From Desulfolutivibrio sulfodismutans DSM 3696 (GTDB taxonomy: Bacteria; Desulfobacterota; Desulfovibrionia; Desulfovibrionales; Desulfovibrionaceae), in the NCBI RefSeq assembly GCF_013376455.1, contig NZ_CP045504.1, forward strand, positions 3,989,001 to 4,053,000: a stretch of DNA of 64,000 nt, given 5' to 3'. Numbering within the stretch: the stretch's first letter is position 1; every line of letters begins with the position of its first letter. A model generated the notes under the pieces. It had not been told where the DNA came from and did no database searches. It saw nothing but the letters and a program-made list of their open reading frames with translations. This document shows, one piece after another, positions 1-64,000 of the stretch. The position numbers and the translations under genes are program-made.

Positions 1-651
1 CTGACCCAAAAACCGGTCAAGGGCATGCTGACCGGGCCGGTGACCATCCTCAACTGGAGCTTCGTGCGCGAGGACATCCCCCGGGCCGAGGTCTGCCGCC
101 AGATCGCCCTGGCCGTGCGCGACGAGGTGGCGGACCTGGAGCGGGCCGGGACGCCGATCATCCAGATCGACGAGGCGGCCTTCCGGGAGGGGCTGCCGCT
201 TGGCCGGGCGGACCAGGAGGCCTACCTGACCTGGGCCGTGGAGTGCTTCCGGCTGACGGCCTCGGGGGTGTCCGACGCCACGCAGATCCACACCCACATG
301 TGCTACAGCGAGTTCGGGACCATCATCCGCTGGATCGCGGCCATGGATGCGGACGTCATCAGCATCGAATGCAGCCGCAGCAAGATGGAGCTTTTGTCGG
401 CGTTCGGGGAGTTTGAATATCCCAACGACATCGGGCCGGGCATCTACGACATCCACAGCCCCCGGGTGCCCGGGGTGGAAGAGATGGCGGGGCTTTTGCG
501 CAAGGCCATGGCCGTGATCCCGGCTGAGCGGTTGTGGGTCAATCCGGACTGCGGCTTAAAAACCCGGGACTGGCCCGAGACCATGGCCTCGCTGGCCAAT
601 GTGGTGGCGGCGGCGAAGATGCTTCGGGCGGAAATCGAGGCTGAAAAATAG
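1..651 (+). CDS. metE: Methionine synthase, cobalamin-independent (C-terminal part, 5' truncated by window edge)
   Basis: Carboxy-terminal catalytic domain of 5-methyltetrahydropteroyltriglutamate-homocysteine methyltransferase, the B12-independent last step of methionine synthesis. The frame is open from base 1, so the true start lies outside the window. Seen in the sequence: the zinc/homocysteine site as HMCYSEF (His and Cys ligands), SIECSRS (Glu ligand) and NPDCGLKTR (last Cys ligand), in the order expected for this family. About 216 residues are visible, consistent with the C-terminal third of a full MetE or with a shorter archaeal-type core enzyme; the missing N-terminus prevents deciding. 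A strong hairpin with a T run follows, so this is the last gene of its transcript. Confidence 0.93.
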
Positions 652-688
652 CGCATGGCCTGACGCAGCGTCAGGAACGGAAAAGAAG

Positions 689-717
689 AAAGGCGGTCCA
701 AGGGGGCCGCCTTTTTT
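689..717 (+). terminator. Rho-independent terminator after metE
   Basis: Arms AAAGGCGG and CCGCCTTT around a 10-nt loop, followed by a T run (712-717), 38 bp after the metE stop. It lies between metE and the opposite-strand CBS gene and may serve both, but the T run favours the plus strand. Confidence 0.8.
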
Positions 718-736
718 GTCGTCGTGTGCGGCGAGG

Positions 737-1198
737 TTACAAATTCTGCACCAAAAATCCCAGTATCATGCGCCGCGACACCTCCCCCATCAGGATGCCC
801 TGGTCGTCCAGAACCGGCACGGCATTGGCCCGCTGCTCCATGATCAGCCCATGCGCCGTGACGAACAGGTCGTCGGCCCGGGCCGTGGGAAACTGCGTAT
901 CCATGATGCTGCCCACCTCCGTGTCGGCAATGGCCGCCATATTGCGCCGAAGCGCCCGCAAAAGCGCATCGCGCCCCTGAATCCGCCCTGCCAGGCTGTC
1001 CTCGGCGACCGGCCCGGGCACCAGCATGAACAGGAAATCGAAAATGGTCACCACGCCCAGGAGCCCGCCGCGTTCATCCACCACGTAGGTGTTGCGGGAG
1101 GTGTCGGTCAGGCCGTTGTACCAGATGAGCACATGCCCGATATGGGCCTCGGGGCGCACCTTGATGAGATTTTTACGCATCAGGTCGGAAATTTTCAT
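737..1198 (-). CDS. CBS-domain pair protein
   Basis: A stand-alone protein of 153 residues made of two CBS repeats (about 7-62 and 92-150), a fold that usually binds adenine nucleotides and regulates a partner. The first repeat opens with [18 protein letters not shown] and contains the [11 protein letters not shown] core; the second has [12 protein letters not shown] and [14 protein letters not shown]. Between them is a basic helix ([17 protein letters not shown]). No catalytic domain is attached, so the target is unknown. The gene stands alone, convergent with metE. Confidence 0.85.
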
Positions 1199-1457
1199 GA
1201 CGGGTTGCCGGGTGGTTGACGGTTACGAGGCCTGTTTCCCCGCCGGGTCGGTCCCGACGGGTGCAGTCTGGAAAACTGCCTCTTTTAACGGCATGATAGC
1301 GGCATTCGCCGGATTTTTGAAGGCGTTTGGCGGTGTATTTGTTATTTTTCTCACGAAGTAGGCCCCGGGGGCTCCAAAAAAGAGCAGGATCGTTCAAGAC
1401 CGGCCGCCGCGTTTTTGGGCAGGATACCCGAAACGCAAACGCGAGGAGGAAGCGGCC

Positions 1458-1844
1458 ATGAACGAGAACGGGAGTGGTTTCGAGGAAGGGTGCTGCGTGT
1501 TCCCGGGTAGGACGATCCGCCTTGCCGATATCCCGGAAAAACCCCATCCGGCCTTTGCCGGGGTGTTTTTACGCTGCCTGGTCCCGGGGCGGGAGACCGG
1601 GGGCACGCTCAGCCTTCATCTGGTCCGGGTGGCGCCGGGATGCCGCCTTGACGCCCATGTCCATGAGGGGCAATGGGAGGTGCATCGGGTGGCGGCCGGA
1701 AGCGGCGTGGCCGTCATCGACGGCAAACAGGCGGCGTATCGGCCCGGGGTGGCGGCGGTCATCCCCAAAGGGGCCCGGCATGAGGTTCGGGCCGGGGACC
1801 AGGGCCTTTTGCTGTATGCGGAGTTCGCCCCGGCCCTGGTGTAG
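1458..1844 (+). CDS. Small cupin-domain protein
   Basis: Single-domain cupin of 128 residues. The first cupin motif is visible as DAHVHEGQWEVHRV (two His plus a Glu, the usual metal ligands), and the second as PGVAAVIPKGARHEVRAG with the fourth His ligand. Such small cupins act as dioxygenases, isomerases or ligand sensors; nothing here fixes the substrate. The start is supported by a strong GAGGAGG ribosome site 7 bases upstream. A gene for an AraC-type regulator follows after 163 bp, and the cupin may be its target or co-sensor. Confidence 0.8.
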   Translation: MNENGSGFEEGCCVFPGRTIRLADIPEKPHPAFAGVFLRCLVPGRETGGTLSLHLVRVAPGCRLDAHVHEGQWEVHRVAAGSGVAVIDGKQAAYRPGVAAVIPKGARHEVRAGDQGLLLYAEFAPALV

Positions 1845-2007
1845 CGGGCCGGAATGCCTGCGGCGTCCCTGCGATCACCCGGGGCGTCCGGTTCGGGCGC
1901 GACCGGGCCGGGACCAGCCCGGATCTTTTTGGGGGGCAAAGGGCGCCCGCCCGCCTGCCGCCGCAGGCATGGTCCCGGCGCTATGGTGCGCTTTCGAGGT
2001 GCGGAAC

Positions 2008-2841
2008 ATGGACGACGGTGCGATGGTGCGTTTCGGGCGCGAGCCCTATGACGGCGACGTGCGCACGGTGGCGGCCGTGGGCGTGCCCCCGGATTTTTCC
2101 CGGCACGCCCACGCCAGTTGGATCATCGGGCTTGCGGAACGCGGGCGTCGGCGCATGTCGCTTCCCGGCGGGGAGTTCGACGTGCCCCAGGGCGGCCTCT
2201 ACCTCATCCCCCCGGACACCCCCCACGCCTGCGTCCCCCTTGGCCCGCCGCCCCACGCCCACCGGGCCGTGTGCCTGTCTGGGCGGACCTTTCGGGACAT
2301 GGCCGGGACAGCGGCCCGGGACGCAGCCGACGACGCGCCCGGCGACGCGGCCGCGTGGCTCCGTTGCTTCTTCGAACTGGTGGATGCGGATGCCCCGGCC
2401 CAGGCCCGGCGCACGGCCCTGGCTAAGGCCCTTGGCGCGCTGCCCGGACTGCCTGAGGCGACAGTGTGGCCCGGGGGCGATCCGGCTGGGGGCGGCGTCC
2501 GGGCCGAGGTGGAGCGGGCCGCCAGCTACCTGGCCGGGCAGGCCCGGCGCAATCCCAGCCTGGACGAGACGGCCCGGCATGCGGGTCTAAGCCCCTTTCA
2601 TCTGCATAGGCTGTTCGCCGCCCGGTTCGGCCTGGCCCCTCATGCCTTCGTCATGCGCCAAAGGCTGCGTCTGGCCCTGGCCGCCCTGGAGGCGGGCCAC
2701 AGCGTGGCCCAGGCCGCCGTCTTGGCCGGATTCGCCGACCAGAGCCATTTCACCCGCCAGTTCCGGCGCGCCGTGGGGGTCACGCCGGGGCGCTTTGTCC
2801 GGACGCAGCCGAAGGCGGCAGGGCGATCTGACGGGGCGTGA
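2008..2841 (+). CDS. AraC-family transcriptional regulator with cupin sensor domain
   Basis: A 277-residue activator-type regulator. The N-terminal half is an AraC_binding cupin ([20 protein letters not shown] is its signature loop). The C-terminal ~100 residues are the double helix-turn-helix: the first helix pair around [19 protein letters not shown], then [17 protein letters not shown], and the second around [20 protein letters not shown] with the classical F.DQSHFTR..R motif. The frame is open far upstream, but the ATG at 2008 begins the recognizable domain; 1969 is an alternative. The stop lies 62 bp inside the 3' end of the convergent copper ATPase gene. Confidence 0.88.
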
Positions 2842-5326
2842 AAAACCGCAGCCGCAGGGCGTTGGTCACCACGGTGAACGAGCTTAAGGCCATGGCCGTG
2901 CCGGCCAGCATGGGGTTTAAGGTCGGGCCGCCGAAGAGGTGCAACACGCCCGCGGCCACGGGGATGCCGATGGTGTTGAAGGCAAAGGCCCAGAAGAGGT
3001 TCTGCCTGATGTTGCCCATGACCGCCCGGCTCAGGTCCAGGGCGGCCAGGACGCCGCGCAGGTCGTTGCGCATGAGCACCACGTCGCAGGATTCGATGGC
3101 CACGTCGATGCCCGAGCCCATGGCCACGCCCAGGTCCGCCCGGGCCAGGGCCGGGGCGTCGTTGATGCCGTCGCCCACCATGCCCGCCCGGAATCCTTCG
3201 GCCTGAACCCGCTCGATCTCCTGGGCCTTGCGGTCGGGCAAAACCCCGGCCACCACCCGGGTTATCCCGGCTGCGGCGGCCACGGCCTTTGCCGTGGCCA
3301 GGGCGTCGCCCGTGAGCATGACCACGGTGATGCCGCGCCTGGCAAGCTCGGCCACGACCGCCGCCGATTCGGGCCGAAGCTGGTCGGCGATGGCCAAGAT
3401 GGCGGCAAATTTTCCGTCCACGGCCAGATGCACCGGGGTCTTGCCCGTATCGGCCAGATCAGCGGCCGTCTCGTCCGCCGCGTCCATGCCGGACACGCCG
3501 TTTTCCGTCAGAAACTCCCGGTTTCCCACCAAAATCTTTTTTTCGCCAATCAGGGCCACCACGCCCTTGCCCGGCACGGCCTCGAAGGCGGCGGGCTTGT
3601 GCAGGGACAGGCCGCGCCGGGCGGCCTCGCGCACCACGGCCTGGGCCAGGGGATGCTCGGACAGGCTTTCAGCCGCCGCCGCCAGGGCCAGGGCCGCGTT
3701 TTCGTCCGGGCCGCTTGTGCCCGGGGCGAGGCGCACCGCGTCCAGGGACGGGCGGCCGTGGGTCAGGGTGCCGGTCTTGTCGAAGACCATGGCCGTCAGT
3801 CCCCCCGCCCCCTGGAGGGCCGCGCCGCTTTTGACCAGGATGCCGAGCCGCGCCCCCCGGCCCGTGCCGACCATGATCGAGGTGGGGGTGGCCAGCCCCA
3901 TGGCGCAGGGGCAGGCGATGACCAACACGGCGGTGAAGATGCGCAGCGCAAAGGTGTAGGTCGCCCCGCCCAAAAAGTACCAGGAAAGGGCCGCGACCAC
4001 GGCGCAGGCCATGACCGTGGGCACGAAATAAAAGCTCACCCGGTCGGCCAGGTCGGCGATGGGGGCCTTGGACCCCTGCGCCTCGCGCACCAGGGCCACG
4101 ATGCGCGACAGCGTGGTGTCCGCGCCCACCCGCACGGCCCGCACGGTGAGCGCCCCCGTGGTGTTGAGCGTGCCGCCGGTGACCGTATCCCCGGGCCGTT
4201 TGGTGACCGGCAGGGGTTCGCCCGTGAGCATGGACTCGTCCACCCCGGACTGGCCCTCGACCACCTCGGCGTCCGTGGGCACCCGGTCGCCGGGGCGCAC
4301 CAAAAGGACGTCCCCGGCCACCACCTCTTCCAGGGGGATGGGCAGGTGCTGGCCGTCCTTGACCAGGGTGGCCATGTCCGGGGCCAGCCGCATGAGCGCG
4401 GCGATGGCGTCGGAGGTCTTGTACTTGGCCCCGGCCTCCAGGTATTTGCCGAGCGAAATCATGGCGATCAAAACGCCTGCGGACTCGAAATAGAGGTCCA
4501 TGGCCCGGGCCGCCGGGTCCACGCCCGCGAGAATCTCGATAAGGTTCCACAGGCTGTGCAAAAAGGCCGCGCCCGTGCCCACGGCCACCAGGGAGTCCAT
4601 GTTCGGCGCGCCGCGAAAAAGGCTTGGGATGCCGACGGTGTAGAAACGGCGTCCGGTCCACATGATGGGGACCACCAGGACAAACTGGGCCAGGGCGAAC
4701 CCGGCCGGGGAGTAGTGCGGGTCGAGAAACGGCGGCAGGGGCAGCCCCAGCATGTGGCCCATGGACACGTAGAGCAGAAGCCCGGCCAGGACCATGGCCG
4801 GGACAAGCTCCCGGCGCAGGGCGTGCAGATTGTTTTCGGCCTCGGTGCGCCGGGTCTTGAAAAAGTCCGTGGTGGTCAGGGATTCGGAGGAAAATCCCAG
4901 GTCGCGGATGGTGCGGCGGATGTCTCTGGGGGTGACGGCGGCGGGGTCGAAGACGAATTTTCCGGTCTCGGCGGCCAGGTTCACCGTCGCCTGGGAGACG
5001 CCGGGCATGGCCCCCACCACCCGCTCAATGCGCGACGAGCAGGCCGCGCAGTGCATGCCGGTGACGGCCAGTTCCAGGCTGGCCTGGTCGGGGGGTGGGG
5101 TGGCCGTGAATCCCAGGTCGGCCACGCGGCTGACCACGGAACCCAGGTCCACCTTATCCGGATCAAAGGCCAGGTGCATGGACTCGTCGGCCAGGTTGAC
5201 CGAGACCTGGGCCACGCCCTCCATGCCGGAGACGATTTTTTCGATGCGTGCGGCGCAGGCCGCGCAATGCATGCCCGAAACGGGCATGGAAACATGTTTG
5301 CCGTCAGGGGGTGCTGCTTTTTTCAT
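2780..5326 (-). CDS. copA: Copper-translocating P1B-type ATPase with two HMA domains
   Basis: Integral inner-membrane Cu(+) exporter of 848 residues. In order: two heavy-metal-associated domains, each with GMHCAAC (first pair Cys21/Cys24, second near residue 93), eight expected membrane segments, the actuator TGE loop ([10 protein letters not shown]), the membrane metal site Cys472-Pro-Cys474, the phosphorylated Asp516 in DKTGTLT, and the hinge [16 protein letters not shown]. The CPC motif and the two CxxC domains fit the CopA subgroup. The start was placed at the Met just before the first HMA domain, although the frame extends 44 codons further upstream. Transcribed divergently from the ABC ATPase gene; its 3' end overlaps the AraC gene. 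Confidence 0.94.
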
Positions 5327-5577
5327 GTGACATATGTACGCCTTGAAACGAAAAGGGCAAGACCCCGCCCCCCCCGCCCCCCCGGCCAAAGGCGGGGCGC
5401 TCCGGGGGGGGCGTCGAAACCCGGCTCGCCTGCGGGCCGCCGGGCCTTTTCTTGCCAAGGGGGAAAAAAATGTTCACAGTGCCCGATGCGCCCCATGGTC
5501 CGCCAAGGGGCCGCGCCCCCGGGATTTTTTATGGCCCGGGAGGTTCCCCATTACCCCGCCGGGACGAAACGCACGAC
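5327..5577. other. Divergent intergenic spacer copA / ABC ATPase
   Basis: Promoters for both neighbours should lie here. It contains a C-run/G-run segment (5363-5420) that can pair with itself and a purine tract near 5458-5470. I see no convincing -10/-35 pair or copper-regulator palindrome. Confidence 0.5.
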
Positions 5578-6345
5578 ATGAACCACGCACTTATCGAGAT
5601 CAAAAATCTTCGCAAATCCTTTCAAGGCCAGGAAGTCCTGCGCGGCGTCGATCTGGCCGTGCCCGAGGGCGGCATCACGCTGATCATCGGCAAAAGCGGC
5701 GAGGGCAAGAGCGTGCTGCTCAAGCATATCGTGGGCCTATTGCGGCCCGATTCCGGGGAGATCCTGTTCCAGGGCCGGTCCCTGACGGGGATGCGCCGTG
5801 CCGAACGGGGGGCCCTGGCCCGCAGCATGAGCTTCATGTTCCAGAACATGGCCCTTTTCGATTCCCTGACGGTGTTCGAAAATATCGCCCTGCCGCTTCG
5901 CGAAAAGACCAGGCAGGGGGAAAAGGAAATCACCGCCCGGGTCATGGACAAGATCGAACGCCTGGAGCTTGGGGTCGTGGCCGGGAAATATCCCTCGCAA
6001 ATCTCAGGCGGCATGCAGAAGCGCGTGGCCCTGGCCCGGGCCCTGGTCACCGAACCCCGGGTCATCCTCTTCGACGAGCCGACCACCGGGCTTGATCCCA
6101 TCCGCAAAAACGGCGTGCTGTCCCTTATCTCCCAATCCCGCCAGACCTTCGGGTTCACGGCGCTCATGGTCAGCCACGACATCCCCGACGTTTTCCGCAT
6201 TGCGGCCAAGGTGGCCCTGCTGGACGGCGGCCGCATCGTCTTCGAGGGAACCCCCGAGGAGATCCTGGCCACGGACATGCCGGTGGTGACCCGGTTTCTG
6301 GCCGGGCAGGAAGAGACGGAAACCGATCTGGAGGGAGCGGCATGA
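5578..6345 (+). CDS. ABC transporter ATP-binding protein, MlaF-like
   Basis: A 255-residue nucleotide-binding subunit most like MlaF/Ttg2A, the ATPase of MCE-type phospholipid transport. Visible motifs: Walker A IIGKSGEGKSVLL, Q-loop MFQNMALFD, signature SGGMQKRVALARA, Walker B VILFDEPTTGLDP and switch His in MVSHDIPDVF. The SGGM signature and the DIPDVFRIAAKVALLDGG stretch are typical of MlaF. The usual partners (MlaE permease, MlaD) are absent; the next gene, overlapping by 4 bp (ATGA), encodes an acetolactate-decarboxylase-like lipoprotein. It is therefore an orphan ATPase whose permease must be elsewhere, or it serves a different transporter. Confidence 0.87.
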   Translation: MNHALIEIKNLRKSFQGQEVLRGVDLAVPEGGITLIIGKSGEGKSVLLKHIVGLLRPDSGEILFQGRSLTGMRRAERGALARSMSFMFQNMALFDSLTVFENIALPLREKTRQGEKEITARVMDKIERLELGVVAGKYPSQISGGMQKRVALARALVTEPRVILFDEPTTGLDPIRKNGVLSLISQSRQTFGFTALMVSHDIPDVFRIAAKVALLDGGRIVFEGTPEEILATDMPVVTRFLAGQEETETDLEGAA

Positions 6346-7151
6346 ACTTTCGCGCCTTGAAGCCCCTGCGCGTTCTGGCCCTTTTCCTGTGCCTGGCGGC
6401 CCTGGCCTCGGGCTGTGCGGGGAAGTCCGGCAAAAACGTCCTTTTCCAGGCCGCCACCATCGACTCCCTGTCCGCCGGGGGCCTGGACGGCGGGGTGAGC
6501 ATCGGCGAACTCTCCCGGCGCGGCGACACGGGCCTGGGCACCGTGGACGGCCTGGACGGCGAGATGGTGGTGGCGCGCGGCGTGTTCTACCGCGTGGCCC
6601 ATGACGGCGCGGTAAACGTCATCGACAAGGGCGTCCGGTCGCCCTTCGCCATGGTGGTCTTTTTCTCCGCCGACCGTACCGTGGCCATCCCCGGCGGCGC
6701 GTCCCTGGCCGATGCCACGGACGCCCTGGAGGCCGCGCTGCCCACGAAGAATCTGTATTACGCCGTGCGCCTGACCGGAACCTTCAGCCAACTCAAGGTC
6801 CGCAGCGTGCCGGGCCAGAGCCGCCCCTATCCGCCTCTGGCCAAGGCCCTGGCCGAGCAGAGCGTGTTCGAGCTGGAAAACGTGGCCGGGACCATGGTGG
6901 GCTTTCGCTGCCCGAAAAACGTGGGTGGCCTGAACGTGCCCGGCTGGCACCTGCATTTCATCTCCGACCCCGACGCTGCGGGCAAACGTGTGGGCGGCCA
7001 TGTGCTGGCGGGCCGGGTCGGCGCGGTCACGGCGGAGGTGGCGGACCTGCGGCAGGTGGAGATGGTGTTTCCGAAGCTGGGCGATTTCGACGCCACCCCC
7101 CCGGCCGGGGAGGCGCAGCCGATCAAGGGTGAGGCCGTGGGGCACGACTAG
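6342..7151 (+). CDS. budA: Alpha-acetolactate decarboxylase-like lipoprotein
   Basis: A 269-residue protein with a lipoprotein signal peptide (hydrophobic stretch 10-23, lipobox LASGC, Cys25) followed by the complete acetolactate decarboxylase fold. This enzyme converts 2-acetolactate to (R)-acetoin. Family landmarks: GDTGLGTVDGLDGEMVV, TGTFSQLKVRSVPGQ with the catalytic Arg region, and the zinc site GWHLHFISDPD...GGH (three His). The gene is translationally coupled to an ABC ATPase. Most Gram-negative BudA proteins are cytosolic, so the lipidation signal is unusual: it implies a periplasmic or outer-membrane location. The fold assignment is firm; in vivo activity is inferred. Confidence 0.88.
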   Translation: MNFRALKPLRVLALFLCLAALASGCAGKSGKNVLFQAATIDSLSAGGLDGGVSIGELSRRGDTGLGTVDGLDGEMVVARGVFYRVAHDGAVNVIDKGVRSPFAMVVFFSADRTVAIPGGASLADATDALEAALPTKNLYYAVRLTGTFSQLKVRSVPGQSRPYPPLAKALAEQSVFELENVAGTMVGFRCPKNVGGLNVPGWHLHFISDPDAAGKRVGGHVLAGRVGAVTAEVADLRQVEMVFPKLGDFDATPPAGEAQPIKGEAVGHD

Positions 7152-7270
7152 GCCGCGTCGGGGAAGACGCCGCTATTTTTCAGGAAAAAGCGAAGAGTTC
7201 GAGTTGCCGCCGTTCGATCCGTCTTCCAGGATTTCCAGAACGTGCGGCCGGTCGCCGGGCGGGGGACGCC

Positions 7271-7720
7271 TCAGAGGTTGCCGGTGTTGCGCTCGAACAC
7301 CCGAAGTTCGTTAACGATGAGGTTGCCCACGGTCTTGATGTCCGGGTTCTCCTGGCTCATGGCCAGATCCCCGACGCGCTTGATCTCGGAGCGGATGACC
7401 TCCAGCACGAATTGCTTGATGTCCTGGATGCGTTTTTCCACATAGTCGACATCCGACGCTTCCTTCATGTTCTCCAGGATATCGGTCAGTTGCATGACCA
7501 GATAGGCCCTTTCGGCGTAAAAGCTCGACGAGGCGGCCAAAAGCCCCAAGGTGTTTTTTTCCGCCGGGTCGTCGGCGCTTAAAAACAGGTCCGAGGCCAT
7601 GGCGGCGTATTCCGTAAAATGGTCGTGGGAGGAGCGGAAATGTCTGGCCGAGGCCTGGGCCGGAAGGGCCTGGGACAACGCCAGACAGGCCATGACGAAA
7701 AGGGCCAGCGGTTTTTTCAT
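7271..7720 (-). CDS. Secreted helical protein of unknown function
   Basis: A 149-residue protein with a clear Sec signal peptide (MKKPLALFVMACLALSQA, probable cleavage after AQA, residues 21-24). The mature part is mostly helical and charged, with no cysteine and no motif I recognize. It contains a heptad-like segment (YVEKRIQDIKQFVLEVIRSE). Likely periplasmic. Single gene, transcribed away from the deacetylase gene. Confidence 0.7.
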   Translation of the reverse strand: MKKPLALFVMACLALSQALPAQASARHFRSSHDHFTEYAAMASDLFLSADDPAEKNTLGLLAASSSFYAERAYLVMQLTDILENMKEASDVDYVEKRIQDIKQFVLEVIRSEIKRVGDLAMSQENPDIKTVGNLIVNELRVFERNTGNL

Positions 7721-8075
7721 GAATCATTTCTCCGGGTAACGGCGAAACAATCGGCAACGCGTCAGGTCGCCGAAACGACATGCCGCTTTCTACCAGCTTT
7801 TTCCTCTTCGGCAAAGGGCGCTGGCGTCCTTGGCGCCAGGCGTTTCCCTCCTTGGAACCGTCAACAAAAACCGTTACGATCAAATCGCAGGATGTTCTTC
7901 GTCCCGGCAGACTGCTGGCTGCGGTGGGCCGTTGCGGAGCGGCCGGGCGTTTTGGTGAACCCCCTGGCCGCGCGGGGGAACGCCCCGGAACGGCCATTGA
8001 CTTTTAGCGCAGTTGCCCTACATCCGCGGCATGGCGGCCGCCATGCCGCAAAACGTTGCACCGTCGGGGAGGCCT
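7721..8075. other. Divergent intergenic region
   Basis: 355 bp between two divergent genes for exported proteins. A TTGACT at 7997-8002 has only a weak -10 (TACATC, 8019-8024), so it is at best a poor promoter for the deacetylase gene. No repeats or coding remnants seen. Confidence 0.4.
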
Positions 8076-9074
8076 ATGCACCGGTTCCTTTTCGTCTGCT
8101 GTCTTGTGGCGGCGCTGCTCACGGCCTGGGCCGGGGGCAATGCCGCCCGGGCAGGAATGCTCACCCTGACCTTTGACGACGGGCTGGCCAGCGTCTACGC
8201 CCATGCCTTTCCCATTCTGAAAAAATACGGCATCCCGGCCACCACGGGGATCATCGCCGCGCGCCTGAAAAACGCCGATGATGATTTCATGAACGTGGCC
8301 CAGGTGCGGGAACTGACACAGGGCGGCTGGGAGGTGGCCTCCCACGGCCTGACCCATAAGCGGCCCGTGGACATCCCCGAAGGATACGCCCAGGAGCCGC
8401 TGAAAAACTGTCGCAACGTCAAGGGCAGCGAAACGGTGTTCGAGGCCAAGTACGCCTATGAGGAACTGGCCGGGCTGACCGAGGACGGACGGCGCCTCAA
8501 GGAGCTCGACAACGAAAAAGACGTGAAATCCACCCCGGGCAGCTATTATTACGACGAACTGATCGGCGAGGTGGTGTTTCGGCCCCTGGACCCCGACGAT
8601 GTGGAGGACGGCACCATCCGGGCCGTGTCCTATCAGCGGGAGATGGTGGAGTCGCGCGAGGTTCTGGCGGAACTGGGATTTCCCGCGCGTACCTACATCA
8701 CCCCGCACAACTACTGGACCACCCACATGCGTGACCTCAGCCGCTCCCTGTACGACCAGGTGGTCACCGGCGGCGACGACGGCAATTTCCCCGGCCGCAC
8801 GGATCGCTGGTGGATCAAGCGCCATGTGGTGCATACGGCCGATTCGGCCCAGACCATCATCGACCTGACGAAAAAGGTGGTGGTGGATGAGGACGGCTGG
8901 CTGGTGTTGTGCCTGCACGGGGTGGGCGACGATGTGGGCTGGGAGCCCTGGTCCGCCGCCAACCTGGAGGCCTTTGCGGCCTGGATCGCGAAAAACGGGG
9001 TGGCCACGGTGACGATCGCCGAAGGAGCGCGGCGATATTTTCAGGACAAGGGCGTCGCACGGGGAAAGGGATGA
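8076..9074 (+). CDS. Polysaccharide deacetylase (NodB-type, CE4) with signal peptide
   Basis: A 332-residue exported carbohydrate esterase. After an N-terminal signal (LFVCCLVAALLTAWAGGNAARA) comes motif 1, LTLTFDDGLAS (catalytic base and metal Asp), then motif 2, SHGLTH (two metal His), spaced as in NodB/CE4 enzymes that remove N-acetyl groups from peptidoglycan or exopolysaccharide. An insertion of about 100 residues follows motif 2, and the C-terminus carries LCLHGVGDDVG. The start at 8076 has a GGGGAGG site close upstream; an earlier ATG would add 21 residues before the signal peptide. Coupled (ATGA) to the next glycosyltransferase gene, suggesting a shared glycan substrate. Confidence 0.85.
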   Translation: MHRFLFVCCLVAALLTAWAGGNAARAGMLTLTFDDGLASVYAHAFPILKKYGIPATTGIIAARLKNADDDFMNVAQVRELTQGGWEVASHGLTHKRPVDIPEGYAQEPLKNCRNVKGSETVFEAKYAYEELAGLTEDGRRLKELDNEKDVKSTPGSYYYDELIGEVVFRPLDPDDVEDGTIRAVSYQREMVESREVLAELGFPARTYITPHNYWTTHMRDLSRSLYDQVVTGGDDGNFPGRTDRWWIKRHVVHTADSAQTIIDLTKKVVVDEDGWLVLCLHGVGDDVGWEPWSAANLEAFAAWIAKNGVATVTIAEGARRYFQDKGVARGKG

Positions 9075-10243
9075 GCCGTCGTCCGTTGCGCATCGTGGTG
9101 GCCGGTTTTTTTGTGGGCTTTCCCCTTGGAGGGCAGGCCTGGATGGTCCTGCACTATCTGGTGGGACTTGCCCGCCTGGGGCATGAGGTGCTTTTTGTGG
9201 AGGACGCCTCGGACTGGGCCTATCCCTTTGACCCGGCCGTGGGGCATGGCGTGAGCGACTCAAGCCACGGCCGGGCGGTTCTGACGGATATGCTGGCCCG
9301 GCACGGCCTGGCCGGTCGCTCTTTCTACCGCAGCGACATCGAGGGCCGCACCTTTGGCGTAAGCCCCGACGAGATGCGCCGGTTTTGCGCCCAGGCCGAC
9401 CTTTTTCTCAACGTCTCCGGGGTGGTTCCGCTTCGCGAGGAATACCTCGCCCCCAGGGTGCGGGCCTTCATTGACACCGACCCGGTCTTCACCCAGGTCA
9501 AGATCGAGCGCGACCAGGGAATGCGCGACTACGTCCTGGCCCACGAGCATTTTTTCACCTACGGCCTGAACCTGCCCTCAGGCGGCGTGCCGGACGTGCC
9601 CCTGTCGGGCCTGGACTGGAGGCCCCTGGCCCCGCCCGTGGTGCTCGATCTGTGGGACGGCGGGGTCTCGCCCGGCCGGGGCTACACCACCATCGGCACC
9701 TGGGACGCCAAGGACCGCGACCTGGAGATCGGCGGCCGCCGCCTCAGTTGGCGAAAAAGCCTGAAATACGAGGCCATGATCGATCTGCCGTCGCGCCTTC
9801 CCGGTGTGGAACTGGACTTGACCATGAGCGGCATGAAAGAGGCCGCGCCGCGTTTCGCCGACGCGGGGTGGATCGTGCGCGACGCCCTGGAGATGTCCGC
9901 CGACCCTTACGTCTACCGCGACTACATCCTGGGCTCCAAGGCCCATTTCTCCCTGGCCAAGGACCAGAACGTGCTGCTTGGAAGCGGCTGGTTTTCGGAT
10001 CGAAGCGCCAGCTATCTGGCGGCCGGAAAGCCGGTCATTGACGAGGACACGGGATTTGGCGCGGTGCTGCCCACGGGCGAGGGCCTTTTCGCCTTTGAGG
10101 GGCCGGACGCGGCCGTCGCCGCCATCCGGGCCGTGGAGGCCGATCCCGTGCGCCACGGCCGGGCCGCCCGCAAGATCGCCGAGGAACATTTCGACGCGGC
10201 CAAGGTCTTGTCCGGGCTGCTGGCCGCTGTCGGGCTTGGCTGA
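9071..10243 (+). CDS. Glycosyltransferase (CgeB-like, GT-B fold)
   Basis: A 390-residue cytosolic sugar transferase. The N-terminus IVVAGFFVGFPLGGQAWMVL is a GT-B nucleotide-fold start, and the C-terminal part (SGWFSDRSASYLAAGKPVID, then TGFGAVLPTGEGLFAFEG) is the family-1 donor-binding region seen in CgeB/Glyco_trans_1_2 proteins. Donor and acceptor cannot be read from sequence. The start codon overlaps the stop of the deacetylase gene (ATGA), so the two are co-translated. Confidence 0.82.
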   Translation: MSRRPLRIVVAGFFVGFPLGGQAWMVLHYLVGLARLGHEVLFVEDASDWAYPFDPAVGHGVSDSSHGRAVLTDMLARHGLAGRSFYRSDIEGRTFGVSPDEMRRFCAQADLFLNVSGVVPLREEYLAPRVRAFIDTDPVFTQVKIERDQGMRDYVLAHEHFFTYGLNLPSGGVPDVPLSGLDWRPLAPPVVLDLWDGGVSPGRGYTTIGTWDAKDRDLEIGGRRLSWRKSLKYEAMIDLPSRLPGVELDLTMSGMKEAAPRFADAGWIVRDALEMSADPYVYRDYILGSKAHFSLAKDQNVLLGSGWFSDRSASYLAAGKPVIDEDTGFGAVLPTGEGLFAFEGPDAAVAAIRAVEADPVRHGRAARKIAEEHFDAAKVLSGLLAAVGLG

Positions 10244-10329
10244 GCCGTCTCTCCGATCCTTGCTGACCTTTTTCCGCATTTTTTGCGCCGCCGCTCCTGG
10301 CATAGCTGGCGGCCAGCGACGCCATCGCC

Positions 10330-10589
10330 TCCGCCCCCAAGTCGCCCCCCAAGTCGCCCCCCAAGTCGAGCAATTGCTGCTGGCCATGGGCGGCGAGATG
10401 TCGCGCGAGGCGTTGCAGCGTCTCCTGGGGTTGCAGGACCGCAAGTCCTTTCGGGAACGCTACCTCGGACCGGCCCTGGCGGAGGGACTCGTGGAGATGA
10501 CCATTGCGGACAGGCCCACAAGCCGCCTGCAACGGTATCGGCTGGCGGAGAGGGGACGCCGGTGTCGGCGGGAGCGGCATGCGGGGTAG
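10330..10589 (+). pseudogene. Remnant: C-terminal winged-helix tail of a Fic/ATP-binding regulator
   Basis: A coding fragment without a start. It carries the PQVAPQVAPQV linker and the winged-helix tail that ends many Fic-family or AlbA_2/ATP-binding regulators (MSREALQRLLGLQDRKSFRE, then LAEGLVEMTI and SRLQRYRL). The catalytic domain is missing; the frame continues upstream only as antisense-like sequence. The PQVA linker is encoded by three tandem 12-bp units. It lies head-on to an intact Fic gene, so this locus has probably seen gene replacement or deletion. Confidence 0.72.
10334..10368 (+). repeat. Three tandem 12-bp units (cccccaagtcgc)
   Basis: Three consecutive copies of the unit CCCCCAAGTCGC, the third ending in GA. 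In frame they encode PQVAPQVAPQV, the linker of the degraded Fic-type tail. Confidence 0.85.
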
Positions 10590-10652
10590 AGGGGCGGCGG
10601 TGCGTGGCCAACAGTCTTAAACTGGTGTCCGGTTTAGCGGGGGCAACTCCAT

Positions 10653-11702
10653 TCACGGCAACGTGTACCATGTCCCCTTGCCGGCGCCATGCCGCACAAG
10701 CAATCCCTGCCCGACGAGCCTGCGGAAATGCTCCTTGAGCGTATTGCGGCTGGCCCCGGTCATGGCGATCATCTCCCCCATGGTGACCCGGCCGTGCATC
10801 CGGGCCTGTTCGACGATCCGCACAGCAAGCTCGGGTAGGGCGGCAAGCACGATCCTCTCCCGTTCCACCTTGGCCGCCAGACGGCGCGTCTGCTGCTCCA
10901 GGGCGCGCAGAAAAAAGACGAGCCAGGGCTGCCAGTCCGGCGTATCCGTGCGGATCGTGCCCTGGGTCCGGCGCAGGGCGAGGTAATATGCCTCCTTGCT
11001 GTTCTCGATGACGCTTTCCAGCGAACTGTACGGGACATAGGCATAGCCGCTTTGCAGCAAAAGCAGTGTGGTCAGGATACGGCTTAAGCGCCCGTTGCCG
11101 TCCTGGAAGGGGTGGATTTCCAGGAAGACCACGACAAAGACGGCGATGCGCAGCAACGGGTGCAGATGGCCGCGCCCGGCCTCGGCGGTGAGCCAGGCCA
11201 CGAGCTCGGCCATGCGCCGAGGCGTGTCGAACGGCGAGGCGGTTTCGAAGACGATGCCGATCTGCCGCCCGGAGGCGTCGAAGGCGGCCACGCTGTTGGA
11301 CGTTGTCTTGTATTCCCCGCGATGCCGGGCGTCCTTGTCGCTGTGGCGCAACAGATCGCGGTGCAACTGCCGGATGTGGTTTTCCGTCAAAGGGATGTCC
11401 GCCCAGGATTCGAAGATCGTCTCCATGGTCTGGGCGTATCCGGCCACCTCCTGTTCGTCGCGGGTGGCGAAGGGGGTGATGGTGAGACGCGAAAGAAGCT
11501 TTTCGACCTGGCTGTCGGAGAGCCTCGCCCCTTCGATGCGGGTGGACGATCCCACGCTTTCGATGGTGGCGATGCGGCGCAGGGCGTGCAGTCGGTCGGG
11601 GGCCAACGTGCCGAGGGCGCGCCATGCCCCCTTGAATTCGTCGCACGCCGCGATGAGCTTCAAAAGCTCCGGGGTGATGCGGATGGTGTCGGTTTGCAGC
11701 AC
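10653..11702 (-). CDS. Fic-domain protein (predicted AMPylase) with N-terminal inhibitory helix
   Basis: A 349-residue Fic-family enzyme, predicted to transfer AMP or a related group to protein hydroxyls. The Fic core HPFQDGNGRLSR (HxFx[D/E]GNGRxxR) is intact. Upstream, SSTRIEGARLS matches the class II inhibitory motif [S/T]xxxE[G/N], whose Glu blocks ATP binding, so the enzyme is probably autoinhibited. The C-terminus is a winged helix (VTMGEMIAMTGASRNTLKEH), consistent with DNA binding and autoregulation. It is a single gene with degraded gene fragments on either side. Confidence 0.9.
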   Translation of the reverse strand: MLQTDTIRITPELLKLIAACDEFKGAWRALGTLAPDRLHALRRIATIESVGSSTRIEGARLSDSQVEKLLSRLTITPFATRDEQEVAGYAQTMETIFESWADIPLTENHIRQLHRDLLRHSDKDARHRGEYKTTSNSVAAFDASGRQIGIVFETASPFDTPRRMAELVAWLTAEAGRGHLHPLLRIAVFVVVFLEIHPFQDGNGRLSRILTTLLLLQSGYAYVPYSSLESVIENSKEAYYLALRRTQGTIRTDTPDWQPWLVFFLRALEQQTRRLAAKVERERIVLAALPELAVRIVEQARMHGRVTMGEMIAMTGASRNTLKEHFRRLVGQGLLVRHGAGKGTWYTLP

Positions 11703-11797
11703 GGGTGTGTCTCCTCACCCATAAATACACCCATATTCACCCATAAGTCCAGGGCGTTCCCCGGGATGGGGAGGGGGCGGACTGGCGGCGGGAGTTG

Positions 11798-11978
11798 CTA
11801 CGGGCCGAGGCGCAGGACCAGGTTCACCGTCCCGCCCTCCCCGAAATCCCCAGCCCCGTAGGGCGCAAGATATCGCGGCAGCATGGAGTCGGAGATAGCC
11901 CCCGGCATGGGGGAAAAGCCGCACTTTTCATAGGCCCGCAGCGCCCGGGCGTTCTGCCTGGACGGCCGGATGATCGAG
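11798..11978 (-). pseudogene. Remnant: C-terminal end of a GNAT acetyltransferase
   Basis: Reading the minus strand from about 11978 gives an open frame of about 60 codons that ends at 11798 and contains NARALRAYEKCGFSPM, the acetyl-CoA-fold ending of GNAT N-acetyltransferases (the usual N.rA...YeK.GF). The acyl-CoA binding core before it is absent, and no start codon is evident. It abuts a terminator hairpin at 11987. I read it as the surviving tail of a deleted gene. Confidence 0.65.
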
Positions 11979-11986
11979 GGGGGTTC

Positions 11987-12016
11987 GGGGGAAACTTTTT
12001 GAAAAAAGTTTCCCCC
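11987..12016. terminator. Terminator hairpin (repeat family copy 1)
   Basis: Arms GGGGGAAACTTTTT and AAAAAAGTTTCCCCC, a symmetrical A/T-cored hairpin able to terminate in both directions. It sits just after the DUF2333 stop on the minus strand. The same core recurs at 28041-28066. Confidence 0.75.
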
Positions 12017-12022
12017 GATATC

Positions 12023-13012
12023 TTACCGGTTCACCGACTGGGTGACATCATTGAGCCTCGTCAGCACGGTCACGTAGTAGCGGGCCATCTTGCCCCGGTG
12101 GTCGGCCAGCATGGAGTCGTGGGAGCCTTCGACGACGAACGGCGGGTCGAAGGAGCAGATCTTGTCCATGGCCCGGAAGGCCTCCTTGAGGTTTTCCTCG
12201 CCGCCTTTTTGCCCGATGGACGGATAGCATTTGACCAGGGCGTAGAGGAAATCGCGCACCACGAGCATGGCCCCCTGGGCGTAGTAGACCCGGTCGTCCT
12301 CGTCGGAGAAGGAGACCTCGTCGCCGGACTGGATGAGCAGCCCCATGGGCTGGTCCAGGAATTCGCGGCCGGTGATGTAGGTCAAAAGGTCGTAGATGTC
12401 GTCGGTGCGCAGGTTGAAGACGGCGGTTCCGGCGGCCAGTTCCTTTTCGTACTGGCGCACCAGGTCGATGCCGGCCCGGTATTCGCTTTCCGTGGAGGAA
12501 TGGAAGAATCCCCAGATGTCTTCGGCGTAGACGAGGCGTTTTTCCCGGGCGGCCTTCAATCCTTCGTGCTCCGCGCCCATGGCCCCGTGCTTGCTGCACC
12601 GGGTGGAGAAGAAGCGGATGAGCATGCGGGTGGAGAAGATGACGCCTTTTTGGCGCGAGGCCCGGTTGTCCAGGAACCGGGTGGGGAAAAAGTCGTTGGC
12701 GGACCAGCCGAAGGTGGAGCCCATTTCGCGTTCCAGTTGATGGACGATGGCCTCAGCCAGCACGGCGCCCTTTTCCTGGGGCGGGGAATTCTCGCCCACG
12801 TTTTGGACCAGGGCCTTGACGGATTCGTCCACGTCGGCAAAACGTGTGGGGTCCACGGCGTCGTAGATGCCGTTTAAGAGCCCTATGGCGTAGAAGGCCA
12901 CGGGCCAGAAAAGGATGAACCCGGCGGCGATGATCAGGTATCTGGCCGGAATGCGTCGGGCGAAGATGGATTTCGGGGTGGAGTCGGACGGATTCGGGTC
13001 GGGGCTTTGCAT
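12023..13012 (-). CDS. DUF2333 family membrane-anchored protein
   Basis: A 329-residue protein of the DUF2333 family, of unknown role. An N-terminal cytosolic tail (about 1-20) is followed by one membrane segment (LIIAAGFILFWPVAFYAIGL, about 26-45); the rest should be periplasmic and is helical and acidic. The ATG at 13012 has a good AAAGGA site 7 bases upstream; 30 further in-frame codons upstream are unlikely to be translated. Transcribed divergently from the sigma-54 activator gene, with a terminator hairpin immediately downstream. Confidence 0.82.
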   Translation of the reverse strand: MQSPDPNPSDSTPKSIFARRIPARYLIIAAGFILFWPVAFYAIGLLNGIYDAVDPTRFADVDESVKALVQNVGENSPPQEKGAVLAEAIVHQLEREMGSTFGWSANDFFPTRFLDNRASRQKGVIFSTRMLIRFFSTRCSKHGAMGAEHEGLKAAREKRLVYAEDIWGFFHSSTESEYRAGIDLVRQYEKELAAGTAVFNLRTDDIYDLLTYITGREFLDQPMGLLIQSGDEVSFSDEDDRVYYAQGAMLVVRDFLYALVKCYPSIGQKGGEENLKEAFRAMDKICSFDPPFVVEGSHDSMLADHRGKMARYYVTVLTRLNDVTQSVNR

Positions 13013-13227
13013 GGGGGCATCCTTTTTTCGTGGCGTGGCCGCTGGTGCGGGGCCGCGCATGTGTGCGGCGCGAGAGTAGTCCGATCCGCGAAAGGCGGTC
13101 AAGAGATGCGGGAGCGGGGGAGGTTTTTGCGCGAGGCGACCGGTCCGTGATTATTTTCCCGACGGCGGGGGCGAAAAAGGCCCAATGTGGATTGAAAAGC
13201 GTTTGACTTGGGGCTAAAAGGGCCTTC

Positions 13228-14787
13228 ATGCCGGAAAAGACAATACTTTTTGTCGCCCAGGCGCAGACGGTGACGGCGCTCTTCCAGAGCCTCAAAGAGG
13301 CCGGGGTGACTGGCGCAATCGCCGACTCCCTACCCGGCGCTTTGGCTTTCCTTAAGAAATCCAAGCCCATCCTGATATTTACCCAGGCCAAGATCGGCAT
13401 CTATTCGGCGGAGTCGCTTCTGGCCAAGGGCCGTGAGGCCGGGGATTTTCCGCCCACGGTGGTCTTCACCGACCGGGGCTCGGCGGCCGAGGCCCAGCGG
13501 TATCTGGAGCTCGGGGCCAAGGATTATTGGCTCGAACCCCTGTCCTGGGAGAAGATCCAGGCGGTCATGCCCCGCGATGGCGAACCGGGCGCGGGCCTGC
13601 GAACAGGTGAGCCCGGGTCGCGAGCCGCAGCCGCCCCGGCCGACAGGCAGGCCCATGCCGGGGTGACGGGCCACAGCGACGCCCCGTGCGGGCGGTTCGC
13701 CATCATCGGCGATCATCCGGCCATCCGCCGCGTCCTGTCCCTGGCCAGACAGGTGGCGAAATCCCGGGCCACGGTGCTTATTTCCGGCGAATCCGGCACG
13801 GGCAAGGAGATGTTCGCCCGCTTCCTGCACGCCCATAGCGACCGGGCACAGGGGCCGTTCGTGGCCATCAACTGTGCGGCGCTCCCCGAGCACCTGTTGG
13901 AGAGCGAGCTTTTCGGCCATGAGAAGGGGGCGTTTACCGGGGCCATCGCCCGCAAGATGGGCAAGTTCGAGCTGGCCCAGGGCGGCACCATCCTCCTCGA
14001 CGAGATTTCCGAGATGGATCTGGGGCTTCAGGCCAAGCTTTTGCGTGTGCTCCAGGAAGGCGAGTTCGACCGGGTGGGCGGCACGGAGACCGTGCGGGCC
14101 GATGTGCGCGTCCTGGCCACCACCAACCGCCGCCTGGAGGAATATGTGGAGGAGGCGAAGTTCCGCCAGGATTTGTACTACCGTCTAAACGTCATTCCGC
14201 TCAAGCTGCCGCCCCTGCGGGAGCGTGGCCAGGACATCCCGGGGCTGGCCGCCTATTTCGCGGAAAAATACTGCCGGGCCTACGGCCTGGACAAGATCCG
14301 GTTCACGGCCGAGGCCATGGACTGGCTGACCGCCTACGACTGGCCGGGCAACGTGCGGGAGTTGCAAAACCTCATGGAGCGGGCCGTGCTTTTGGCTGGC
14401 GGCGGGGCCATCAAAAAGGCCCACTTCCTGCTCGACGCCGACAACTGGCCGGACCTGGAGTCCGACGGCGGCGACGCCGAGGAGACATTGGCTCCAGAAA
14501 CGCCTATTCCGACGGATGCGGCCACAGCGCCCGCGCCTGCCATCCCGGCGGGCGACGCTCCGGACGCCGAAGGCGGGCTTGTGCCTCCGGGAGGCTTTTC
14601 GGCCCTGGCCGGGGCGCCGACCGGGGACATCGAGACCCTGGACGTCATGGAGCGGCGCATGATCATGAAAAGCCTGGACAAGACCGAGGGCAACCGCACC
14701 CAGGCGGCGCAACTTTTGGGCATCTCCGTGCGCACGCTTCGCAACAAGCTCAACGAATACCGCAAGCTCGGCATGGACATTCCCTAG
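13228..14787 (+). CDS. Sigma-54-dependent activator with degenerate receiver domain
   Basis: A 519-residue NtrC-class enhancer-binding protein. Residues 1-115 have receiver-like fold spacing, but the phospho-acceptor strand reads [10 protein letters not shown], with no Asp, and the N-terminal acidic pair is also absent, so it is a pseudo-receiver. Then come a 50-residue linker and the AAA+ domain: Walker A GESGTGKE (187-194), the sigma-54 contact loop GAFTGA (234-239), Walker [13 protein letters not shown], and the arginine fingers near [16 protein letters not shown] Pro/Ala-rich linker leads to a Fis-type helix-turn-helix ([20 protein letters not shown]). The family is typical of flagellar or polysaccharide regulators; the glycan genes downstream are plausible targets. 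Confidence 0.9.
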
Positions 14788-14854
14788 CCGCCGGTCTTTT
14801 TCGTCCGACCCGCCAGCTTTTTTCATAACGCCAACCACAAGGCTTTATTGCCGT

Positions 14855-16120
14855 ATGGCCCAGCCCACGACCTTCAATATCCTGATGTATTCCCACGACA
14901 CCTACGGTCTAGGGCACATCCGCCGCACCCTGGCCATCGCCTCGCACATGCGCCAAAAGGGGGTGAACATCCTCATCCTCACCGGCTCGCCCCTGGCCGG
15001 GCGCTTCTCCTCGCCCGAGGGCGTGGATTTCGTGCGCATCCCGGGCATGATCAAGAAAACCAACGAAGAATATCTGCCCCTGTCCATCAAGATCAACGCC
15101 CGCCACGCCCTAAACATCCGGCGCAACATCATCGTGGCCACGGCCAAGGCCTTCCAGCCGCACCTTTTTATCGTGGACAAGGCCCCCATGGGCTTAAAGC
15201 GCGAGGTCATCCCGACGCTCAAGTGGCTCAAGCGCCGCCTGCCCAAGACCCGCACCATCCTGGGGCTGCGGGACATCATGGACGACGCCGAGAGCACGCG
15301 AAAAGACTGGCGGGACAAGGGCGTCTACGAGGTTTTGGAGAAGTATTATTCCGAGATATGGGTCTACGGCGACCGGGATCTCTACGACCCCATTGTGGAA
15401 TACGACATCCCCGAGAGCATCAGCCAAAAGATGGTGTTTACGGGCTATATCCCGCGGCTGGTGCCCATGCGCCATTCCATGGCCGCGGTTCGGCGCGAGG
15501 AGCGCATCTCCGGGGAGGAGCGGCTGGTGCTGGTGACCACGGGCGGCGGCGGCGACGGCTATCCGCTCATGGAGGCCTACCTGGACATGCTCGAAGACAT
15601 GGGGGAGCCGCCGTTTCGCAGCGTGCTGGTGTCGGGGCCGTTTATGCCCCGCCCCGAGCGGGAGGCCATCGCCCGGCGCGCGGCGGGCCTTCGGGTGCGG
15701 TTTTACCATTTCTACCGGCGCATGGAGGTGCTTTTGGGGCTGGCCGACGCGGTGGTGACCATGGGCGGCTACAACACCACCTGCGAGATTTTGAGCCAGA
15801 TCAAGCCCTCGCTGGTGATTCCCCGGGAGGTGCCGCGCATGGAGCAGCGCATCCGGGCGGAGATGTTAAGCCGCCGCAAGCTCATCGAATTTCTGCCCTG
15901 GGAGGATCTGTCGCCGGATTCCCTGCGGGACAAGATCGGGGCGCTTCTGGATGATCCGGAGCCGTACTGCCGGGCCATGGGGGCGTTCAAGTTCTGCGGG
16001 CTGGACGTGATTTCGGCCCGGGTGGCGGAGTTTCGCGCCGCCCAGGAGGGCGAGGCGGGCGAGGCCCCGGCGCGGCCGAAAAAGAAACGGGCCGGGGATG
16101 CGGCGGCAGTAGAGGGGTAG
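14855..16120 (+). CDS. Glycosyltransferase, MurG-like (COG4671 type)
   Basis: A 421-residue GT-B family transferase. The N-terminus SHDTYGLGHIRRTLAIASHM is the signature of the COG4671/Glyco_trans_1_3 group. The donor-side half shows VLVTTGGGGDGYPLMEAYLD and VTMGGYNTTCEILS, the glycine-rich loop that binds the nucleotide sugar in MurG relatives. A basic tail (RPKKKRA) ends the protein. It starts a run of three co-oriented glycosyltransferase genes and has a near relative at 24744-25943. Confidence 0.84.
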   Translation: MAQPTTFNILMYSHDTYGLGHIRRTLAIASHMRQKGVNILILTGSPLAGRFSSPEGVDFVRIPGMIKKTNEEYLPLSIKINARHALNIRRNIIVATAKAFQPHLFIVDKAPMGLKREVIPTLKWLKRRLPKTRTILGLRDIMDDAESTRKDWRDKGVYEVLEKYYSEIWVYGDRDLYDPIVEYDIPESISQKMVFTGYIPRLVPMRHSMAAVRREERISGEERLVLVTTGGGGDGYPLMEAYLDMLEDMGEPPFRSVLVSGPFMPRPEREAIARRAAGLRVRFYHFYRRMEVLLGLADAVVTMGGYNTTCEILSQIKPSLVIPREVPRMEQRIRAEMLSRRKLIEFLPWEDLSPDSLRDKIGALLDDPEPYCRAMGAFKFCGLDVISARVAEFRAAQEGEAGEAPARPKKKRAGDAAAVEG

Positions 16121-16160
16121 ACGCGGGACGCGTCACATAAGCACAAGGAGATCACGTTTC

Positions 16161-17453
16161 ATGGCCGATCAAAGGCCCGTTCTGGCCATGGTCCTTAAGG
16201 GCTATCCCCGCATTTCCGAGACGTTTATCTCAAACGAAATCAGGATATTGGAGGAGCTTGGGCTGCGCATCCGGATCATCTCCATGCGCAAACCCCGCGA
16301 ATCCTTCGCCCACGCCTCGGTGTCGCGCATACAGGCCGAGGTGGTCTATCTGCCCGAGATGCTCTCCGGGCACTGGGGCGAATTTCTCAGGCGCAACCTG
16401 CGCCAGTTGCGCGCCCGCCCGGCGGCCTATCTCAAGGCCTCGGCCCGCATGCTGCGCCAGCTCATAAAAACCCGGCGTTCGGCCTCCCTCAAGCATCTGC
16501 TCCAGGCCGGGTATCTGCTGCAAGACCCGAAGTCCGATCCCCCGGCGGCCCACTTTCACGCCCATTTCGCCCATTCCCCGGGCTCCGTGGCCCGCTACGC
16601 GGCCATGCTTACGGGCCTGCCGTTCAGCTTCACCGGCCACGCCAAGGACGTCTACACCCAAAATCCCGCCAGCCTGGCCGAAAAACTGCGCCACGCCGCC
16701 TTCGCCGTGACCTGCACCGGGCACAATCGCGAATATCTTGACCGCCTGGCCGCCGGGCGCACCCCTGTGCATCTGGTCTACCATGGCATCGACCTGTCGC
16801 TTTTCACGCCTGGGCCGCCGCCGCCCCTCGAACCACCCTTCCGCATCCTCGCCGTGGCCCGCCTGACGGCCAAGAAGGGCCTGCCCACGGTCATCCGGGC
16901 CCTGGCCCTTCTGGCCGAACAGGGACTGGACTTCACCTTCGACCTCATCGGCGAGGGAGAGGACCGCCAGAAGCTCGAAGCCCTGGCGGGCTATTCGGGG
17001 CTGGCCACCAGGATGCGCTTCCATGGGGCCATGCCCCACGAGCAGGTGCTGGATTTCTACCGCTCCGCCCATGCCTTCGTCCTGGGCTGCCAGGTGCTGC
17101 AAAACGGCGACCGCGACGGCATCCCCAACGTCCTGGTGGAGGCCATGGCCATGGGCGTGCCCGTGGCCGCAACCCACGTCTCGGCTATCCCGGAACTGGT
17201 GGAGGAAGAAAAAACCGGTCTGCTGGTTTCCCCCGGCGACCCCGAGGCCCTGGCCCGGGCCGTCCACCGCCTGCTGACCGACGCCGCATTGCGGGATCGG
17301 ATCATCCCGGCGGCCAGGGACAAGGTGCGGGCCGATTTCGACAATACGGTCCACACCGCGCGGCTGGCGAACATCTTCCGGGCCCTGGCCGGAAGTCCCC
17401 CCGGGATGTTCGCCGACCCGGAATCGGACGCCGAGGAGACGCCCCGGCTGTGA
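16161..17453 (+). CDS. Glycosyltransferase family 4 protein
   Basis: A 430-residue retaining GT-B glycosyltransferase. The acceptor half starts LAMVLKGYPRISETFISNEI, the opening typical of colanic-acid/exopolysaccharide GT4 enzymes. The donor half has RILAVARLTAKKGLPTVIRA and the conserved EX7E-type site around EAMAMGVPVAATHVSAIPEL. An AAGGAG ribosome site precedes the ATG by about 10 bases. The stop overlaps the next start (GTGA), so the two GT4 genes are translationally coupled. Confidence 0.88.
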   Translation: MADQRPVLAMVLKGYPRISETFISNEIRILEELGLRIRIISMRKPRESFAHASVSRIQAEVVYLPEMLSGHWGEFLRRNLRQLRARPAAYLKASARMLRQLIKTRRSASLKHLLQAGYLLQDPKSDPPAAHFHAHFAHSPGSVARYAAMLTGLPFSFTGHAKDVYTQNPASLAEKLRHAAFAVTCTGHNREYLDRLAAGRTPVHLVYHGIDLSLFTPGPPPPLEPPFRILAVARLTAKKGLPTVIRALALLAEQGLDFTFDLIGEGEDRQKLEALAGYSGLATRMRFHGAMPHEQVLDFYRSAHAFVLGCQVLQNGDRDGIPNVLVEAMAMGVPVAATHVSAIPELVEEEKTGLLVSPGDPEALARAVHRLLTDAALRDRIIPAARDKVRADFDNTVHTARLANIFRALAGSPPGMFADPESDAEETPRL

Positions 17454-18613
17454 AAATCGCCTTCTACGCCCCCATGAAGCCCCTGTCGGACCCCACCCCG
17501 TCGGGCGACGCCACCATCGCCAAAGGGCTGGTGGAATTTCTGCGCTCCCGGGGGCACGAGGTCATGGAGGCCAGCGCCCTGCGCGCCCGGTGGATATTCA
17601 AGAAGCCCTGGCTGTGGCCCGGGGTGTTGTGGGAGCGGCGCGAGACCGGGATGCGCCTGGAGGACGCCCGGGCCGACCTGTGGCTGACGTATCACGCCTA
17701 CTACAAGGCCCCGGACGTGCTCGGCCCCTGGTGCGCCCGCCGGGCGAACATCCCCTACGCCATCTTTCAAGGCATCTATTCCACCAAGCGGGCCAAGAAG
17801 CTCGGCACCCGGCTGGGGTTTCTCCTTAACCGCCAAAGCCTTCGGGCGGCGGCCCACGTCTTCACCAACCGCCTGCTCGATCTGGAGAACCTGCGCCGGA
17901 TCATCCCGGAAGACCGGCTCAGCCATGTGCCCCCGGGCATCTTCCCCGGGCAGTTCGTCTTTGATCCGGCGGCCCGCAAGGCGCTTCGCGCCGAACTCGC
18001 CGGGGACGGCCCGGTCATCGCCACGGCGGCCATGTTCCGGCCCGGGGTCAAGGTGGAGGGCCTGCGCTACCTCATCTTACGGCTTGGGGAACTGGCCCGG
18101 GAGGGGCGGCGGTTTCGGCTGCTGGCAGCCGGGGACGGGGTCTGCCGGGAGGAGATCATGGAACTGGCCCGGCGGGAACTGCCGGGACGGGCCTATTTTC
18201 TGGGCCGCGTGCCGCGCGAGGAGCTGGCCGGGGCCTTGAGCGCCGCCGATCTCTTCGCCTTCCCGGGCATCCGGGAGTCCCTGGGCATGGTCTACCTGGA
18301 GGCCCAGTCCGTGGGGCTGCCGGTGGTGGCCTTCGACAACGGCGGGGTGCCCGAGGTGGTAGGCCGGGACGAGACCGGGTTTCTCACGCCGCCCTTTGAC
18401 GACGCAGCCTTTCGGGCCGCCCTGTGTCGCCTGCTGGACGACCGGGATCTGCGCCGGGCCATGGGCGAACGGGCCGAGGCCAGGGTGCGCCAGCGCCACG
18501 ACCTGGGAGTCAACTACGCCGCAGCCGAGGCCGTGCTCACGGCCTTGGGCGACCGTCCCCTGCGGGAGCTGTTTGCCCGCCAAGGGCCGCCCGCAGGCGC
18601 AAAAAACCGATGA
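17450..18613 (+). CDS. Glycosyltransferase family 4 protein (GTG start)
   Basis: A 387-residue GT4 enzyme that starts at a GTG overlapping the preceding stop. N-terminal half: IAFYAPMKPLSDPTPSGDAT, a GT-B acceptor start. C-terminal half: the donor site with AADLFAFPGIRESLGMVYLE and AQSVGLPVVAFDNGGVPEVV (the E.LG...EA..G.PVV consensus). Part of the polysaccharide cluster with the two preceding genes. Its 3' end overlaps the opposite-strand WcbI-like gene by 77 bp. Confidence 0.88.
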   Translation: MKIAFYAPMKPLSDPTPSGDATIAKGLVEFLRSRGHEVMEASALRARWIFKKPWLWPGVLWERRETGMRLEDARADLWLTYHAYYKAPDVLGPWCARRANIPYAIFQGIYSTKRAKKLGTRLGFLLNRQSLRAAAHVFTNRLLDLENLRRIIPEDRLSHVPPGIFPGQFVFDPAARKALRAELAGDGPVIATAAMFRPGVKVEGLRYLILRLGELAREGRRFRLLAAGDGVCREEIMELARRELPGRAYFLGRVPREELAGALSAADLFAFPGIRESLGMVYLEAQSVGLPVVAFDNGGVPEVVGRDETGFLTPPFDDAAFRAALCRLLDDRDLRRAMGERAEARVRQRHDLGVNYAAAEAVLTALGDRPLRELFARQGPPAGAKNR

Positions 18614-19406
18614 AGTCCGTTTCTTTGAGCCGCTTGCAGGCCAGATAGCATCCCACATATTCCTCAATGCCCATGTCCCGGCCGTAGACCGGGAAAAGGG
18701 GCGCTTCCGGCAGAAAGGTCAGCCCGAGCCGGGCCGCAATCCGTGGGTGGATGGGCATGGTGAATTCCCCGAAGGGATCGGGGAAGGCCTCGCGCACCGG
18801 CCCGGGAAGGGGCGGATAGCCCAGCTTGTCCAGGACCGCCTCGGCCGTCATGAGGCACAGGGACCGTCCCGGATGGTTCACCGTGTGAAACGCCAAGGAA
18901 TGGCGGCTCATTTCGCGCACGCTTTGGGACAGCTTGATGTCCCAGTGTTTTTCCTTCTCCGCCTCCCGGCGTCTGGATTTCTCCATGATGGCGTCCAGAT
19001 CGAAGTAGCGGGCGGGGTCCGTGTGCAGATAGAGGTGCATGATCTCGCGATCCGACAATCCCCGGGAGAGCAGTTCGTCCAGAAAGAAATCGGAATAGGC
19101 GAAGGCCGTGTTGGAGGACCAAAACGGCCAATAGTCCAGGAAAAAGAGGTTGGGCAGGCACAGCGACGGACATCCGGCGGGCAGCCGGGACAACAGCTCG
19201 TCGCTGCAAAGCTCCCCCCATTCGGCCTCCAGGCGTTGGTGCAGGAAGAGGCCGCATCGTCGGAGCAGGGCAGGGGGCACGGGTTGTCGCGTATAGTTGA
19301 CGGCATGGGCAATCTCGAAATCCCGGCTGAACCCGGGATGCGCGGCGAAAAGCTTCACCAGGGGCTCGCCCTGGCAGTTGGCGTGGATCAGGCAAAGGGG
19401 CTTCAT
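18537..19406 (-). CDS. WcbI-like polysaccharide biosynthesis protein
   Basis: A 289-residue protein whose start, CLIHANCQGEPLVKLFAAHP, matches the WcbI family (capsule-associated, SGNH-hydrolase-like fold, proposed acetyltransferase; the NCQ motif is conserved). Later landmarks are PSLCLPNLFFLDYWPF and a mid-protein basic helix (EKSRRREAEKEKHWD). The ATG at 19406 was preferred to an upstream frame extension because the conserved domain begins there. Convergent with the GT4 gene, overlapping its last 77 bp. Role inferred: decoration of the glycan made by the neighbouring transferases. Confidence 0.78.
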   Translation of the reverse strand: MKPLCLIHANCQGEPLVKLFAAHPGFSRDFEIAHAVNYTRQPVPPALLRRCGLFLHQRLEAEWGELCSDELLSRLPAGCPSLCLPNLFFLDYWPFWSSNTAFAYSDFFLDELLSRGLSDREIMHLYLHTDPARYFDLDAIMEKSRRREAEKEKHWDIKLSQSVREMSRHSLAFHTVNHPGRSLCLMTAEAVLDKLGYPPLPGPVREAFPDPFGEFTMPIHPRIAARLGLTFLPEAPLFPVYGRDMGIEEYVGCYLACKRLKETDFIGFLRLRAALGGQTAPAGDGRPRP

Positions 19407-19497
19407 GGTCCGCCCATGGTAGCCGCACCGGGCCGCTTGGGGCAAGGGGGCGAACTGGCGTGGAACGCGTCTGGGGCGTGTGGAGGCATTTTTGATC

Positions 19498-19525
19498 TTG
19501 ACATTTGTATCTTAAAAGTTACAAG
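19498..19525 (+). promoter_or_regulatory. higBA promoter and near-palindromic operator
   Basis: A consensus -35 TTGACA (19498-19503) is followed 16 bp later by TACAAG (19520-19525) as the best -10. Between and across them lies TTGTATCTT-AA-AAGTTACAA (19505-19524), a 20-bp inverted repeat with a single mismatched pair. The position fits autorepression by the antitoxin. If this -10 is used, the RNA would start almost at the toxin ATG (19531). Confidence 0.6.
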
Positions 19526-19530
19526 AGGTC

Positions 19531-19860
19531 ATGCACTATGAAGTCCGTCGGTATCATGCCCAGGATGGCCGGGAACCTGTCACCCAGTGGCTGGCGGAAC
19601 TGCGGGACGTGCAGGCCCGGGCGCGCGTCGCCGCCCGGGTGGGTCGTCTTGCCGCCGGGAATTTTGGCGATTGCAAGACGCTCGGGAACGGGGTGATGGA
19701 ACTGCGCATCGACCATGGCCCGGGGTACAGGGTCTATTTTTCCGTGGTGGGCCGGACGGTGGTTCTTTTGTTGTGCGGCGGCGACAAGCGAACCCAGCAG
19801 GCTGACATCGAGAGGGCGACGGCCTGTCTGGCCGATTTCAAGCAGAGGGTGCACTCATGA
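19531..19860 (+). CDS. HigB/RelE-type toxin (phage Gp49-like)
   Basis: A 109-residue predicted mRNA interferase of the Gp49/HigB addiction-module killer family. Seen: the N-terminus YEVRRYHAQDGREPVTQWLAE, LAAGNFGDCKTLGNGVMELR and the core GYRVYFSVVGRTVVLLLCGG followed by KRTQQADIERA, as in this family (R.Y.....LL.GG.K..Q..DI..A). Toxin first, antitoxin second, with an ATGA overlap: the order typical of higBA. An AGAGG element lies just upstream of the ATG. Confidence 0.88.
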   Translation: MHYEVRRYHAQDGREPVTQWLAELRDVQARARVAARVGRLAAGNFGDCKTLGNGVMELRIDHGPGYRVYFSVVGRTVVLLLCGGDKRTQQADIERATACLADFKQRVHS

Positions 19861-20192
19861 AAAAGTATGAAAAGGCGAGTGTGAGCCATGACGAGGCGTT
19901 GGTGCGGGAATTGCGCGCCGATCCGGAATTCGCCGCCCAGTACCTCCAGGCGGCCATGGAGGACACGGACGAACCCACGGTGCTGCTTCTGGCCTTGCGC
20001 CAGATTTCCGAGGCCTTCGGCATGGCCGAGGTGGCTAGGCAGGCCGGAATCACCCGGGAAAGCCTGTACCGCGCCCTGTCTCCCCGGGGCAACCCCACCT
20101 TGCGCACCCTGACGGCGGTGCTCAAGGCCGTGGGGCTGCGTCTCGCCGTGGCCCCGGGCGGCGAAACCCCGGAGGTGGCCTGTTCCGGATGA
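19857..20192 (+). CDS. HigA-type antitoxin
   Basis: A 111-residue antitoxin with an N-terminal toxin-wrapping region and a Cro/XRE-like helix-turn-helix (ISEAFGMAEVARQAGITRES followed by LYRALSPRGNPTLRTLTAVL), the signature of the probable addiction-module antidote proteins paired with Gp49-type toxins. It is expected to neutralize the toxin and repress the operon through the inverted repeat upstream. Translation is coupled to the toxin (ATGA). Confidence 0.88.
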   Translation: MKKYEKASVSHDEALVRELRADPEFAAQYLQAAMEDTDEPTVLLLALRQISEAFGMAEVARQAGITRESLYRALSPRGNPTLRTLTAVLKAVGLRLAVAPGGETPEVACSG

Positions 20193-20269
20193 ACGGCTAG
20201 TCCGGCCCGGGAAAATGTGCTGGCGGGTCCGGCGACCGTCGTGGTATTCTTCGGCTGTTTCGGTGGTGC

Positions 20270-20314
20270 GACGGGGCTGTGCCCCGTCGTCAGGTCGAGG
20301 CGGCCCGCCTTTTT
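20270..20314 (+). terminator. Double hairpin / terminator after higBA
   Basis: First a hairpin GACGGGGC-TGT-GCCCCGTC (20270-20288), then AGGCG-GCC-CGCCT (20298-20310) followed by TTTT. Together they likely end the toxin-antitoxin transcript before the kinase gene. Confidence 0.6.
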
Positions 20315-20407
20315 CGTTGCGAGGCGGAAAATGATCCGAAACGGCCGGTTTGCCGCATGCGGGCCACACGGCGCGTGGCTTGGGCGTGTCAAACGGCACG
20401 GGGCTCC

Positions 20408-23400
20408 ATGTTCCGAAAACGACTGGGCGAAATCCATTCCCGAGACCTGGTGGCCGTCGCCCCCCGGACCACGGTGGGCGAGGTGGCCGGGCTTATGCGC
20501 GAACGCGCCCTGTCCTGCCTGCCGGTGCTCGATGATGGCCGTCCCGTGGGCATCGTCACCGAGCGGGGTCTGCTGTGGGCCGTGGCCGTCGATACCGGCG
20601 TGGGCCGGGCAGACGTGTCCACGATCATGTCCTCCCCGGTGTTGACGGCAACCCCGGACATGACCGCCCACGAGGCCTATTCCCTGCTGCAAAAAAACCG
20701 GTTGCGCCACCTGGTGGTCGTCTCCGCCGACGGAGCGGCCTGCGGCGTGGTCTCCCAGTCCGATCTGGTGGAGCATCTGGGCTACGAATATTTCGTCGAA
20801 CTGCGCCGCCTGTCCCGGATCATGGTCCGCGAGGTGGTGACCGCAGCGCCCGCCACCCCGCTGGCCGAGGCCCTGGGCCTTATGGCCGAAAAGAGCATCA
20901 GTTGCCTGTTGGCCGTGGAGGATGGCCGCCCGGTGGGCATCTTCACCGAACGCGACGCGGCCGCGGTGATCCTGGCCGGCGAGGCGGCCGGCGCGATGTC
21001 CCTTGGCCACGCCATGCGCACCCCGGTGCTCACGGTCGCCGCCGACATCCCGGTCCACGAGGGCCTGTCGCTGATGCGCCGAAACGGCATCCGCCGCCTG
21101 GTCATGGTGGACGGGGAGGGACGGCTGGTCGGACTGGTCACCCAGTCCGACGTGGTCAACGCCATGGAGTGGGAATACATCGGCGTGCTCAAGGAGATCA
21201 TCCGGGAAAAGGAGGAAAGCTACCGCAACATCTTCGTCAGCGCCATGGAGGGCATCTTTTGTACGGGGATGGACGGGCGTATCCTGGAGGCCAATCCGGC
21301 CATGGCCAGGATGCTCGGCTACGACAGCCCCGAGGAGCTGATGGACTCGGTGCGCGATATCGGAACCCAACTGTATACCCAGACCGGCAGGCGGGGAGAG
21401 ATTCTGGCGATTTTGTCACAGGGGGAGGGCCCCTATACCTTCGAAGCCCAGTTCCGGCGTCGCGACGGCGACTTGGCCTGGGTGTCCTGCACGGCCAAGC
21501 TTTTTCGGGATTTCCAGGGCAGGGCGGCCAGGGTGGAGGGCATCTGCCTGGACATCACCGGCCGCAAGAACGCCGAACTGGCCCTGGCCCGCAGCGAGGC
21601 CCGCTACCGGTCCATTGTCGAGGACCAGACCGAACTCATCTGCCGCTACCGGCCCGACGGCCGCCTGTCCTTCGTCAACGAGGCCTATGTGCGCTATTTC
21701 GGCAAGGATCGGCGCGACCTCATCGGCGAAAATTTCATTCCCCACATCCCCGACGCCGACATGGTCGTGATCACCAGGGGGATCGCCTCCATCTCCATGG
21801 CCAACCCCGTGGTCGATTTCGAACACCGTATCGTCATGCCCGGCGGGATCATGCGCTGGCAGCGCTGGACCCACAGGGGCGTCTTCGACCTGGCGGGCAA
21901 CGTGGTGGAATACCAGGCCGTGGGCAACGACGTCACCGAACGCAAGCTGGCCGAGGAGGCTCTGGAGCATGCCCGGGACGAGCTGGAAGCCCGGGTGGCG
22001 GCGCGCACGGCCGAACTGGCCGCCGCCAACGCCTCCCTGCGCCAGGAGATCGAGGCCCGGGCCAAGGCCCAGGAGCGGCTCAAGGAAAACGCCATCTTCT
22101 TGGAGACCATCCTGGACGCCATCCAGGACGGCATCAGCGTCCTGGATACGGACTTAAACGTCATCAAGGTCAATGCGACCATGCAGGCCATGTACGAATC
22201 CGGATCGCCCTTGGTGGGGCGCGCCTGCCATGAGGCCTTCCGGGGCCGGGCGACCCCCTGTCCGAGCTGTCCCAGCGTACGGGCCATGGCCGACGGCCGT
22301 ATGCACTCCGAGGCCGTGTCCCGTGAGATCGACGAGGGCGGGCCGCCGGGGTTTATCGAGCTTTTCTCTTATCCGTTCCGCGACGGGCTCGGCCGGATCA
22401 AGGGCGTGGTGGAGTTTGTGCGCGACATCACCGAGCGCAAGCGCCTGGAGCGGGAGCTCCTGCGGGCCATGCACCAGAGCGACGCCGCCAACCAGGCCAA
22501 GAGCCGCTTCCTGGCCAACATGAGCCACGAGATCAGAACCCCGCTCAATGCCGTTTTGGGATATATCCAGCTTGTCCTGCACGAGGAGCTGTCCCCCAAG
22601 GCCAGACAGCGTCTGGGCGTGGCCGAGGAGTCGGCCCAGACCCTGTTGTCGGTCATCAACGACATCCTGGATTATTCGAAGATCGAGGCCGGGAAGCTGG
22701 ACATCCGGGAAGTGAGCGTGGATCTGCGGGAGATATCCGCCTCCCTGGCCCGGCAGCAGGAGGTGTTGGCCAAAAACAAGGGCCTGACCCTGTCCTGCCG
22801 GGTGGCCCCGGACGTGCCGCGCCGGGTCTTTGCCGACCCCATGCGGCTCAAGCAGATCCTGCTCAATCTGGTGGGCAACGCCATCAAATATACCGAACGC
22901 GGCGGCGTGGAGGTGGAGGTGTCCCGGGCCGGGCACAGGGGGCTTTCGACATCCCGGGTGGGCGGCGAGACGGCGACCCTGGTTTTCTCCGTGTCCGACA
23001 CGGGCATCGGCATCCCCGAGGACAGCCGGGAGGCCGTGTTCGACAGCTTCACCCAGGTCGATTCCGGGCTGACCAAAAAATACGCGGGCACGGGCCTTGG
23101 CCTGGCCATTTGCAAAAAAATCGCCGGGCTTCTGGGCGGCGATCTCTCCTTCGACAGCCAGGTGGGCCAGGGCAGCACCTTCCGTTTCCAGGTGGCCCTG
23201 CGCGTGGACAGCCGCGACATCCCGGATGTCCAGGCCGTCCGGCCGGACCTCGAAGCCTGCGCTGCGATCGGCGGGGAGCGCCCCCTGCGGGTGCTTTTGG
23301 TGGAGGACAACCGCATCAACCGCATGTTCGCCGAGGATCTCCTGTCCAGCCACGGCCATGCCGTGGCCACGGCGGAAGACGGGCGACAGGCCCTGGAGCG

Positions 23401-24136
23401 GCTTTGCCGGGAGTCATTCGATGTGGTGCTCATGGACATCCAGATGCCGGTCATGGACGGGTTGACCGCTACCCGGGCCATCCGGGCCGGGCACGGTGGC
23501 ATCGACCCCGCCGTGGCGGTCATCGGGCTGTCGGCCTACGCCCTGGACCGGGAGCGGGAACGCTTTCTCGACGCCGGGCTTGACGGCTACATCACCAAGC
23601 CCGTGAATATCGAATCCTTTTTCCAGGCCGTCTCCCGGATCACCCGGGGACGGGGGCGCGTGGCGGACATGCCGCTGACGGCCGGGGCCGTCCCCCGACC
23701 CGCCGCTTCCGTCGCTTCCGTCGCCTCCGGCGCCTCCGCCGCCCCGCAGGTCGAGGAACCCGTGGACCGGGCCGGGCTTGCCGCCCAATACGGGAAGAAA
23801 ACCGACCTGTTGCGGCTTTTGGCCGGGGAATTCGAAAAGGCGGCCCCGACGTGCCTTTCGGACATGGAGGCGGCCCTCCGGGACAACGACCTGGACACGT
23901 TCGCCCGCCTGGCCCATACGCTCCGGGGCAACGCGGCCATGTTCGGGGCCGGTCCCCTGCGTCACGACGCCGCCCTGGCCGAGGAGGCCGCCGTCCGGGG
24001 CGACAGGGCCCAGACCACGCAGCTTGCGCCCCTTCTGGCCGCAGGCGTGCGGCGGACACTGGCCGCCCTCGACGCCTTTTTGACGGCACAAACCCAGGAA
24101 ACCGTACCCTCCGGGACAAGGATCGATCAGGGATGA
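20408..24136 (+). CDS. Hybrid sensor histidine kinase: 4 CBS - 3 PAS - HisKA - HATPase - receiver - HPt
   Basis: A soluble phosphorelay protein of 1242 residues; no membrane segment is seen. Four CBS repeats (about 8-255) are followed by three PAS domains (about 270-390, 395-515, 560-680), the middle ones separated by a coiled coil rich in Glu/Ala/Arg. The kinase core has phospho-acceptor His707 in NMSHEIRTPLNAVLG, the N box LVGNAIKYTERGG, and G boxes SDTGIGIPED and GTGLGLAICK. The receiver has Asp1010 (VVLMDIQMPVMDG), and the C-terminal HPt has His1170 (AHTLRGNAAMFGA). CBS domains suggest sensing of adenylate charge or c-di-AMP-like ligands. The start is the ATG before the first CBS repeat. 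Coupled by ATGA to the next gene. Confidence 0.92.
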   Translation: MFRKRLGEIHSRDLVAVAPRTTVGEVAGLMRERALSCLPVLDDGRPVGIVTERGLLWAVAVDTGVGRADVSTIMSSPVLTATPDMTAHEAYSLLQKNRLRHLVVVSADGAACGVVSQSDLVEHLGYEYFVELRRLSRIMVREVVTAAPATPLAEALGLMAEKSISCLLAVEDGRPVGIFTERDAAAVILAGEAAGAMSLGHAMRTPVLTVAADIPVHEGLSLMRRNGIRRLVMVDGEGRLVGLVTQSDVVNAMEWEYIGVLKEIIREKEESYRNIFVSAMEGIFCTGMDGRILEANPAMARMLGYDSPEELMDSVRDIGTQLYTQTGRRGEILAILSQGEGPYTFEAQFRRRDGDLAWVSCTAKLFRDFQGRAARVEGICLDITGRKNAELALARSEARYRSIVEDQTELICRYRPDGRLSFVNEAYVRYFGKDRRDLIGENFIPHIPDADMVVITRGIASISMANPVVDFEHRIVMPGGIMRWQRWTHRGVFDLAGNVVEYQAVGNDVTERKLAEEALEHARDELEARVAARTAELAAANASLRQEIEARAKAQERLKENAIFLETILDAIQDGISVLDTDLNVIKVNATMQAMYESGSPLVGRACHEAFRGRATPCPSCPSVRAMADGRMHSEAVSREIDEGGPPGFIELFSYPFRDGLGRIKGVVEFVRDITERKRLERELLRAMHQSDAANQAKSRFLANMSHEIRTPLNAVLGYIQLVLHEELSPKARQRLGVAEESAQTLLSVINDILDYSKIEAGKLDIREVSVDLREISASLARQQEVLAKNKGLTLSCRVAPDVPRRVFADPMRLKQILLNLVGNAIKYTERGGVEVEVSRAGHRGLSTSRVGGETATLVFSVSDTGIGIPEDSREAVFDSFTQVDSGLTKKYAGTGLGLAICKKIAGLLGGDLSFDSQVGQGSTFRFQVALRVDSRDIPDVQAVRPDLEACAAIGGERPLRVLLVEDNRINRMFAEDLLSSHGHAVATAEDGRQALERLCRESFDVVLMDIQMPVMDGLTATRAIRAGHGGIDPAVAVIGLSAYALDRERERFLDAGLDGYITKPVNIESFFQAVSRITRGRGRVADMPLTAGAVPRPAASVASVASGASAAPQVEEPVDRAGLAAQYGKKTDLLRLLAGEFEKAAPTCLSDMEAALRDNDLDTFARLAHTLRGNAAMFGAGPLRHDAALAEEAAVRGDRAQTTQLAPLLAAGVRRTLAALDAFLTAQTQETVPSGTRIDQG

Positions 24137-24726
24137 GCACCGCCGCCTTCGCCCTCGTGCGCCACGCCACCACCTATTGGAACCAGGAAAAACGCATCCA
24201 GGGCCACTGGGATTCGGAACTGAGCCCGGAGGGTCTCGCCGAGGCCGGACGTTTCGCCGAGACCCTGGCGGGCATGGGATTCGCCCGGATTCTCAGCAGC
24301 GATCTGACCCGGGCCAAGACCACCGCCGGCATCATGAACGTGCGTCTGAAGCTGCCCATGACCGTGGAACGGGGGCTTCGCGAGCAGAAATTCGGGGATT
24401 GGACCGGGAAACTGGTGGCTGATCTGCGTGGGCGCGGCCTGGAGGAGCAGGTGGCCCTGGGGTGGGATTTCCGTCCGCAAAACGGGGAGAGCCGGGACGA
24501 GGTTTTCGGCCGGGCCGAGCGCACCCTGATCGAGGCGGCCCGGCATTGGCCTGGGAAAAACATCCTGGTCGTGACCCACGAAGGGGTCATCAAGGCCCTG
24601 GTTTACCGGCTTCTTGGCCGCAGCTATCTGCCGCACGAGCCCAAGATCTTAAAGACCGGATGCGCCCACTGGATCCGGGTCAATGAAGGCGTGCCCACCC
24701 TCGGCGACATCAACGTGCCCCTGTAA
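24133..24726 (+). CDS. Histidine phosphatase family protein
   Basis: A 197-residue branch-2-type phosphoglycerate-mutase-like phosphatase. The phospho-His motif reads LVRHATTYWN (RHA in place of RHG), then SSDLTRAKTTA (second Arg), LREQKFGDWTG (acid/base Glu), and VTHEGVIKAL (second His). Close families include alpha-ribazole phosphatase and SixA/phosphosugar phosphatases. Its start overlaps the kinase stop, so it is co-produced; it could act on a phosphosugar of the neighbouring glycan pathway or on the phosphorelay itself, but neither is shown. Confidence 0.86.
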   Translation: MSTAAFALVRHATTYWNQEKRIQGHWDSELSPEGLAEAGRFAETLAGMGFARILSSDLTRAKTTAGIMNVRLKLPMTVERGLREQKFGDWTGKLVADLRGRGLEEQVALGWDFRPQNGESRDEVFGRAERTLIEAARHWPGKNILVVTHEGVIKALVYRLLGRSYLPHEPKILKTGCAHWIRVNEGVPTLGDINVPL

Positions 24727-24743
24727 GCCGCCCTCCCGCCGCC

Positions 24744-25943
24744 GTGAAGATCCTTTTCTACTGCCAGCATGTGCTCGGGCTTGGGCATTTCATGCGCAGC
24801 CTGGAGATCGTCGCCGCCCTGGCCCCGGACCAGGTGGTCCTGGTCTCGGGGGGGCCGCCCGTGCCCGTGCCCCTGCCGCCCCATGTCCGCGAGGTCCGGC
24901 TGCCCGCCCTGGAGATGGATGCGGACTTTACCCGCCTGTCGGCCACGGACGGCGGGGGGCTTGCGGACGTCAAGGAACGGCGGCGCGAGATCCTTTTATC
25001 CCTTCTGGACGCCGAGCGGCCGGACGTCTTTTTCGTGGAGCTCTATCCCTTCGGCCGCAAGGCCTTTGAATTCGAGCTTGTGCCCGCGCTTTCGGCCATC
25101 CGGGAGGGCCGCTTCGGCCCGGTGCGCGTGGTCTGCGGCCTGCGCGACATCCTGGTGGAGAAAAAGGACCAGGCGGCCTACGAAGCCCGGGTCATCGCCC
25201 GGCTCAACGCCTTTTTCGACCTGGTGACGATCCATGCCGACCCGGCCCTGTTTCCTTTGTCGGCCACGTTTTCCCGTACGGCGGACATTGACGCGCCGGT
25301 GCGCTATTCCGGCTATGTGGCCCCGCCGGAAGCCCCTGCGGACCTTCCTGCGGCGGCGGTCAGGGCCCGGCTCGGCGTGCCGCCGGGGAACCGGCTCCTG
25401 GCGGCCAGCGCCGGGGGCGGCCGGGTCGGCGGCGAGGTGTTGGCGGCGGTTGTCTCCGCCCTGGCCCTGCCCCGGGCGGCCGGGCTTGGTCCCATAAGCC
25501 TTCGCGTCTTCTCCGGCCCCTATGCCCCGCAGGAGGAATACGCCGCCCTGCAGGCCGCCGCGGCAACCCTTCCCGACGCCCGGGTGGAACGTTTTGCCGC
25601 CGATTTCCCAGCCATCCTGCGCGCCGCCGACCTGTCCGTGAGCCTGGCTGGATACAATACGGTCATGGCCGTATTGCGGGCCGGGGTCCGGGCCCTGGTC
25701 CGGCCCTTCGACCAGAACCGGGAACAACGCCTGCGCGCCTCCCGGTTGGCCGAGCTGGGGCTTTTGGGGGTTCTTGAGGCTGCCGACCTCGAACCCGGCC
25801 GCCTGCTCTCCCGCCTGGACGGCATCCTGGCCGCCCCGCCTCCCCAAAGGACCGCCGTGCGCCTGGACGGCGCGGCCGGGACCGCCCGCATCCTGCGGGA
25901 GTGGGGGATGGCGGCGGGCATGCCTGGATCGAAAATCCCCTAA
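24744..25943 (+). CDS. Glycosyltransferase, MurG-like (COG4671 type), GTG start
   Basis: A 399-residue GT-B protein of the same group as 14855-16120. N-terminus KILFYCQHVLGLGHFMRSLE carries the GLGH..R signature. The donor half shows LLAASAGGGRVGGEVLAAVV and AADLSVSLAGYNTVMAVLRA with a QN.EQ-type stretch following. The GTG at 24744 follows the phosphatase stop by 17 bp. Probably the third gene of the kinase operon. Confidence 0.8.
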   Translation: MKILFYCQHVLGLGHFMRSLEIVAALAPDQVVLVSGGPPVPVPLPPHVREVRLPALEMDADFTRLSATDGGGLADVKERRREILLSLLDAERPDVFFVELYPFGRKAFEFELVPALSAIREGRFGPVRVVCGLRDILVEKKDQAAYEARVIARLNAFFDLVTIHADPALFPLSATFSRTADIDAPVRYSGYVAPPEAPADLPAAAVRARLGVPPGNRLLAASAGGGRVGGEVLAAVVSALALPRAAGLGPISLRVFSGPYAPQEEYAALQAAAATLPDARVERFAADFPAILRAADLSVSLAGYNTVMAVLRAGVRALVRPFDQNREQRLRASRLAELGLLGVLEAADLEPGRLLSRLDGILAAPPPQRTAVRLDGAAGTARILREWGMAAGMPGSKIP

Positions 25944-26029
25944 TCTCCGCGTTCCTGCGTTTTTCTGTCTGGGGCATGGCGTTTTGCGCCACACCTGATG
26001 CGCCCGAGGGAAATCGTGCTCAAAAATAG

Positions 26030-26076
26030 TTTGACTATCAAAATTTAAAGTCATAGAGATTTTTCGACATCAAAAT
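26030..26076 (+). promoter_or_regulatory. AT-rich control region with repeated GAC(T)ATCAAAAT element
   Basis: A 13-bp inverted repeat TTTGA-CTA-TCAAA (26030-26042) overlaps a -35-like TTGACT (26031-26036). A related direct copy, GACATCAAAAT, follows at 26066-26076. The stretch is far more AT-rich than its surroundings and sits just upstream of the ATPase start, whose AAGGAG site is at 26089-26094. A candidate operator for the MarR regulator encoded downstream. Confidence 0.5.
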
Positions 26077-26100
26077 ATTTGCCGTCCAAAGGAGTTGCTC

Positions 26101-28026
26101 ATGATCGGACGTTTCGCCAGACCCGGGGCCTACAAAGACCTCGTCGACCTCAAGGAATTCTCCTCCTGCGCCGTGGGTGGGGCCTTGGCCCTGGCCTCCT
26201 GGATGTGGGGATATTTCGGGTGGCCGTCGGCCGATATCGCCATGGCCCTGGCCGTGGCCTCGGTGCTGATGAACGGATTGCCCATCGTCTGGGGCGCGTT
26301 CCGGGGGATTTTCGAAAAACGCCTCAATGTGGACGAACTGGTCAGTCTGGCCATCGTGGCCTCGGTGATCCAGGGCGAATATCTCACCGCCGCCGTGGTG
26401 GCCTTCATCATGACCCTGGGGGCGCAGGTGGAGGGGATCGTCAGCGACTCGGCCCGCAAGTCCATCCAGGCCCTGGCCCGCATGACCCCGGACACGGCCA
26501 CCCTGATCGATGCCGACGGGGGGCGGCGGCAGACGCCGGTCAGCGCGCTTGCGGCCGGGGACCGGCTGGAGATCAGGCCCGGGGAGCGGATACCCGTGGA
26601 CGGCCAGGTGGTGGCCGGGATCACGGCCGTGGACGAATCCTCGGTGACCGGCGAGGCCATGCCCGTGAACCGGGGGGTGGGCGACGAGGTGCTGGCCGGA
26701 ACCTTAAGCTACAACGGGGTGATCGAGATTGTGGCCGCCCGGGTGGGCCAGGACACTACGCTCGGCACGGTGATCCGGCTGGTGACCGAGGCCGAGACGA
26801 ACCGCCCCAAGGCTGCCCGGGTGGTGGACACCTATGCCAAATGGTTCACGCCGTTGGTCCTGGCCCTGGCCGGGGTGGCCTGGTGGGCCTCCGGGAACCT
26901 GGACCGGGCCGTGGCCGTGCTGGTGGCCGGATGCCCCTGCGCCCTGCTCATGGCCGCCCCCACGGCCGCCGTGGCCGCCGTGGCCCGGGCCGCGCGCATG
27001 GGCATCCTGGTCAAGGGCGGTCGGCCGCTTGAGGAGGTGGGCCGGGTGGACGCCGTGCTTTTCGATAAGACCGGCACCCTGACCCTGGGCGAACCCGTGG
27101 TGGATGAGACTGTCCCGGCCCCGGGCGTAACCGCCTCCGAGCTTTTGGCCGCGGCCGCCTGTGCCGAGCAGCACTCCACGCATCCCCTGGCCCGGGCCGT
27201 GTTGCATGCCGCCGCCGCAGCGGGCGTTGACGCGCCACGGGCCGAGGAATTTTTAAGCGAGGCCGGAACCGGCGTGCGGGCCCGCATGGACGGCCGGGAG
27301 ATCGAGGTGGGCGGGGCGGCCCTGGCCCCCGCCGGGAATCTGCCGCCGGTCCTGGCCAAGGCCTTGGAATCGGCGGCGGCGCGGGGGGCCACGCCCCTGG
27401 TGGTCCGGCGCGACGGGCAGGTCATGGGCCTGCTGGCCGTCACCGATACCATACGGCCCTTGGCCCGCGATTCCGTGGCCGCCCTGCGCGCCCTGGGCGT
27501 CGCCCGGGTGGGCATCCTCTCCGGCGACCACGACCGCTCCGTGGCTGGCGTGGCGGCGGCCCTTGGCATCACCGAATCCTGGCCGGGACTCAAACCCGCC
27601 GACAAGCCGCGCATCGTGGAGGAGTTTCAGGATGCCGGGGGTCGGGTCATGTTCGTGGGCGACGGCATCAACGACGCCCCGGCCCTGGCCAGGGCCGACG
27701 TGGGCGTGGCCATGGGCGCGGCAGGTACCGACGTGGCTCTGGAGACGGCCCAGGTGGCGCTGACCCGCGACGACATCGGACGGCTGCCCCTTTTGGTCAG
27801 CCTGTCGCGGCGCATGCGGCTGGTGATCAAGGTCAACATCGCCCTGGGCGTGTTGTCCAACGGCCTGGCCATGTTCGGCGGCTCGTATGGGCTTTTGAGC
27901 CCCATTGCGGCCTCGGTGTTCCACAACGCCGGGTCCATTCTGGTGGTCATGTCCTCGGCGGCGCTCTTTTTTGTCTCCGGCCGGGGCGAAGCCGGACTTG
28001 CCCCGGCCCGGGCCGGGATGCGATAG
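26101..28026 (+). CDS. P1B-type heavy-metal ATPase lacking HMA domains
   Basis: A 641-residue membrane cation pump. It has a short N-terminus without a CxxC metal domain, the actuator SSVTGEAMPV, the membrane site Cys278-Pro-Cys280, phosphorylated Asp322 in DKTGTLTLG, a SEHPL-equivalent HSTHPLA, and hinge [16 protein letters not shown]. In the last helix, the position where Zn/Cd pumps carry HDGGT reads HNAGS, so substrate class is uncertain. The ATG at 26101 fits the AAGGAG site; an upstream TTG is less likely. A terminator follows, then a MarR-family gene. Confidence 0.9.
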   Translation: MIGRFARPGAYKDLVDLKEFSSCAVGGALALASWMWGYFGWPSADIAMALAVASVLMNGLPIVWGAFRGIFEKRLNVDELVSLAIVASVIQGEYLTAAVVAFIMTLGAQVEGIVSDSARKSIQALARMTPDTATLIDADGGRRQTPVSALAAGDRLEIRPGERIPVDGQVVAGITAVDESSVTGEAMPVNRGVGDEVLAGTLSYNGVIEIVAARVGQDTTLGTVIRLVTEAETNRPKAARVVDTYAKWFTPLVLALAGVAWWASGNLDRAVAVLVAGCPCALLMAAPTAAVAAVARAARMGILVKGGRPLEEVGRVDAVLFDKTGTLTLGEPVVDETVPAPGVTASELLAAAACAEQHSTHPLARAVLHAAAAAGVDAPRAEEFLSEAGTGVRARMDGREIEVGGAALAPAGNLPPVLAKALESAAARGATPLVVRRDGQVMGLLAVTDTIRPLARDSVAALRALGVARVGILSGDHDRSVAGVAAALGITESWPGLKPADKPRIVEEFQDAGGRVMFVGDGINDAPALARADVGVAMGAAGTDVALETAQVALTRDDIGRLPLLVSLSRRMRLVIKVNIALGVLSNGLAMFGGSYGLLSPIAASVFHNAGSILVVMSSAALFFVSGRGEAGLAPARAGMR

Positions 28027-28034
28027 GAGGCTTC

Positions 28035-28072
28035 CCAGGGAGGAAACTTTTTGAAAAAAGTTTCCTCCCTGG
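28035..28072. terminator. Terminator hairpin (repeat family copy 2)
   Basis: Arms CCAGGGAGGAAACTTTTT and AAAAAAGTTTCCTCCCTGG, nearly 18 paired bases with a one-base loop. The core GGAAACTTTTT-G-AAAAAAGTTTCC is identical to that at 11990-12013. It separates the ATPase and marR genes. Confidence 0.75.
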
Positions 28073-28151
28073 ACCCTCCTTCAAAAACTGTATCGGGCTT
28101 CGCCGCTTCTGCTCGCACAGGGGCGGGTGTCGGCTCGGGGGCGGAACGGAC

Positions 28152-28568
28152 ATGGAGAACATGGAAGAATTGACCGGGCTTCTGATCGAATTCTACGAGC
28201 GTTTCTCCTCCTGGGAGCAGGGCGTGGTGCGCGAGACGGGCCTGACCCTGCCCCAGATGCATACCCTGGAGATCATCGGGGCCACGGGCAACCTGCGCAT
28301 GAAGGAGGTGGCCGAAAAGATGGGCGTGACCACGGGGTCGCTCACCGTCCTGGTGGACCGCCTGGTGCGGGCCGGGCTCGTCGAGCGCAAGCCCGACGAA
28401 AAGGACCGCCGCTCCATCCGGGTGGGGCTGACCCCCGAGGGCCGCAAGCACTTCGAGGGGCACCACCTGCTGCACCTGCAACTCTCCCAGGATATCGCCG
28501 GGGCGCTCACCCCGGAAGAGGCCGAACGCTTTCCGCAGATGCTCACGAAGATCATGGCCCAGTTCTAG
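28152..28568 (+). CDS. MarR-family transcriptional regulator
   Basis: A 138-residue winged-helix repressor. Recognition region: RMKEVAEKMGVTTGSLTVLV, then the wing KDRRSIRVGLTPEG (DxRs...LT.EG consensus). The dimerization helices flank it. It lies 125 bp after the metal ATPase gene on the same strand and may control that gene through the repeated element at 26030-26076; ligand unknown. A second ATG three codons later is possible. Confidence 0.88.
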   Translation: MENMEELTGLLIEFYERFSSWEQGVVRETGLTLPQMHTLEIIGATGNLRMKEVAEKMGVTTGSLTVLVDRLVRAGLVERKPDEKDRRSIRVGLTPEGRKHFEGHHLLHLQLSQDIAGALTPEEAERFPQMLTKIMAQF

Positions 28569-28985
28569 GCCGCAGGATGTGTCGGCAGTCGCCGCTGTCC
28601 GGCGGCGAGAGCGGCAAGAGGCAGGAAGTCTGAAATCTCCTCGCGCGGGTTTACGGGAAAACCCGACGTTCCTGAATCTGCAAATCCCTGGGGGGGATCC
28701 TCCCGGTATCCGTAATTCCTTGCTTGCAACCATACTGTCGCGTAGAGAATCTGGGATGTTCCGACGGGCCTTTCCCCCCCAAAAGCCTTCCGGTTGTGCG
28801 TTCGTGATGTCGACGGGGGGGCGATGTCATGCGGAAGAGCCGATTCAGCGCGGCCCGGATCATCGGGATTCTCAAACAGGCTGTCGCGGCGTATTTTGAA
28901 ATGTGTGTCCAACAGTTCGGAATTTGGGGCCAGGGGTGGCATGGAAGCAGGTCGTATTTGACTCTATAATAAATGGAGTGGCCTG
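28569..28985. other. Intergenic region before the DUF389 gene
   Basis: 417 bp without a credible gene. A small hairpin CGGGTTT-ACGGGA-AAACCCG lies at 28645-28664. A perfect TATAAT is at 28965-28970, but without a good -35 and so close to the ATG (28986) that it would fit the later start at 29001 better. Confidence 0.4.
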
Positions 28986-29990
28986 ATGGAACCGAGTGGA
29001 ATGGACAATGATCATAAAGCGACTGTACGGGAGACGATTTGTAAAAATTCGGAGCTAAGCGTCGCATTTATGGCAATGAATATGCTCGCGGCCACAATTG
29101 CGAGCTATGGCTTGTTTGCAAATAGCCCGGCCGTCATAATCGGTGCAATGATCATTGCGATGCTTCTCGGTCCAATCACTGGCGTCTCCCTTTCATTGGT
29201 TGACAGCGACACGAAACTCCTTGTTACGAGTATAACCACTCTGGTCGCAGGCGCTGTGGGTGTCATTGTCACAGCCTTGATCATAGGCACCATACATATC
29301 GATGTCCCAATTTCAGAAGAGATTCTCTCCCGGACACACCCAAATTTCGCAGATCTCATGATTGCTCTCGCCGGTGGAGCAGCTGGTGCATATGCTTATG
29401 TTTCGCCCAGGTTGAGCGTGGCTTTTGTTGGTGTGGCAATCGCTACGGCCTTGGTTCCGCCGCTTTGCGCTGCGAGTATCCTTCTCGCTCGAGGGCATTA
29501 TGATCTTTCCTTTGGAGCATTTCTGCTGACATTTACGAATATTGTCGCCATACAGTTTTCATCATCTGTGGTTCTTTGGCTTACAGGATTCCGGAATATT
29601 AGTCATGCAAAGGGTGTCTCGTTTTATATATTTTTTAAAAACAACAGTGTTAGTATCGTTATATTGGCAATCCTTGGGGTGGTGTTGACTGATACTATGC
29701 ATGAAACCCTTTCTGAGAAAATCTATGAGGCAAATATAAATCAAGTTTTAAAAATGGAATGTGACCATGCCGAGGGATGTTTTCTGCCGGCGGTTCGATT
29801 CGATGAGAACGACAAAGGCGTAGTCATCATCAACGCCGTGGTGCGTGGGCCAAATCCACCGCGGCCTGAGAGGATTGCTGCCATAGAGCAGAAACTGCCT
29901 GCACATCCCAAGGGCAAACCCACCGAGCTTCGAGCGCGTTTTGTGCCAACTGCCACGATTAATCGCAACGGGGTTTTGTATGAGGACTAG
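28986..29990 (+). CDS. DUF389 (TIGR00341) family membrane protein
   Basis: A 334-residue integral membrane protein with about six hydrophobic segments in the first 235 residues, including the family hallmark NSPAVIIGAMIIAMLLGPIT. The C-terminal ~95 residues are soluble and mixed alpha/beta. The function of the family is not established. An exact GGAG lies 7 bases before the ATG at 28986; an alternative start is 29001. Base and codon use is noticeably more AT-rich than in flanking genes (many ATA/TTT/AGT codons), which suggests horizontal acquisition. Confidence 0.85.
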   Translation: MEPSGMDNDHKATVRETICKNSELSVAFMAMNMLAATIASYGLFANSPAVIIGAMIIAMLLGPITGVSLSLVDSDTKLLVTSITTLVAGAVGVIVTALIIGTIHIDVPISEEILSRTHPNFADLMIALAGGAAGAYAYVSPRLSVAFVGVAIATALVPPLCAASILLARGHYDLSFGAFLLTFTNIVAIQFSSSVVLWLTGFRNISHAKGVSFYIFFKNNSVSIVILAILGVVLTDTMHETLSEKIYEANINQVLKMECDHAEGCFLPAVRFDENDKGVVIINAVVRGPNPPRPERIAAIEQKLPAHPKGKPTELRARFVPTATINRNGVLYED

Positions 29991-30058
29991 CCTCGCAGGG
30001 CCGCTTGCCTTCTTCGCACAGTGAAGATTCAGATACGTGTTGACACGACCTTGAACCG

Positions 30059-30095
30059 AAAAAACGCCCCCCGGCCATGACGGCCGGGGGGCGTT
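30059..30095 (-). terminator. Rho-independent terminator of the chemoreceptor gene
   Basis: Perfect 14-bp stem AACGCCCCCCGGCC / GGCCGGGGGGCGTT with a five-base loop. On the minus strand it is followed by a T run (A run at 30059-30064 on the plus strand), 20 bp after the receptor stop. Confidence 0.85.
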
Positions 30096-30115
30096 CGTCG
30101 TTCGGTCTTGCCGTG

Positions 30116-32557
30116 CTATCTGCCGAGTCGGCGCGGGCCTGCCTCGACGCCTGTATCCCCCTTGAGTTCTTCGATGAGCCGCCGCAGTTCCCCGGCCATG
30201 CCCGCCAGTTCGTTCACGGCATGGGCCGACTGCTCCATGGAGTCCGCCGTCTCCATGGCCACCCGGTTGACTTCCTCGATGGAGCGGTTGATCTCCTCCG
30301 AGGCCGCCGACTGTTCTTCGGCCGCCGAGGCGATGCTTTGCACCTGGGAGGAGCTTTCGTCGGAAAACGACACGATCTCGGACAGGGATTTGCCCGAGGT
30401 GGTGGACAGTTCCGTGGCCTTTTCCACCATGGCCCCGGCCTGGTTCATGTCCTCGATGCTTTTGCGCGTGGAGGCCTGGATGGAGCGGATGTTGGCGCCC
30501 ACCTCCTTGGTCGCGCCCATGGTCTTTTCGGCCAGTTTGCGCACCTCGTCGGCCACCACGGCGAAACCGCGCCCGGCCTCTCCGGCCCGGGCGGCCTCGA
30601 TGGCGGCGTTCAAGGCCAAAAGGTTGGTCTGGTCGGCGATGTCGTTGATGACGTTCATGACCTGGCCGATGGATTCGGCCTGGCGGCCCAGGTCGGCCAG
30701 ATTGGCGTTCATGGCCAGAGCCATGCGCCGCACCTCGGTGATGGCCGAAATGGCCTCTTCCACCACATGCGACCCCTCCATGGCCTTGCCCTTGGCCTTT
30801 TCGGCGGAGTCCGAGGCCTGCCCGGCGTTCTTGGCCACCTCCATGACCGTGGCGTTCATCTCCTCCATGGCCGTGGCGGTCTCGCCCATGCGCTGTTTCT
30901 GGAGTTCCGTGCCCCGGTTGATCTCGTCGATCTGGGCCGAGATCTCCTCGGAGGAGGTGGTGACCCGGTCCACGATGCCTTCGAGCTTTTCGGCGGCGGC
31001 CAGCATGCCTTCGTGCAGGGCCTGCTCGGCCTGGCGGCGCAGGGCGTTGCCCTCGGTCACGTCCTGGACCAGTTCAATGTGGCCGATCTTTTCACCCCGG
31101 GTGTTGAACAGGAAGGCGGAGTTGACCTGAAAATCCCGATCAATGCCCGGCTGGGTGAACGTGGACACCGGGTTGCCCCGGCGCAGGCATTCCACACCGC
31201 ATTGGTCCGTGCCGCAGATGGAGGCGCCCCATTCCTTACAGTGCCGCCCGACGAGGTCGGCCCGCTTTTTGCCGGTGACGTCCTCGGCTGGTTTGTTGAC
31301 GAAGGTCCAGTGCTGCTCCATATCCGTGACCGAGATGGGGAAGGGGATGGAATCGAGGATGGCCTCGTACCAGAAGGCCTTGTCCACCACGATGTCGAAG
31401 GCGGTGTTCAGGTTTTTGGCCGCCTGTCCCACCTCGTCGCCCGAGGTCACGGCGAGGCGGGCGGTGAAGTCCCCGCCCGCAAAGCGCCTGGCCGCCTCGA
31501 CGATGCGGGCCAGGGGCCTGGTGACGATGACCCTGGAGAGCAGGAAGACCAAGGCCAAAAGTACCAGCAGGCCCAGGCCTCCAGCCGCAAAGCTCATGTT
31601 CACGCTGCGCTGGGCGTCGGCCAGAAGGGCGTCCAGAGACACGGTCAGGACCATGCTCCAGGGGGTGTCGGTTTCGCCGATGGTGAAGGGCGACAGGTAA
31701 TAATAGGAGGTCTCCCCCGTGGCCAGGGACTTGTTTTCCTCCACGCGGGCCTTTCCCGCCCGGACGTCTTTGTCCCGGGCCGTGGCGTCGGCCCGCACGT
31801 CGAGAATCTTCTTGCCCACGAATTCGGCCTTGGGATGGGCCACATAAGTGGTGTCATTGGAGAACAGGAAGGCATAGCCCTCTCCGAAGGGCTTGATCCC
31901 CAGGACGATCTTCTTGATGAGCTCGGTGCTGATGTCCACCCCGGCCACACCCACGATCTTGCCGTTTTGGCGGATGGGCGCGCACAGGCTGACGAGCATG
32001 GTCTTCTGGCCGCCCACGGTGTATTCCACCGGGTTCATGACCACGTCCTTTCCAGAACGCAGCGGCTTGACATAATAGTCGTTTTTCCCGGCCGTGTCGT
32101 AGTCCGTGCAGGGCTCCAGATGGACGCCGCCCACCCGGTTCCAGTAGGGCACGAAGCGTCCCTTGGCGTCGCTGCCGTCTGCGCCCGCGTTTTCCCCGTC
32201 CAGCCCGTCCAGGGCGTTTGGTTCGAACACGGTCCATACCCCGAGAAAATCCGGATTATGTTCGAGCAGGCCGCGCAGCATGTTGCTCACCCGGGCCCGC
32301 CGCGTCTCCGGAGGCATGTCGTCCATGAAGGCCAGGGCCTGGGCCACCCCCCGGGCCGCGTTCAACCCTTCGTCCAGTTCGGCCTTGATGATGGCCCCGC
32401 TGGCGGCGGCCTCCATCTTGACCGCTTCCTCCACCCGGAGTTTGGCCGAATTGTTTAAAGTCCTGGCGAAATACAGGGTGGTCACGGCCAAAATGATCGT
32501 CACCACCAGCCCCACGCACAACGACAGCTTGAGCCCGATTCCCATTTTTTGGAACAT
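30116..32557 (-). CDS. Methyl-accepting chemotaxis protein with dCache, HAMP and PAS domains
   Basis: An 813-residue transmembrane chemoreceptor. Membrane helix 9-31, periplasmic double-Cache ligand domain (about 40-315, with [17 protein letters not shown] and [16 protein letters not shown]), second membrane helix about 322-345, HAMP about 346-392, cytosolic PAS about 395-510, then the signalling hairpin whose tip reads [20 protein letters not shown]. The PAS domain has an unusual cysteine group (Cys440, 448, 453, 457). No NWETF-type CheR tether at the C-terminus. Probably senses a small organic ligand outside and redox or metal state inside. Confidence 0.93.
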
Positions 32558-32921
32558 GCGAGTCCGCTCCCTGCAAGCACGGTTGGCGCGCGGGCGGAAC
32601 GGACCCGAAAGCGCGGTTTCAAACGGAAGAGAAGAGGCTTTTTACCAGTATATACGGCACCCCGGGTTTTCTTTCAATCCCCGGGAGGGTTATTTCTCCA
32701 TGGTAAAGAAAAAAACAGGCTTACAGGGGAAATATAAACGTCAACGGACGATATCGCAAGGTGTATAATCGAAGCATGCACACCTGTTTCAGAAAGGCGG
32801 GAGCGGCCGGAAAAACGAGGAAAAAACGGAAAAATGCATGTGGCGTGCACTCGTAAAGGTGCGCCGCAGCCGCTTCCCCTGGGACTTGCGGGAAAAAACG
32901 GTCGGGCGGCTGAAAGCCGCA
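32558..32921. other. Intergenic region upstream of the chemoreceptor gene
   Basis: 364 bp between the receptor start and the end of the SH3 lipoprotein gene, both on the minus strand. It contains the promoter described at 32731-32759 and an A-rich stretch (32805-32835). No coding remnant seen. Confidence 0.5.
32731..32759 (-). promoter_or_regulatory. Probable sigma-70 promoter of the chemoreceptor gene
   Basis: On the minus strand TTGCGA (32759-32754), a 17-bp spacer, then TATATT (32736-32731). Four and five of six matches to the consensus hexamers, at ideal spacing, in a locally AT-rich stretch; it would give a leader of roughly 165 nt. Confidence 0.45.
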
Positions 32922-33344
32922 TCAGTTCCAGAGTTCCTGTTCTTCCTCCTCGGTCAGGGCGTCGGATGCGTCGGGGCCGCCTGGCGCGGCAGGCCTCTTG
33001 CCGGTGCGGGGTTTGGCGGGCCGGATGTCGAAACCCGTGAGGTAGGCCCCGTAGGCGAAGCCTTCCCGGCCATCTGCAGTGCGGACCCTGATCCAGTTCT
33101 CCTGGCGTTCCAGAACCGTCACCATTTCGTCCCGATCCAGACCGCCGATCACGGCGCTTTTGGACGACGGCCCCTGCCGCAGGTTCAGGCCCTGGATGGT
33201 CACCCGTTCGGTGCGCGGCGAAGGGGAGGCTACGGGGGCTGGCGTCGGGGAGGCGGGCTTGGTTCCGATACTCACGGAGCAGGCGGGAAGGATGGCCAGG
33301 GCCAGGAGTAAGGCCAGAAGCGGCGTCAGGGTGCGGCGGGGCAT
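32922..33344 (-). CDS. SH3-domain lipoprotein
   Basis: A 140-residue lipoprotein: signal peptide with lipobox LPAC (Cys22), a Pro/Ala/Ser linker, then one bacterial SH3 domain (about 47-105; VTIQGLNLRQGPSSKSAVIG, WIRVRTADGREGFAYGAYLT) that usually binds peptidoglycan or a protein partner. The tail is Pro-rich then acidic (LTEEEEQELWN). An AAGGAGGG site precedes the ATG at 33344. It overlaps the 3' end of the upstream CsgG/TPR gene by 19 bp, so the two envelope proteins are co-expressed. Confidence 0.84.
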   Translation of the reverse strand: MPRRTLTPLLALLLALAILPACSVSIGTKPASPTPAPVASPSPRTERVTIQGLNLRQGPSSKSAVIGGLDRDEMVTVLERQENWIRVRTADGREGFAYGAYLTGFDIRPAKPRTGKRPAAPGGPDASDALTEEEEQELWN

Positions 33345-34474
33345 GATCCCTCCTTGCGGGCGTTTTCTATGGGAGGGCATTGGCCGAGTCGGCAGGCCGC
33401 CTCGAGATCCCGGCACATGTCTGATGGGCGTCCCAGACTGGCGAGCAGCTTGGCGCGCCGGATAAAAAGTCCGGGATTGCCGGGGTCCAGAGCCACGGCC
33501 TGGTCGTAGGCCGAAAGGGCCTCTCCGGGGCGGCCAAGGGCAATCAGGCACAGGCCGCGCATGGAGTGCACGGCGGCCTGGGCGTCGCCTGCGGCCAGGG
33601 CCTGATCATAGTCCGCCAGGGCTTCGGCCGGGCGGCCCAGGAAATAACGGGCATGGCCCCTGGCGACAAAATATTCGGCCCGGCCGGGGGCCAGGGCCAG
33701 GGCCGCGTCGAGTTCCTTCTCGGCCTTGGCGTAACGTTTGGCCCGGCCGTGCGTTTTGGCGGCTTCATGATGCCGGGCGGCCCGGCGCAGGGCATCGGCG
33801 GCGGCGTCCGTAACGCCAGGCCCGGGAGGGGCCTCGGCCGCAGCAGGGGGCGGCGGGGCCTCGTCACCCGGCGGGGCGGCCGGGGGGGCCGTGGCGGCGT
33901 CATCGTCCTTCGGGGCCGCAGGAGGCGGCTGACGCCGCGCGGCATCGGCAAAGGCCGCCAGATCGCGGAAAAGGCGCTTGGTGGCGTCAGAAATCCCGGA
34001 CAGGCTGGCCGGGCCCATGGCCACCCCGGCCCACAGGATGCGGCCGGTCTCCACGTCGATGAACCGGGCGTCGATGCGCGTCTTGCCGTCTTCTTCGGCC
34101 ACGGAGCCGCTGACGATGGCCGTGGCCCCGGCCATGGCCCCCACCTTGAGGGCCGCCGAGGTGTAGGTCAGGCCCCGCTCCCCGAATTCCAGTTCTTCCA
34201 GCAGGCGGCTGATGATCCGCCGTTCCACCACCTCGAACCGGCCGGAATTGACCGCCGCCGTGGTCAGCATCTCCGAAACCAGACGGCCTTTTTCGCTGTT
34301 CCGGGCCTTGGCCGTGACCGGTTCGAATTCGAGAATGGCGATTTTTTGCCGGTCGGCGGCCCGGAATGTCGCGCCAGAAGACGGGCTCTCGGCCTCGGCG
34401 GCCTGCGCCGGGGCAAGGGGGACCGCAAGCAGGCCCAGAAGGAGGAAGAGCAGAAAAGCGGATGCCCGCGGCAT
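33326..34474 (-). CDS. Exported protein with CsgG-like domain and TPR repeats
   Basis: A 382-residue secreted protein. The signal peptide (FLLFLLLGLLAVPLAPAQA) is followed by a CsgG/FlgO-like alpha-beta domain (about 40-165; KIAILEFEPVTAKARNSEKG, LTTAAVNSGRFEVVERRI, GATAIVSGSVAEEDGKTRID), a Pro/Ala-rich linker (about 185-225), and about four TPR repeats (about 235-360), the clearest being AEALADYDQALAAGDAQAAV and GEALSAYDQAVALDPGNPGL. Such proteins assemble envelope complexes. The chosen ATG begins the signal peptide; 28 upstream in-frame codons lack one. First gene of a two-gene operon with the SH3 lipoprotein. Confidence 0.83.
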   Translation of the reverse strand: MPRASAFLLFLLLGLLAVPLAPAQAAEAESPSSGATFRAADRQKIAILEFEPVTAKARNSEKGRLVSEMLTTAAVNSGRFEVVERRIISRLLEELEFGERGLTYTSAALKVGAMAGATAIVSGSVAEEDGKTRIDARFIDVETGRILWAGVAMGPASLSGISDATKRLFRDLAAFADAARRQPPPAAPKDDDAATAPPAAPPGDEAPPPPAAAEAPPGPGVTDAAADALRRAARHHEAAKTHGRAKRYAKAEKELDAALALAPGRAEYFVARGHARYFLGRPAEALADYDQALAAGDAQAAVHSMRGLCLIALGRPGEALSAYDQAVALDPGNPGLFIRRAKLLASLGRPSDMCRDLEAACRLGQCPPIENARKEGSCPAAP

Positions 34475-34583
34475 GGAGCAGACGCCTCCTCGGGCAAAGC
34501 CGTGTCGGCCCTGCCTGCGGTATTTGCCACGGGCCGTAGCGCGCGGCTGTGTGACCATCGGCTTTTCTTACGCAGTGCAGGGA

Positions 34584-34668
34584 GGCTTGGTCAATGCCCG
34601 CGCGGGGACGACGATTCATTCTCGCCGAGGTCCAGGACGGCGAACGGCTTGGTCAATGCCCGCGCGGG
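34584..34668. repeat. Pair of 23-bp direct repeats
   Basis: Two identical copies of a 23-base sequence (34584-34606 and 34646-34668), beginning GGCTTGGTCAATGCC and ending GCGCGGG, 62 bp apart, in the spacer between the FkbM gene and the CsgG/TPR gene. Both copies include a short GC palindrome (CCCGCGCGGG). Confidence 0.8.
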
Positions 34669-34702
34669 AACGGCCCTGGCGGCGGGCTGGAAAAAGCGAG
34701 GT

Positions 34703-35398
34703 TCACCGTCCGGGGCCGGGGGCGTTTGCCGTGAACAGGGCGTCGCCCGAGGCCAGTCGGCCCTTGGCGTCGGAAAAGGGATCGTAGAGGCCCTCGAAGG
34801 CAAAGCCGTGGGCGGCCAGGAACTCCCGCAGTTCGGGGAAAAGCGGTTGCCCGTCGTAGAGCGGGTAGAAGGCGGTCTCGGCCAGGATGAGCGCCGCCCG
34901 GGGCAGGATGCCCACGGCCCCTTGCAGGGCGGCCAGTTCATAGCCCTGCAGATCGAGCTTGATGATGTCCGCGCCTTGCGGCAGGGCCGCATCCAGCCGG
35001 ACCACCGGGACCGTCACCCGGGCCGTCTGGCGGATGTCCTGGTCGGCATATTTCTCATGGATGCCCGTGGGCGGGAGCATGGAGGACAGGGTGCGGCGGC
35101 TTAAGACCGTCAGCTCGGCCGTAGCCGCCTGCGGCCCCAGGGCGCAGGCCTGGACGACGACCCGGGCGTCTCCCAGATAGCGTTTTTCAAGCTTGCGGGC
35201 CAACTCCGGCAGGGGCTCGAAGGCCGCCACCCGGGCCCGGGGGAACAGCTCCAGAAAGCGGGCCGTGGTGCGGCCCTTGTTGGCCCCGCCGTCCACAATC
35301 ACGGGGTCTGCGGCGGGGCGCAGTTCGGCCAGCCGGTCCAGGGGCGGGGTGTCGTGCACCAGGGCGGGGTCGAGATCGTGGAACATGGGGCGTGGCAT
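34703..35398 (-). CDS. FkbM-family SAM-dependent methyltransferase
   Basis: A 231-residue class I methyltransferase of the FkbM family (O-methylation of polyketides or sugars). SAM-binding motif I is VIVDGGANKGRTTARFLELF, followed by VAAFEPLPELARKL, and the conserved acidic DIIKLDLQGYE and QGAVGILPRAALILAET. The ATG at 35398 is the most upstream that keeps the domain; 35386 is an alternative. It starts 20 bp after the sensor kinase stop on the same strand, so it probably belongs to that operon; a glycan or lipid substrate is inferred from the cluster context only. Confidence 0.84.
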   Translation of the reverse strand: MPRPMFHDLDPALVHDTPPLDRLAELRPAADPVIVDGGANKGRTTARFLELFPRARVAAFEPLPELARKLEKRYLGDARVVVQACALGPQAATAELTVLSRRTLSSMLPPTGIHEKYADQDIRQTARVTVPVVRLDAALPQGADIIKLDLQGYELAALQGAVGILPRAALILAETAFYPLYDGQPLFPELREFLAAHGFAFEGLYDPFSDAKGRLASGDALFTANAPGPGR

Positions 35399-35418
35399 GG
35401 CGAGGGGGCGGGATCCGG

Positions 35419-36885
35419 TCAGGACGTGCCGCCGGAGGCGTCTTCGGGCTGGTCCGAGGCGTGGGCATGGGGAAAAAGGGGCAGCGTCAGGGTGAACACG
35501 GCCCGGCCCGCATCGTGGGCATAGGCCAGGGAGCCGCCCATGTCCTGGGCCAGCCGTCTGGCCAGGGCCAGTCCTGGGCCGGTCCCGCTTTCCTCGAAGG
35601 GCAGAAACAGCCGCTCGGGCTCCCTGGCCGGTTGGGCCTCGGGGTAAGCCACGGTCAGTCGGGAAAAGGTGTCGTCGGACCAGGCCGTCACGTCCATGGT
35701 CCCGCCCCGGGGCATGTGCGCCGCGCCGTGGCGCACCATGGCCGTCACCACCTGGCCCAAAAGCAGGGGGTCTTCCTCCACGGCGGTGACGGCCCGGGAA
35801 AAATCCGTGCGGCACACGACGTCGCGGCCGACGAGTTCGGGGGACAGGGCCTCCAGAACCTGGGCGATCACCCCGCCCATTCCCAGGCACACCGGATGCT
35901 GGTCCGCCGGTTGCAGATAGGTCCGGATGCGGTCCACCAGGGCCTCCAGGCGGGCCGCCTCGGCCAGGATGATCTCGGTCTCGTGGGCCTCGGGGTGGCG
36001 GTCGTGGAGCCTTTTGGCGAACCCGGCGATGGAGAACAGGGGGTTTCGGATTTCATGGGCCACTTCGGCGGATATGGCCCCCAGGGTCTTGAGTTTTTCC
36101 TGCTGCACCATGAGCCGCTCCAACTCCACCCGGTCGGTGATGTCGATGAGCAGGCCTTCCACCAGCATGCCGTCGCCCTCGGGGGCCTCCGTGGCCGACA
36201 TGACCTTGAGGATGCAGTGCGTGATGGTTCCGTCCGGGCGTAGAAAGCGGCAGTCGAGGGACAGGGGGCGGGAAACCCCGGAAAAAGCCTGGCCGATGAC
36301 GTCGCGGATGGCCTGGCGGTCGTCGGCGTGGGCCTGTTGCACGAACCAGCCGGGAACCGCCAGGGCTGTGGCCCGGGACTGGCCGAACATGGCGCGGCAG
36401 TTTTTATTGACGAATTCCAGTGTCAGATCCGGGCGCAGGGCGAAGACCAGAAGCGGCAGGTTCTGGACCAACTCGAAATAGCGGGCCTCGGCCCGCAGCA
36501 TGCGCCGCTGGGTCTCGGCGGCGGTGATGGCCGCCTGGGCGGCGTGGTCCAGCAGTTCGTAGCTTTCGATGGGTTTGACGATGAAGTCCGTGGCCCCGCG
36601 CCGGAAGCTCTCCACCACGTCGCGCACCTCGCCCCGCCCGGAGATGACCACCACCGGCGGAGGGTCGGCGACATGGGCCAGTTCGGCCAAAAATCCGAAT
36701 CCGTCCAGCACGGGCATGCGCAGGTCGAGCAGGATCAGGTCCGGCCGCTGTTTCTCCAACAGACCCAGGGCCTGACGGCCATTTTCGGCCTGGGCCGTCT
36801 GGTATCCCGAATGGGAAAGCCACAGGGAGACGCTTTCGCGCAGGGTGGGATCGTCGTCGACGATCAGGACCAGGGGACTTTTCAC
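35419..36885 (-). CDS. Receiver-PAS-histidine kinase with degenerate ATP-binding domain
   Basis: A 488-residue soluble signalling protein in reversed order: receiver first (about 5-120, acidic pocket IVDDD, Asp54 in LILLDLRMP, Lys104), PAS (about 135-255), HisKA with His277 (AEVAHEIRNPLFSIAGF), then an ATPase domain. In the last domain the N box, normally N..xNA, reads VVTAMVRHGAAHM, and the DxGxG G1 box is missing, while the G2 loop SGTGPGLALARRLAQDMGG survives. ATP binding is therefore doubtful. The start is probably the GTG at 36885; an ATG at 36963 would add 26 residues of no known domain. Followed by fkbM. Confidence 0.82.
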   Translation of the reverse strand: MKSPLVLIVDDDPTLRESVSLWLSHSGYQTAQAENGRQALGLLEKQRPDLILLDLRMPVLDGFGFLAELAHVADPPPVVVISGRGEVRDVVESFRRGATDFIVKPIESYELLDHAAQAAITAAETQRRMLRAEARYFELVQNLPLLVFALRPDLTLEFVNKNCRAMFGQSRATALAVPGWFVQQAHADDRQAIRDVIGQAFSGVSRPLSLDCRFLRPDGTITHCILKVMSATEAPEGDGMLVEGLLIDITDRVELERLMVQQEKLKTLGAISAEVAHEIRNPLFSIAGFAKRLHDRHPEAHETEIILAEAARLEALVDRIRTYLQPADQHPVCLGMGGVIAQVLEALSPELVGRDVVCRTDFSRAVTAVEEDPLLLGQVVTAMVRHGAAHMPRGGTMDVTAWSDDTFSRLTVAYPEAQPAREPERLFLPFEESGTGPGLALARRLAQDMGGSLAYAHDAGRAVFTLTLPLFPHAHASDQPEDASGGTS

Positions 36886-37236
36886 GCGCGCTGGGCATCC
36901 TTGTGGAGGTGTGGGAACGGGACGGCCTGTGCCTTTTATGCCGGGTTGCCGGGGAAACGGCAAGGGGGCGGCCGCCGTCGGTCGGCTGTCGCCCCGGGTG
37001 GTGTCGCCGTGGTGGCATCGGACAAGAATGTTGCATGCCGAAATCCGGCGTGTCTGTGAAAATTATGTTGCAAAAATGTCAAAATTTACCTATACGCACT
37101 CCACCCGAACGGCGCCGGTGGGCGCGGCGCGGACATCGCTTCTCGTTTTCAGGACAGACGATGCCCGTGACCCCCGGAGCCTGTGCAGGGGAAACACGGC
37201 CGCGCGGCGGCCAACACTTTCAAGGGGGGGTTATCT
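36886..37236. other. Divergent regulatory region, kinase / amtB
   Basis: 351 bp between divergent genes; contains the amtB promoter at 37068-37096. No coding remnants. A tight sigma-54 site (TGGCAC-N5-TTGC) was looked for and not found. Confidence 0.5.
37068..37096 (+). promoter_or_regulatory. Probable amtB promoter
   Basis: TTGCAA (37068-37073), 17-bp spacer, TATACG (37091-37096), four of six matches in each hexamer, in the only AT-rich stretch of the spacer. It would give a leader of about 135 nt. Confidence 0.42.
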
Positions 37237-38812
<1,576 letters not shown>

Positions 38813-38822
38813 GACAAAGTCC

Positions 38823-38849
38823 CCGGGAGAGGGCGCCGCCCTCTCCCGG
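38823..38849. terminator. Strong hairpin after glnK
   Basis: Perfect 12-bp stem CCGGGAGAGGGC / GCCCTCTCCCGG with loop GCC, starting 11 bp after the glnK stop. No T run, so it is an RNA-stabilizing or attenuating structure rather than a classic terminator. Confidence 0.6.
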
Positions 38850-38860
38850 ACCCTCTCCCG

Positions 38861-38883
38861 CCGGGGGGAATCATTCCCCCCGG
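38861..38883. repeat. Second hairpin in the glnK-glnD spacer
   Basis: Perfect 11-bp stem CCGGGGGGAAT / ATTCCCCCCGG with a one-base loop; REP-like in form. Confidence 0.7.
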
Positions 38884-38896
38884 ACCCCCCGAACGG

Positions 38897-38958
38897 GGTT
38901 TCTCATACGGCCAGGGGCCTGGGAGCATGCTCCCAGGCCCCTGGCCGTATGAGAAACC
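38897..38958. repeat. Perfect 62-bp palindrome between glnK and glnD
   Basis: Each 31-base arm (38897-38927 and 38928-38958) is the exact reverse complement of the other, with no loop; the centre is GCATGC. The left arm begins GGTTTCTCATACGGCCAG. It could extrude as a cruciform or act as a two-sided binding site. It lies 62 bp upstream of the glnD start. Confidence 0.95.
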
Positions 38959-39019
38959 GGTGCGGGGCGCAGGCGGGCGTGCTCCACCGGAGCGAAGCCG
39001 TCGGAGGCCATAAGCACCC

Positions 39020-41665
39020 ATGACCATTCCCGATCATCTGCCCCAGAGCGCCCGGGCCTTCGCGGCCTCGCGCCAGGCCCTTTTCGCCGATCTCGACGCC
39101 GGGAGGACCGGCGCCGGGTTCGTGGCCGCCCTGTCGGATCTGGCCGACCGCTATTTCGGCGAACGGCTGGCCGAATTCGGCCGCGGCGCCAGAGGAGGCG
39201 GGGAATTTTCCCTTGTGGCTGTCGGCGGCTACGGGCGGCGGGAACTGTGTCCTTTCTCGGATCTGGACGTGCTGCTGCTGTTTCCCGGAGAGCCGCCCGG
39301 GTGGGCCGGGGAACTGGCCCGGTTTCTGTTTTTTCCCCTGTGGGATTTGGGCCTCGAGATCGGGCACGGGGTGCGCGGCGTGGACGCCTGCCTGGATCTG
39401 GCCCGAAGCGATCATCAGGTCTTGGCGTCGTTTCTGGACGCCCGGCATCTGTGGGGCGACGTCCGGGTCTTCGCAGAGCTTGCCGCGCGCATGTCCCGGG
39501 AGGTCTTCCCCGAGCGGCGGGCGGCCTTCGCCCTGTGGCTGGCCGAGGCCAACATCGGCCGCGGCCGGGTGCACGGCGAGGCCGGGGCGCTCCTGGAGCC
39601 GCAGCTCAAGGAGGGCCTGGGGGGGCTTCGCGACGCGCATCAGGTGCGCTGGCTGTCGCATCTGGCCGATCTGGCCGGGGGCTATCAATCCCCGGCGGCC
39701 GAGGCGTTCGCGGCCTTGTCCCGTGATGCGGCGTTCCTGCTTGTGGTCCGCTGCCATCTGCACCGTATCGGCAACCGCAAGTCCGACAAGCTGCCCTTCG
39801 AGGTCCAGGAGCACATCGCCGCCAGACTGGGCTTTACGGAAAAAGACGGGGCGCTTGGGGTGGAGGTGTTTCTGGCCGAGCTTTTGCGGCGCATGTCCCG
39901 GGTGAAAAATCTGCGCGAGGCCTTGTGGCCGGGGCTGGCCGTGGCCCTGGGGGCCCTGTCCGACCGTCCCCCGGAGGTGGTGGGCGACGGCGTGGCCAAG
40001 GGGCCGTCCGGGCTGGATTTCGCCCCGGGGCTGAGCGATGCCCAGGCCTTTTCCCGGTTGTTTCTGCTTTTCGGCACGGCCGTGCGCACGGGCGAGCCCC
40101 TGGCCTTTTCCGCCGTGCGCCGGGCTCGGGAACTGGCTTTTCGGCACGGGGACCGGCTGTGCGCCGACCCGGCGGCCCTGGCCTCCCTGGTGGGCATCCT
40201 GGCCGCCGACGCCTCGGGCCGGGTGGCCGAGGCCCTGTTCGAATCCGGGGTGCTGTCGGCCATGCTGCCGGAATTCGCCCGGGTGGGGCATCTGGTCAAA
40301 TTCGACCTGTACCATGTGCATCCCGTGGGCCGACACAGCCTGGAGGCCGTGCGGCGGCTGGCCGAGGCCGGGGCCTTTCCCGAGAGCCGCTACCATGCGC
40401 TTTTTACCAGCGTGGCCCACCTGGACCGCTTGATCCTGGGCGCGCTGTTTCACGACATCGGCAAGGGACTTGGCGGGGAGCACGCCGAGAAGGGGGCGGG
40501 CATCGCCCGGTCGGCCCTGGCCCGGTTCGGCGTGGACCCGGAGACCGTGGAGGAAGTGGCCTTTTTGGTGCGCGAGCACCTCTTTCTGGCGGACACGGCC
40601 TCGCGCCGCGACCTGTCCGACCGCGACGTGGCCGCCGCCTGCGCTGCCCGGGCCGGGACCATGGACCGCCTGAACATGCTATTGCTTTTGACCTATGCCG
40701 ATGCCCGGGCCACAGGGCCGTCCGCCTGGACGGGATGGAAGGAAAGCCTGGTCTGGGAGCTGTACCGGCGCACGGCCCGAATGCTTTCCGAGGGCAACCT
40801 TTTCGACGAGCACGACGCCGGACGCATGCTGCGCACCCGGGACCGGGTCCGGGCCGCCGCCCGGGGGATCATGCCCGAGGCCGAGGTCGAGGCCTGTCTG
40901 GACCAGATGCCGCCGCGCTATCTGATCATCCTGGATGTCGCCGACATCACCCGGCACCTGGGGCTGGTGGCCAGGTTGCGCCAGGAGGCCAGGGATCTGG
41001 CGGTGCGCCTGCCCCGGGGCCGGGCCGGGGCGGCAGGGGAAGAGGCTGCCGGATATGCCCCGGGGGCGGTGGTCTTGGAGGCCCGGCCCGCGCCCGGGGG
41101 GGCCGGGCATGAGCTCACGGTGGCGGCCATGGAGACGCCGGGGCTTTTCGCGGTCCTGGCCGGGGTCTTGGCCCTGCATGACGTGAACATCCTGTCGGCG
41201 GAGGTGTTTTTGTGGGGGGACGGCACGGCCATCTACGTCTTCGGGGTGTCGGACCCGCCGGACGCCCTGTATGCCGAGGAGTTGTGGACCCGGGTGGGGG
41301 GGGCGGTGCGCTATGCGCTTTTGGGCAGGCTGGCCCTGGAATACCGCCTGGACCAGAAACGTCGGTCGCCTCTCGCCTGCCGACAGGGACAACCGGGAGG
41401 GCCGGTGGCCGTGCAGGTGGAAAATAAGACCTCGGCCCTGTATACGCTCATTGAGATTTCGGCCCCGGATCGCCTGGGGCTTTTGTACGACATCGCCCAT
41501 GTCATGGCGGGCCTGCGCCTGGAGGTGCGGCTGGCCAAGGTGGACACCCTGGGGGAGCGGGCCCGCGACGTGTTCTACGTGCGCGGGGCCGACGGCAAAA
41601 AGATCGAAGACGAGGGGCAGGCCCGGGAGATCGAGGCCGCGCTCATGCACCGGCTGGGGTGTTGA
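39020..41665 (+). CDS. glnD: PII uridylyltransferase / uridylyl-removing enzyme
   Basis: An 881-residue bifunctional enzyme that uridylylates PII at low glutamine and reverses it at high glutamine. Nucleotidyltransferase motif GGYGRRELCPFSDLDVLLLF (Gly/Ser-Asp-x-Asp), HD phosphohydrolase motif near residue 478 (FHDIGKGLGGEHAEKG), and two C-terminal ACT domains (about 690-760 and 800-875; MAGLRLEVRLAKVDTLGERA). Length and domain order match GlnD. It follows the palindromic spacer, and its substrate gene is just upstream. Confidence 0.95.
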   Translation: MTIPDHLPQSARAFAASRQALFADLDAGRTGAGFVAALSDLADRYFGERLAEFGRGARGGGEFSLVAVGGYGRRELCPFSDLDVLLLFPGEPPGWAGELARFLFFPLWDLGLEIGHGVRGVDACLDLARSDHQVLASFLDARHLWGDVRVFAELAARMSREVFPERRAAFALWLAEANIGRGRVHGEAGALLEPQLKEGLGGLRDAHQVRWLSHLADLAGGYQSPAAEAFAALSRDAAFLLVVRCHLHRIGNRKSDKLPFEVQEHIAARLGFTEKDGALGVEVFLAELLRRMSRVKNLREALWPGLAVALGALSDRPPEVVGDGVAKGPSGLDFAPGLSDAQAFSRLFLLFGTAVRTGEPLAFSAVRRARELAFRHGDRLCADPAALASLVGILAADASGRVAEALFESGVLSAMLPEFARVGHLVKFDLYHVHPVGRHSLEAVRRLAEAGAFPESRYHALFTSVAHLDRLILGALFHDIGKGLGGEHAEKGAGIARSALARFGVDPETVEEVAFLVREHLFLADTASRRDLSDRDVAAACAARAGTMDRLNMLLLLTYADARATGPSAWTGWKESLVWELYRRTARMLSEGNLFDEHDAGRMLRTRDRVRAAARGIMPEAEVEACLDQMPPRYLIILDVADITRHLGLVARLRQEARDLAVRLPRGRAGAAGEEAAGYAPGAVVLEARPAPGGAGHELTVAAMETPGLFAVLAGVLALHDVNILSAEVFLWGDGTAIYVFGVSDPPDALYAEELWTRVGGAVRYALLGRLALEYRLDQKRRSPLACRQGQPGGPVAVQVENKTSALYTLIEISAPDRLGLLYDIAHVMAGLRLEVRLAKVDTLGERARDVFYVRGADGKKIEDEGQAREIEAALMHRLGC

Positions 41666-41695
41666 CGCCGACGGATTGACCCGCGCCCGGGACGC

Positions 41696-41971
41696 TCAGA
41701 CCGTGCCGAATCTGGATGCCGCCGGGGCCGGTGCGCCGCGCAAAAGCCCTTCGGTGCTCAAATCCTCGTCGATGTCCGGCCAGTGGATGCCGTAGCCGCC
41801 CCCGCAGATCTCGAAACGCTGCCGGGCCGATTCCTTGGCGGACAGCAGCCGGGGATACCAGGCCAGAGGGACCGAGATGGTCCGGCCGTCCATGAGGTCC
41901 ACCACCAGGCTATCCGGAGTCATGCGGACCTCCTTGACCCGTTCATCGGCCGCGGGCGCCAAAATACCCAT
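41696..41971 (-). CDS. DUF2442 family protein
   Basis: A 91-residue protein of the DUF2442 family: the fold stretch VKEVRMTPDSLVVDLMDGRT, ISVPLAWYPRLLSAKESARQ and GGGYGIHWPDIDEDLSTEGL is its signature. Function unknown. It overlaps the upstream DUF4160 gene by 29 bp; the two families occur together repeatedly and have been considered a toxin-antitoxin-like unit, with DUF4160 as the candidate toxin. The start at 41971 begins the conserved region. Confidence 0.82.
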   Translation of the reverse strand: MGILAPAADERVKEVRMTPDSLVVDLMDGRTISVPLAWYPRLLSAKESARQRFEICGGGYGIHWPDIDEDLSTEGLLRGAPAPAASRFGTV

Positions 41972-42188
41972 GCCATGCCTCCTTGAGATGTGCCTTGTGG
42001 GTTTCCACGAATTCGTGCAGCCGCCGGAGCTCCTGCGGAGAGAAACCGAAATTTCTGGCCAGGCTGACGGGCTCCAGCCAGAATTTGGCCGACAGTGCGC
42101 CTCGGTCCACATGCACATGCCCGGGTTCGTTGGGCTCATGGCTGAAGAAATAATACCGGTAGGGGCCGTCGCGCAAGACTGTGGGCAT
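41943..42188 (-). CDS. DUF4160 family protein
   Basis: An 81-residue protein of the DUF4160 family. Signature: MPTVLRDGPYRYYFFSHEPN, then EPGHVHVDRG and AKFWLEPVSLARN, FSPQELRRLHEFVETHK. No catalytic residue is established for the family. Translationally linked to the DUF2442 gene; the pair may work together, by comparison with similar pairs elsewhere. Flanked by glnD and a peroxiredoxin gene on the opposite strand. Confidence 0.84.
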   Translation of the reverse strand: MPTVLRDGPYRYYFFSHEPNEPGHVHVDRGALSAKFWLEPVSLARNFGFSPQELRRLHEFVETHKAHLKEAWHGYFGARGR

Positions 42189-42385
42189 GATGTCCTCGCC
42201 GAGTGGCGTGGTGCGCCGGGCAAGAGTCGTTTTTTTACCCCATGCCTCAATTCGCGGGCCGGGGCAATCGCAAGCGTTCATTCCTGCGAGGCCGCCCGGG
42301 CCGTCTTGACGCCGCCCCGGCCCGCCGGATACATGACGGACCATGAGCGCATGCCGCCGTCCGGCGGCCATTTTGGAGGTGATCC

Positions 42386-43048
42386 ATGGACCAGGCTGAA
42401 TCCAGCGACGCCCAGCCGCGTATGCCCCGTATCGGCGAACCAGCCCCGGCTTTCGAGGCCGAAACCACCCAGGGCGATCTGCGCCTGGACGATTACGCCG
42501 GAAGCTGGTTGGTTTTTTTCTCCCACCCGGCGGATTTCACCCCGGTATGCACCACGGAATTTCTGGCCTTCGCCAAGCTGTATCCGGCATTCAAGGAAAA
42601 CGGCTGCGAGCTTTTGGGCCTGTCCACGGATTCGGTCTATTCCCACATCGCCTGGGTGCGCAACATTGAGACCGTCTTCGGGGTCAGGATCGCCTTCCCC
42701 ATCGTGGCCGACGCCGGGCGCGAGGTGGCCCGGGCCTACGGCATGATCATGCCTGCGGAGTCGGGCACCGAGGCCGTGCGCACGGTGTTCGTCATCGACG
42801 ACCGGCAGATTGTGCGCGCCGTGCTCTCCTACCCCATGACCACCGGCCGCAGCGTGGACGAGATTTTGCGGCTGGTCCAGGCCCTGCGGGCCACGGACAG
42901 GCACGGCGTGGCCACCCCGGCCGGTTGGCTGCCCGGGGACAAGGTCATCGTGGCCCCTCCGCGCACCCAGGAGATGGCCGAGGAACGCGTGAAGGCCGGT
43001 GATCCGGATTGCCGGGACTGGTATTTCTGCCTGAGAACCCCGGGGTGA
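42386..43048 (+). CDS. Peroxiredoxin, 1-Cys (Prx6) type
   Basis: A 220-residue thiol peroxidase. Peroxidatic Cys55 in PADFTPVCTTEF, with the supporting Thr52; the Prx6-type C-terminal extension (LVQALRATDRHGVATPAGWL) is present. It ends CRDWYFC, so two further cysteines (209, 215) are available to resolve Cys55, unlike strict 1-Cys enzymes. Reduces hydrogen peroxide or alkyl peroxides; in a strict anaerobe it would protect during oxygen exposure. The start at 42386 follows a GGAGGTGATCC site. Confidence 0.93.
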   Translation: MDQAESSDAQPRMPRIGEPAPAFEAETTQGDLRLDDYAGSWLVFFSHPADFTPVCTTEFLAFAKLYPAFKENGCELLGLSTDSVYSHIAWVRNIETVFGVRIAFPIVADAGREVARAYGMIMPAESGTEAVRTVFVIDDRQIVRAVLSYPMTTGRSVDEILRLVQALRATDRHGVATPAGWLPGDKVIVAPPRTQEMAEERVKAGDPDCRDWYFCLRTPG

Positions 43049-43114
43049 TCTGTATTTTGTTTGTATTTTAAACTTTTTCTAGATGTTGAACGTAGGATTA
43101 CTGCCATTTCGTAG

Positions 43115-43282
43115 ACCATATTTGCCTTCCTAAAGCAACACAAGCTGAATGTATCCCAGCTAAATCTGGAGAGCTTGCCAGAAAGTCAGACAAAGAATGC
43201 AAGTATTTATGAGGAAGAAATATTTGAGAAGTGTAGTCAGTGCAGAAGTATTAATAGTCCCCGATTATATATGATTGTATAG
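43115..43282 (+). other. Short AT-rich open stretch upstream of the HEPN gene
   Basis: A 55-codon open frame (from a stop at 43112 to TAG at 43280) that reads, in part, FLKQHKLNVSQLNLESLPES and ends SPRLYMIV. No ATG start; it could be a remnant of a gene or a small coupled ORF. It ends 16 bp before the likely GTG of the HEPN gene. AT-rich like that gene, unlike the flanking genome. Confidence 0.3.
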
Positions 43283-43298
43283 CTGGGCGGAGTGCTTA

Positions 43299-44810
43299 GT
43301 GATCGATAAAATTGTATTTACAATTGACAGTTGCTCAGAAAATGGCGATGAATTTGGGTTAAATGAAGCAATTGAATGCTGCTACAACTATCTTGATAGC
43401 TTGAATGACTGTGATTGTGATGTGCCCTTGGTGCATTATTTCGTCGCTAATGCATATTCGGCAATAAGGGACATCGAAAAGAGTAGAGGGAATATATCTG
43501 ACTGGGATTGGGAGAATGACGCGCGAAGCAAGGAATTACTACATCTTAGAAAATGTATCTCGAGTAGTTCATTCAAACAATTAGATAAAACTAGGCAGTG
43601 CCAAGCTCTTACAAACTTAGCAAATTTGCTCAGTAACACCGGACGACCAATACAGGCCATAAAAATATGGAATAGAGCAATCGAGGTAGACAGTTTTTTT
43701 TCAATGGCAATTTTCAACAAGGCCCTTGGGCTACATTCATATGCCGGGTTATTGTTTGATGATGGCCATAAGTTTTTGTTTTTTCAAGAGATATATAAGA
43801 TATATCGCCTTGCAAACGAGCCAAAATATTTATTTGGTCTCGAGCAATTTTCAGCCAAGTCCATCACTGGAATGGCTTCTGAATTCTGTACATGGTGGAG
43901 TTCGAACAAAAGTGAAATAGCAGAACAACTTAAAATGTATCATAATTATATAAGTGACTATGATGAAAGCCTGGGAAACTCAAAAGAGGAAGTTGCTTAC
44001 AGAAATTGGTGTCTGGAACATATTCTATTTATTAATCCCCTCAACGATCTCGGCCGCTACAAACTTGCAGGTCGGGATATATGTTTTATCCCGTCAATGA
44101 CTCTTAAAGTTGGCGAAGGCCCTTTTTTGCAAGCACTATATCAGCAAATGGTTCATGAATATGGATCATCCCGGTATCTTTTTTATCAAGCATTGCAAAA
44201 CAAACGCGATTCTCATTTTTGCATGTCTGACATATTTTATGTGGATACATCCGATAGCCCTCAGCATGGTTATTGGATTGATATGATAAAGGCATCGTTT
44301 AAAATTATTTATGGAATATTTGACAAAATTGGAACTTTTATCAGTAAATACTATACAGTAGAGTCTAAAGCAGTTTACTTCAAGACAATTTGGTATAAAA
44401 AACAAAAAAAAGAAAATGGCTTGTTGGACATATTTACGGCAGCGGAAAATCATGTCTTCAGGGGGCTCTATTGGCTGAGTAAAGATTTGATGGGTGATTT
44501 AGATGAAACAAATGGTTCCGAATTTTGTGTAGAACCTGCTGCAAGAAAGATTGCATTGCTGAGAAACAGGATGGAACACGGATATGTTAGGGTAATAGAT
44601 GAAAATAATCATCCTAGTTCGCTAGATTCGGATTTTGCCATGGTAATCACCCTAGATGAGCTCGTAAATAAAACTTATGATTTGTTTAGCTTGGTTCGCG
44701 AAGCGCTAATGTGTTTGGCGATGGCTGTAAATGGTGAAGAAATCAACAAAACAAATTCGACGGATGGTCATGTTTTCAGCATTGGATTGCCAATTTCAAA
44801 GAATATGTAA
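43299..44810 (+). CDS. LA2681-like HEPN-domain protein
   Basis: A 503-residue protein. The N-terminal half is helical with a TPR-like repeat (QALTNLANLLSNTGRPIQAI, IKIWNRAIEVDS); the C-terminal part resembles the LA2681 group of HEPN domains, with the RxxxxH motif RNRMEH (Arg422, His427) that forms the nuclease site in HEPN RNases. HEPN proteins often act in defence or as toxins. The likely start is a GTG at 43299 with GGAG 6 bases upstream; a TTG at 43275 has none. Codon use is strongly AT-rich, marking a horizontally acquired island between two GC-rich blocks. No antitoxin partner is obvious next to it. Confidence 0.7.
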   Translation: MIDKIVFTIDSCSENGDEFGLNEAIECCYNYLDSLNDCDCDVPLVHYFVANAYSAIRDIEKSRGNISDWDWENDARSKELLHLRKCISSSSFKQLDKTRQCQALTNLANLLSNTGRPIQAIKIWNRAIEVDSFFSMAIFNKALGLHSYAGLLFDDGHKFLFFQEIYKIYRLANEPKYLFGLEQFSAKSITGMASEFCTWWSSNKSEIAEQLKMYHNYISDYDESLGNSKEEVAYRNWCLEHILFINPLNDLGRYKLAGRDICFIPSMTLKVGEGPFLQALYQQMVHEYGSSRYLFYQALQNKRDSHFCMSDIFYVDTSDSPQHGYWIDMIKASFKIIYGIFDKIGTFISKYYTVESKAVYFKTIWYKKQKKENGLLDIFTAAENHVFRGLYWLSKDLMGDLDETNGSEFCVEPAARKIALLRNRMEHGYVRVIDENNHPSSLDSDFAMVITLDELVNKTYDLFSLVREALMCLAMAVNGEEINKTNSTDGHVFSIGLPISKNM

Positions 44811-44845
44811 AGGAGTTGAGTGTCCTCGGTAACAAAAGGAGCTAT

Positions 44846-45118
44846 ATGGGGGGTGTTAATTGTGCCGAGGTAATTTTTGGGATGGTTTTATCTCCAAATC
44901 TGGTGACGCCGCAATCAAGAGCATTACACAGAGTCTTTTCCGGCGTACCTGGCATTGCCGCCAGCGTCCGTTCGGCTCCGGGTCGGCGAACGAAAGCGAA
45001 CCCGCCGGACGCAATTTTCGTTATCACGGCCGATATCCGCCCGGCGGCGAAACCACGGGAGCACCATAGTCATGGCCTGCGTCAAACCAAACGGCGAACT
45101 GACCACGGCGGCCCTTGA
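44846..45118 (+). CDS. Candidate small ORF downstream of the HEPN gene
   Basis: A 90-residue frame with an excellent ribosome site (AAAGGAG, 5 bases before ATG at 44846) but no recognizable domain. Its second half crosses from the AT-rich island into GC-rich DNA and overlaps the next gene in another frame, as would happen if the island junction truncated a gene. Coding status is uncertain. Confidence 0.3.
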   Translation: MGGVNCAEVIFGMVLSPNLVTPQSRALHRVFSGVPGIAASVRSAPGRRTKANPPDAIFVITADIRPAAKPREHHSHGLRQTKRRTDHGGP

Positions 45119-45293
45119 GGTTCTGGCCAGCCTCGCCGCCCCGGCCACGGACCAGGAAGTGGCCGCGGCCGTTTCCCGGCCCGTGCATCAGGCCCGGGCC
45201 ATCCTGCGCGAACTGATCAAGATCGATCTGGCAGTCCGCGACGGGGATCTGTACCGGATCACCCCGGCCGGGCGGACCCGGCTCGGCGGTTGA
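45072..45293 (+). CDS. Small winged-helix-like protein
   Basis: A 73-residue protein with a compact helix-turn-helix/wing pattern: ALEVLASLAAPATDQEVAAA, VSRPVHQARAILRELIKIDL, then the wing AVRDGDLYRITPAGRTRL. It resembles the DNA-binding core of DprA/MarR-like winged helices but has no sensor. Start fits the onset of the domain. Function unknown. Confidence 0.6.
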   Translation: MACVKPNGELTTAALEVLASLAAPATDQEVAAAVSRPVHQARAILRELIKIDLAVRDGDLYRITPAGRTRLGG

Positions 45294-45570
45294 CGCCTGG
45301 GCCGGAACCGGCGGGCTGCTGTCCCGGCGACCGGCCTCTGCGATAACGATCCCCGCAAGCCGGGGAAACGGGTGTTTCTTCCAAAATACACAGGGGTGTT
45401 TCGGGAAGGCCAGGGCTTCAGGCGGGTTCGGCGGACACAAGACTGGACGCCGCAGCGAATCGGCATTACCTCCCTGGCACGGGCATTCTGTCCGGCGGTC
45501 TGTATTTTGCAATCGTTCATGGCGTGCTCGACCGCCAGACCCGCAAGGTCCGGGGCGATGGGGCGGGAAT

Positions 45571-46197
45571 ATGAGCGGGAATGGAGGCGGGGTGGACGCA
45601 TACGGGGAGATCCTGGCCGGGGACGCCGCGCGCGGCCTGGCGTCTGTCTGCGCCCGGTGCGCCGGGCTTGGCCCCACCTGCTGCGAGATGTCGCCAGGAC
45701 AGGAGGAGGCCTGCTTTCCGGTCTCCGACCTGGAGCGTCAGCGCATCAGCGACCATGTGGCCCTGACCCGGGGCGGGTTTGTGGAAGAGGCGAATTCCCG
45801 GGCCTTCGTCGCCAATCTGCATCGGCTTTTTCCCCGGGAACGCCGGGTGGTGGACGCCCTTTTCCCGCCAAAGGGGACGCATCTGCGCCTGTCCACCGAC
45901 GCCCATGGCCGGTGCCAGTTTTTGACGGGCACGGGGTGCGCCTTGCCAAACGAGGTACGCCCGTATTATTGTCGCGTTTTCCCGTTCTGGGTCGTATCCG
46001 GGAAATTGGCCGTCTTCGCCCCGGGCGGTTGTCTGGCCTGCCGCGAGGGCCGTTCCGTCGCGGGGATGCTTGCAAGCCTCCAGGTCCGGGCGGAATTCCT
46101 TCTTGATCTACACTGCCGGTTGCGGCTGGCCTGGGGTTTTCCTCCTGAGGAGGGCATGGCCTTCGTCACCCCCGCCCTAGCGAGATTCCATCCGTGA
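45571..46197 (+). CDS. YkgJ-type cysteine-cluster protein
   Basis: A 208-residue protein of the YkgJ family (zinc- or iron-chelating cysteine cluster). Cysteines are grouped as CARC and GPTCCEM at the N-terminus, then HGRCQFLTGTGCALPNEVRP and YYCRVFPFW, and GGCLACREG, as in the family (CxxCxxxCC...CxxLxxxxCxxYxxRPxxCRxFP). The exact metal or partner is not known. The stop overlaps the next start (GTGA), tying it to PBP1A. Confidence 0.86.
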   Translation: MSGNGGGVDAYGEILAGDAARGLASVCARCAGLGPTCCEMSPGQEEACFPVSDLERQRISDHVALTRGGFVEEANSRAFVANLHRLFPRERRVVDALFPPKGTHLRLSTDAHGRCQFLTGTGCALPNEVRPYYCRVFPFWVVSGKLAVFAPGGCLACREGRSVAGMLASLQVRAEFLLDLHCRLRLAWGFPPEEGMAFVTPALARFHP

Positions 46198-48602
46198 GAA
46201 AACTGTTCATCGTGCTGCTTGTCCTGCTTGTCCTTGGCGCCCTGGCTGGCGCCGCAGGCCTGGCCGGTCTGTATTTCTGGGCCTCAGAGGATCTGCCGGG
46301 ATTTCGCAAGATCACCGACTACCGGCCCCCCCTGGTGACCACGGTCTATGCCCGTGACAACCAGGTTTTGGGCTACCTCTATTCGGAAAAGCGGTTCCTG
46401 GTCACCCTGGGCGAGATGCCCGAGTTTTTGCCCAGGGCTTTTCTGGCCTCCGAAGACGCCGCCTTCTACCAGCACGAGGGCGTGGATCTGGGGGCCATCT
46501 TCCGGGCCATGCTGCGCAACCTCCAGGCCGGCGGCATCAAGCAGGGCGGCAGCACCATCACCCAGCAGATCATCAAACGCCTGCTGCTGACCTCCGAAAA
46601 AAGCTACCAGCGCAAGCTTAAGGAGGCCATCCTGGCCTACCGCCTGGAAAAATACCTGACCAAAGACGAGATCCTGACCATCTACCTGAACCAGATCTAT
46701 CTGGGTTCCCGGGCCTACGGCGTCGAGGCCGCAGCCCGCACCTATTTCGGGGTCCACGTCAAGGATCTGACCATCGCCCAGGCCGCGCTTCTGGCCGGTC
46801 TGCCCCAGGCCCCCACCCGCTACAGCCCGTTTCGCGACTTCGAATCGGCCAAGGCCCGGCAGAAATACGTGCTCGGGCGCATGCTGGTGCAGGGCTGGGT
46901 CACCCAGGAGGAGCACGACAAGGCCCTGGCCGAACCCCTGGTCTTTAAAAGCATGCCCGACCCGTCCTGGCAGATCGCCCCCTATTACCTCGAAGAGGTC
47001 CGACGGGAGCTCATCGACCGCTTTGGCGAAGACATGGTCTATTCCGGCGGGCTGCATGTCTACACCGCCGTGGACCTGCGGCACCAGGAATACGCCGCGC
47101 GGGCCCTGCGCGAGGGGCTGACCGCCTCGGAACGGCGGCGCGGATTCAAACCCCAGGTCGAACACCTGGACAAGGCCAAGTACGAGGAGTTTCTGGCGGC
47201 CAGCGACATGCCCGAACGGTCCCTGACCACCGGGGCCTGGGCCAAGGTTTTGGTGACCGAGGTCACCCCGGCCGGGGCCACGGCGCGCTTCGGGGACAAG
47301 ACCGGCTACATCGCCACGGAGAACATGAACTGGGCCAAGGGACGCCTGTCCCCGGGCGACGTGCTGTGGACCACGATCATGGCCGCACCGGGCGAGGCCC
47401 CGGAGCCGAAGCCCGCGCCCGCAGCCAAGGCCGGACAGAAGGCCCAGGCCGCCCCGGCGCCGGTCCAGACCCCGGCCCAGGCGGCGGCCCAGGCCCAGGT
47501 TGCGGCCCCCGCCGGTCCCAAGGCGGCGGGAAAGCCCGTCTGGCGCTTAAATGCCCAGTTCGAACCCCAGATCGAAGGGGCCCTGGTGTCCATGGACCCG
47601 CGCACGGGCGAGGTTCTGGCCTGTGTGGGCGGTTTTTCCTTCGAGCGCAGCCAGTTCAACCGGGCCACCCAGGCCCTGCGCCAGCCCGGGTCGTCGTTTA
47701 AGCCCATCGTCTATTCCGTGGCCATGGACAACGGCCTGACTCCGGCCACGGTGGTCATGGATTCGCCTTTTTATTACCGCGACCCGTGGAGCGGCAAGGT
47801 CTGGAGCCCGGGCAACTACGGCGGCGACTTCATGGGGCCCATGAGCATCCGCTCCGCCCTGGCCAAGTCCCGAAACCTGGTGACCATCCGGGTGGCCCAG
47901 CAGATCGGCATGAAAAAGGTCGTGGAACGCGCCCAGGCCATGGGGCTGCGCGGCGATTTCGTGCCGTATCTGCCCGTGAGCCTGGGGGCCGTGGCCGTCA
48001 ACCTTCTGGACATGTGCCAGGCCTATTCGGCCTTCGCCCGGGACGGCTCCACCGTGAAGCCCCGGTTCATCCTGGCGGTCAAAAGCGCCTGGGACGAGGA
48101 TATCTACCAGTCCAAACCCGAGGCCACGGTGGTCATGACCCCCCAGACGGCCTATATCATGGCCAGCATGCTCAAAGAGGTGGTCCGGGCCGGGACGGCC
48201 ACGGCGGCCAAGGTGTTTTCCCGCCCCATGGCCGGAAAAACCGGCACCACCAACGACTTCCAGGATGCCTGGTTCATGGGCTTCACCCCCTATCTGCTGT
48301 CCGGCGTATACATCGGCTACGACCAGCCCCGCTCCATGGGCAACGGCGAAACCGGCGGCAAGGGCGCGCTGCCCATCTGGATCAGCTACCGCCAGGGCGT
48401 GGAGAACGACTATCCCGTGCAGGATTTCGAGCGTCCGCCGGGGATCGTTATGGCCGATGTGGACGGGATCGCCATGCCGTTTAAGGAGGGCACCGAACGC
48501 GGCTCCTTCGCCATTGTGGACGAGGAGACTGAGCGGGTGCTTTTTGCCGATCCCAACGCGCCCCTGGCCAGAGGCGAGGATCTGCTCAAGCAGATGTTTT
48601 GA
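46194..48602 (+). CDS. mrcA: Penicillin-binding protein 1A (class A, bifunctional)
   Basis: An 802-residue inner-membrane peptidoglycan synthase: membrane anchor (about 3-27), transglycosylase domain with SEDAAFYQHEGVDLGAIF and GGSTITQQIIKRLLLTSEKS, an OB-like insert (TARFGDKTGYIATENMNWAK), an unusual Ala/Pro/Gln linker (about 400-445), then transpeptidase with Ser500-x-x-Lys503 (QPGSSFKPIVY), the second motif SRN (AKSRNLVTIRV) and KTGTTND from Lys682. GTG start, overlapping the YkgJ gene stop. The linker is longer than in well-studied PBP1A proteins. Confidence 0.95.
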   Translation: MRKLFIVLLVLLVLGALAGAAGLAGLYFWASEDLPGFRKITDYRPPLVTTVYARDNQVLGYLYSEKRFLVTLGEMPEFLPRAFLASEDAAFYQHEGVDLGAIFRAMLRNLQAGGIKQGGSTITQQIIKRLLLTSEKSYQRKLKEAILAYRLEKYLTKDEILTIYLNQIYLGSRAYGVEAAARTYFGVHVKDLTIAQAALLAGLPQAPTRYSPFRDFESAKARQKYVLGRMLVQGWVTQEEHDKALAEPLVFKSMPDPSWQIAPYYLEEVRRELIDRFGEDMVYSGGLHVYTAVDLRHQEYAARALREGLTASERRRGFKPQVEHLDKAKYEEFLAASDMPERSLTTGAWAKVLVTEVTPAGATARFGDKTGYIATENMNWAKGRLSPGDVLWTTIMAAPGEAPEPKPAPAAKAGQKAQAAPAPVQTPAQAAAQAQVAAPAGPKAAGKPVWRLNAQFEPQIEGALVSMDPRTGEVLACVGGFSFERSQFNRATQALRQPGSSFKPIVYSVAMDNGLTPATVVMDSPFYYRDPWSGKVWSPGNYGGDFMGPMSIRSALAKSRNLVTIRVAQQIGMKKVVERAQAMGLRGDFVPYLPVSLGAVAVNLLDMCQAYSAFARDGSTVKPRFILAVKSAWDEDIYQSKPEATVVMTPQTAYIMASMLKEVVRAGTATAAKVFSRPMAGKTGTTNDFQDAWFMGFTPYLLSGVYIGYDQPRSMGNGETGGKGALPIWISYRQGVENDYPVQDFERPPGIVMADVDGIAMPFKEGTERGSFAIVDEETERVLFADPNAPLARGEDLLKQMF

Positions 48603-48614
48603 CGCGATCCTTCC

Positions 48615-49472
48615 ATGGCGCAGCCCCTCTCCGGCGAATCCGCCCCGACACCCGACACCGGCAGCCTGGCCGGGGCGTTCCGATGCGTGGACCGGGTTTC
48701 CGATCCGGGACGGTTCGTGGCCTGCCTGGAGCGGTTGTCGTCCATCCCCTTTTTTCGCGACTATAAATCCGAGAGCCGGGCGGCCCTTGGCCTGCGCCCG
48801 GGCGACCGCGTTTTGGAGGTGGGCTGCGGCCTGGGGCTCGATCTGGCGGCCCTTGGCGCGGATGTGGGCCCCCGGGGGCTGGCCGTCGGCCTGGACATGA
48901 GCCGGATCATGCTGGAGCGGACGAGACAGGCCGCTCCGCCCCGGGCCTGCCTGGCGTTTGCGGCGGGGGACGCCCTGGCCCTGCCCTTTGCCGACGCCGT
49001 GTTCCATGCCTGCCGGGTGGACCGCACCCTGCAACATGTCGCCGATCCATTCCAGGCCCTGGCCGAGATGGCCCGGGTGACCCGGCCCGGGGGGCGGGTG
49101 GTGGCTGTGGAGCCGGACTGGGGGAGCTATCTTCTGGATTCGGCGGACCCGGAGGCGGCCGGAATCGTGGCCCGGACCTGGCGCGAGGGATTTCCAAGCG
49201 GACGGGTGGGGCGGTCCCTGGCCCGGGGCATGGCCGGGTGCGGCCTTTCGGATATTGCCGTCACGCCGCGCACCTTCGTGCTCCGCGATTTCGCCGCAGC
49301 CGACGCCATCTACGACATCGAGAGGACCGTGGCCGGGGCCGTGGCGGCGGGAGGCCTGACGCAGGAGAGGGGGGCGGCCTTTCTTTGCGGACTTGTGCAG
49401 GCCGACGGCCTGGGATATTTTTTTTCCAGTTTGACGTTTTTTCAGGTCATGGGCCGTCTTCGTGGGGCCTGA
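48615..49472 (+). CDS. Class I SAM-dependent methyltransferase
   Basis: A 285-residue methyltransferase of the UbiE/Methyltransf_11 type. Motif I VLEVGCGLGLDLAALGADVG, post-I acidic GLDMSRIMLER, motif II FADAVFHACRVDRTLQHV, motif III ARVTRPGGRVVAVEPDWG. The protein resembles enzymes that methylate quinones, tetrahydropyridines or small ligands; the substrate is not evident. It starts 12 bp after the mrcA stop, so it may be in the same operon. Confidence 0.87.
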   Translation: MAQPLSGESAPTPDTGSLAGAFRCVDRVSDPGRFVACLERLSSIPFFRDYKSESRAALGLRPGDRVLEVGCGLGLDLAALGADVGPRGLAVGLDMSRIMLERTRQAAPPRACLAFAAGDALALPFADAVFHACRVDRTLQHVADPFQALAEMARVTRPGGRVVAVEPDWGSYLLDSADPEAAGIVARTWREGFPSGRVGRSLARGMAGCGLSDIAVTPRTFVLRDFAAADAIYDIERTVAGAVAAGGLTQERGAAFLCGLVQADGLGYFFSSLTFFQVMGRLRGA

Positions 49473-49555
49473 CATGGTGGTAGCAGACTCGGTTTTCGGG
49501 GCAACCCCAGCCAAGCCGGACCACATCTGCCTCGGGTCCGCGAAAGGATGATCCC

Positions 49556-50098
49556 GTGACGACGCAAGAACATGAGAGCAGTGAACCGGACGACGGGGAC
49601 GATCTGGATCTGGCGGACATCGTCCGGGAGATTCCGGCCTTTCACGGCCTGGACGAGCAGGACATCACGAGGCTTTTGGACGCCTCGGAGATATTGCAGG
49701 TGGCCTCCGGGGAAACCATCATCCGGGAGAACCAGAGCGACCGGCATTTGTATTTTCTCATCGACGGACAGGTGGGCATCCACAAAGAGAACGTCAAACT
49801 GTGCGAGTTGCGGCGGCTGGGCGATTTTTTCGGTGAGATCAGCGTCATTGACAGCAAATGCCGCAGCGCCACGGTGACGGCCAAGCGGGACTGTCTGCTT
49901 TTGCGTCTGGACATGGACGCCGTGGACATGAACGACATGCAGGGGCAAAGCCATGTGCTGGCCGTGATCTATCGGGCCTTTTCCGAGGTGTTGGCGGATC
50001 GGTTGCGGCGTATGAACGACGAGCTTTTGTATCTGCGGCGGGAAGTCATCCGGCTTCACGGCCGCCTGCGGTATGACAAAGAGGGAGGACGAGCATGA
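49556..50098 (+). CDS. Cyclic-nucleotide-binding-domain protein without HTH (GTG start)
   Basis: A 180-residue protein with one cNMP-binding beta-roll (about 30-145; ASGETIIRENQSDRHLYFLI, GDFFGEISVIDSKCRSATV where the phosphate-binding cassette lies) and a coiled C-helix, but no helix-turn-helix after it, so it is not a CRP-type transcription factor. It may regulate a partner protein. GTG start with AAAGGATG upstream. Overlaps the next gene by ATGA. Confidence 0.8.
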   Translation: MTTQEHESSEPDDGDDLDLADIVREIPAFHGLDEQDITRLLDASEILQVASGETIIRENQSDRHLYFLIDGQVGIHKENVKLCELRRLGDFFGEISVIDSKCRSATVTAKRDCLLLRLDMDAVDMNDMQGQSHVLAVIYRAFSEVLADRLRRMNDELLYLRREVIRLHGRLRYDKEGGRA

Positions 50099-50469
50099 CC
50101 AAGGCAGTGATCCCGGCCCAGGCCCTGGAGTTGGCCAGGAAGGCGGCGGCGCGGGTGCGGGAGCTTGAGGCCAAGGCGGATGAGGCCTTGCATGGACGGG
50201 GGGATACGGCCGGGCACCGGGGGCTGATGATCGAGAAATGCGAAACCCTGGCCGACCTTCCCGAGGCGGTGGAACAGTTGGCGAGCGAGGCGGACACCCC
50301 GGCGGCCGAAGAGTTTTTGAGCGGGCTGGCGGATTTCGCCAGGCGCGCGGGCCAGGCCATGGATCTGGGGAGCATCTTCTATATGACGGCGCTTTTGTAT
50401 CCCGAGGACTACGTCGCGGGCGAGAAGAACGATCTGGAGCGCTTCCTGGACGGGTTTGACGCTGTCTAG
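50095..50469 (+). CDS. Small hypothetical protein coupled to the cNMP protein
   Basis: A 124-residue, mainly helical protein (KAVIPAQALELARKAAARVR, ELEAKADEALHGRGDTAG, EDYVAGEKNDLERFLDGFDAV). No known family recognized. Expected to work with the cyclic-nucleotide-binding protein because the two are co-translated, and the next small gene follows within 25 bp. Confidence 0.6.
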   Translation: MTKAVIPAQALELARKAAARVRELEAKADEALHGRGDTAGHRGLMIEKCETLADLPEAVEQLASEADTPAAEEFLSGLADFARRAGQAMDLGSIFYMTALLYPEDYVAGEKNDLERFLDGFDAV

Positions 50470-50492
50470 CGGCAGTTGCGAGGGAGATATCC

Positions 50493-50789
50493 ATGTTCAT
50501 CATCATCGTGGATTACGTCCAGCCGTTGTCCGAGGTGGACCGGTGGCTTGAGGCGCATCGGGAATTTTTGCGGGAGCAGTATGCGGCCGGTATTTTTTTG
50601 GCGTCCGGCCCGCGTACGCCCCGCACGGGGGGCGTCATCCTGGCGCATGGCTGCGACCGGGCCGCCCTGGAAACGCTTCTTGAGGCCGACCCCTTCAAGC
50701 GTGAGGGGGTGGCGACGTATAGCATCCTGGAATTTTCTCCGGTGATGTGCGACCCCGTCCTGACGCCTTTTTTCACGCCTTCTTCCTGA
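50493..50789 (+). CDS. YciI-like protein
   Basis: A 98-residue ferredoxin-like-fold protein of the YCII family: MFIIIVDYVQPLSEVDRWLE, HREFLREQYAAGIFLASGPR (with the conserved His and G.P/R signature), TGGVILAHGCDRAALETLLE, DPFKREGVATYSILEF. Enzymatic or transport role unclear in this family. Third gene of the small cluster starting at 49556. The region after it is a hairpin-rich spacer. Confidence 0.85.
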   Translation: MFIIIVDYVQPLSEVDRWLEAHREFLREQYAAGIFLASGPRTPRTGGVILAHGCDRAALETLLEADPFKREGVATYSILEFSPVMCDPVLTPFFTPSS

Positions 50790-51098
50790 CGTTTTTCCCG
50801 CATCCCTGTTTCTCCCCCCCACACCCCGTCTTTCCGGCGGGCGGGCCTGACGGCGCAACGCGCCGCCAGACCGCCGCCGGGACGAAGGGGGTCCGGGGCG
50901 GCAGCCCCGGTTTTCCCAAGTGCCCAACCAAGTGGTATTACATAAAAATACGTTCGTATTTTTTTGTGGCGGCGGGCGGGGTCCGGGGCGGCAGCCCCGG
51001 TATTTCCCCACGTTCGCAACAACTGAATATTACTTAAAAAATACTATCGTATTTTTTTGTAGGTGCGGGCGGGGCCCGGGGCGGCAGCCCCGGTTCCG
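50790..51098. repeat. Repeat-rich spacer: three GC hairpins and two terminators
   Basis: A CCGGGGC-GGCA-GCCCCGG hairpin core recurs three times (50893-50910, 50983-51000, 51076-51093). Between copies lie two T-tailed hairpins, AAAATACG-TT-CGTATTTTTTT (50945-50965) and AAAATACTATCGTATTTTTTT (51038-51058). The unit length is about 90-95 bp. The T-tailed hairpins should terminate the YciI transcript and possibly rnhB from the other side. Confidence 0.8.
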
Positions 51099-51755
51099 TT
51101 ACAGCAGGCTTCCCTGGTCGGGCGGTCGGACGCGGGCGAAGGTCAGGCGATGGAGCGGGCATGGCCCCAGGCGGGCCAGGGCGGCCAAATGGACCGCCGT
51201 GCCGTAGCCTTTGTGCTGCGCCAGCCCATAGCCGGGGAACCGGGCGTCGAGCTTGGTCATGAGGCGGTCACGGATGGTCTTGGCCAGGATGGAGGCGGCG
51301 GAGATGGCCGGGATCAGGAGATCGCCGCCGACGATGGCCTGCTGGGCGGGCGGCGTGGTGAAGCGGGCCAGATTGCTTGCGGGGATGGTCTGGTTGCCGT
51401 CGATCAGGGCCAGGGGCGGGATGGGGTTCAGCCTGCCAAGGGCCTTGGCCATGGCCAGAAGCGACGCCGCCAGGATGTTGATGCGGTCGATCTCGGCGGG
51501 CCAGACAACGCCAAGAGCCCAGGTTGCGGCCTGGGCCTTGATGGCCGCCGCGAGGATGTCGCGACGGCCCGGCGAGAGTTTCTTGGAGTCCGTGAGCCCC
51601 GGCAGATCGAACGTGGCGGGCAGCACGACGGCTGCGGCCACCACGGGACCGGCCAGACAGCCGCGTCCGGCCTCGTCGATTCCGGCGTGGGGGCCAAAGT
51701 CCGTCTCCGCGCCACGGCATGCGGCGGGGCGACGCTTCGATGACGGCCCGGGCAC
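51099..51755 (-). CDS. rnhB: Ribonuclease HII
   Basis: A 218-residue RNase H2-type enzyme that removes RNA primers and misincorporated ribonucleotides. Catalytic motifs: [20 protein letters not shown] (Asp, Glu), the DSKKLS region ([15 protein letters not shown]), LIDGN (third Asp) and [15 protein letters not shown] (final acidic/His site). Last gene of the SRP/ribosome block; 21 bp after the rplS stop. Its terminators are in the repeat spacer. Confidence 0.95.
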
Positions 51756-51776
51756 GGGAATCCGACGCCGACCGGC

Positions 51777-52124
51777 CTACCAGTCGGTCCTGGTCTTGAT
51801 GCGGGCGGCCTTGCCCTTGAGGCGGCGCAGGTAGTAGATGCGGCCGCGGCGGACCTTGCCCTGGGAGATCACTTCCACCCGTTCGATGAACGGCGAGTGC
51901 ATGGGGAAGACGCGCTCCACGCCAACGCCGTCGGACACCTTGCGCACGGTGAAGGTGGCGTTGGTGGTGCCTCTGCGAACGCGCAGGACAGGGCCCTGGA
52001 AGACCTGGATGCGCTCTTTTTCACCCTCGATGATCCGCAAAAACACCTTCACGGTGTCCCCGGCGCGGAAGGAGGGCATGTCCAGGCGCATCTGTTCCAT
52101 CTCGATTTTCTGAATCGCATTCAT
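51777..52124 (-). CDS. rplS: 50S ribosomal protein L19
   Basis: A 115-residue ribosomal protein at the 30S-50S interface. [41 protein letters not shown], the [20 protein letters not shown] core and the terminal [13 protein letters not shown] match the family. A perfect AAGGAG site precedes the ATG. Follows trmD with 178 bp between, in an operon with trmD, rimM, khpA, rpsP and ffh. Confidence 0.97.
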
Positions 52125-52302
52125 GATTTTGGCTCCTTGGGCGTGCCGACGGGAGTGATGCCCGCGCGGCCCGTATCTCTCACCCGGCGTCGCGATGCGC
52201 CCGGATATCGTCTGATGTTCGCCAGTCGCCGGGCGGCGCCGACGGGCACTGGCCTAAAACGTCTCACCCCGGCTTGGGGCCCGCCTTGCGGCAGGATTCG
52301 CC

Positions 52303-53589
52303 TCAGTACACATCGCCAAGCAGCCGGTCCACCAGGATGGCTGCGGCGGATCGCACGGACAGGTGGTTGTAGGCGTCCAGGGGCCGTATCGGCGGTAAAA
52401 ATCCGTCGGCCAGACAGGTCGCCTCCGGGGCAAGCCCCGACCCGGTCCCGAAAACCAGCAGCACCGGCCTTTCACACAGTATTTCCCGCAACCGGCCAAA
52501 CCCCGTGAACCCGGCGTCGCCCTCGGCCTTGGCCGAGGTGGCCGCCACAAAGGGCCGCATGCCCCGCTGGCTGGCGATTTCGTCCTCCACCTCGTGCAGG
52601 TCGCAGCGCACGCGCACCAGGGACAAGGCATCGGCCCGGTCGGGATTGGCCGCCAATCCCGGGCCACTCGTCCAGTGGGACACAAGCTTTTCGGCCAGGG
52701 CCCGCTGGTCGGACAGGGGCGTGACCACAAAATATCCGCCCAGACCATAACTGCGGGAAACGCGCGCTATATCGTGTACGTCGAGGTTTGTCAAAGAGGT
52801 CGTGCCGGTTTTTCCCTGCCGATTGAGCACCGGGCCGTGGAGCAGGGCCGTGTAGAGGTTGCGTCCCAGGCCCGGACCTTTTTTCCCGCGCAGGTAGTCC
52901 ACGTCCCGGGCGGTCAGTCCGGCCTCGGGCAAAAGCCCGGGCCGAACGGCCAGGGTGGCCTCAAGGCTTTGTTCCCGCCGCCAGGCCGCAATGCGGGCGT
53001 GATCCCCGGACAGCAGGATGGGTGGCACGGCAAGCCCGTCGAAGACCTCGGGCCGGGTATAGTGGGGATATTCCAGAAGTCCGGAGGAAAAACTCTCCTC
53101 CTCGGCCGATTCGTCCTTGCCCATAAACCCCGGCAGGAGCCGGGCCACGGCCTCGATGACGCACAGGGCCGCGGTCTCGCCGCCGTTGATGACGAAGTCG
53201 CCCACGGAGACCGGCTCCAGGGGGAACAGTTGCGCCAGCCGGGCGTCGATGCCCTCGTAGCGGCCGCAGACAAGCGTCAGATCCGGGGCGTCCGCCAGCC
53301 GCCTGGCGGCCTTCTGGTCGAAGGGCCGTCCCCCGGGGGTCAAGAGGACCATGGGGCCGGGGGCGCTGATGGAGGCCAGGGCCTGCACCAGCGGCCCGGG
53401 CATCATGACCATGCCCGGCCCGCCGCCGTAGGGCCGGTCGTCCACGGTGTGGTGACGGTCCACGGCGAAGTCCCGGGGATTGACGAAGTCAAAGGCCACA
53501 AGCCCCGCCTCCATGGCCTTGCCCATCAGGCCGCAGGCCAGGGCCTCGCGGAAAAACTCCGGAAAAAGGGTCACGATGTGGAATGTCAC
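52303..53589 (-). CDS. trmD: tRNA (guanine37-N1)-methyltransferase fused to a second RNA methyltransferase domain
   Basis: A 428-residue protein. Residues 1-245 are TrmD, the SPOUT enzyme that makes m1G37 in tRNAs: VDDRPYGGGPGMVMMPGPLV, VCGRYEGIDARL (trefoil knot), VINGGETAALCVIEAV, and LLEYPHYTRPEVFDG. Residues 250-428 form another SPOUT-like methyltransferase domain of the PF09936 type (LNRQGKTGTTSLTNLDVHDI, ARVSRSYGLGGYFVVTPLSD, GTGSGLAPEATCLADGFLPP). The GTG start overlaps the rimM stop (GTGA). A single reading frame connects both parts. Confidence 0.9.
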   Translation of the reverse strand: MTFHIVTLFPEFFREALACGLMGKAMEAGLVAFDFVNPRDFAVDRHHTVDDRPYGGGPGMVMMPGPLVQALASISAPGPMVLLTPGGRPFDQKAARRLADAPDLTLVCGRYEGIDARLAQLFPLEPVSVGDFVINGGETAALCVIEAVARLLPGFMGKDESAEEESFSSGLLEYPHYTRPEVFDGLAVPPILLSGDHARIAAWRREQSLEATLAVRPGLLPEAGLTARDVDYLRGKKGPGLGRNLYTALLHGPVLNRQGKTGTTSLTNLDVHDIARVSRSYGLGGYFVVTPLSDQRALAEKLVSHWTSGPGLAANPDRADALSLVRVRCDLHEVEDEIASQRGMRPFVAATSAKAEGDAGFTGFGRLREILCERPVLLVFGTGSGLAPEATCLADGFLPPIRPLDAYNHLSVRSAAAILVDRLLGDVY

Positions 53590-54209
53590 AGATCCCCTTT
53601 GTCCTCGGGTTCGGGGGCTCCGGGAGCTCCGGGAGCTCTGGGGGCTCCCGGGGCGGGCGTTTCGAGGTAGATGTCCGCCAGGCCGGGGGGCGGGGTGGCG
53701 ATGACCACGCCGGCCGTCAGGTCGATGTCGGCAATGGTGTGGGGGTTGGCGGGCAGCAGGATCTCCCGTCCGGAGGCGTGGCGGATGGCCCACATCTCCT
53801 GGCCGGGCAGATCCAGGATGTCGCTGATGACGCCCAGGTCCGGGTGCGGGGTGTCCGGGGCCAGCACCCGGCAGCCGATGAGCTGGTGGCGGTAGACCTC
53901 GTCCTCGGCCAGGGCGGGCAGTTCCCGGGCGGGCACGGACAAAAGGCAGCCGCGCAGGGCCTCGGCGGCGTCCCGGTCGGGGACGTCCGTAAAGGCTACC
54001 AGGAGCCGGTCGGCATGGACGCGCAGGGCGGCGACGGTGCGGCGTGTGGGTTTGCCGGGTCGCCCCTCGGGCGGCGACAGGCGCAGGCTGCGGCCTTTGC
54101 GGAAAACGGAAGGGGAGTCGGCGAACGATCTGACGACGAGCTCCCCCCTGATGCCGTGGGGCCGCAGGATTTCACCCACGACCACGTATGTGTCCGGTTT
54201 CGTGTTCAT
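53586..54209 (-). CDS. rimM: Ribosome maturation factor RimM
   Basis: A 207-residue 16S-processing factor that acts on the 30S head. The N-terminal RimM domain (VVVGEILRPHGIRGELVVRS) is followed by a PRC-barrel (about 100-170; LIGCRVLAPDTPHPDLGVIS, EMWAIRHASGREILLPANPH). The C-terminal tail after 175 is Ala/Pro/Gly-rich. ATG at 54209 chosen; upstream in-frame extension is unlikely. Ends in a GTGA overlap with trmD. Confidence 0.93.
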   Translation of the reverse strand: MNTKPDTYVVVGEILRPHGIRGELVVRSFADSPSVFRKGRSLRLSPPEGRPGKPTRRTVAALRVHADRLLVAFTDVPDRDAAEALRGCLLSVPARELPALAEDEVYRHQLIGCRVLAPDTPHPDLGVISDILDLPGQEMWAIRHASGREILLPANPHTIADIDLTAGVVIATPPPGLADIYLETPAPGAPRAPGAPGAPEPEDKGDL

Positions 54210-54246
54210 GGCTGCGGCCGGGCCGTCTGGGCCGCCCACGTCCTGT

Positions 54247-54480
54247 CTATTCGAGGATTTCCAGGACGGAGCGTTTTTTGGCCTTGGTGGAGGCCGCGCC
54301 GAGGATGGTGCGCATGGCCCGGGCCGTGCGGCCTTGTTTCCCGATGACCTTGCCTAAATCCTCTTTGGCCACCTTGAGTTCGATGACCGAGGTCTGTTCG
54401 CCCTCGACCTCGGCGACCTGCACCTGGTCGGGGTTGTCGACCAGCGATTTGGCCACGTATTCGATCAAGTCCTTGAGCAT
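54247..54480 (-). CDS. khpA: KH-domain RNA-binding protein
   Basis: A 77-residue KhpA-type protein, one KH domain: [20 protein letters not shown] carries the GxxG loop. It binds structured RNA and in other bacteria partners with KhpB in cell-division control and ribosome assembly. Between rpsP and rimM, the common position. GGGAGG site before the ATG. Confidence 0.94.
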
Positions 54481-54632
54481 AGACACCTCCCGCGTAGACT
54501 GACCACATGGCGAGGCGTGGAACCGGCCGATCCATCCGGACATGCCCGGACGGCTCAGGCCGTCTCCCCGTTCCTGCCTCGCGGGTTCCTGCAACTCCCT
54601 GTAAAAAAGCGGCGCCAGCCACCGCGAAAAGA

Positions 54633-54872
54633 CTAGCTCCCGGCTTTTTTCAGCAGGGCCTTGACCGTGTCCGAGGGCTTGGCCCCGCGATCGGTCCAGT
54701 GCTTGACCTTTTCCAAATCCACCTTGATTTCGGCCGGGTCAACCATGGGATTGTAGTAGCCCAGGTATTCCAGGGCGCGGCCGTCGCGGCGGGTGGCGCT
54801 GTCCAGGGCGACGATGCGGTAGAAGGGACGTTTTTTGGACCCCATGCGGGTCAGACGGATTTTCATGGCCAT
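54633..54872 (-). CDS. rpsP: 30S ribosomal protein S16
   Basis: A 79-residue S16: [60 protein letters not shown]. Starts at ATG 54872 (54866 also possible, two residues shorter). Second gene of the ffh operon. Confidence 0.96.
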
Positions 54873-54956
54873 GATGCGATTCCCCTTTTGTAGCAATCAG
54901 GTTTGGTTGTCGTTATGGATGCGGCGGGAACCCCCGCCATTCCCGCTCGGGCGGGA

Positions 54957-56459
<1,503 letters not shown>

Positions 56460-56683
56460 GTGGCTCCCGCGTGCGGCGTTCGGCACGGCAAAATGGCACG
56501 ACGAAAAGGAAAGCCTTTCCACTTATCCATGTGGAGGCAATCCGTCAAGAGGCACGCCGCAGGGCGCACCAGAACGCCCGGCGGATGCGGCGGCGTACGC
56601 GGGTGGCGTTTCCGGGGCGTCCGGCCGCCTGCCCGCGCCGGTCGGCGCCGGTCGGACGAGGGCTCGCGCCGCCTGGGGCGGCG

Positions 56684-57871
56684 TCAGAAGGCGCTTCGGG
56701 CCTTGGCCAGTCCCTCCTCGGCCCGCAGGATGATCGCCTCGTCCACGCAAAAGGCCAGCCGGAAATAGCCCGGCAGGCCGAAGCCCCGGCCTGGGACGGC
56801 CAGCACCCGGTGCTCGGCGAGCTTGGATACAAAAGCCACCTCGTCGGGGATGGGCGAAACCGGGAAGAAATAAAACGCCCCCCGGGGCATAAAAAAATCG
56901 TAGCCGGTCCGGGACAGCACTCCGGCCATGGCGTCGCGCCGCCTGGCGTAGATCGAGGTGTCCACCTGGGCGTCCAGGGCCCCCAGCAGCACGGCCTGGC
57001 CGATGGCCGGGGCGTTGACGAAGCCCATGATCCGGTTGGCGAAGACCAGGCCGCCCACCAGCTTCTCCCTCTGCGGCATGTCCGGGGACACGGCCACGAA
57101 GCCCACCCGTTCCCCGGCCAGGGACAGGTTCTTGGAAAAGGAGCTGACCACCAGGGAATAGGGATAAACGGGCAGGATGGGAGGCACGGCGTGGCCGTCG
57201 AAGGTCAGGAAACGGTAGGGCTCGTCGGCCACCAGAAAGATGGGGCGTTCCCGGCCCTTGGACAGTTCGGTCAGGGCGGCGGCCAGGGCGGCGATGTCTT
57301 CGGCCGGATAGATCTGACCGGTGGGGTTGTTGGGGGAGTTTATGAGCACGGCCCGGGTCTTGTCCGTGACGGCGGCGGCGATGGCCGCCACGTCCAGGCC
57401 GAAATCCCCGGCCCGCGACGGCACGGGCCGAAGCACCCCGCCGGAATTGGCCACGTAAAAGCCGTATTCCACGAAATAGGGGCTGGGGCAGATGACCTCG
57501 TCGCCGGGTTCGAGCACGGCCCGGAAAAAGATGTTGAGCCCGCCCGCCGCGCCGCAGGTGACCACCAGATCATTGGGGGAGACATGCGTTTCCTGCTGGC
57601 GGCTGACGTATCCGGCCAGGGCCTCGCGCACGGCGGGATAGCCGGGATTGGGCATGTAGCCGAAGGCGAAGGGCCGGTCGGCGGCGGCCGCGATCTCGGC
57701 CAGCCGTTTGCCCACGGCGGCCGGGGGCGGCAGATCGGGGTTTCCCAGGGAGAAGTCGCACACCGCGTCCTCCCCGTACTTTTTTTTCAACTCAAGGCCC
57801 AATTCGAAAATTTTGCGAATCCAGGCCCCGCCCGCCAGATAGCCGTCCATCTCCCGAGTTAACAACCGCAC
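56684..57871 (-). CDS. Class I/II aminotransferase (GTG start)
   Basis: A 395-residue PLP enzyme of the aspartate-aminotransferase fold. Motifs: GYMPNPGYPAVREALAGYVS, NSPNNPTGQIY, DEPYRFLTFDG, the PLP lysine in SSFSKNLSLAGERVGF and the Arg site RLAFCVDEA. The best start is a GTG at 57871, 6 bases after AAAGGAG; longer ATG frames lack such a site. Likely substrates are amino-acid/2-oxo-acid pairs; the precise one is not evident. Confidence 0.88.
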   Translation of the reverse strand: MRLLTREMDGYLAGGAWIRKIFELGLELKKKYGEDAVCDFSLGNPDLPPPAAVGKRLAEIAAAADRPFAFGYMPNPGYPAVREALAGYVSRQQETHVSPNDLVVTCGAAGGLNIFFRAVLEPGDEVICPSPYFVEYGFYVANSGGVLRPVPSRAGDFGLDVAAIAAAVTDKTRAVLINSPNNPTGQIYPAEDIAALAAALTELSKGRERPIFLVADEPYRFLTFDGHAVPPILPVYPYSLVVSSFSKNLSLAGERVGFVAVSPDMPQREKLVGGLVFANRIMGFVNAPAIGQAVLLGALDAQVDTSIYARRRDAMAGVLSRTGYDFFMPRGAFYFFPVSPIPDEVAFVSKLAEHRVLAVPGRGFGLPGYFRLAFCVDEAIILRAEEGLAKARSAF

Positions 57872-57993
57872 AGCCCGCTCCTTTGTGTTGCAAAAATGCA
57901 TCCAGTTTGCGCCATTTCCGTCACATACCACCAATCCGGCCCGCGCGAAAGACCCGAAAGGAAAATCCAGAAGTCCGGGAAGATGGCCCTGGA

Positions 57994-58022
57994 TTGAAGC
58001 CAACATCTTGTTTTTATATGAT
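57994..58022 (+). promoter_or_regulatory. Probable promoter of the U32 peptidase gene
   Basis: TTGAAG (57994-57999), 17-bp spacer, TATGAT (58017-58022); four and five matches to consensus at ideal spacing, in an AT-rich stretch. Leader of about 90 nt to the start at 58121. Confidence 0.5.
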
Positions 58023-58120
58023 TTTAAAAGTTGTTTTTCCGTCTCGCCAGGGGCGGACAAATAGGCTATGGTCTTGCGCCTTCGGTGAAAGGCGCGTTCC
58101 CTCACCCCACGTCAACCCCC

Positions 58121-60109
58121 ATGGACTTCATGATTCCTCTGAGCAAACCGGAAATCCTGGCCCCGGCCGGCGACCCGTCCTCGTTTCTGGCCGCGTTGGC
58201 CGCTGGCGCCGACGCCGTCTACTGCGGACTCAAGCATTTTTCCGCGCGCATGTTGGCGCGCAACTTTTCCGTCGGCGAACTGGGCCGATTGGCCGATCTG
58301 GCCCGGCAGAAGGGGCGGCGCACCTATGTCGCCGTCAATGTCCTGGTCAAGCCCGACGAGATCGACAAGGCCGGGCGCATGGTCAAGCGCCTCGTCGACC
58401 AGGTGTCCCCCGAGGGGCTCATCCTCCAGGATCCGGGCATGGCCGCCATCGCCCGGCAGGCCGGGTATACGGGCGAGCTGCACCTGTCCACCCTGGCCAA
58501 CATGAGCCAGCCGTCGGGCATGGCCACGGCCGCCGCCCTGGGCTTTACCCGCGTGGTCGTGCCGCGCGAACTGTCCGTGGACGAGATCCGGGCCATGGCC
58601 GACGCCGCAAACCCCGGCCAGACCATTGAGGTCTTCGTGCACGGGGCGCTGTGCCACAACGTGTCGGGGCGTTGCTGGTGGAGCAGCTTTTTTGGCGGCA
58701 AAAGCGGGCTTCGCGGCCGTTGCGTGCAGCCGTGCCGCCGCATGTACGAGCACCGGGGCCAGCAGGGCCGCCTGTTCTCCTGTCTGGACTTAAGCCTGGA
58801 CGTTCTGGCCAAGACCCTGCTCAGCATCCCGAGCCTGGCGGCCTGGAAGATCGAGGGGCGCAAAAAAGGCCCACACTACGTGTTCCATACCGTGGCCGCC
58901 TATAAACTGTTGCGCGACGAGCCCGACGATCCGGCCTCCAAGAAGGCCGCCCTGGACTATCTGGAGCAGGCCTTGGGCCGCCCGGGCACCAACTACGGCT
59001 TTTTGCCCCAGCGCCCCAAAAATCCCGTGGACCACAGCGGCCGCACCGGCTCCGGGCTGGCCGCCGGGAAGCTCTCGCGCAGCGAACAGGGCGGCGGGTT
59101 CCATCTTTCGGCCCGCATCCCGCTCATGGCCGGGGATTTGCTTCGGGTGGGGTTTGAGGACGAGGCCGGGCATCAAATCATCCGCATCAGCCGCGCCGTG
59201 CCCAAGGGCGGCCGCTATTCCCTGCGCTTCGAGCCCGGGCAGCGTCCCGAATCCGGGTCGCCGGTGTTCCTCATCGACCGCCGGGCCCCGGCCTTGGCCC
59301 GCATCCTGGAGAACATGGAGGCCGAACTTGCGGTCATCCCCGAACGCGAGGCCGCGCCCGTCGAGGTGAACATCAAGCTGCCCAAGCCCTATCGACCGGC
59401 CCGGCGGGTCGCGCCTGCCGCCGTGAGCGTGTGGCGGCATCCGGACCTGTCCAAGGAAAAGGGAGTGTTCGGGGTATGGGTATCCCTGTCCCGGGCCCAC
59501 AATCTGCCGCTTGGCCGGGCCAAGTCCGTATGGTGGTGGCTGCCGCCGGTGATCTGGCCCAACGAGGAGAGCGAATTCGCCGGGCTGGTGGAGCTTTTGT
59601 TGTCGCGTGGGGCCGGACGTTTCGTCTTGAACGCCCCCTGGCAGCGCGGGCTTTTCCCCGCCGATTCCAAGGCCGTGCTGTGGGCCGGGCCGTTTTGCAA
59701 CATCGCCAACCCCATGGCCCTGGCCGCCCTCAAATCCCTGGGCTTTTCCGGGGCCGTCATTTCGCCCGAGCTGTCCGGGGCGGACGTCCTGGCCCTGCCG
59801 GGGCAAAGTCCCCTGCCGCTTGGGCTGGTGGTGGACGGGGCCTGGCCGCTGGGCATCTCCCGGACCATCTCCCCGGAGATTCGAACCTGCATGCCGCTGG
59901 CCAGTCCCAAGGGCGAGGTGTGCTGGGCCGTGCGCTACGACCAGAACTATTTCATCTATCCCAACTGGCGCGTGGACCTCTTCGATCATCGCGATGAGTT
60001 GATCCGGGCCGGGTTCGAGCTGTTCGTGTCGCTTCGTGAACCGCTGCCCCGGGAGGTGCCCGCCCGGGAGCGGCAGGGCCTGTTCAACTGGGACGCGGGG
60101 CTTTTGTAA
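58121..60109 (+). CDS. U32 family peptidase
   Basis: A 662-residue protein of the U32 family (collagenase-like; members include RlhA, TrhP, UbiU/V). N-terminal barrel with KPEILAPAGDPSSFLAALAA and GADAVYCGLKHFSARMLARN; a conserved cysteine group HNVSGRCWWSSFFGGKSGLR, GRCVQPCRR and SCLDLSLDVLAKTL, as in Fe-S or RNA-hydroxylating members; C-terminal ~300 residues extend beyond the minimal domain. True proteolysis is doubtful in this family; the cysteines resemble RlhA/TrhP. The ATG at 58121 begins the conserved part. The next gene follows after 21 bp. Confidence 0.88.
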   Translation: MDFMIPLSKPEILAPAGDPSSFLAALAAGADAVYCGLKHFSARMLARNFSVGELGRLADLARQKGRRTYVAVNVLVKPDEIDKAGRMVKRLVDQVSPEGLILQDPGMAAIARQAGYTGELHLSTLANMSQPSGMATAAALGFTRVVVPRELSVDEIRAMADAANPGQTIEVFVHGALCHNVSGRCWWSSFFGGKSGLRGRCVQPCRRMYEHRGQQGRLFSCLDLSLDVLAKTLLSIPSLAAWKIEGRKKGPHYVFHTVAAYKLLRDEPDDPASKKAALDYLEQALGRPGTNYGFLPQRPKNPVDHSGRTGSGLAAGKLSRSEQGGGFHLSARIPLMAGDLLRVGFEDEAGHQIIRISRAVPKGGRYSLRFEPGQRPESGSPVFLIDRRAPALARILENMEAELAVIPEREAAPVEVNIKLPKPYRPARRVAPAAVSVWRHPDLSKEKGVFGVWVSLSRAHNLPLGRAKSVWWWLPPVIWPNEESEFAGLVELLLSRGAGRFVLNAPWQRGLFPADSKAVLWAGPFCNIANPMALAALKSLGFSGAVISPELSGADVLALPGQSPLPLGLVVDGAWPLGISRTISPEIRTCMPLASPKGEVCWAVRYDQNYFIYPNWRVDLFDHRDELIRAGFELFVSLREPLPREVPARERQGLFNWDAGLL

Positions 60110-60130
60110 CCCCCTTTGCGGAGGTCCGGC

Positions 60131-61348
60131 GTGAACAGGGACAAAAAGCTGGTGGTGGCCATGGTCGGCCTGCCCGCCATGGGCAAGTCCACCGTGGCGC
60201 TCAAGCTCAAGGAGAACCTGGACAAGGAGGATGTGCGGGTCGCCGTGTTCAATAACGGCGATGTACGCCGCCGCATGCTGCCCGGCAACACCGCCCACGC
60301 CGGGTTCTACAACCCCGAAAACGCCGAAACCGCGTCCCTGCGCGAACACATCGCCGCCACCAACATGGCCGAGGCCCGGGCTTTTTTGAGCGCCGGGGGC
60401 CAGATCGCCATTCTGGACGCCACCAACGTCTCCCCCAAGCGGCGCGAGACCATCCGGGCCACCTTTCCGGACATGCCCATCCTTTTCATCGAATGCCGCA
60501 ACGACGATCCGGCCTTGCTCGATCTCAGCATCGACCGCAAGATTCGCGGCCAGGAATTCGCCCATCTGCCCGAGAACGAGGCCAAAAAAAGCTTTCGGGA
60601 GCGCATCGGCTACTATCGCCACATCCTGCGTTCCCTGACCCCCGAGGACGGCAACGGGGTCATCCTGGATTCCCTGAACAACCGCATTCTGCTGGAGCGG
60701 GCCGATTCGCTCTTGCCGTATTACGCCCGCATCCGGGATCTTCTGGTCTCGGACTGGATCAAGAACCTGTTTTTGGCCCGGCACGGCCAGTCTGAGGACA
60801 ATCTGGCCGGCCGCATCGGCGGCGACACGGATCTGACCGAGACCGGCCGGTCCCAGGCCTGGGCCTTGTCGCGGCATTTCATCGGCACCCCGATCCCGTA
60901 TGTCTTCACCAGCACCAAGCGCCGCACCCAGGAGATGGCCGAGCCCCTGGTCACGGCCCGGCAGTACTGCTCGGTCTTTGCCTTTACGGAATTCGACGAG
61001 ATCGACGCCGGGGAGTGCGAGGGCATGACCCCGGCCGAGATCAAGGAGCGCCGTCCGGAGGTTTACGCCGCCCGCAGCCTGGACAAGTACCGCTACACCT
61101 ATCCTGGCGGCGAAAGCTACGAGATCCTGGCCGAGCGCGTGGAGCGCGGCCTCAAGAAGGCCTTTTTTTTGAGCGGCAACGCGGAAAACATCCTCATCGT
61201 GGGACATCAGGCCGTCAACCGGGTGATCTTGTCCCATTTTCTCTTCCGACGGGCCGAGGACGTGCCCTACATCTACATCCCCCAGGACCGCTACTTCCAC
61301 ATCGTGTCCACGCATACCAAGAAGCTGTTTGAACTGAAGAAGTTCTAG
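60131..61348 (+). CDS. 6-phosphofructo-2-kinase/fructose-2,6-bisphosphatase-like bifunctional protein
   Basis: A 405-residue two-domain protein. Kinase domain (about 1-205): Walker A GLPAMGKST (13-21), VFNNGDVRRRMLPG, ILDATNVSPKRRETI. Phosphatase domain (about 212-405): LFLARHGQSEDN with Arg217-His218-Gly219, GRIGGDTDLTETG, FDEIDAGECEGMT, LDKYRYTYPGGESYEIL, and HQAVNRV with His359. Order and motif wording follow animal PFKFB closely. GTG start with GGAGG 6 bases upstream. Follows the U32 gene by 21 bp. Acts on fructose-6-P/fructose-2,6-P2 by homology; a role for that regulator in bacteria is not established. Confidence 0.85.
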   Translation: MNRDKKLVVAMVGLPAMGKSTVALKLKENLDKEDVRVAVFNNGDVRRRMLPGNTAHAGFYNPENAETASLREHIAATNMAEARAFLSAGGQIAILDATNVSPKRRETIRATFPDMPILFIECRNDDPALLDLSIDRKIRGQEFAHLPENEAKKSFRERIGYYRHILRSLTPEDGNGVILDSLNNRILLERADSLLPYYARIRDLLVSDWIKNLFLARHGQSEDNLAGRIGGDTDLTETGRSQAWALSRHFIGTPIPYVFTSTKRRTQEMAEPLVTARQYCSVFAFTEFDEIDAGECEGMTPAEIKERRPEVYAARSLDKYRYTYPGGESYEILAERVERGLKKAFFLSGNAENILIVGHQAVNRVILSHFLFRRAEDVPYIYIPQDRYFHIVSTHTKKLFELKKF

Positions 61349-61610
61349 CCGGGTATCCGCCGCATCGGCGAATGCCCATGACCCGGGCTGCGGCGGCCGC
61401 CGGGCCGCCGTCCTGTCCCTGCAACGCGGCCCGTGCCGCGCTTCCCCGACCCCTGCGGCAGGCTATGCCGCCGCGGCCTTGTGATCCGCTCTCCGGATAT
61501 GGTAGTTCGGACGCCTAGCGGCGCTGTCCCTGCCGAAGCCGTCTTGCGCCCACGCCAGGTGTCCGCCGCTTTGCGGCGGCGATCCCCAGGTCATCGCACA
61601 AGGAGCACCT

Positions 61611-63248
61611 ATGCAGACAGTCCGGGACGTGACTTTTGATTTGCTTCGCCGTCTGGGAGTGACGACCATCGTGGGCAACCCGGGTTCGACGGAAGAGGCC
61701 TTCCTTGCCGACTTCCCGAGTGATTTTCAATACATACTTGCGCTTCACGAATCGTGCGTGGTGGGCGTCGCCGAAGGGCTGTCCCAAGGCCTGCGCGCCC
61801 CCGTGGTAGTCAACGTGCACACCAACGCCGGGCTGGGCAACGCCATGGGCAACCTCATCACCGCCGCCCTGGGCAAGACGCCGCTGATCGTCACCGCCGG
61901 ACAGCAGACCCGGGCCATGCTGCTCGGCGAGCCGTTTTTGGCCAACACGGACGCCGAGGCCCTGCCCAAACCCTGGGTCAAGTGGAGCTATGAGCCGCGC
62001 CGCGCCAAAGACGTGCCTGCGGCGTTCATGCGGGCCTATGCCATGGCCGTGCAACCGCCCGCCGGGCCGGTGTTTTTGTCCCTGCCCATGGACGACTGGG
62101 ATGAGCCCATGGACGCTGTCGACGTGTTTCGCACTGTCTCCATGCGTCAGGCCCCGGACCCGGAGCGACTGGCCCTGTGCGTGGACCTGATCGGGGGCAG
62201 CCGCAACCCGGTGCTGGTCTACGGCGGCGACGTGGCCCGGTGCGGGGCCTGGGAAGAGGGCGTGGCCCTGGCGGAGAGGCTTGGGGCCCCGGTCTGGCTG
62301 GCCCCCCTGCCGGAGCGGGTTTCCTTTCCCCAGAACCATCCGCTCTACGCCGGGGTTTTGCCCCCGGCCATCGCGCCGCTTGGCGCGGCCCTGGCCGGGC
62401 ACGATCTCGTGGTGGTCATCGGCGCCCCGGTCTTTCGCTATTATCCCTTTGTCCCGGGAAAATGCCTGCCTGACGGGGCCCGGCTCCTCCACATCACCGA
62501 CGACCCGGCCGAGGCGGCCCGGGCCGTGGTCGGCGACAGCCTGCTTGGCGACGCCAAGCTGGTTCTGGCCGCCCTGGCGAGGCATGTTTCGGCCCGCCCG
62601 GCCCGCGTCTCCAACCCGTCCCGTCCGTCCCGCCTGGCCCAGGCGGCCCCGGTCGTCCCCGGCGGCCCCGCCCCGGAATCCGCCGCTGATGACGCCGCCC
62701 CCCTCCCGGCCATGACGGCGCAGCAGGTCTTCGCGGCCATGTCCGAGGCCGCCCCGGACGCATGCGTGATCGCCTTCGAGGCCCCGTCCTTCATGGCGGC
62801 CTTCAGCCAGTCGCCAATAGGGCGTATGGCCCGTCCGGACAGTTATTACATGACGGCCTCGGGGGGGCTTGGCTGGGCCATGCCCGCCGCTGTGGGCCAC
62901 GCCCTGGCCGAGAGGCGCACCGGCCGCAACCGTCCGGTCGTCGTCATCATCGGCGACGGTTCGTTCCAGTACGCGGTGCAGTCGATATGGACGGCCGTGC
63001 AGCACCGGCTCCATGTGACCTTTGTCGCGCTCAAAAACGGCTGCTACGGCATCCTGAAATCGTTCGCCGCCCAGATGGGGCTTTCAGGCGTTCCCGGCCT
63101 GGACATCCCGGGCATCGACATCGCCGCGTTGGGGAAGGGCTATGGGGCGGATGCACACCGCTGCGAAACGGCGGATCAGGTCAGGGACCGCTTCGCCGCA
63201 GCCATGACCGCCGGAGGCGTCACGGTCATCGAGGCGGTCATCGGCTAA
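61611..63248 (+). CDS. Benzoylformate decarboxylase-like ThDP enzyme
   Basis: A 545-residue thiamine-diphosphate enzyme of the benzoylformate decarboxylase type. N-terminal active-site residues sit at the positions of the Pseudomonas enzyme: Ser26 (GNPGSTEEAF), Glu47 (LALHESCVVG) and His70 (VVVNVHTNAGLGN). The ThDP/Mg motif is GDGSFQYAVQSIWTAVQ...NGCYG. The FRYH-type segment reads GAPVFRYYPFVPGK, so the second catalytic His appears to be Tyr278. A low-complexity Pro/Ala/Ser insert (about 330-365) precedes the last domain. AAGGAG site before ATG 61611. No upstream pathway genes are adjacent, so substrate is uncertain. Confidence 0.84.
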   Translation: MQTVRDVTFDLLRRLGVTTIVGNPGSTEEAFLADFPSDFQYILALHESCVVGVAEGLSQGLRAPVVVNVHTNAGLGNAMGNLITAALGKTPLIVTAGQQTRAMLLGEPFLANTDAEALPKPWVKWSYEPRRAKDVPAAFMRAYAMAVQPPAGPVFLSLPMDDWDEPMDAVDVFRTVSMRQAPDPERLALCVDLIGGSRNPVLVYGGDVARCGAWEEGVALAERLGAPVWLAPLPERVSFPQNHPLYAGVLPPAIAPLGAALAGHDLVVVIGAPVFRYYPFVPGKCLPDGARLLHITDDPAEAARAVVGDSLLGDAKLVLAALARHVSARPARVSNPSRPSRLAQAAPVVPGGPAPESAADDAAPLPAMTAQQVFAAMSEAAPDACVIAFEAPSFMAAFSQSPIGRMARPDSYYMTASGGLGWAMPAAVGHALAERRTGRNRPVVVIIGDGSFQYAVQSIWTAVQHRLHVTFVALKNGCYGILKSFAAQMGLSGVPGLDIPGIDIAALGKGYGADAHRCETADQVRDRFAAAMTAGGVTVIEAVIG

Positions 63249-63423
63249 CGGCCGCGCAAACCGGGCGTGCCCATCGTTAAAGCGTGGGCCATGGATTTTC
63301 GTTCCGGGAGGCGGCAGCGCGAGGCATGGCTGCCGCCCTACGGCGAACTGACCCCGGGCCGGGCGCGTATCCGGACAATGGCTGACGCCTCCGGACCCGC
63401 CCCTCCGGGATGCCGACCGAAGC

Positions 63424-64000
<577 letters not shown>

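Follow-up and report, generated by a model that had tools for sequence, protein, structure and literature searches.

The 62-bp palindrome between glnK and glnD is probably (we put the chance at about 0.6) a copy of the third module, C, of a composite repeat that is dispersed genus wide, with arms maintained by template copying and a role as a stem at the 3′ ends of genes. The succession of modules A, B, and C recurs across these genomes; the C stems are near perfect and specific to their locus, the elements are placed at gene 3′ ends, and the two arms of a stem change together. When a perfect palindrome stands out in these genomes, it may belong to this repeat family rather than being a locus-specific switch.

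The window, i.e., the whole stretch of 64,000 nucleotides of DNA that was analyzed, contains the following features at this locus:

38474 to 38812, + strand: glnK-like P-II gene, the upstream neighbor (P-II models matched end to end, below their curated cutoffs)
38823 to 38849, + strand: module A hairpin with 13-bp arms and a 1-nt loop (dispersed copies)
38861 to 38887, + strand: module B, the strongly conserved hairpin CCGGGGGGAATCATTCCCCCCGG with ACCC as its tail, by which the family is recognized (motif search)
38897 to 38958, + strand: module C, here a perfect 62-bp loopless palindrome of locus-specific sequence
38959 to 39019, + strand: right flank with GGAGCGAAGCC and CGGAGGCC (by-eye comparison with other copies)
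39020 to 41665, + strand: glnD, the downstream neighbor (TIGR01693, above cutoff)

The open reading frame at 37183 scores above the NCBIfam cutoff for an ammonium transporter, and the 112-amino-acid frame at 38474 matches the P-II models over their full length (E = 3e−46), under their curated cutoffs. The original prediction of a perfect loopless palindrome at this place holds: its arms (38897 to 38927 and 38928 to 38958) have 31 nucleotides each, are 100% complementary, and have 0 nucleotides between them. The two other hairpins that it placed in the 207-bp spacer are also real; they lie at 38823 to 38849 and 38861 to 38883 (the module B stem, with 11-bp arms). Folded as single-stranded DNA, positions 38890 to 38965 give a z score of −11.8, and the whole spacer folded as RNA reaches −148.5 kcal/mol (z = −9.9); in both cases, none of 200 dinucleotide shuffles was as stable. 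A chance origin of the palindrome is negligible. No match to Rfam 15 at the gathering score was found in the window.

For comparison within the genus we used three genomes: that of the window (G000), a draft congener (G001, a MAG of 150 contigs), and a congener in one contig (G002). In 464 kb of G000 scanned for inverted repeats with gaps of up to 10 nucleotides (the window plus 20 evenly sampled 20-kb stretches), the palindrome is the longest perfect one, and the runner-up has 22 bp. A 400-kb sample of G002 contained ten perfect hairpins with arms of at least 20 bp, one of 30 bp and nine of 20 to 24 bp. The statement that such palindromes are rarely kept does not apply here, since near-perfect hairpins with arms of at least 20 bp are routine in G000 and G002. 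A perfect 30-bp hairpin of G002 (L124:15180-15242, AAGCATAATAATAATGGGTAAACCCCCGGC...) is unlike the composite family. The arm of the focal palindrome, searched genome wide at up to 3 mismatches, matches itself alone, on both strands.

The spacer is otherwise repetitive. Compared with its own genome, the whole spacer gave at least 53 matches (with 40 of 97 candidates scored), mostly over the two upstream hairpins, and the other copies that we read follow a common layout. Hairpin A (either GGGGCTGCCGCCCC or a longer hairpin of the form GGGGAGG...CCTCCCC) is followed by CCGGGGGGAATCATTCCCCCCGGACCC, the B module (CCGGGGGGAATCATTCCCCCCGG ACCCCC), and then by a long, locus-specific, near-perfect hairpin C, which starts some 32 bases past the point where the B search motif begins; often there are also a module D (CGGACGCGAAGCGCG...AAAGTTTTTGAA) and a module E (CCAGGGGGGAAACTTTTT..AAAAAGTTTCCCCCCTGGCCGCCGGAGGCC, with T and A runs inside). 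E-type hairpins with A/T runs within the stem are also seen in the window at 28035 to 28072 and 11985 to 12018. The focal C is atypical in being loopless and in having neither the CCGGGCG outer stem nor a downstream E hairpin, and GGAGCGAAGCC and CGGAGGCC in its right flank look, by eye, like remnants of modules D and E.

At up to 3 mismatches, the B motif matched 30 times on the forward strand and 25 times on the reverse strand of G000, 11 and 11 times in G001, and 41 and 40 times in G002, while the reversed control had no match; as the motif is nearly palindromic, these figures include some places twice, once for each strand. At up to 2 mismatches, the B pattern occurred in 55 of 199 genomes of the family that were examined, from 12 of 44 genera, and, in a second set of 247 genomes, in none of the 40 that belong to the same order but not to the family. 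One genome of the family (G080, genus g26) has 130 strand matches and the 13 other examined genomes of its genus have 5 to 27, an excess that is perhaps due to a recent expansion.

We oriented at least 125 distinct B sites (52 in G000 and at least 73 in G002) and looked for bulge-free hairpins in the 110 bases after each B core. With G002 represented by the matches listed, 98 of the 125 sites have a hairpin with a score of at least 10, 69 of them perfect, and 27 have no hairpin that reaches this score. At a score of at least 14 there are, among the matches listed, 92 hairpins (38 in G000 and 54 in G002) with median arms of 22 bp, of which 66 are perfect and 80 lie in the C position, the remainder including E-type hairpins; the left arms of all 92 are distinct. 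The commonest three-base tips of these strong hairpins are TTC (15) and GTC (12), and GCTTCGC and its complement GCGAAGC recur among them. GCGAAGC is an unusually stable DNA mini-hairpin.

The elements have a marked position relative to genes. Among 124 distinct sites (for G002, among the matches listed), 48 are in tandem spacers in the same sense, 42 are in tandem spacers in the opposite sense, and 29 lie between convergent genes; divergent genes surround 1 of the 120 classifiable sites, and 4 further sites are unclear. Of the control spacers of at least 150 bp in the sampled sequence, 62 of 258 are divergent. Gene strands around both sites and controls come from a crude GC-frame caller, which gave one place (L194) two inconsistent labels. 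These counts indicate that the elements follow gene ends and would work, if at all, in both orientations, although the shunning of divergent spacers could reflect mere selection against promoter damage.

Judging from this placement, the element likely acts at the 3′ ends of genes, as a stem by which transcripts are shielded or terminated. Transcribed from either strand, it would form an array of very strong stem-loops at the end of the transcript, which would shield the upstream mRNA from exonucleases and/or lower read-through; at the focal locus, it would separate expression of amtB-glnK from that of glnD. The elements resemble intrinsic terminators in being strong GC-rich hairpins behind genes, with T and A runs in the E module and T-followed hairpins in the same spacer of relatives, but they occur in both orientations relative to genes, and the focal C has no T-tail. 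No T-rich tract was found directly behind any hairpin on the + strand, C included, and the same search on the − strand gave one match, at hairpin A, with 0.8 expected by chance. We therefore rejected the C hairpin as a canonical intrinsic terminator; given the lack of a T-tail, our best guess is an array of stems at the 3′ end that would protect the mRNA upstream of it or reduce read-through. The same two effects have been proposed for REPs (PMC3733652, available in part).

REP/REPIN repeats are the closest known kind to the composite family. Both are short, dispersed, extragenic, and palindromic (55 strand matches of the composite in G000, 81 in G002, and 0 in the control), and a variable hairpin interior with compensatory changes has been reported for REPINs as well (PMC3116915, in the accessible portion). 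They differ in that the composite consists of several hairpins (A-B-C, often with D and E) and in that its C hairpin is locus specific and mostly perfect (66 of the 92 strong hairpins among the matches listed). According to the accessible text of PMC3733652, REP/REPIN elements have a GTAG or CGTC tag at one end; within 12 nucleotides of 80 C hairpins we found no consistent tag (GTAG, 1; CTAC, 0; CGTC, 6; GACG, 3). A RAYT-type Y1 transposase (PF01797) was not found in G000 or G080, while G002 has two adjacent half-length matches; in a control, 5 of 14 genomes matched this model, Escherichia coli included. A RAYT/REP identity was rejected, as no Y1 transposase was found in G000 and the hairpins have no consistent tag. 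Our searches of the open-access literature listed no paper with a title or opening abstract on the composite family, although open-access coverage is not proof of absence. The accessible portions of PMC12306157, PMC3733652, PMC7999016, PMC11124144, and PMC3116915 give no account of it, and a search of PMC2267715 for four terms found none of them.

It is possible, if doubtful, that the family is a nonautonomous mobile element, similar to REPINs or MITEs, which moves via a single-stranded DNA hairpin, so that an enzyme would select for pairing and any effect on mRNA would be incidental. The many dispersed copies, the existence of a subfamily of closely similar copies, the uneven copy number (130 in G080 versus 5 to 27 in its 13 genus mates), one syntenic site of G002 without the element, and the compensatory changes in REPIN hairpins (PMC3116915, seen in part) would all agree with such mobility. 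It is opposed by the lack of a Y1 transposase match in G000 and G080, with just the two half-length matches side by side in G002, and by the free variation of the stem sequence outside short shared ends. The syntenic site concerns a complete A-B-C-D-E element of G000 at a convergent site (L184:940-1210), which is absent from the corresponding spacer of G002 (L253:2440-2620); a clean target site is unreadable there because the G002 counterpart holds a different, unrelated hairpin. A search for an empty site of the L173 element found its flanks at two separate places in G002.

How the two arms change bears on the template copying that we propose. In G002, too, the corresponding position between glnK and glnD is occupied by a perfect palindrome, so the symmetry is conserved in a relative; its absence from every relative had been named beforehand as a refutation of the observation. 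The arms of the G002 palindrome have 33 nucleotides and, aligned with those of the window both without constraint and pair by pair, differ from them by mirrored substitutions and indels: between the two species, 25 pair columns are the same, 5 are changed on both sides, 4 are mirrored indels, and none is changed on one side. We extended this comparison to 14 orthologous pairs of sites in G000 and G002 with both flanks matching (at mostly 72 to 91% identity) and a hairpin present in both species, where 22 of the 28 hairpins are perfect. Here, 242 columns are the same, 40 show two-sided changes, 73 are mirrored indels, and 4 are one-sided, so that one-sided states account for 4 of 117 changed pair columns. 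Since bulges were disallowed and site pairs were dropped if either species, or each of them, lacked such a hairpin (e.g., L159/L226 and L161/L110), one-sided changes and losses are undercounted in these numbers.

A recent subfamily within G000 gives the same picture. Its stem is mostly shared, and eight base pairs vary two-sidedly, in one group of four close to the loop and another at the base of the stem. The gap-free alignment comprises 9 of the 11 hairpins of the chosen loci and leaves out L171, in which an insertion of 1 bp is mirrored, and the second hairpin of L168, which is of another type. Of 198 cells, 99.0% pair, with 16 two-sided changes, 1 one-sided change, and 2 unpaired cells, and sliding the partners by 1 to 3 columns leaves at most 45.5% paired. 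In 500 shuffles, neither the observed pairing and covariation score nor the counts of two-sided changes were ever reached; of the five measures, only the number of further pair types does not exceed its shuffles (156 of 500 reach it). Kinship of the copies inflates this shuffle test, while the scarcity of one-sided states is independent of the shuffles.

Such data could also arise if selection acted on an RNA hairpin alone and point mutations were compensated stepwise through G·U intermediates, which we regard as unlikely. Strong covariation in the G000 subfamily, the very stable RNA fold of the spacer, the location of the sites behind genes, and the fact that each of the six named relatives examined has a hairpin of some kind in this spacer speak for this explanation. 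However, if RNA pairing alone were guarded, G·T mismatches should exceed A·C mismatches in the transcribed sense. The 34 mismatches in 2,114 pairs of the strong hairpins are 12 G·T, 12 A·C, and 10 others; in the reading direction of tandem genes there are 4 G·U, 11 A·C, and 8 others, and at convergent sites 4 G·U versus 3 A·C. A wobble excess is thus absent, with numbers that are small. The fewness of one-sided changes also argues against stepwise compensation, as do the 73 mirrored indels, which are impossible by wobble steps. Mirrored change together with equally rare G·T and A·C mismatches therefore favors templated DNA copying from arm to arm. We rate templated copying above stepwise compensation, while the data do not separate it from hairpin-dependent mobility.

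In the mechanism that we favor for the composite repeat, a change in one arm would be transferred to the other when replication switches template, either intrastrand or interstrand. Because the arms would form a DNA hairpin that allows copying from one to the other, the stem would stay perfect while its sequence drifts fast. How long stems keep perfect pairing is an old question, to which template switching is one proposed answer: according to the available part of the work of Monttinen and Löytynoja (PMC8794818), a single switching event can both generate a perfect stem and restore pairing, while the part that switching plays in the upkeep of short stems is less clear and the evidence for maintenance is, by the authors' own account, circumstantial. 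The hairpins described in that part are like ours in their multibase mirrored changes that restore pairing and in the single-event origin of perfect stems; they lie in rRNA and microRNA genes, whereas ours belong to an intergenic repeat of bacteria that is present in dozens of parallel copies. Copying by template switching predicts mirrored indels, a scarcity of intermediates, and no excess of wobble pairs, and we found 40 mirrored substitutions and 73 mirrored indels against 4 one-sided changes between the species and 16 two-sided cells against 1 within the subfamily. More tentatively, the C modules might represent a class of fast-diversifying, locus-specific DNA hairpins with arms kept identical by an active templated process, either general or dedicated, so that every locus would have a perfect stem of its own behind its gene. 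Since the genomes of two species each contain dozens of these hairpins in parallel, the family offers an unusually clean bacterial data set for the template-switch idea and is well suited as a natural test of the way in which perfect hairpins persist in DNA.

A locus-specific nitrogen-control element for glnK/glnD (an operator, a cruciform switch, or an attenuator) is very improbable. Its location between a P-II gene and the gene for its uridylyltransferase, the palindromes in two congeners, and a hairpin upstream of glnD in all six named relatives (within 420 bases of the glnD match) would fit such an element. On the other hand, the same A-B-C architecture is present at dozens of other loci, and none of 27 other glnK-like loci in the family (L034 to L060, 3.3 to 3.4 kb each) has a perfect hairpin whose arms exceed 13 bp and whose loop is no longer than 8 nucleotides. 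In five of the six relatives (L063 to L067), the hairpin is unrelated to the focal one in sequence and loop (arms of 11 to 14 bp, loop of 9 to 14 nucleotides) and has T-containing sequence right behind it. A nitrogen operator was also rejected as the spacer has no match at up to 2 mismatches to a sigma-54-like pattern (a consensus typed by hand). The symmetrical operator and the element setting the PII-to-GlnD ratio that had been suggested are thereby disfavored, and neither the perfect palindrome nor the composite is conserved in the spacer of these relatives, which is evidence against a role for the palindrome in nitrogen control specifically. A hairpin element as such, acting as RNA or DNA, is still likely. 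Members of the family usually have a hairpin of some kind between glnK and glnD, in keeping with a transcript end.

The hairpins of L063 to L067 sit in the last 140 bases before the glnD match, and four of the five share a common CCGGGAAGG..CCTTCCCGG core with outer pairs that differ in mirror fashion. In the glnK-glnD spacer of the sixth relative, another member of the Desulfovibrionaceae (L068:2820-2990), we observed a perfect 22-bp E-like hairpin together with B-like and A-like hairpins in reverse order.

Finally, a sequencing or assembly foldback, which would yield just such perfect loopless symmetry and had been raised as a caveat, was rejected as practically negligible, because the one-contig G002 has its own palindrome with different yet equally symmetrical arms changed in mirror fashion, a G001 contig (C111) has the window's right arm and crosses the center by 9 bases of the other arm, and the same hairpin pattern runs through the whole repeat family. 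Draft assemblies can break at such composite elements: C111 ends inside the palindrome, a second contig (C69) ends at the B hairpin, and the 10 measured of the 22 listed B-motif copies of G001 all lie 0 to 44 bases from a contig end, with at least one other copy (C150:444) located away from contig ends.
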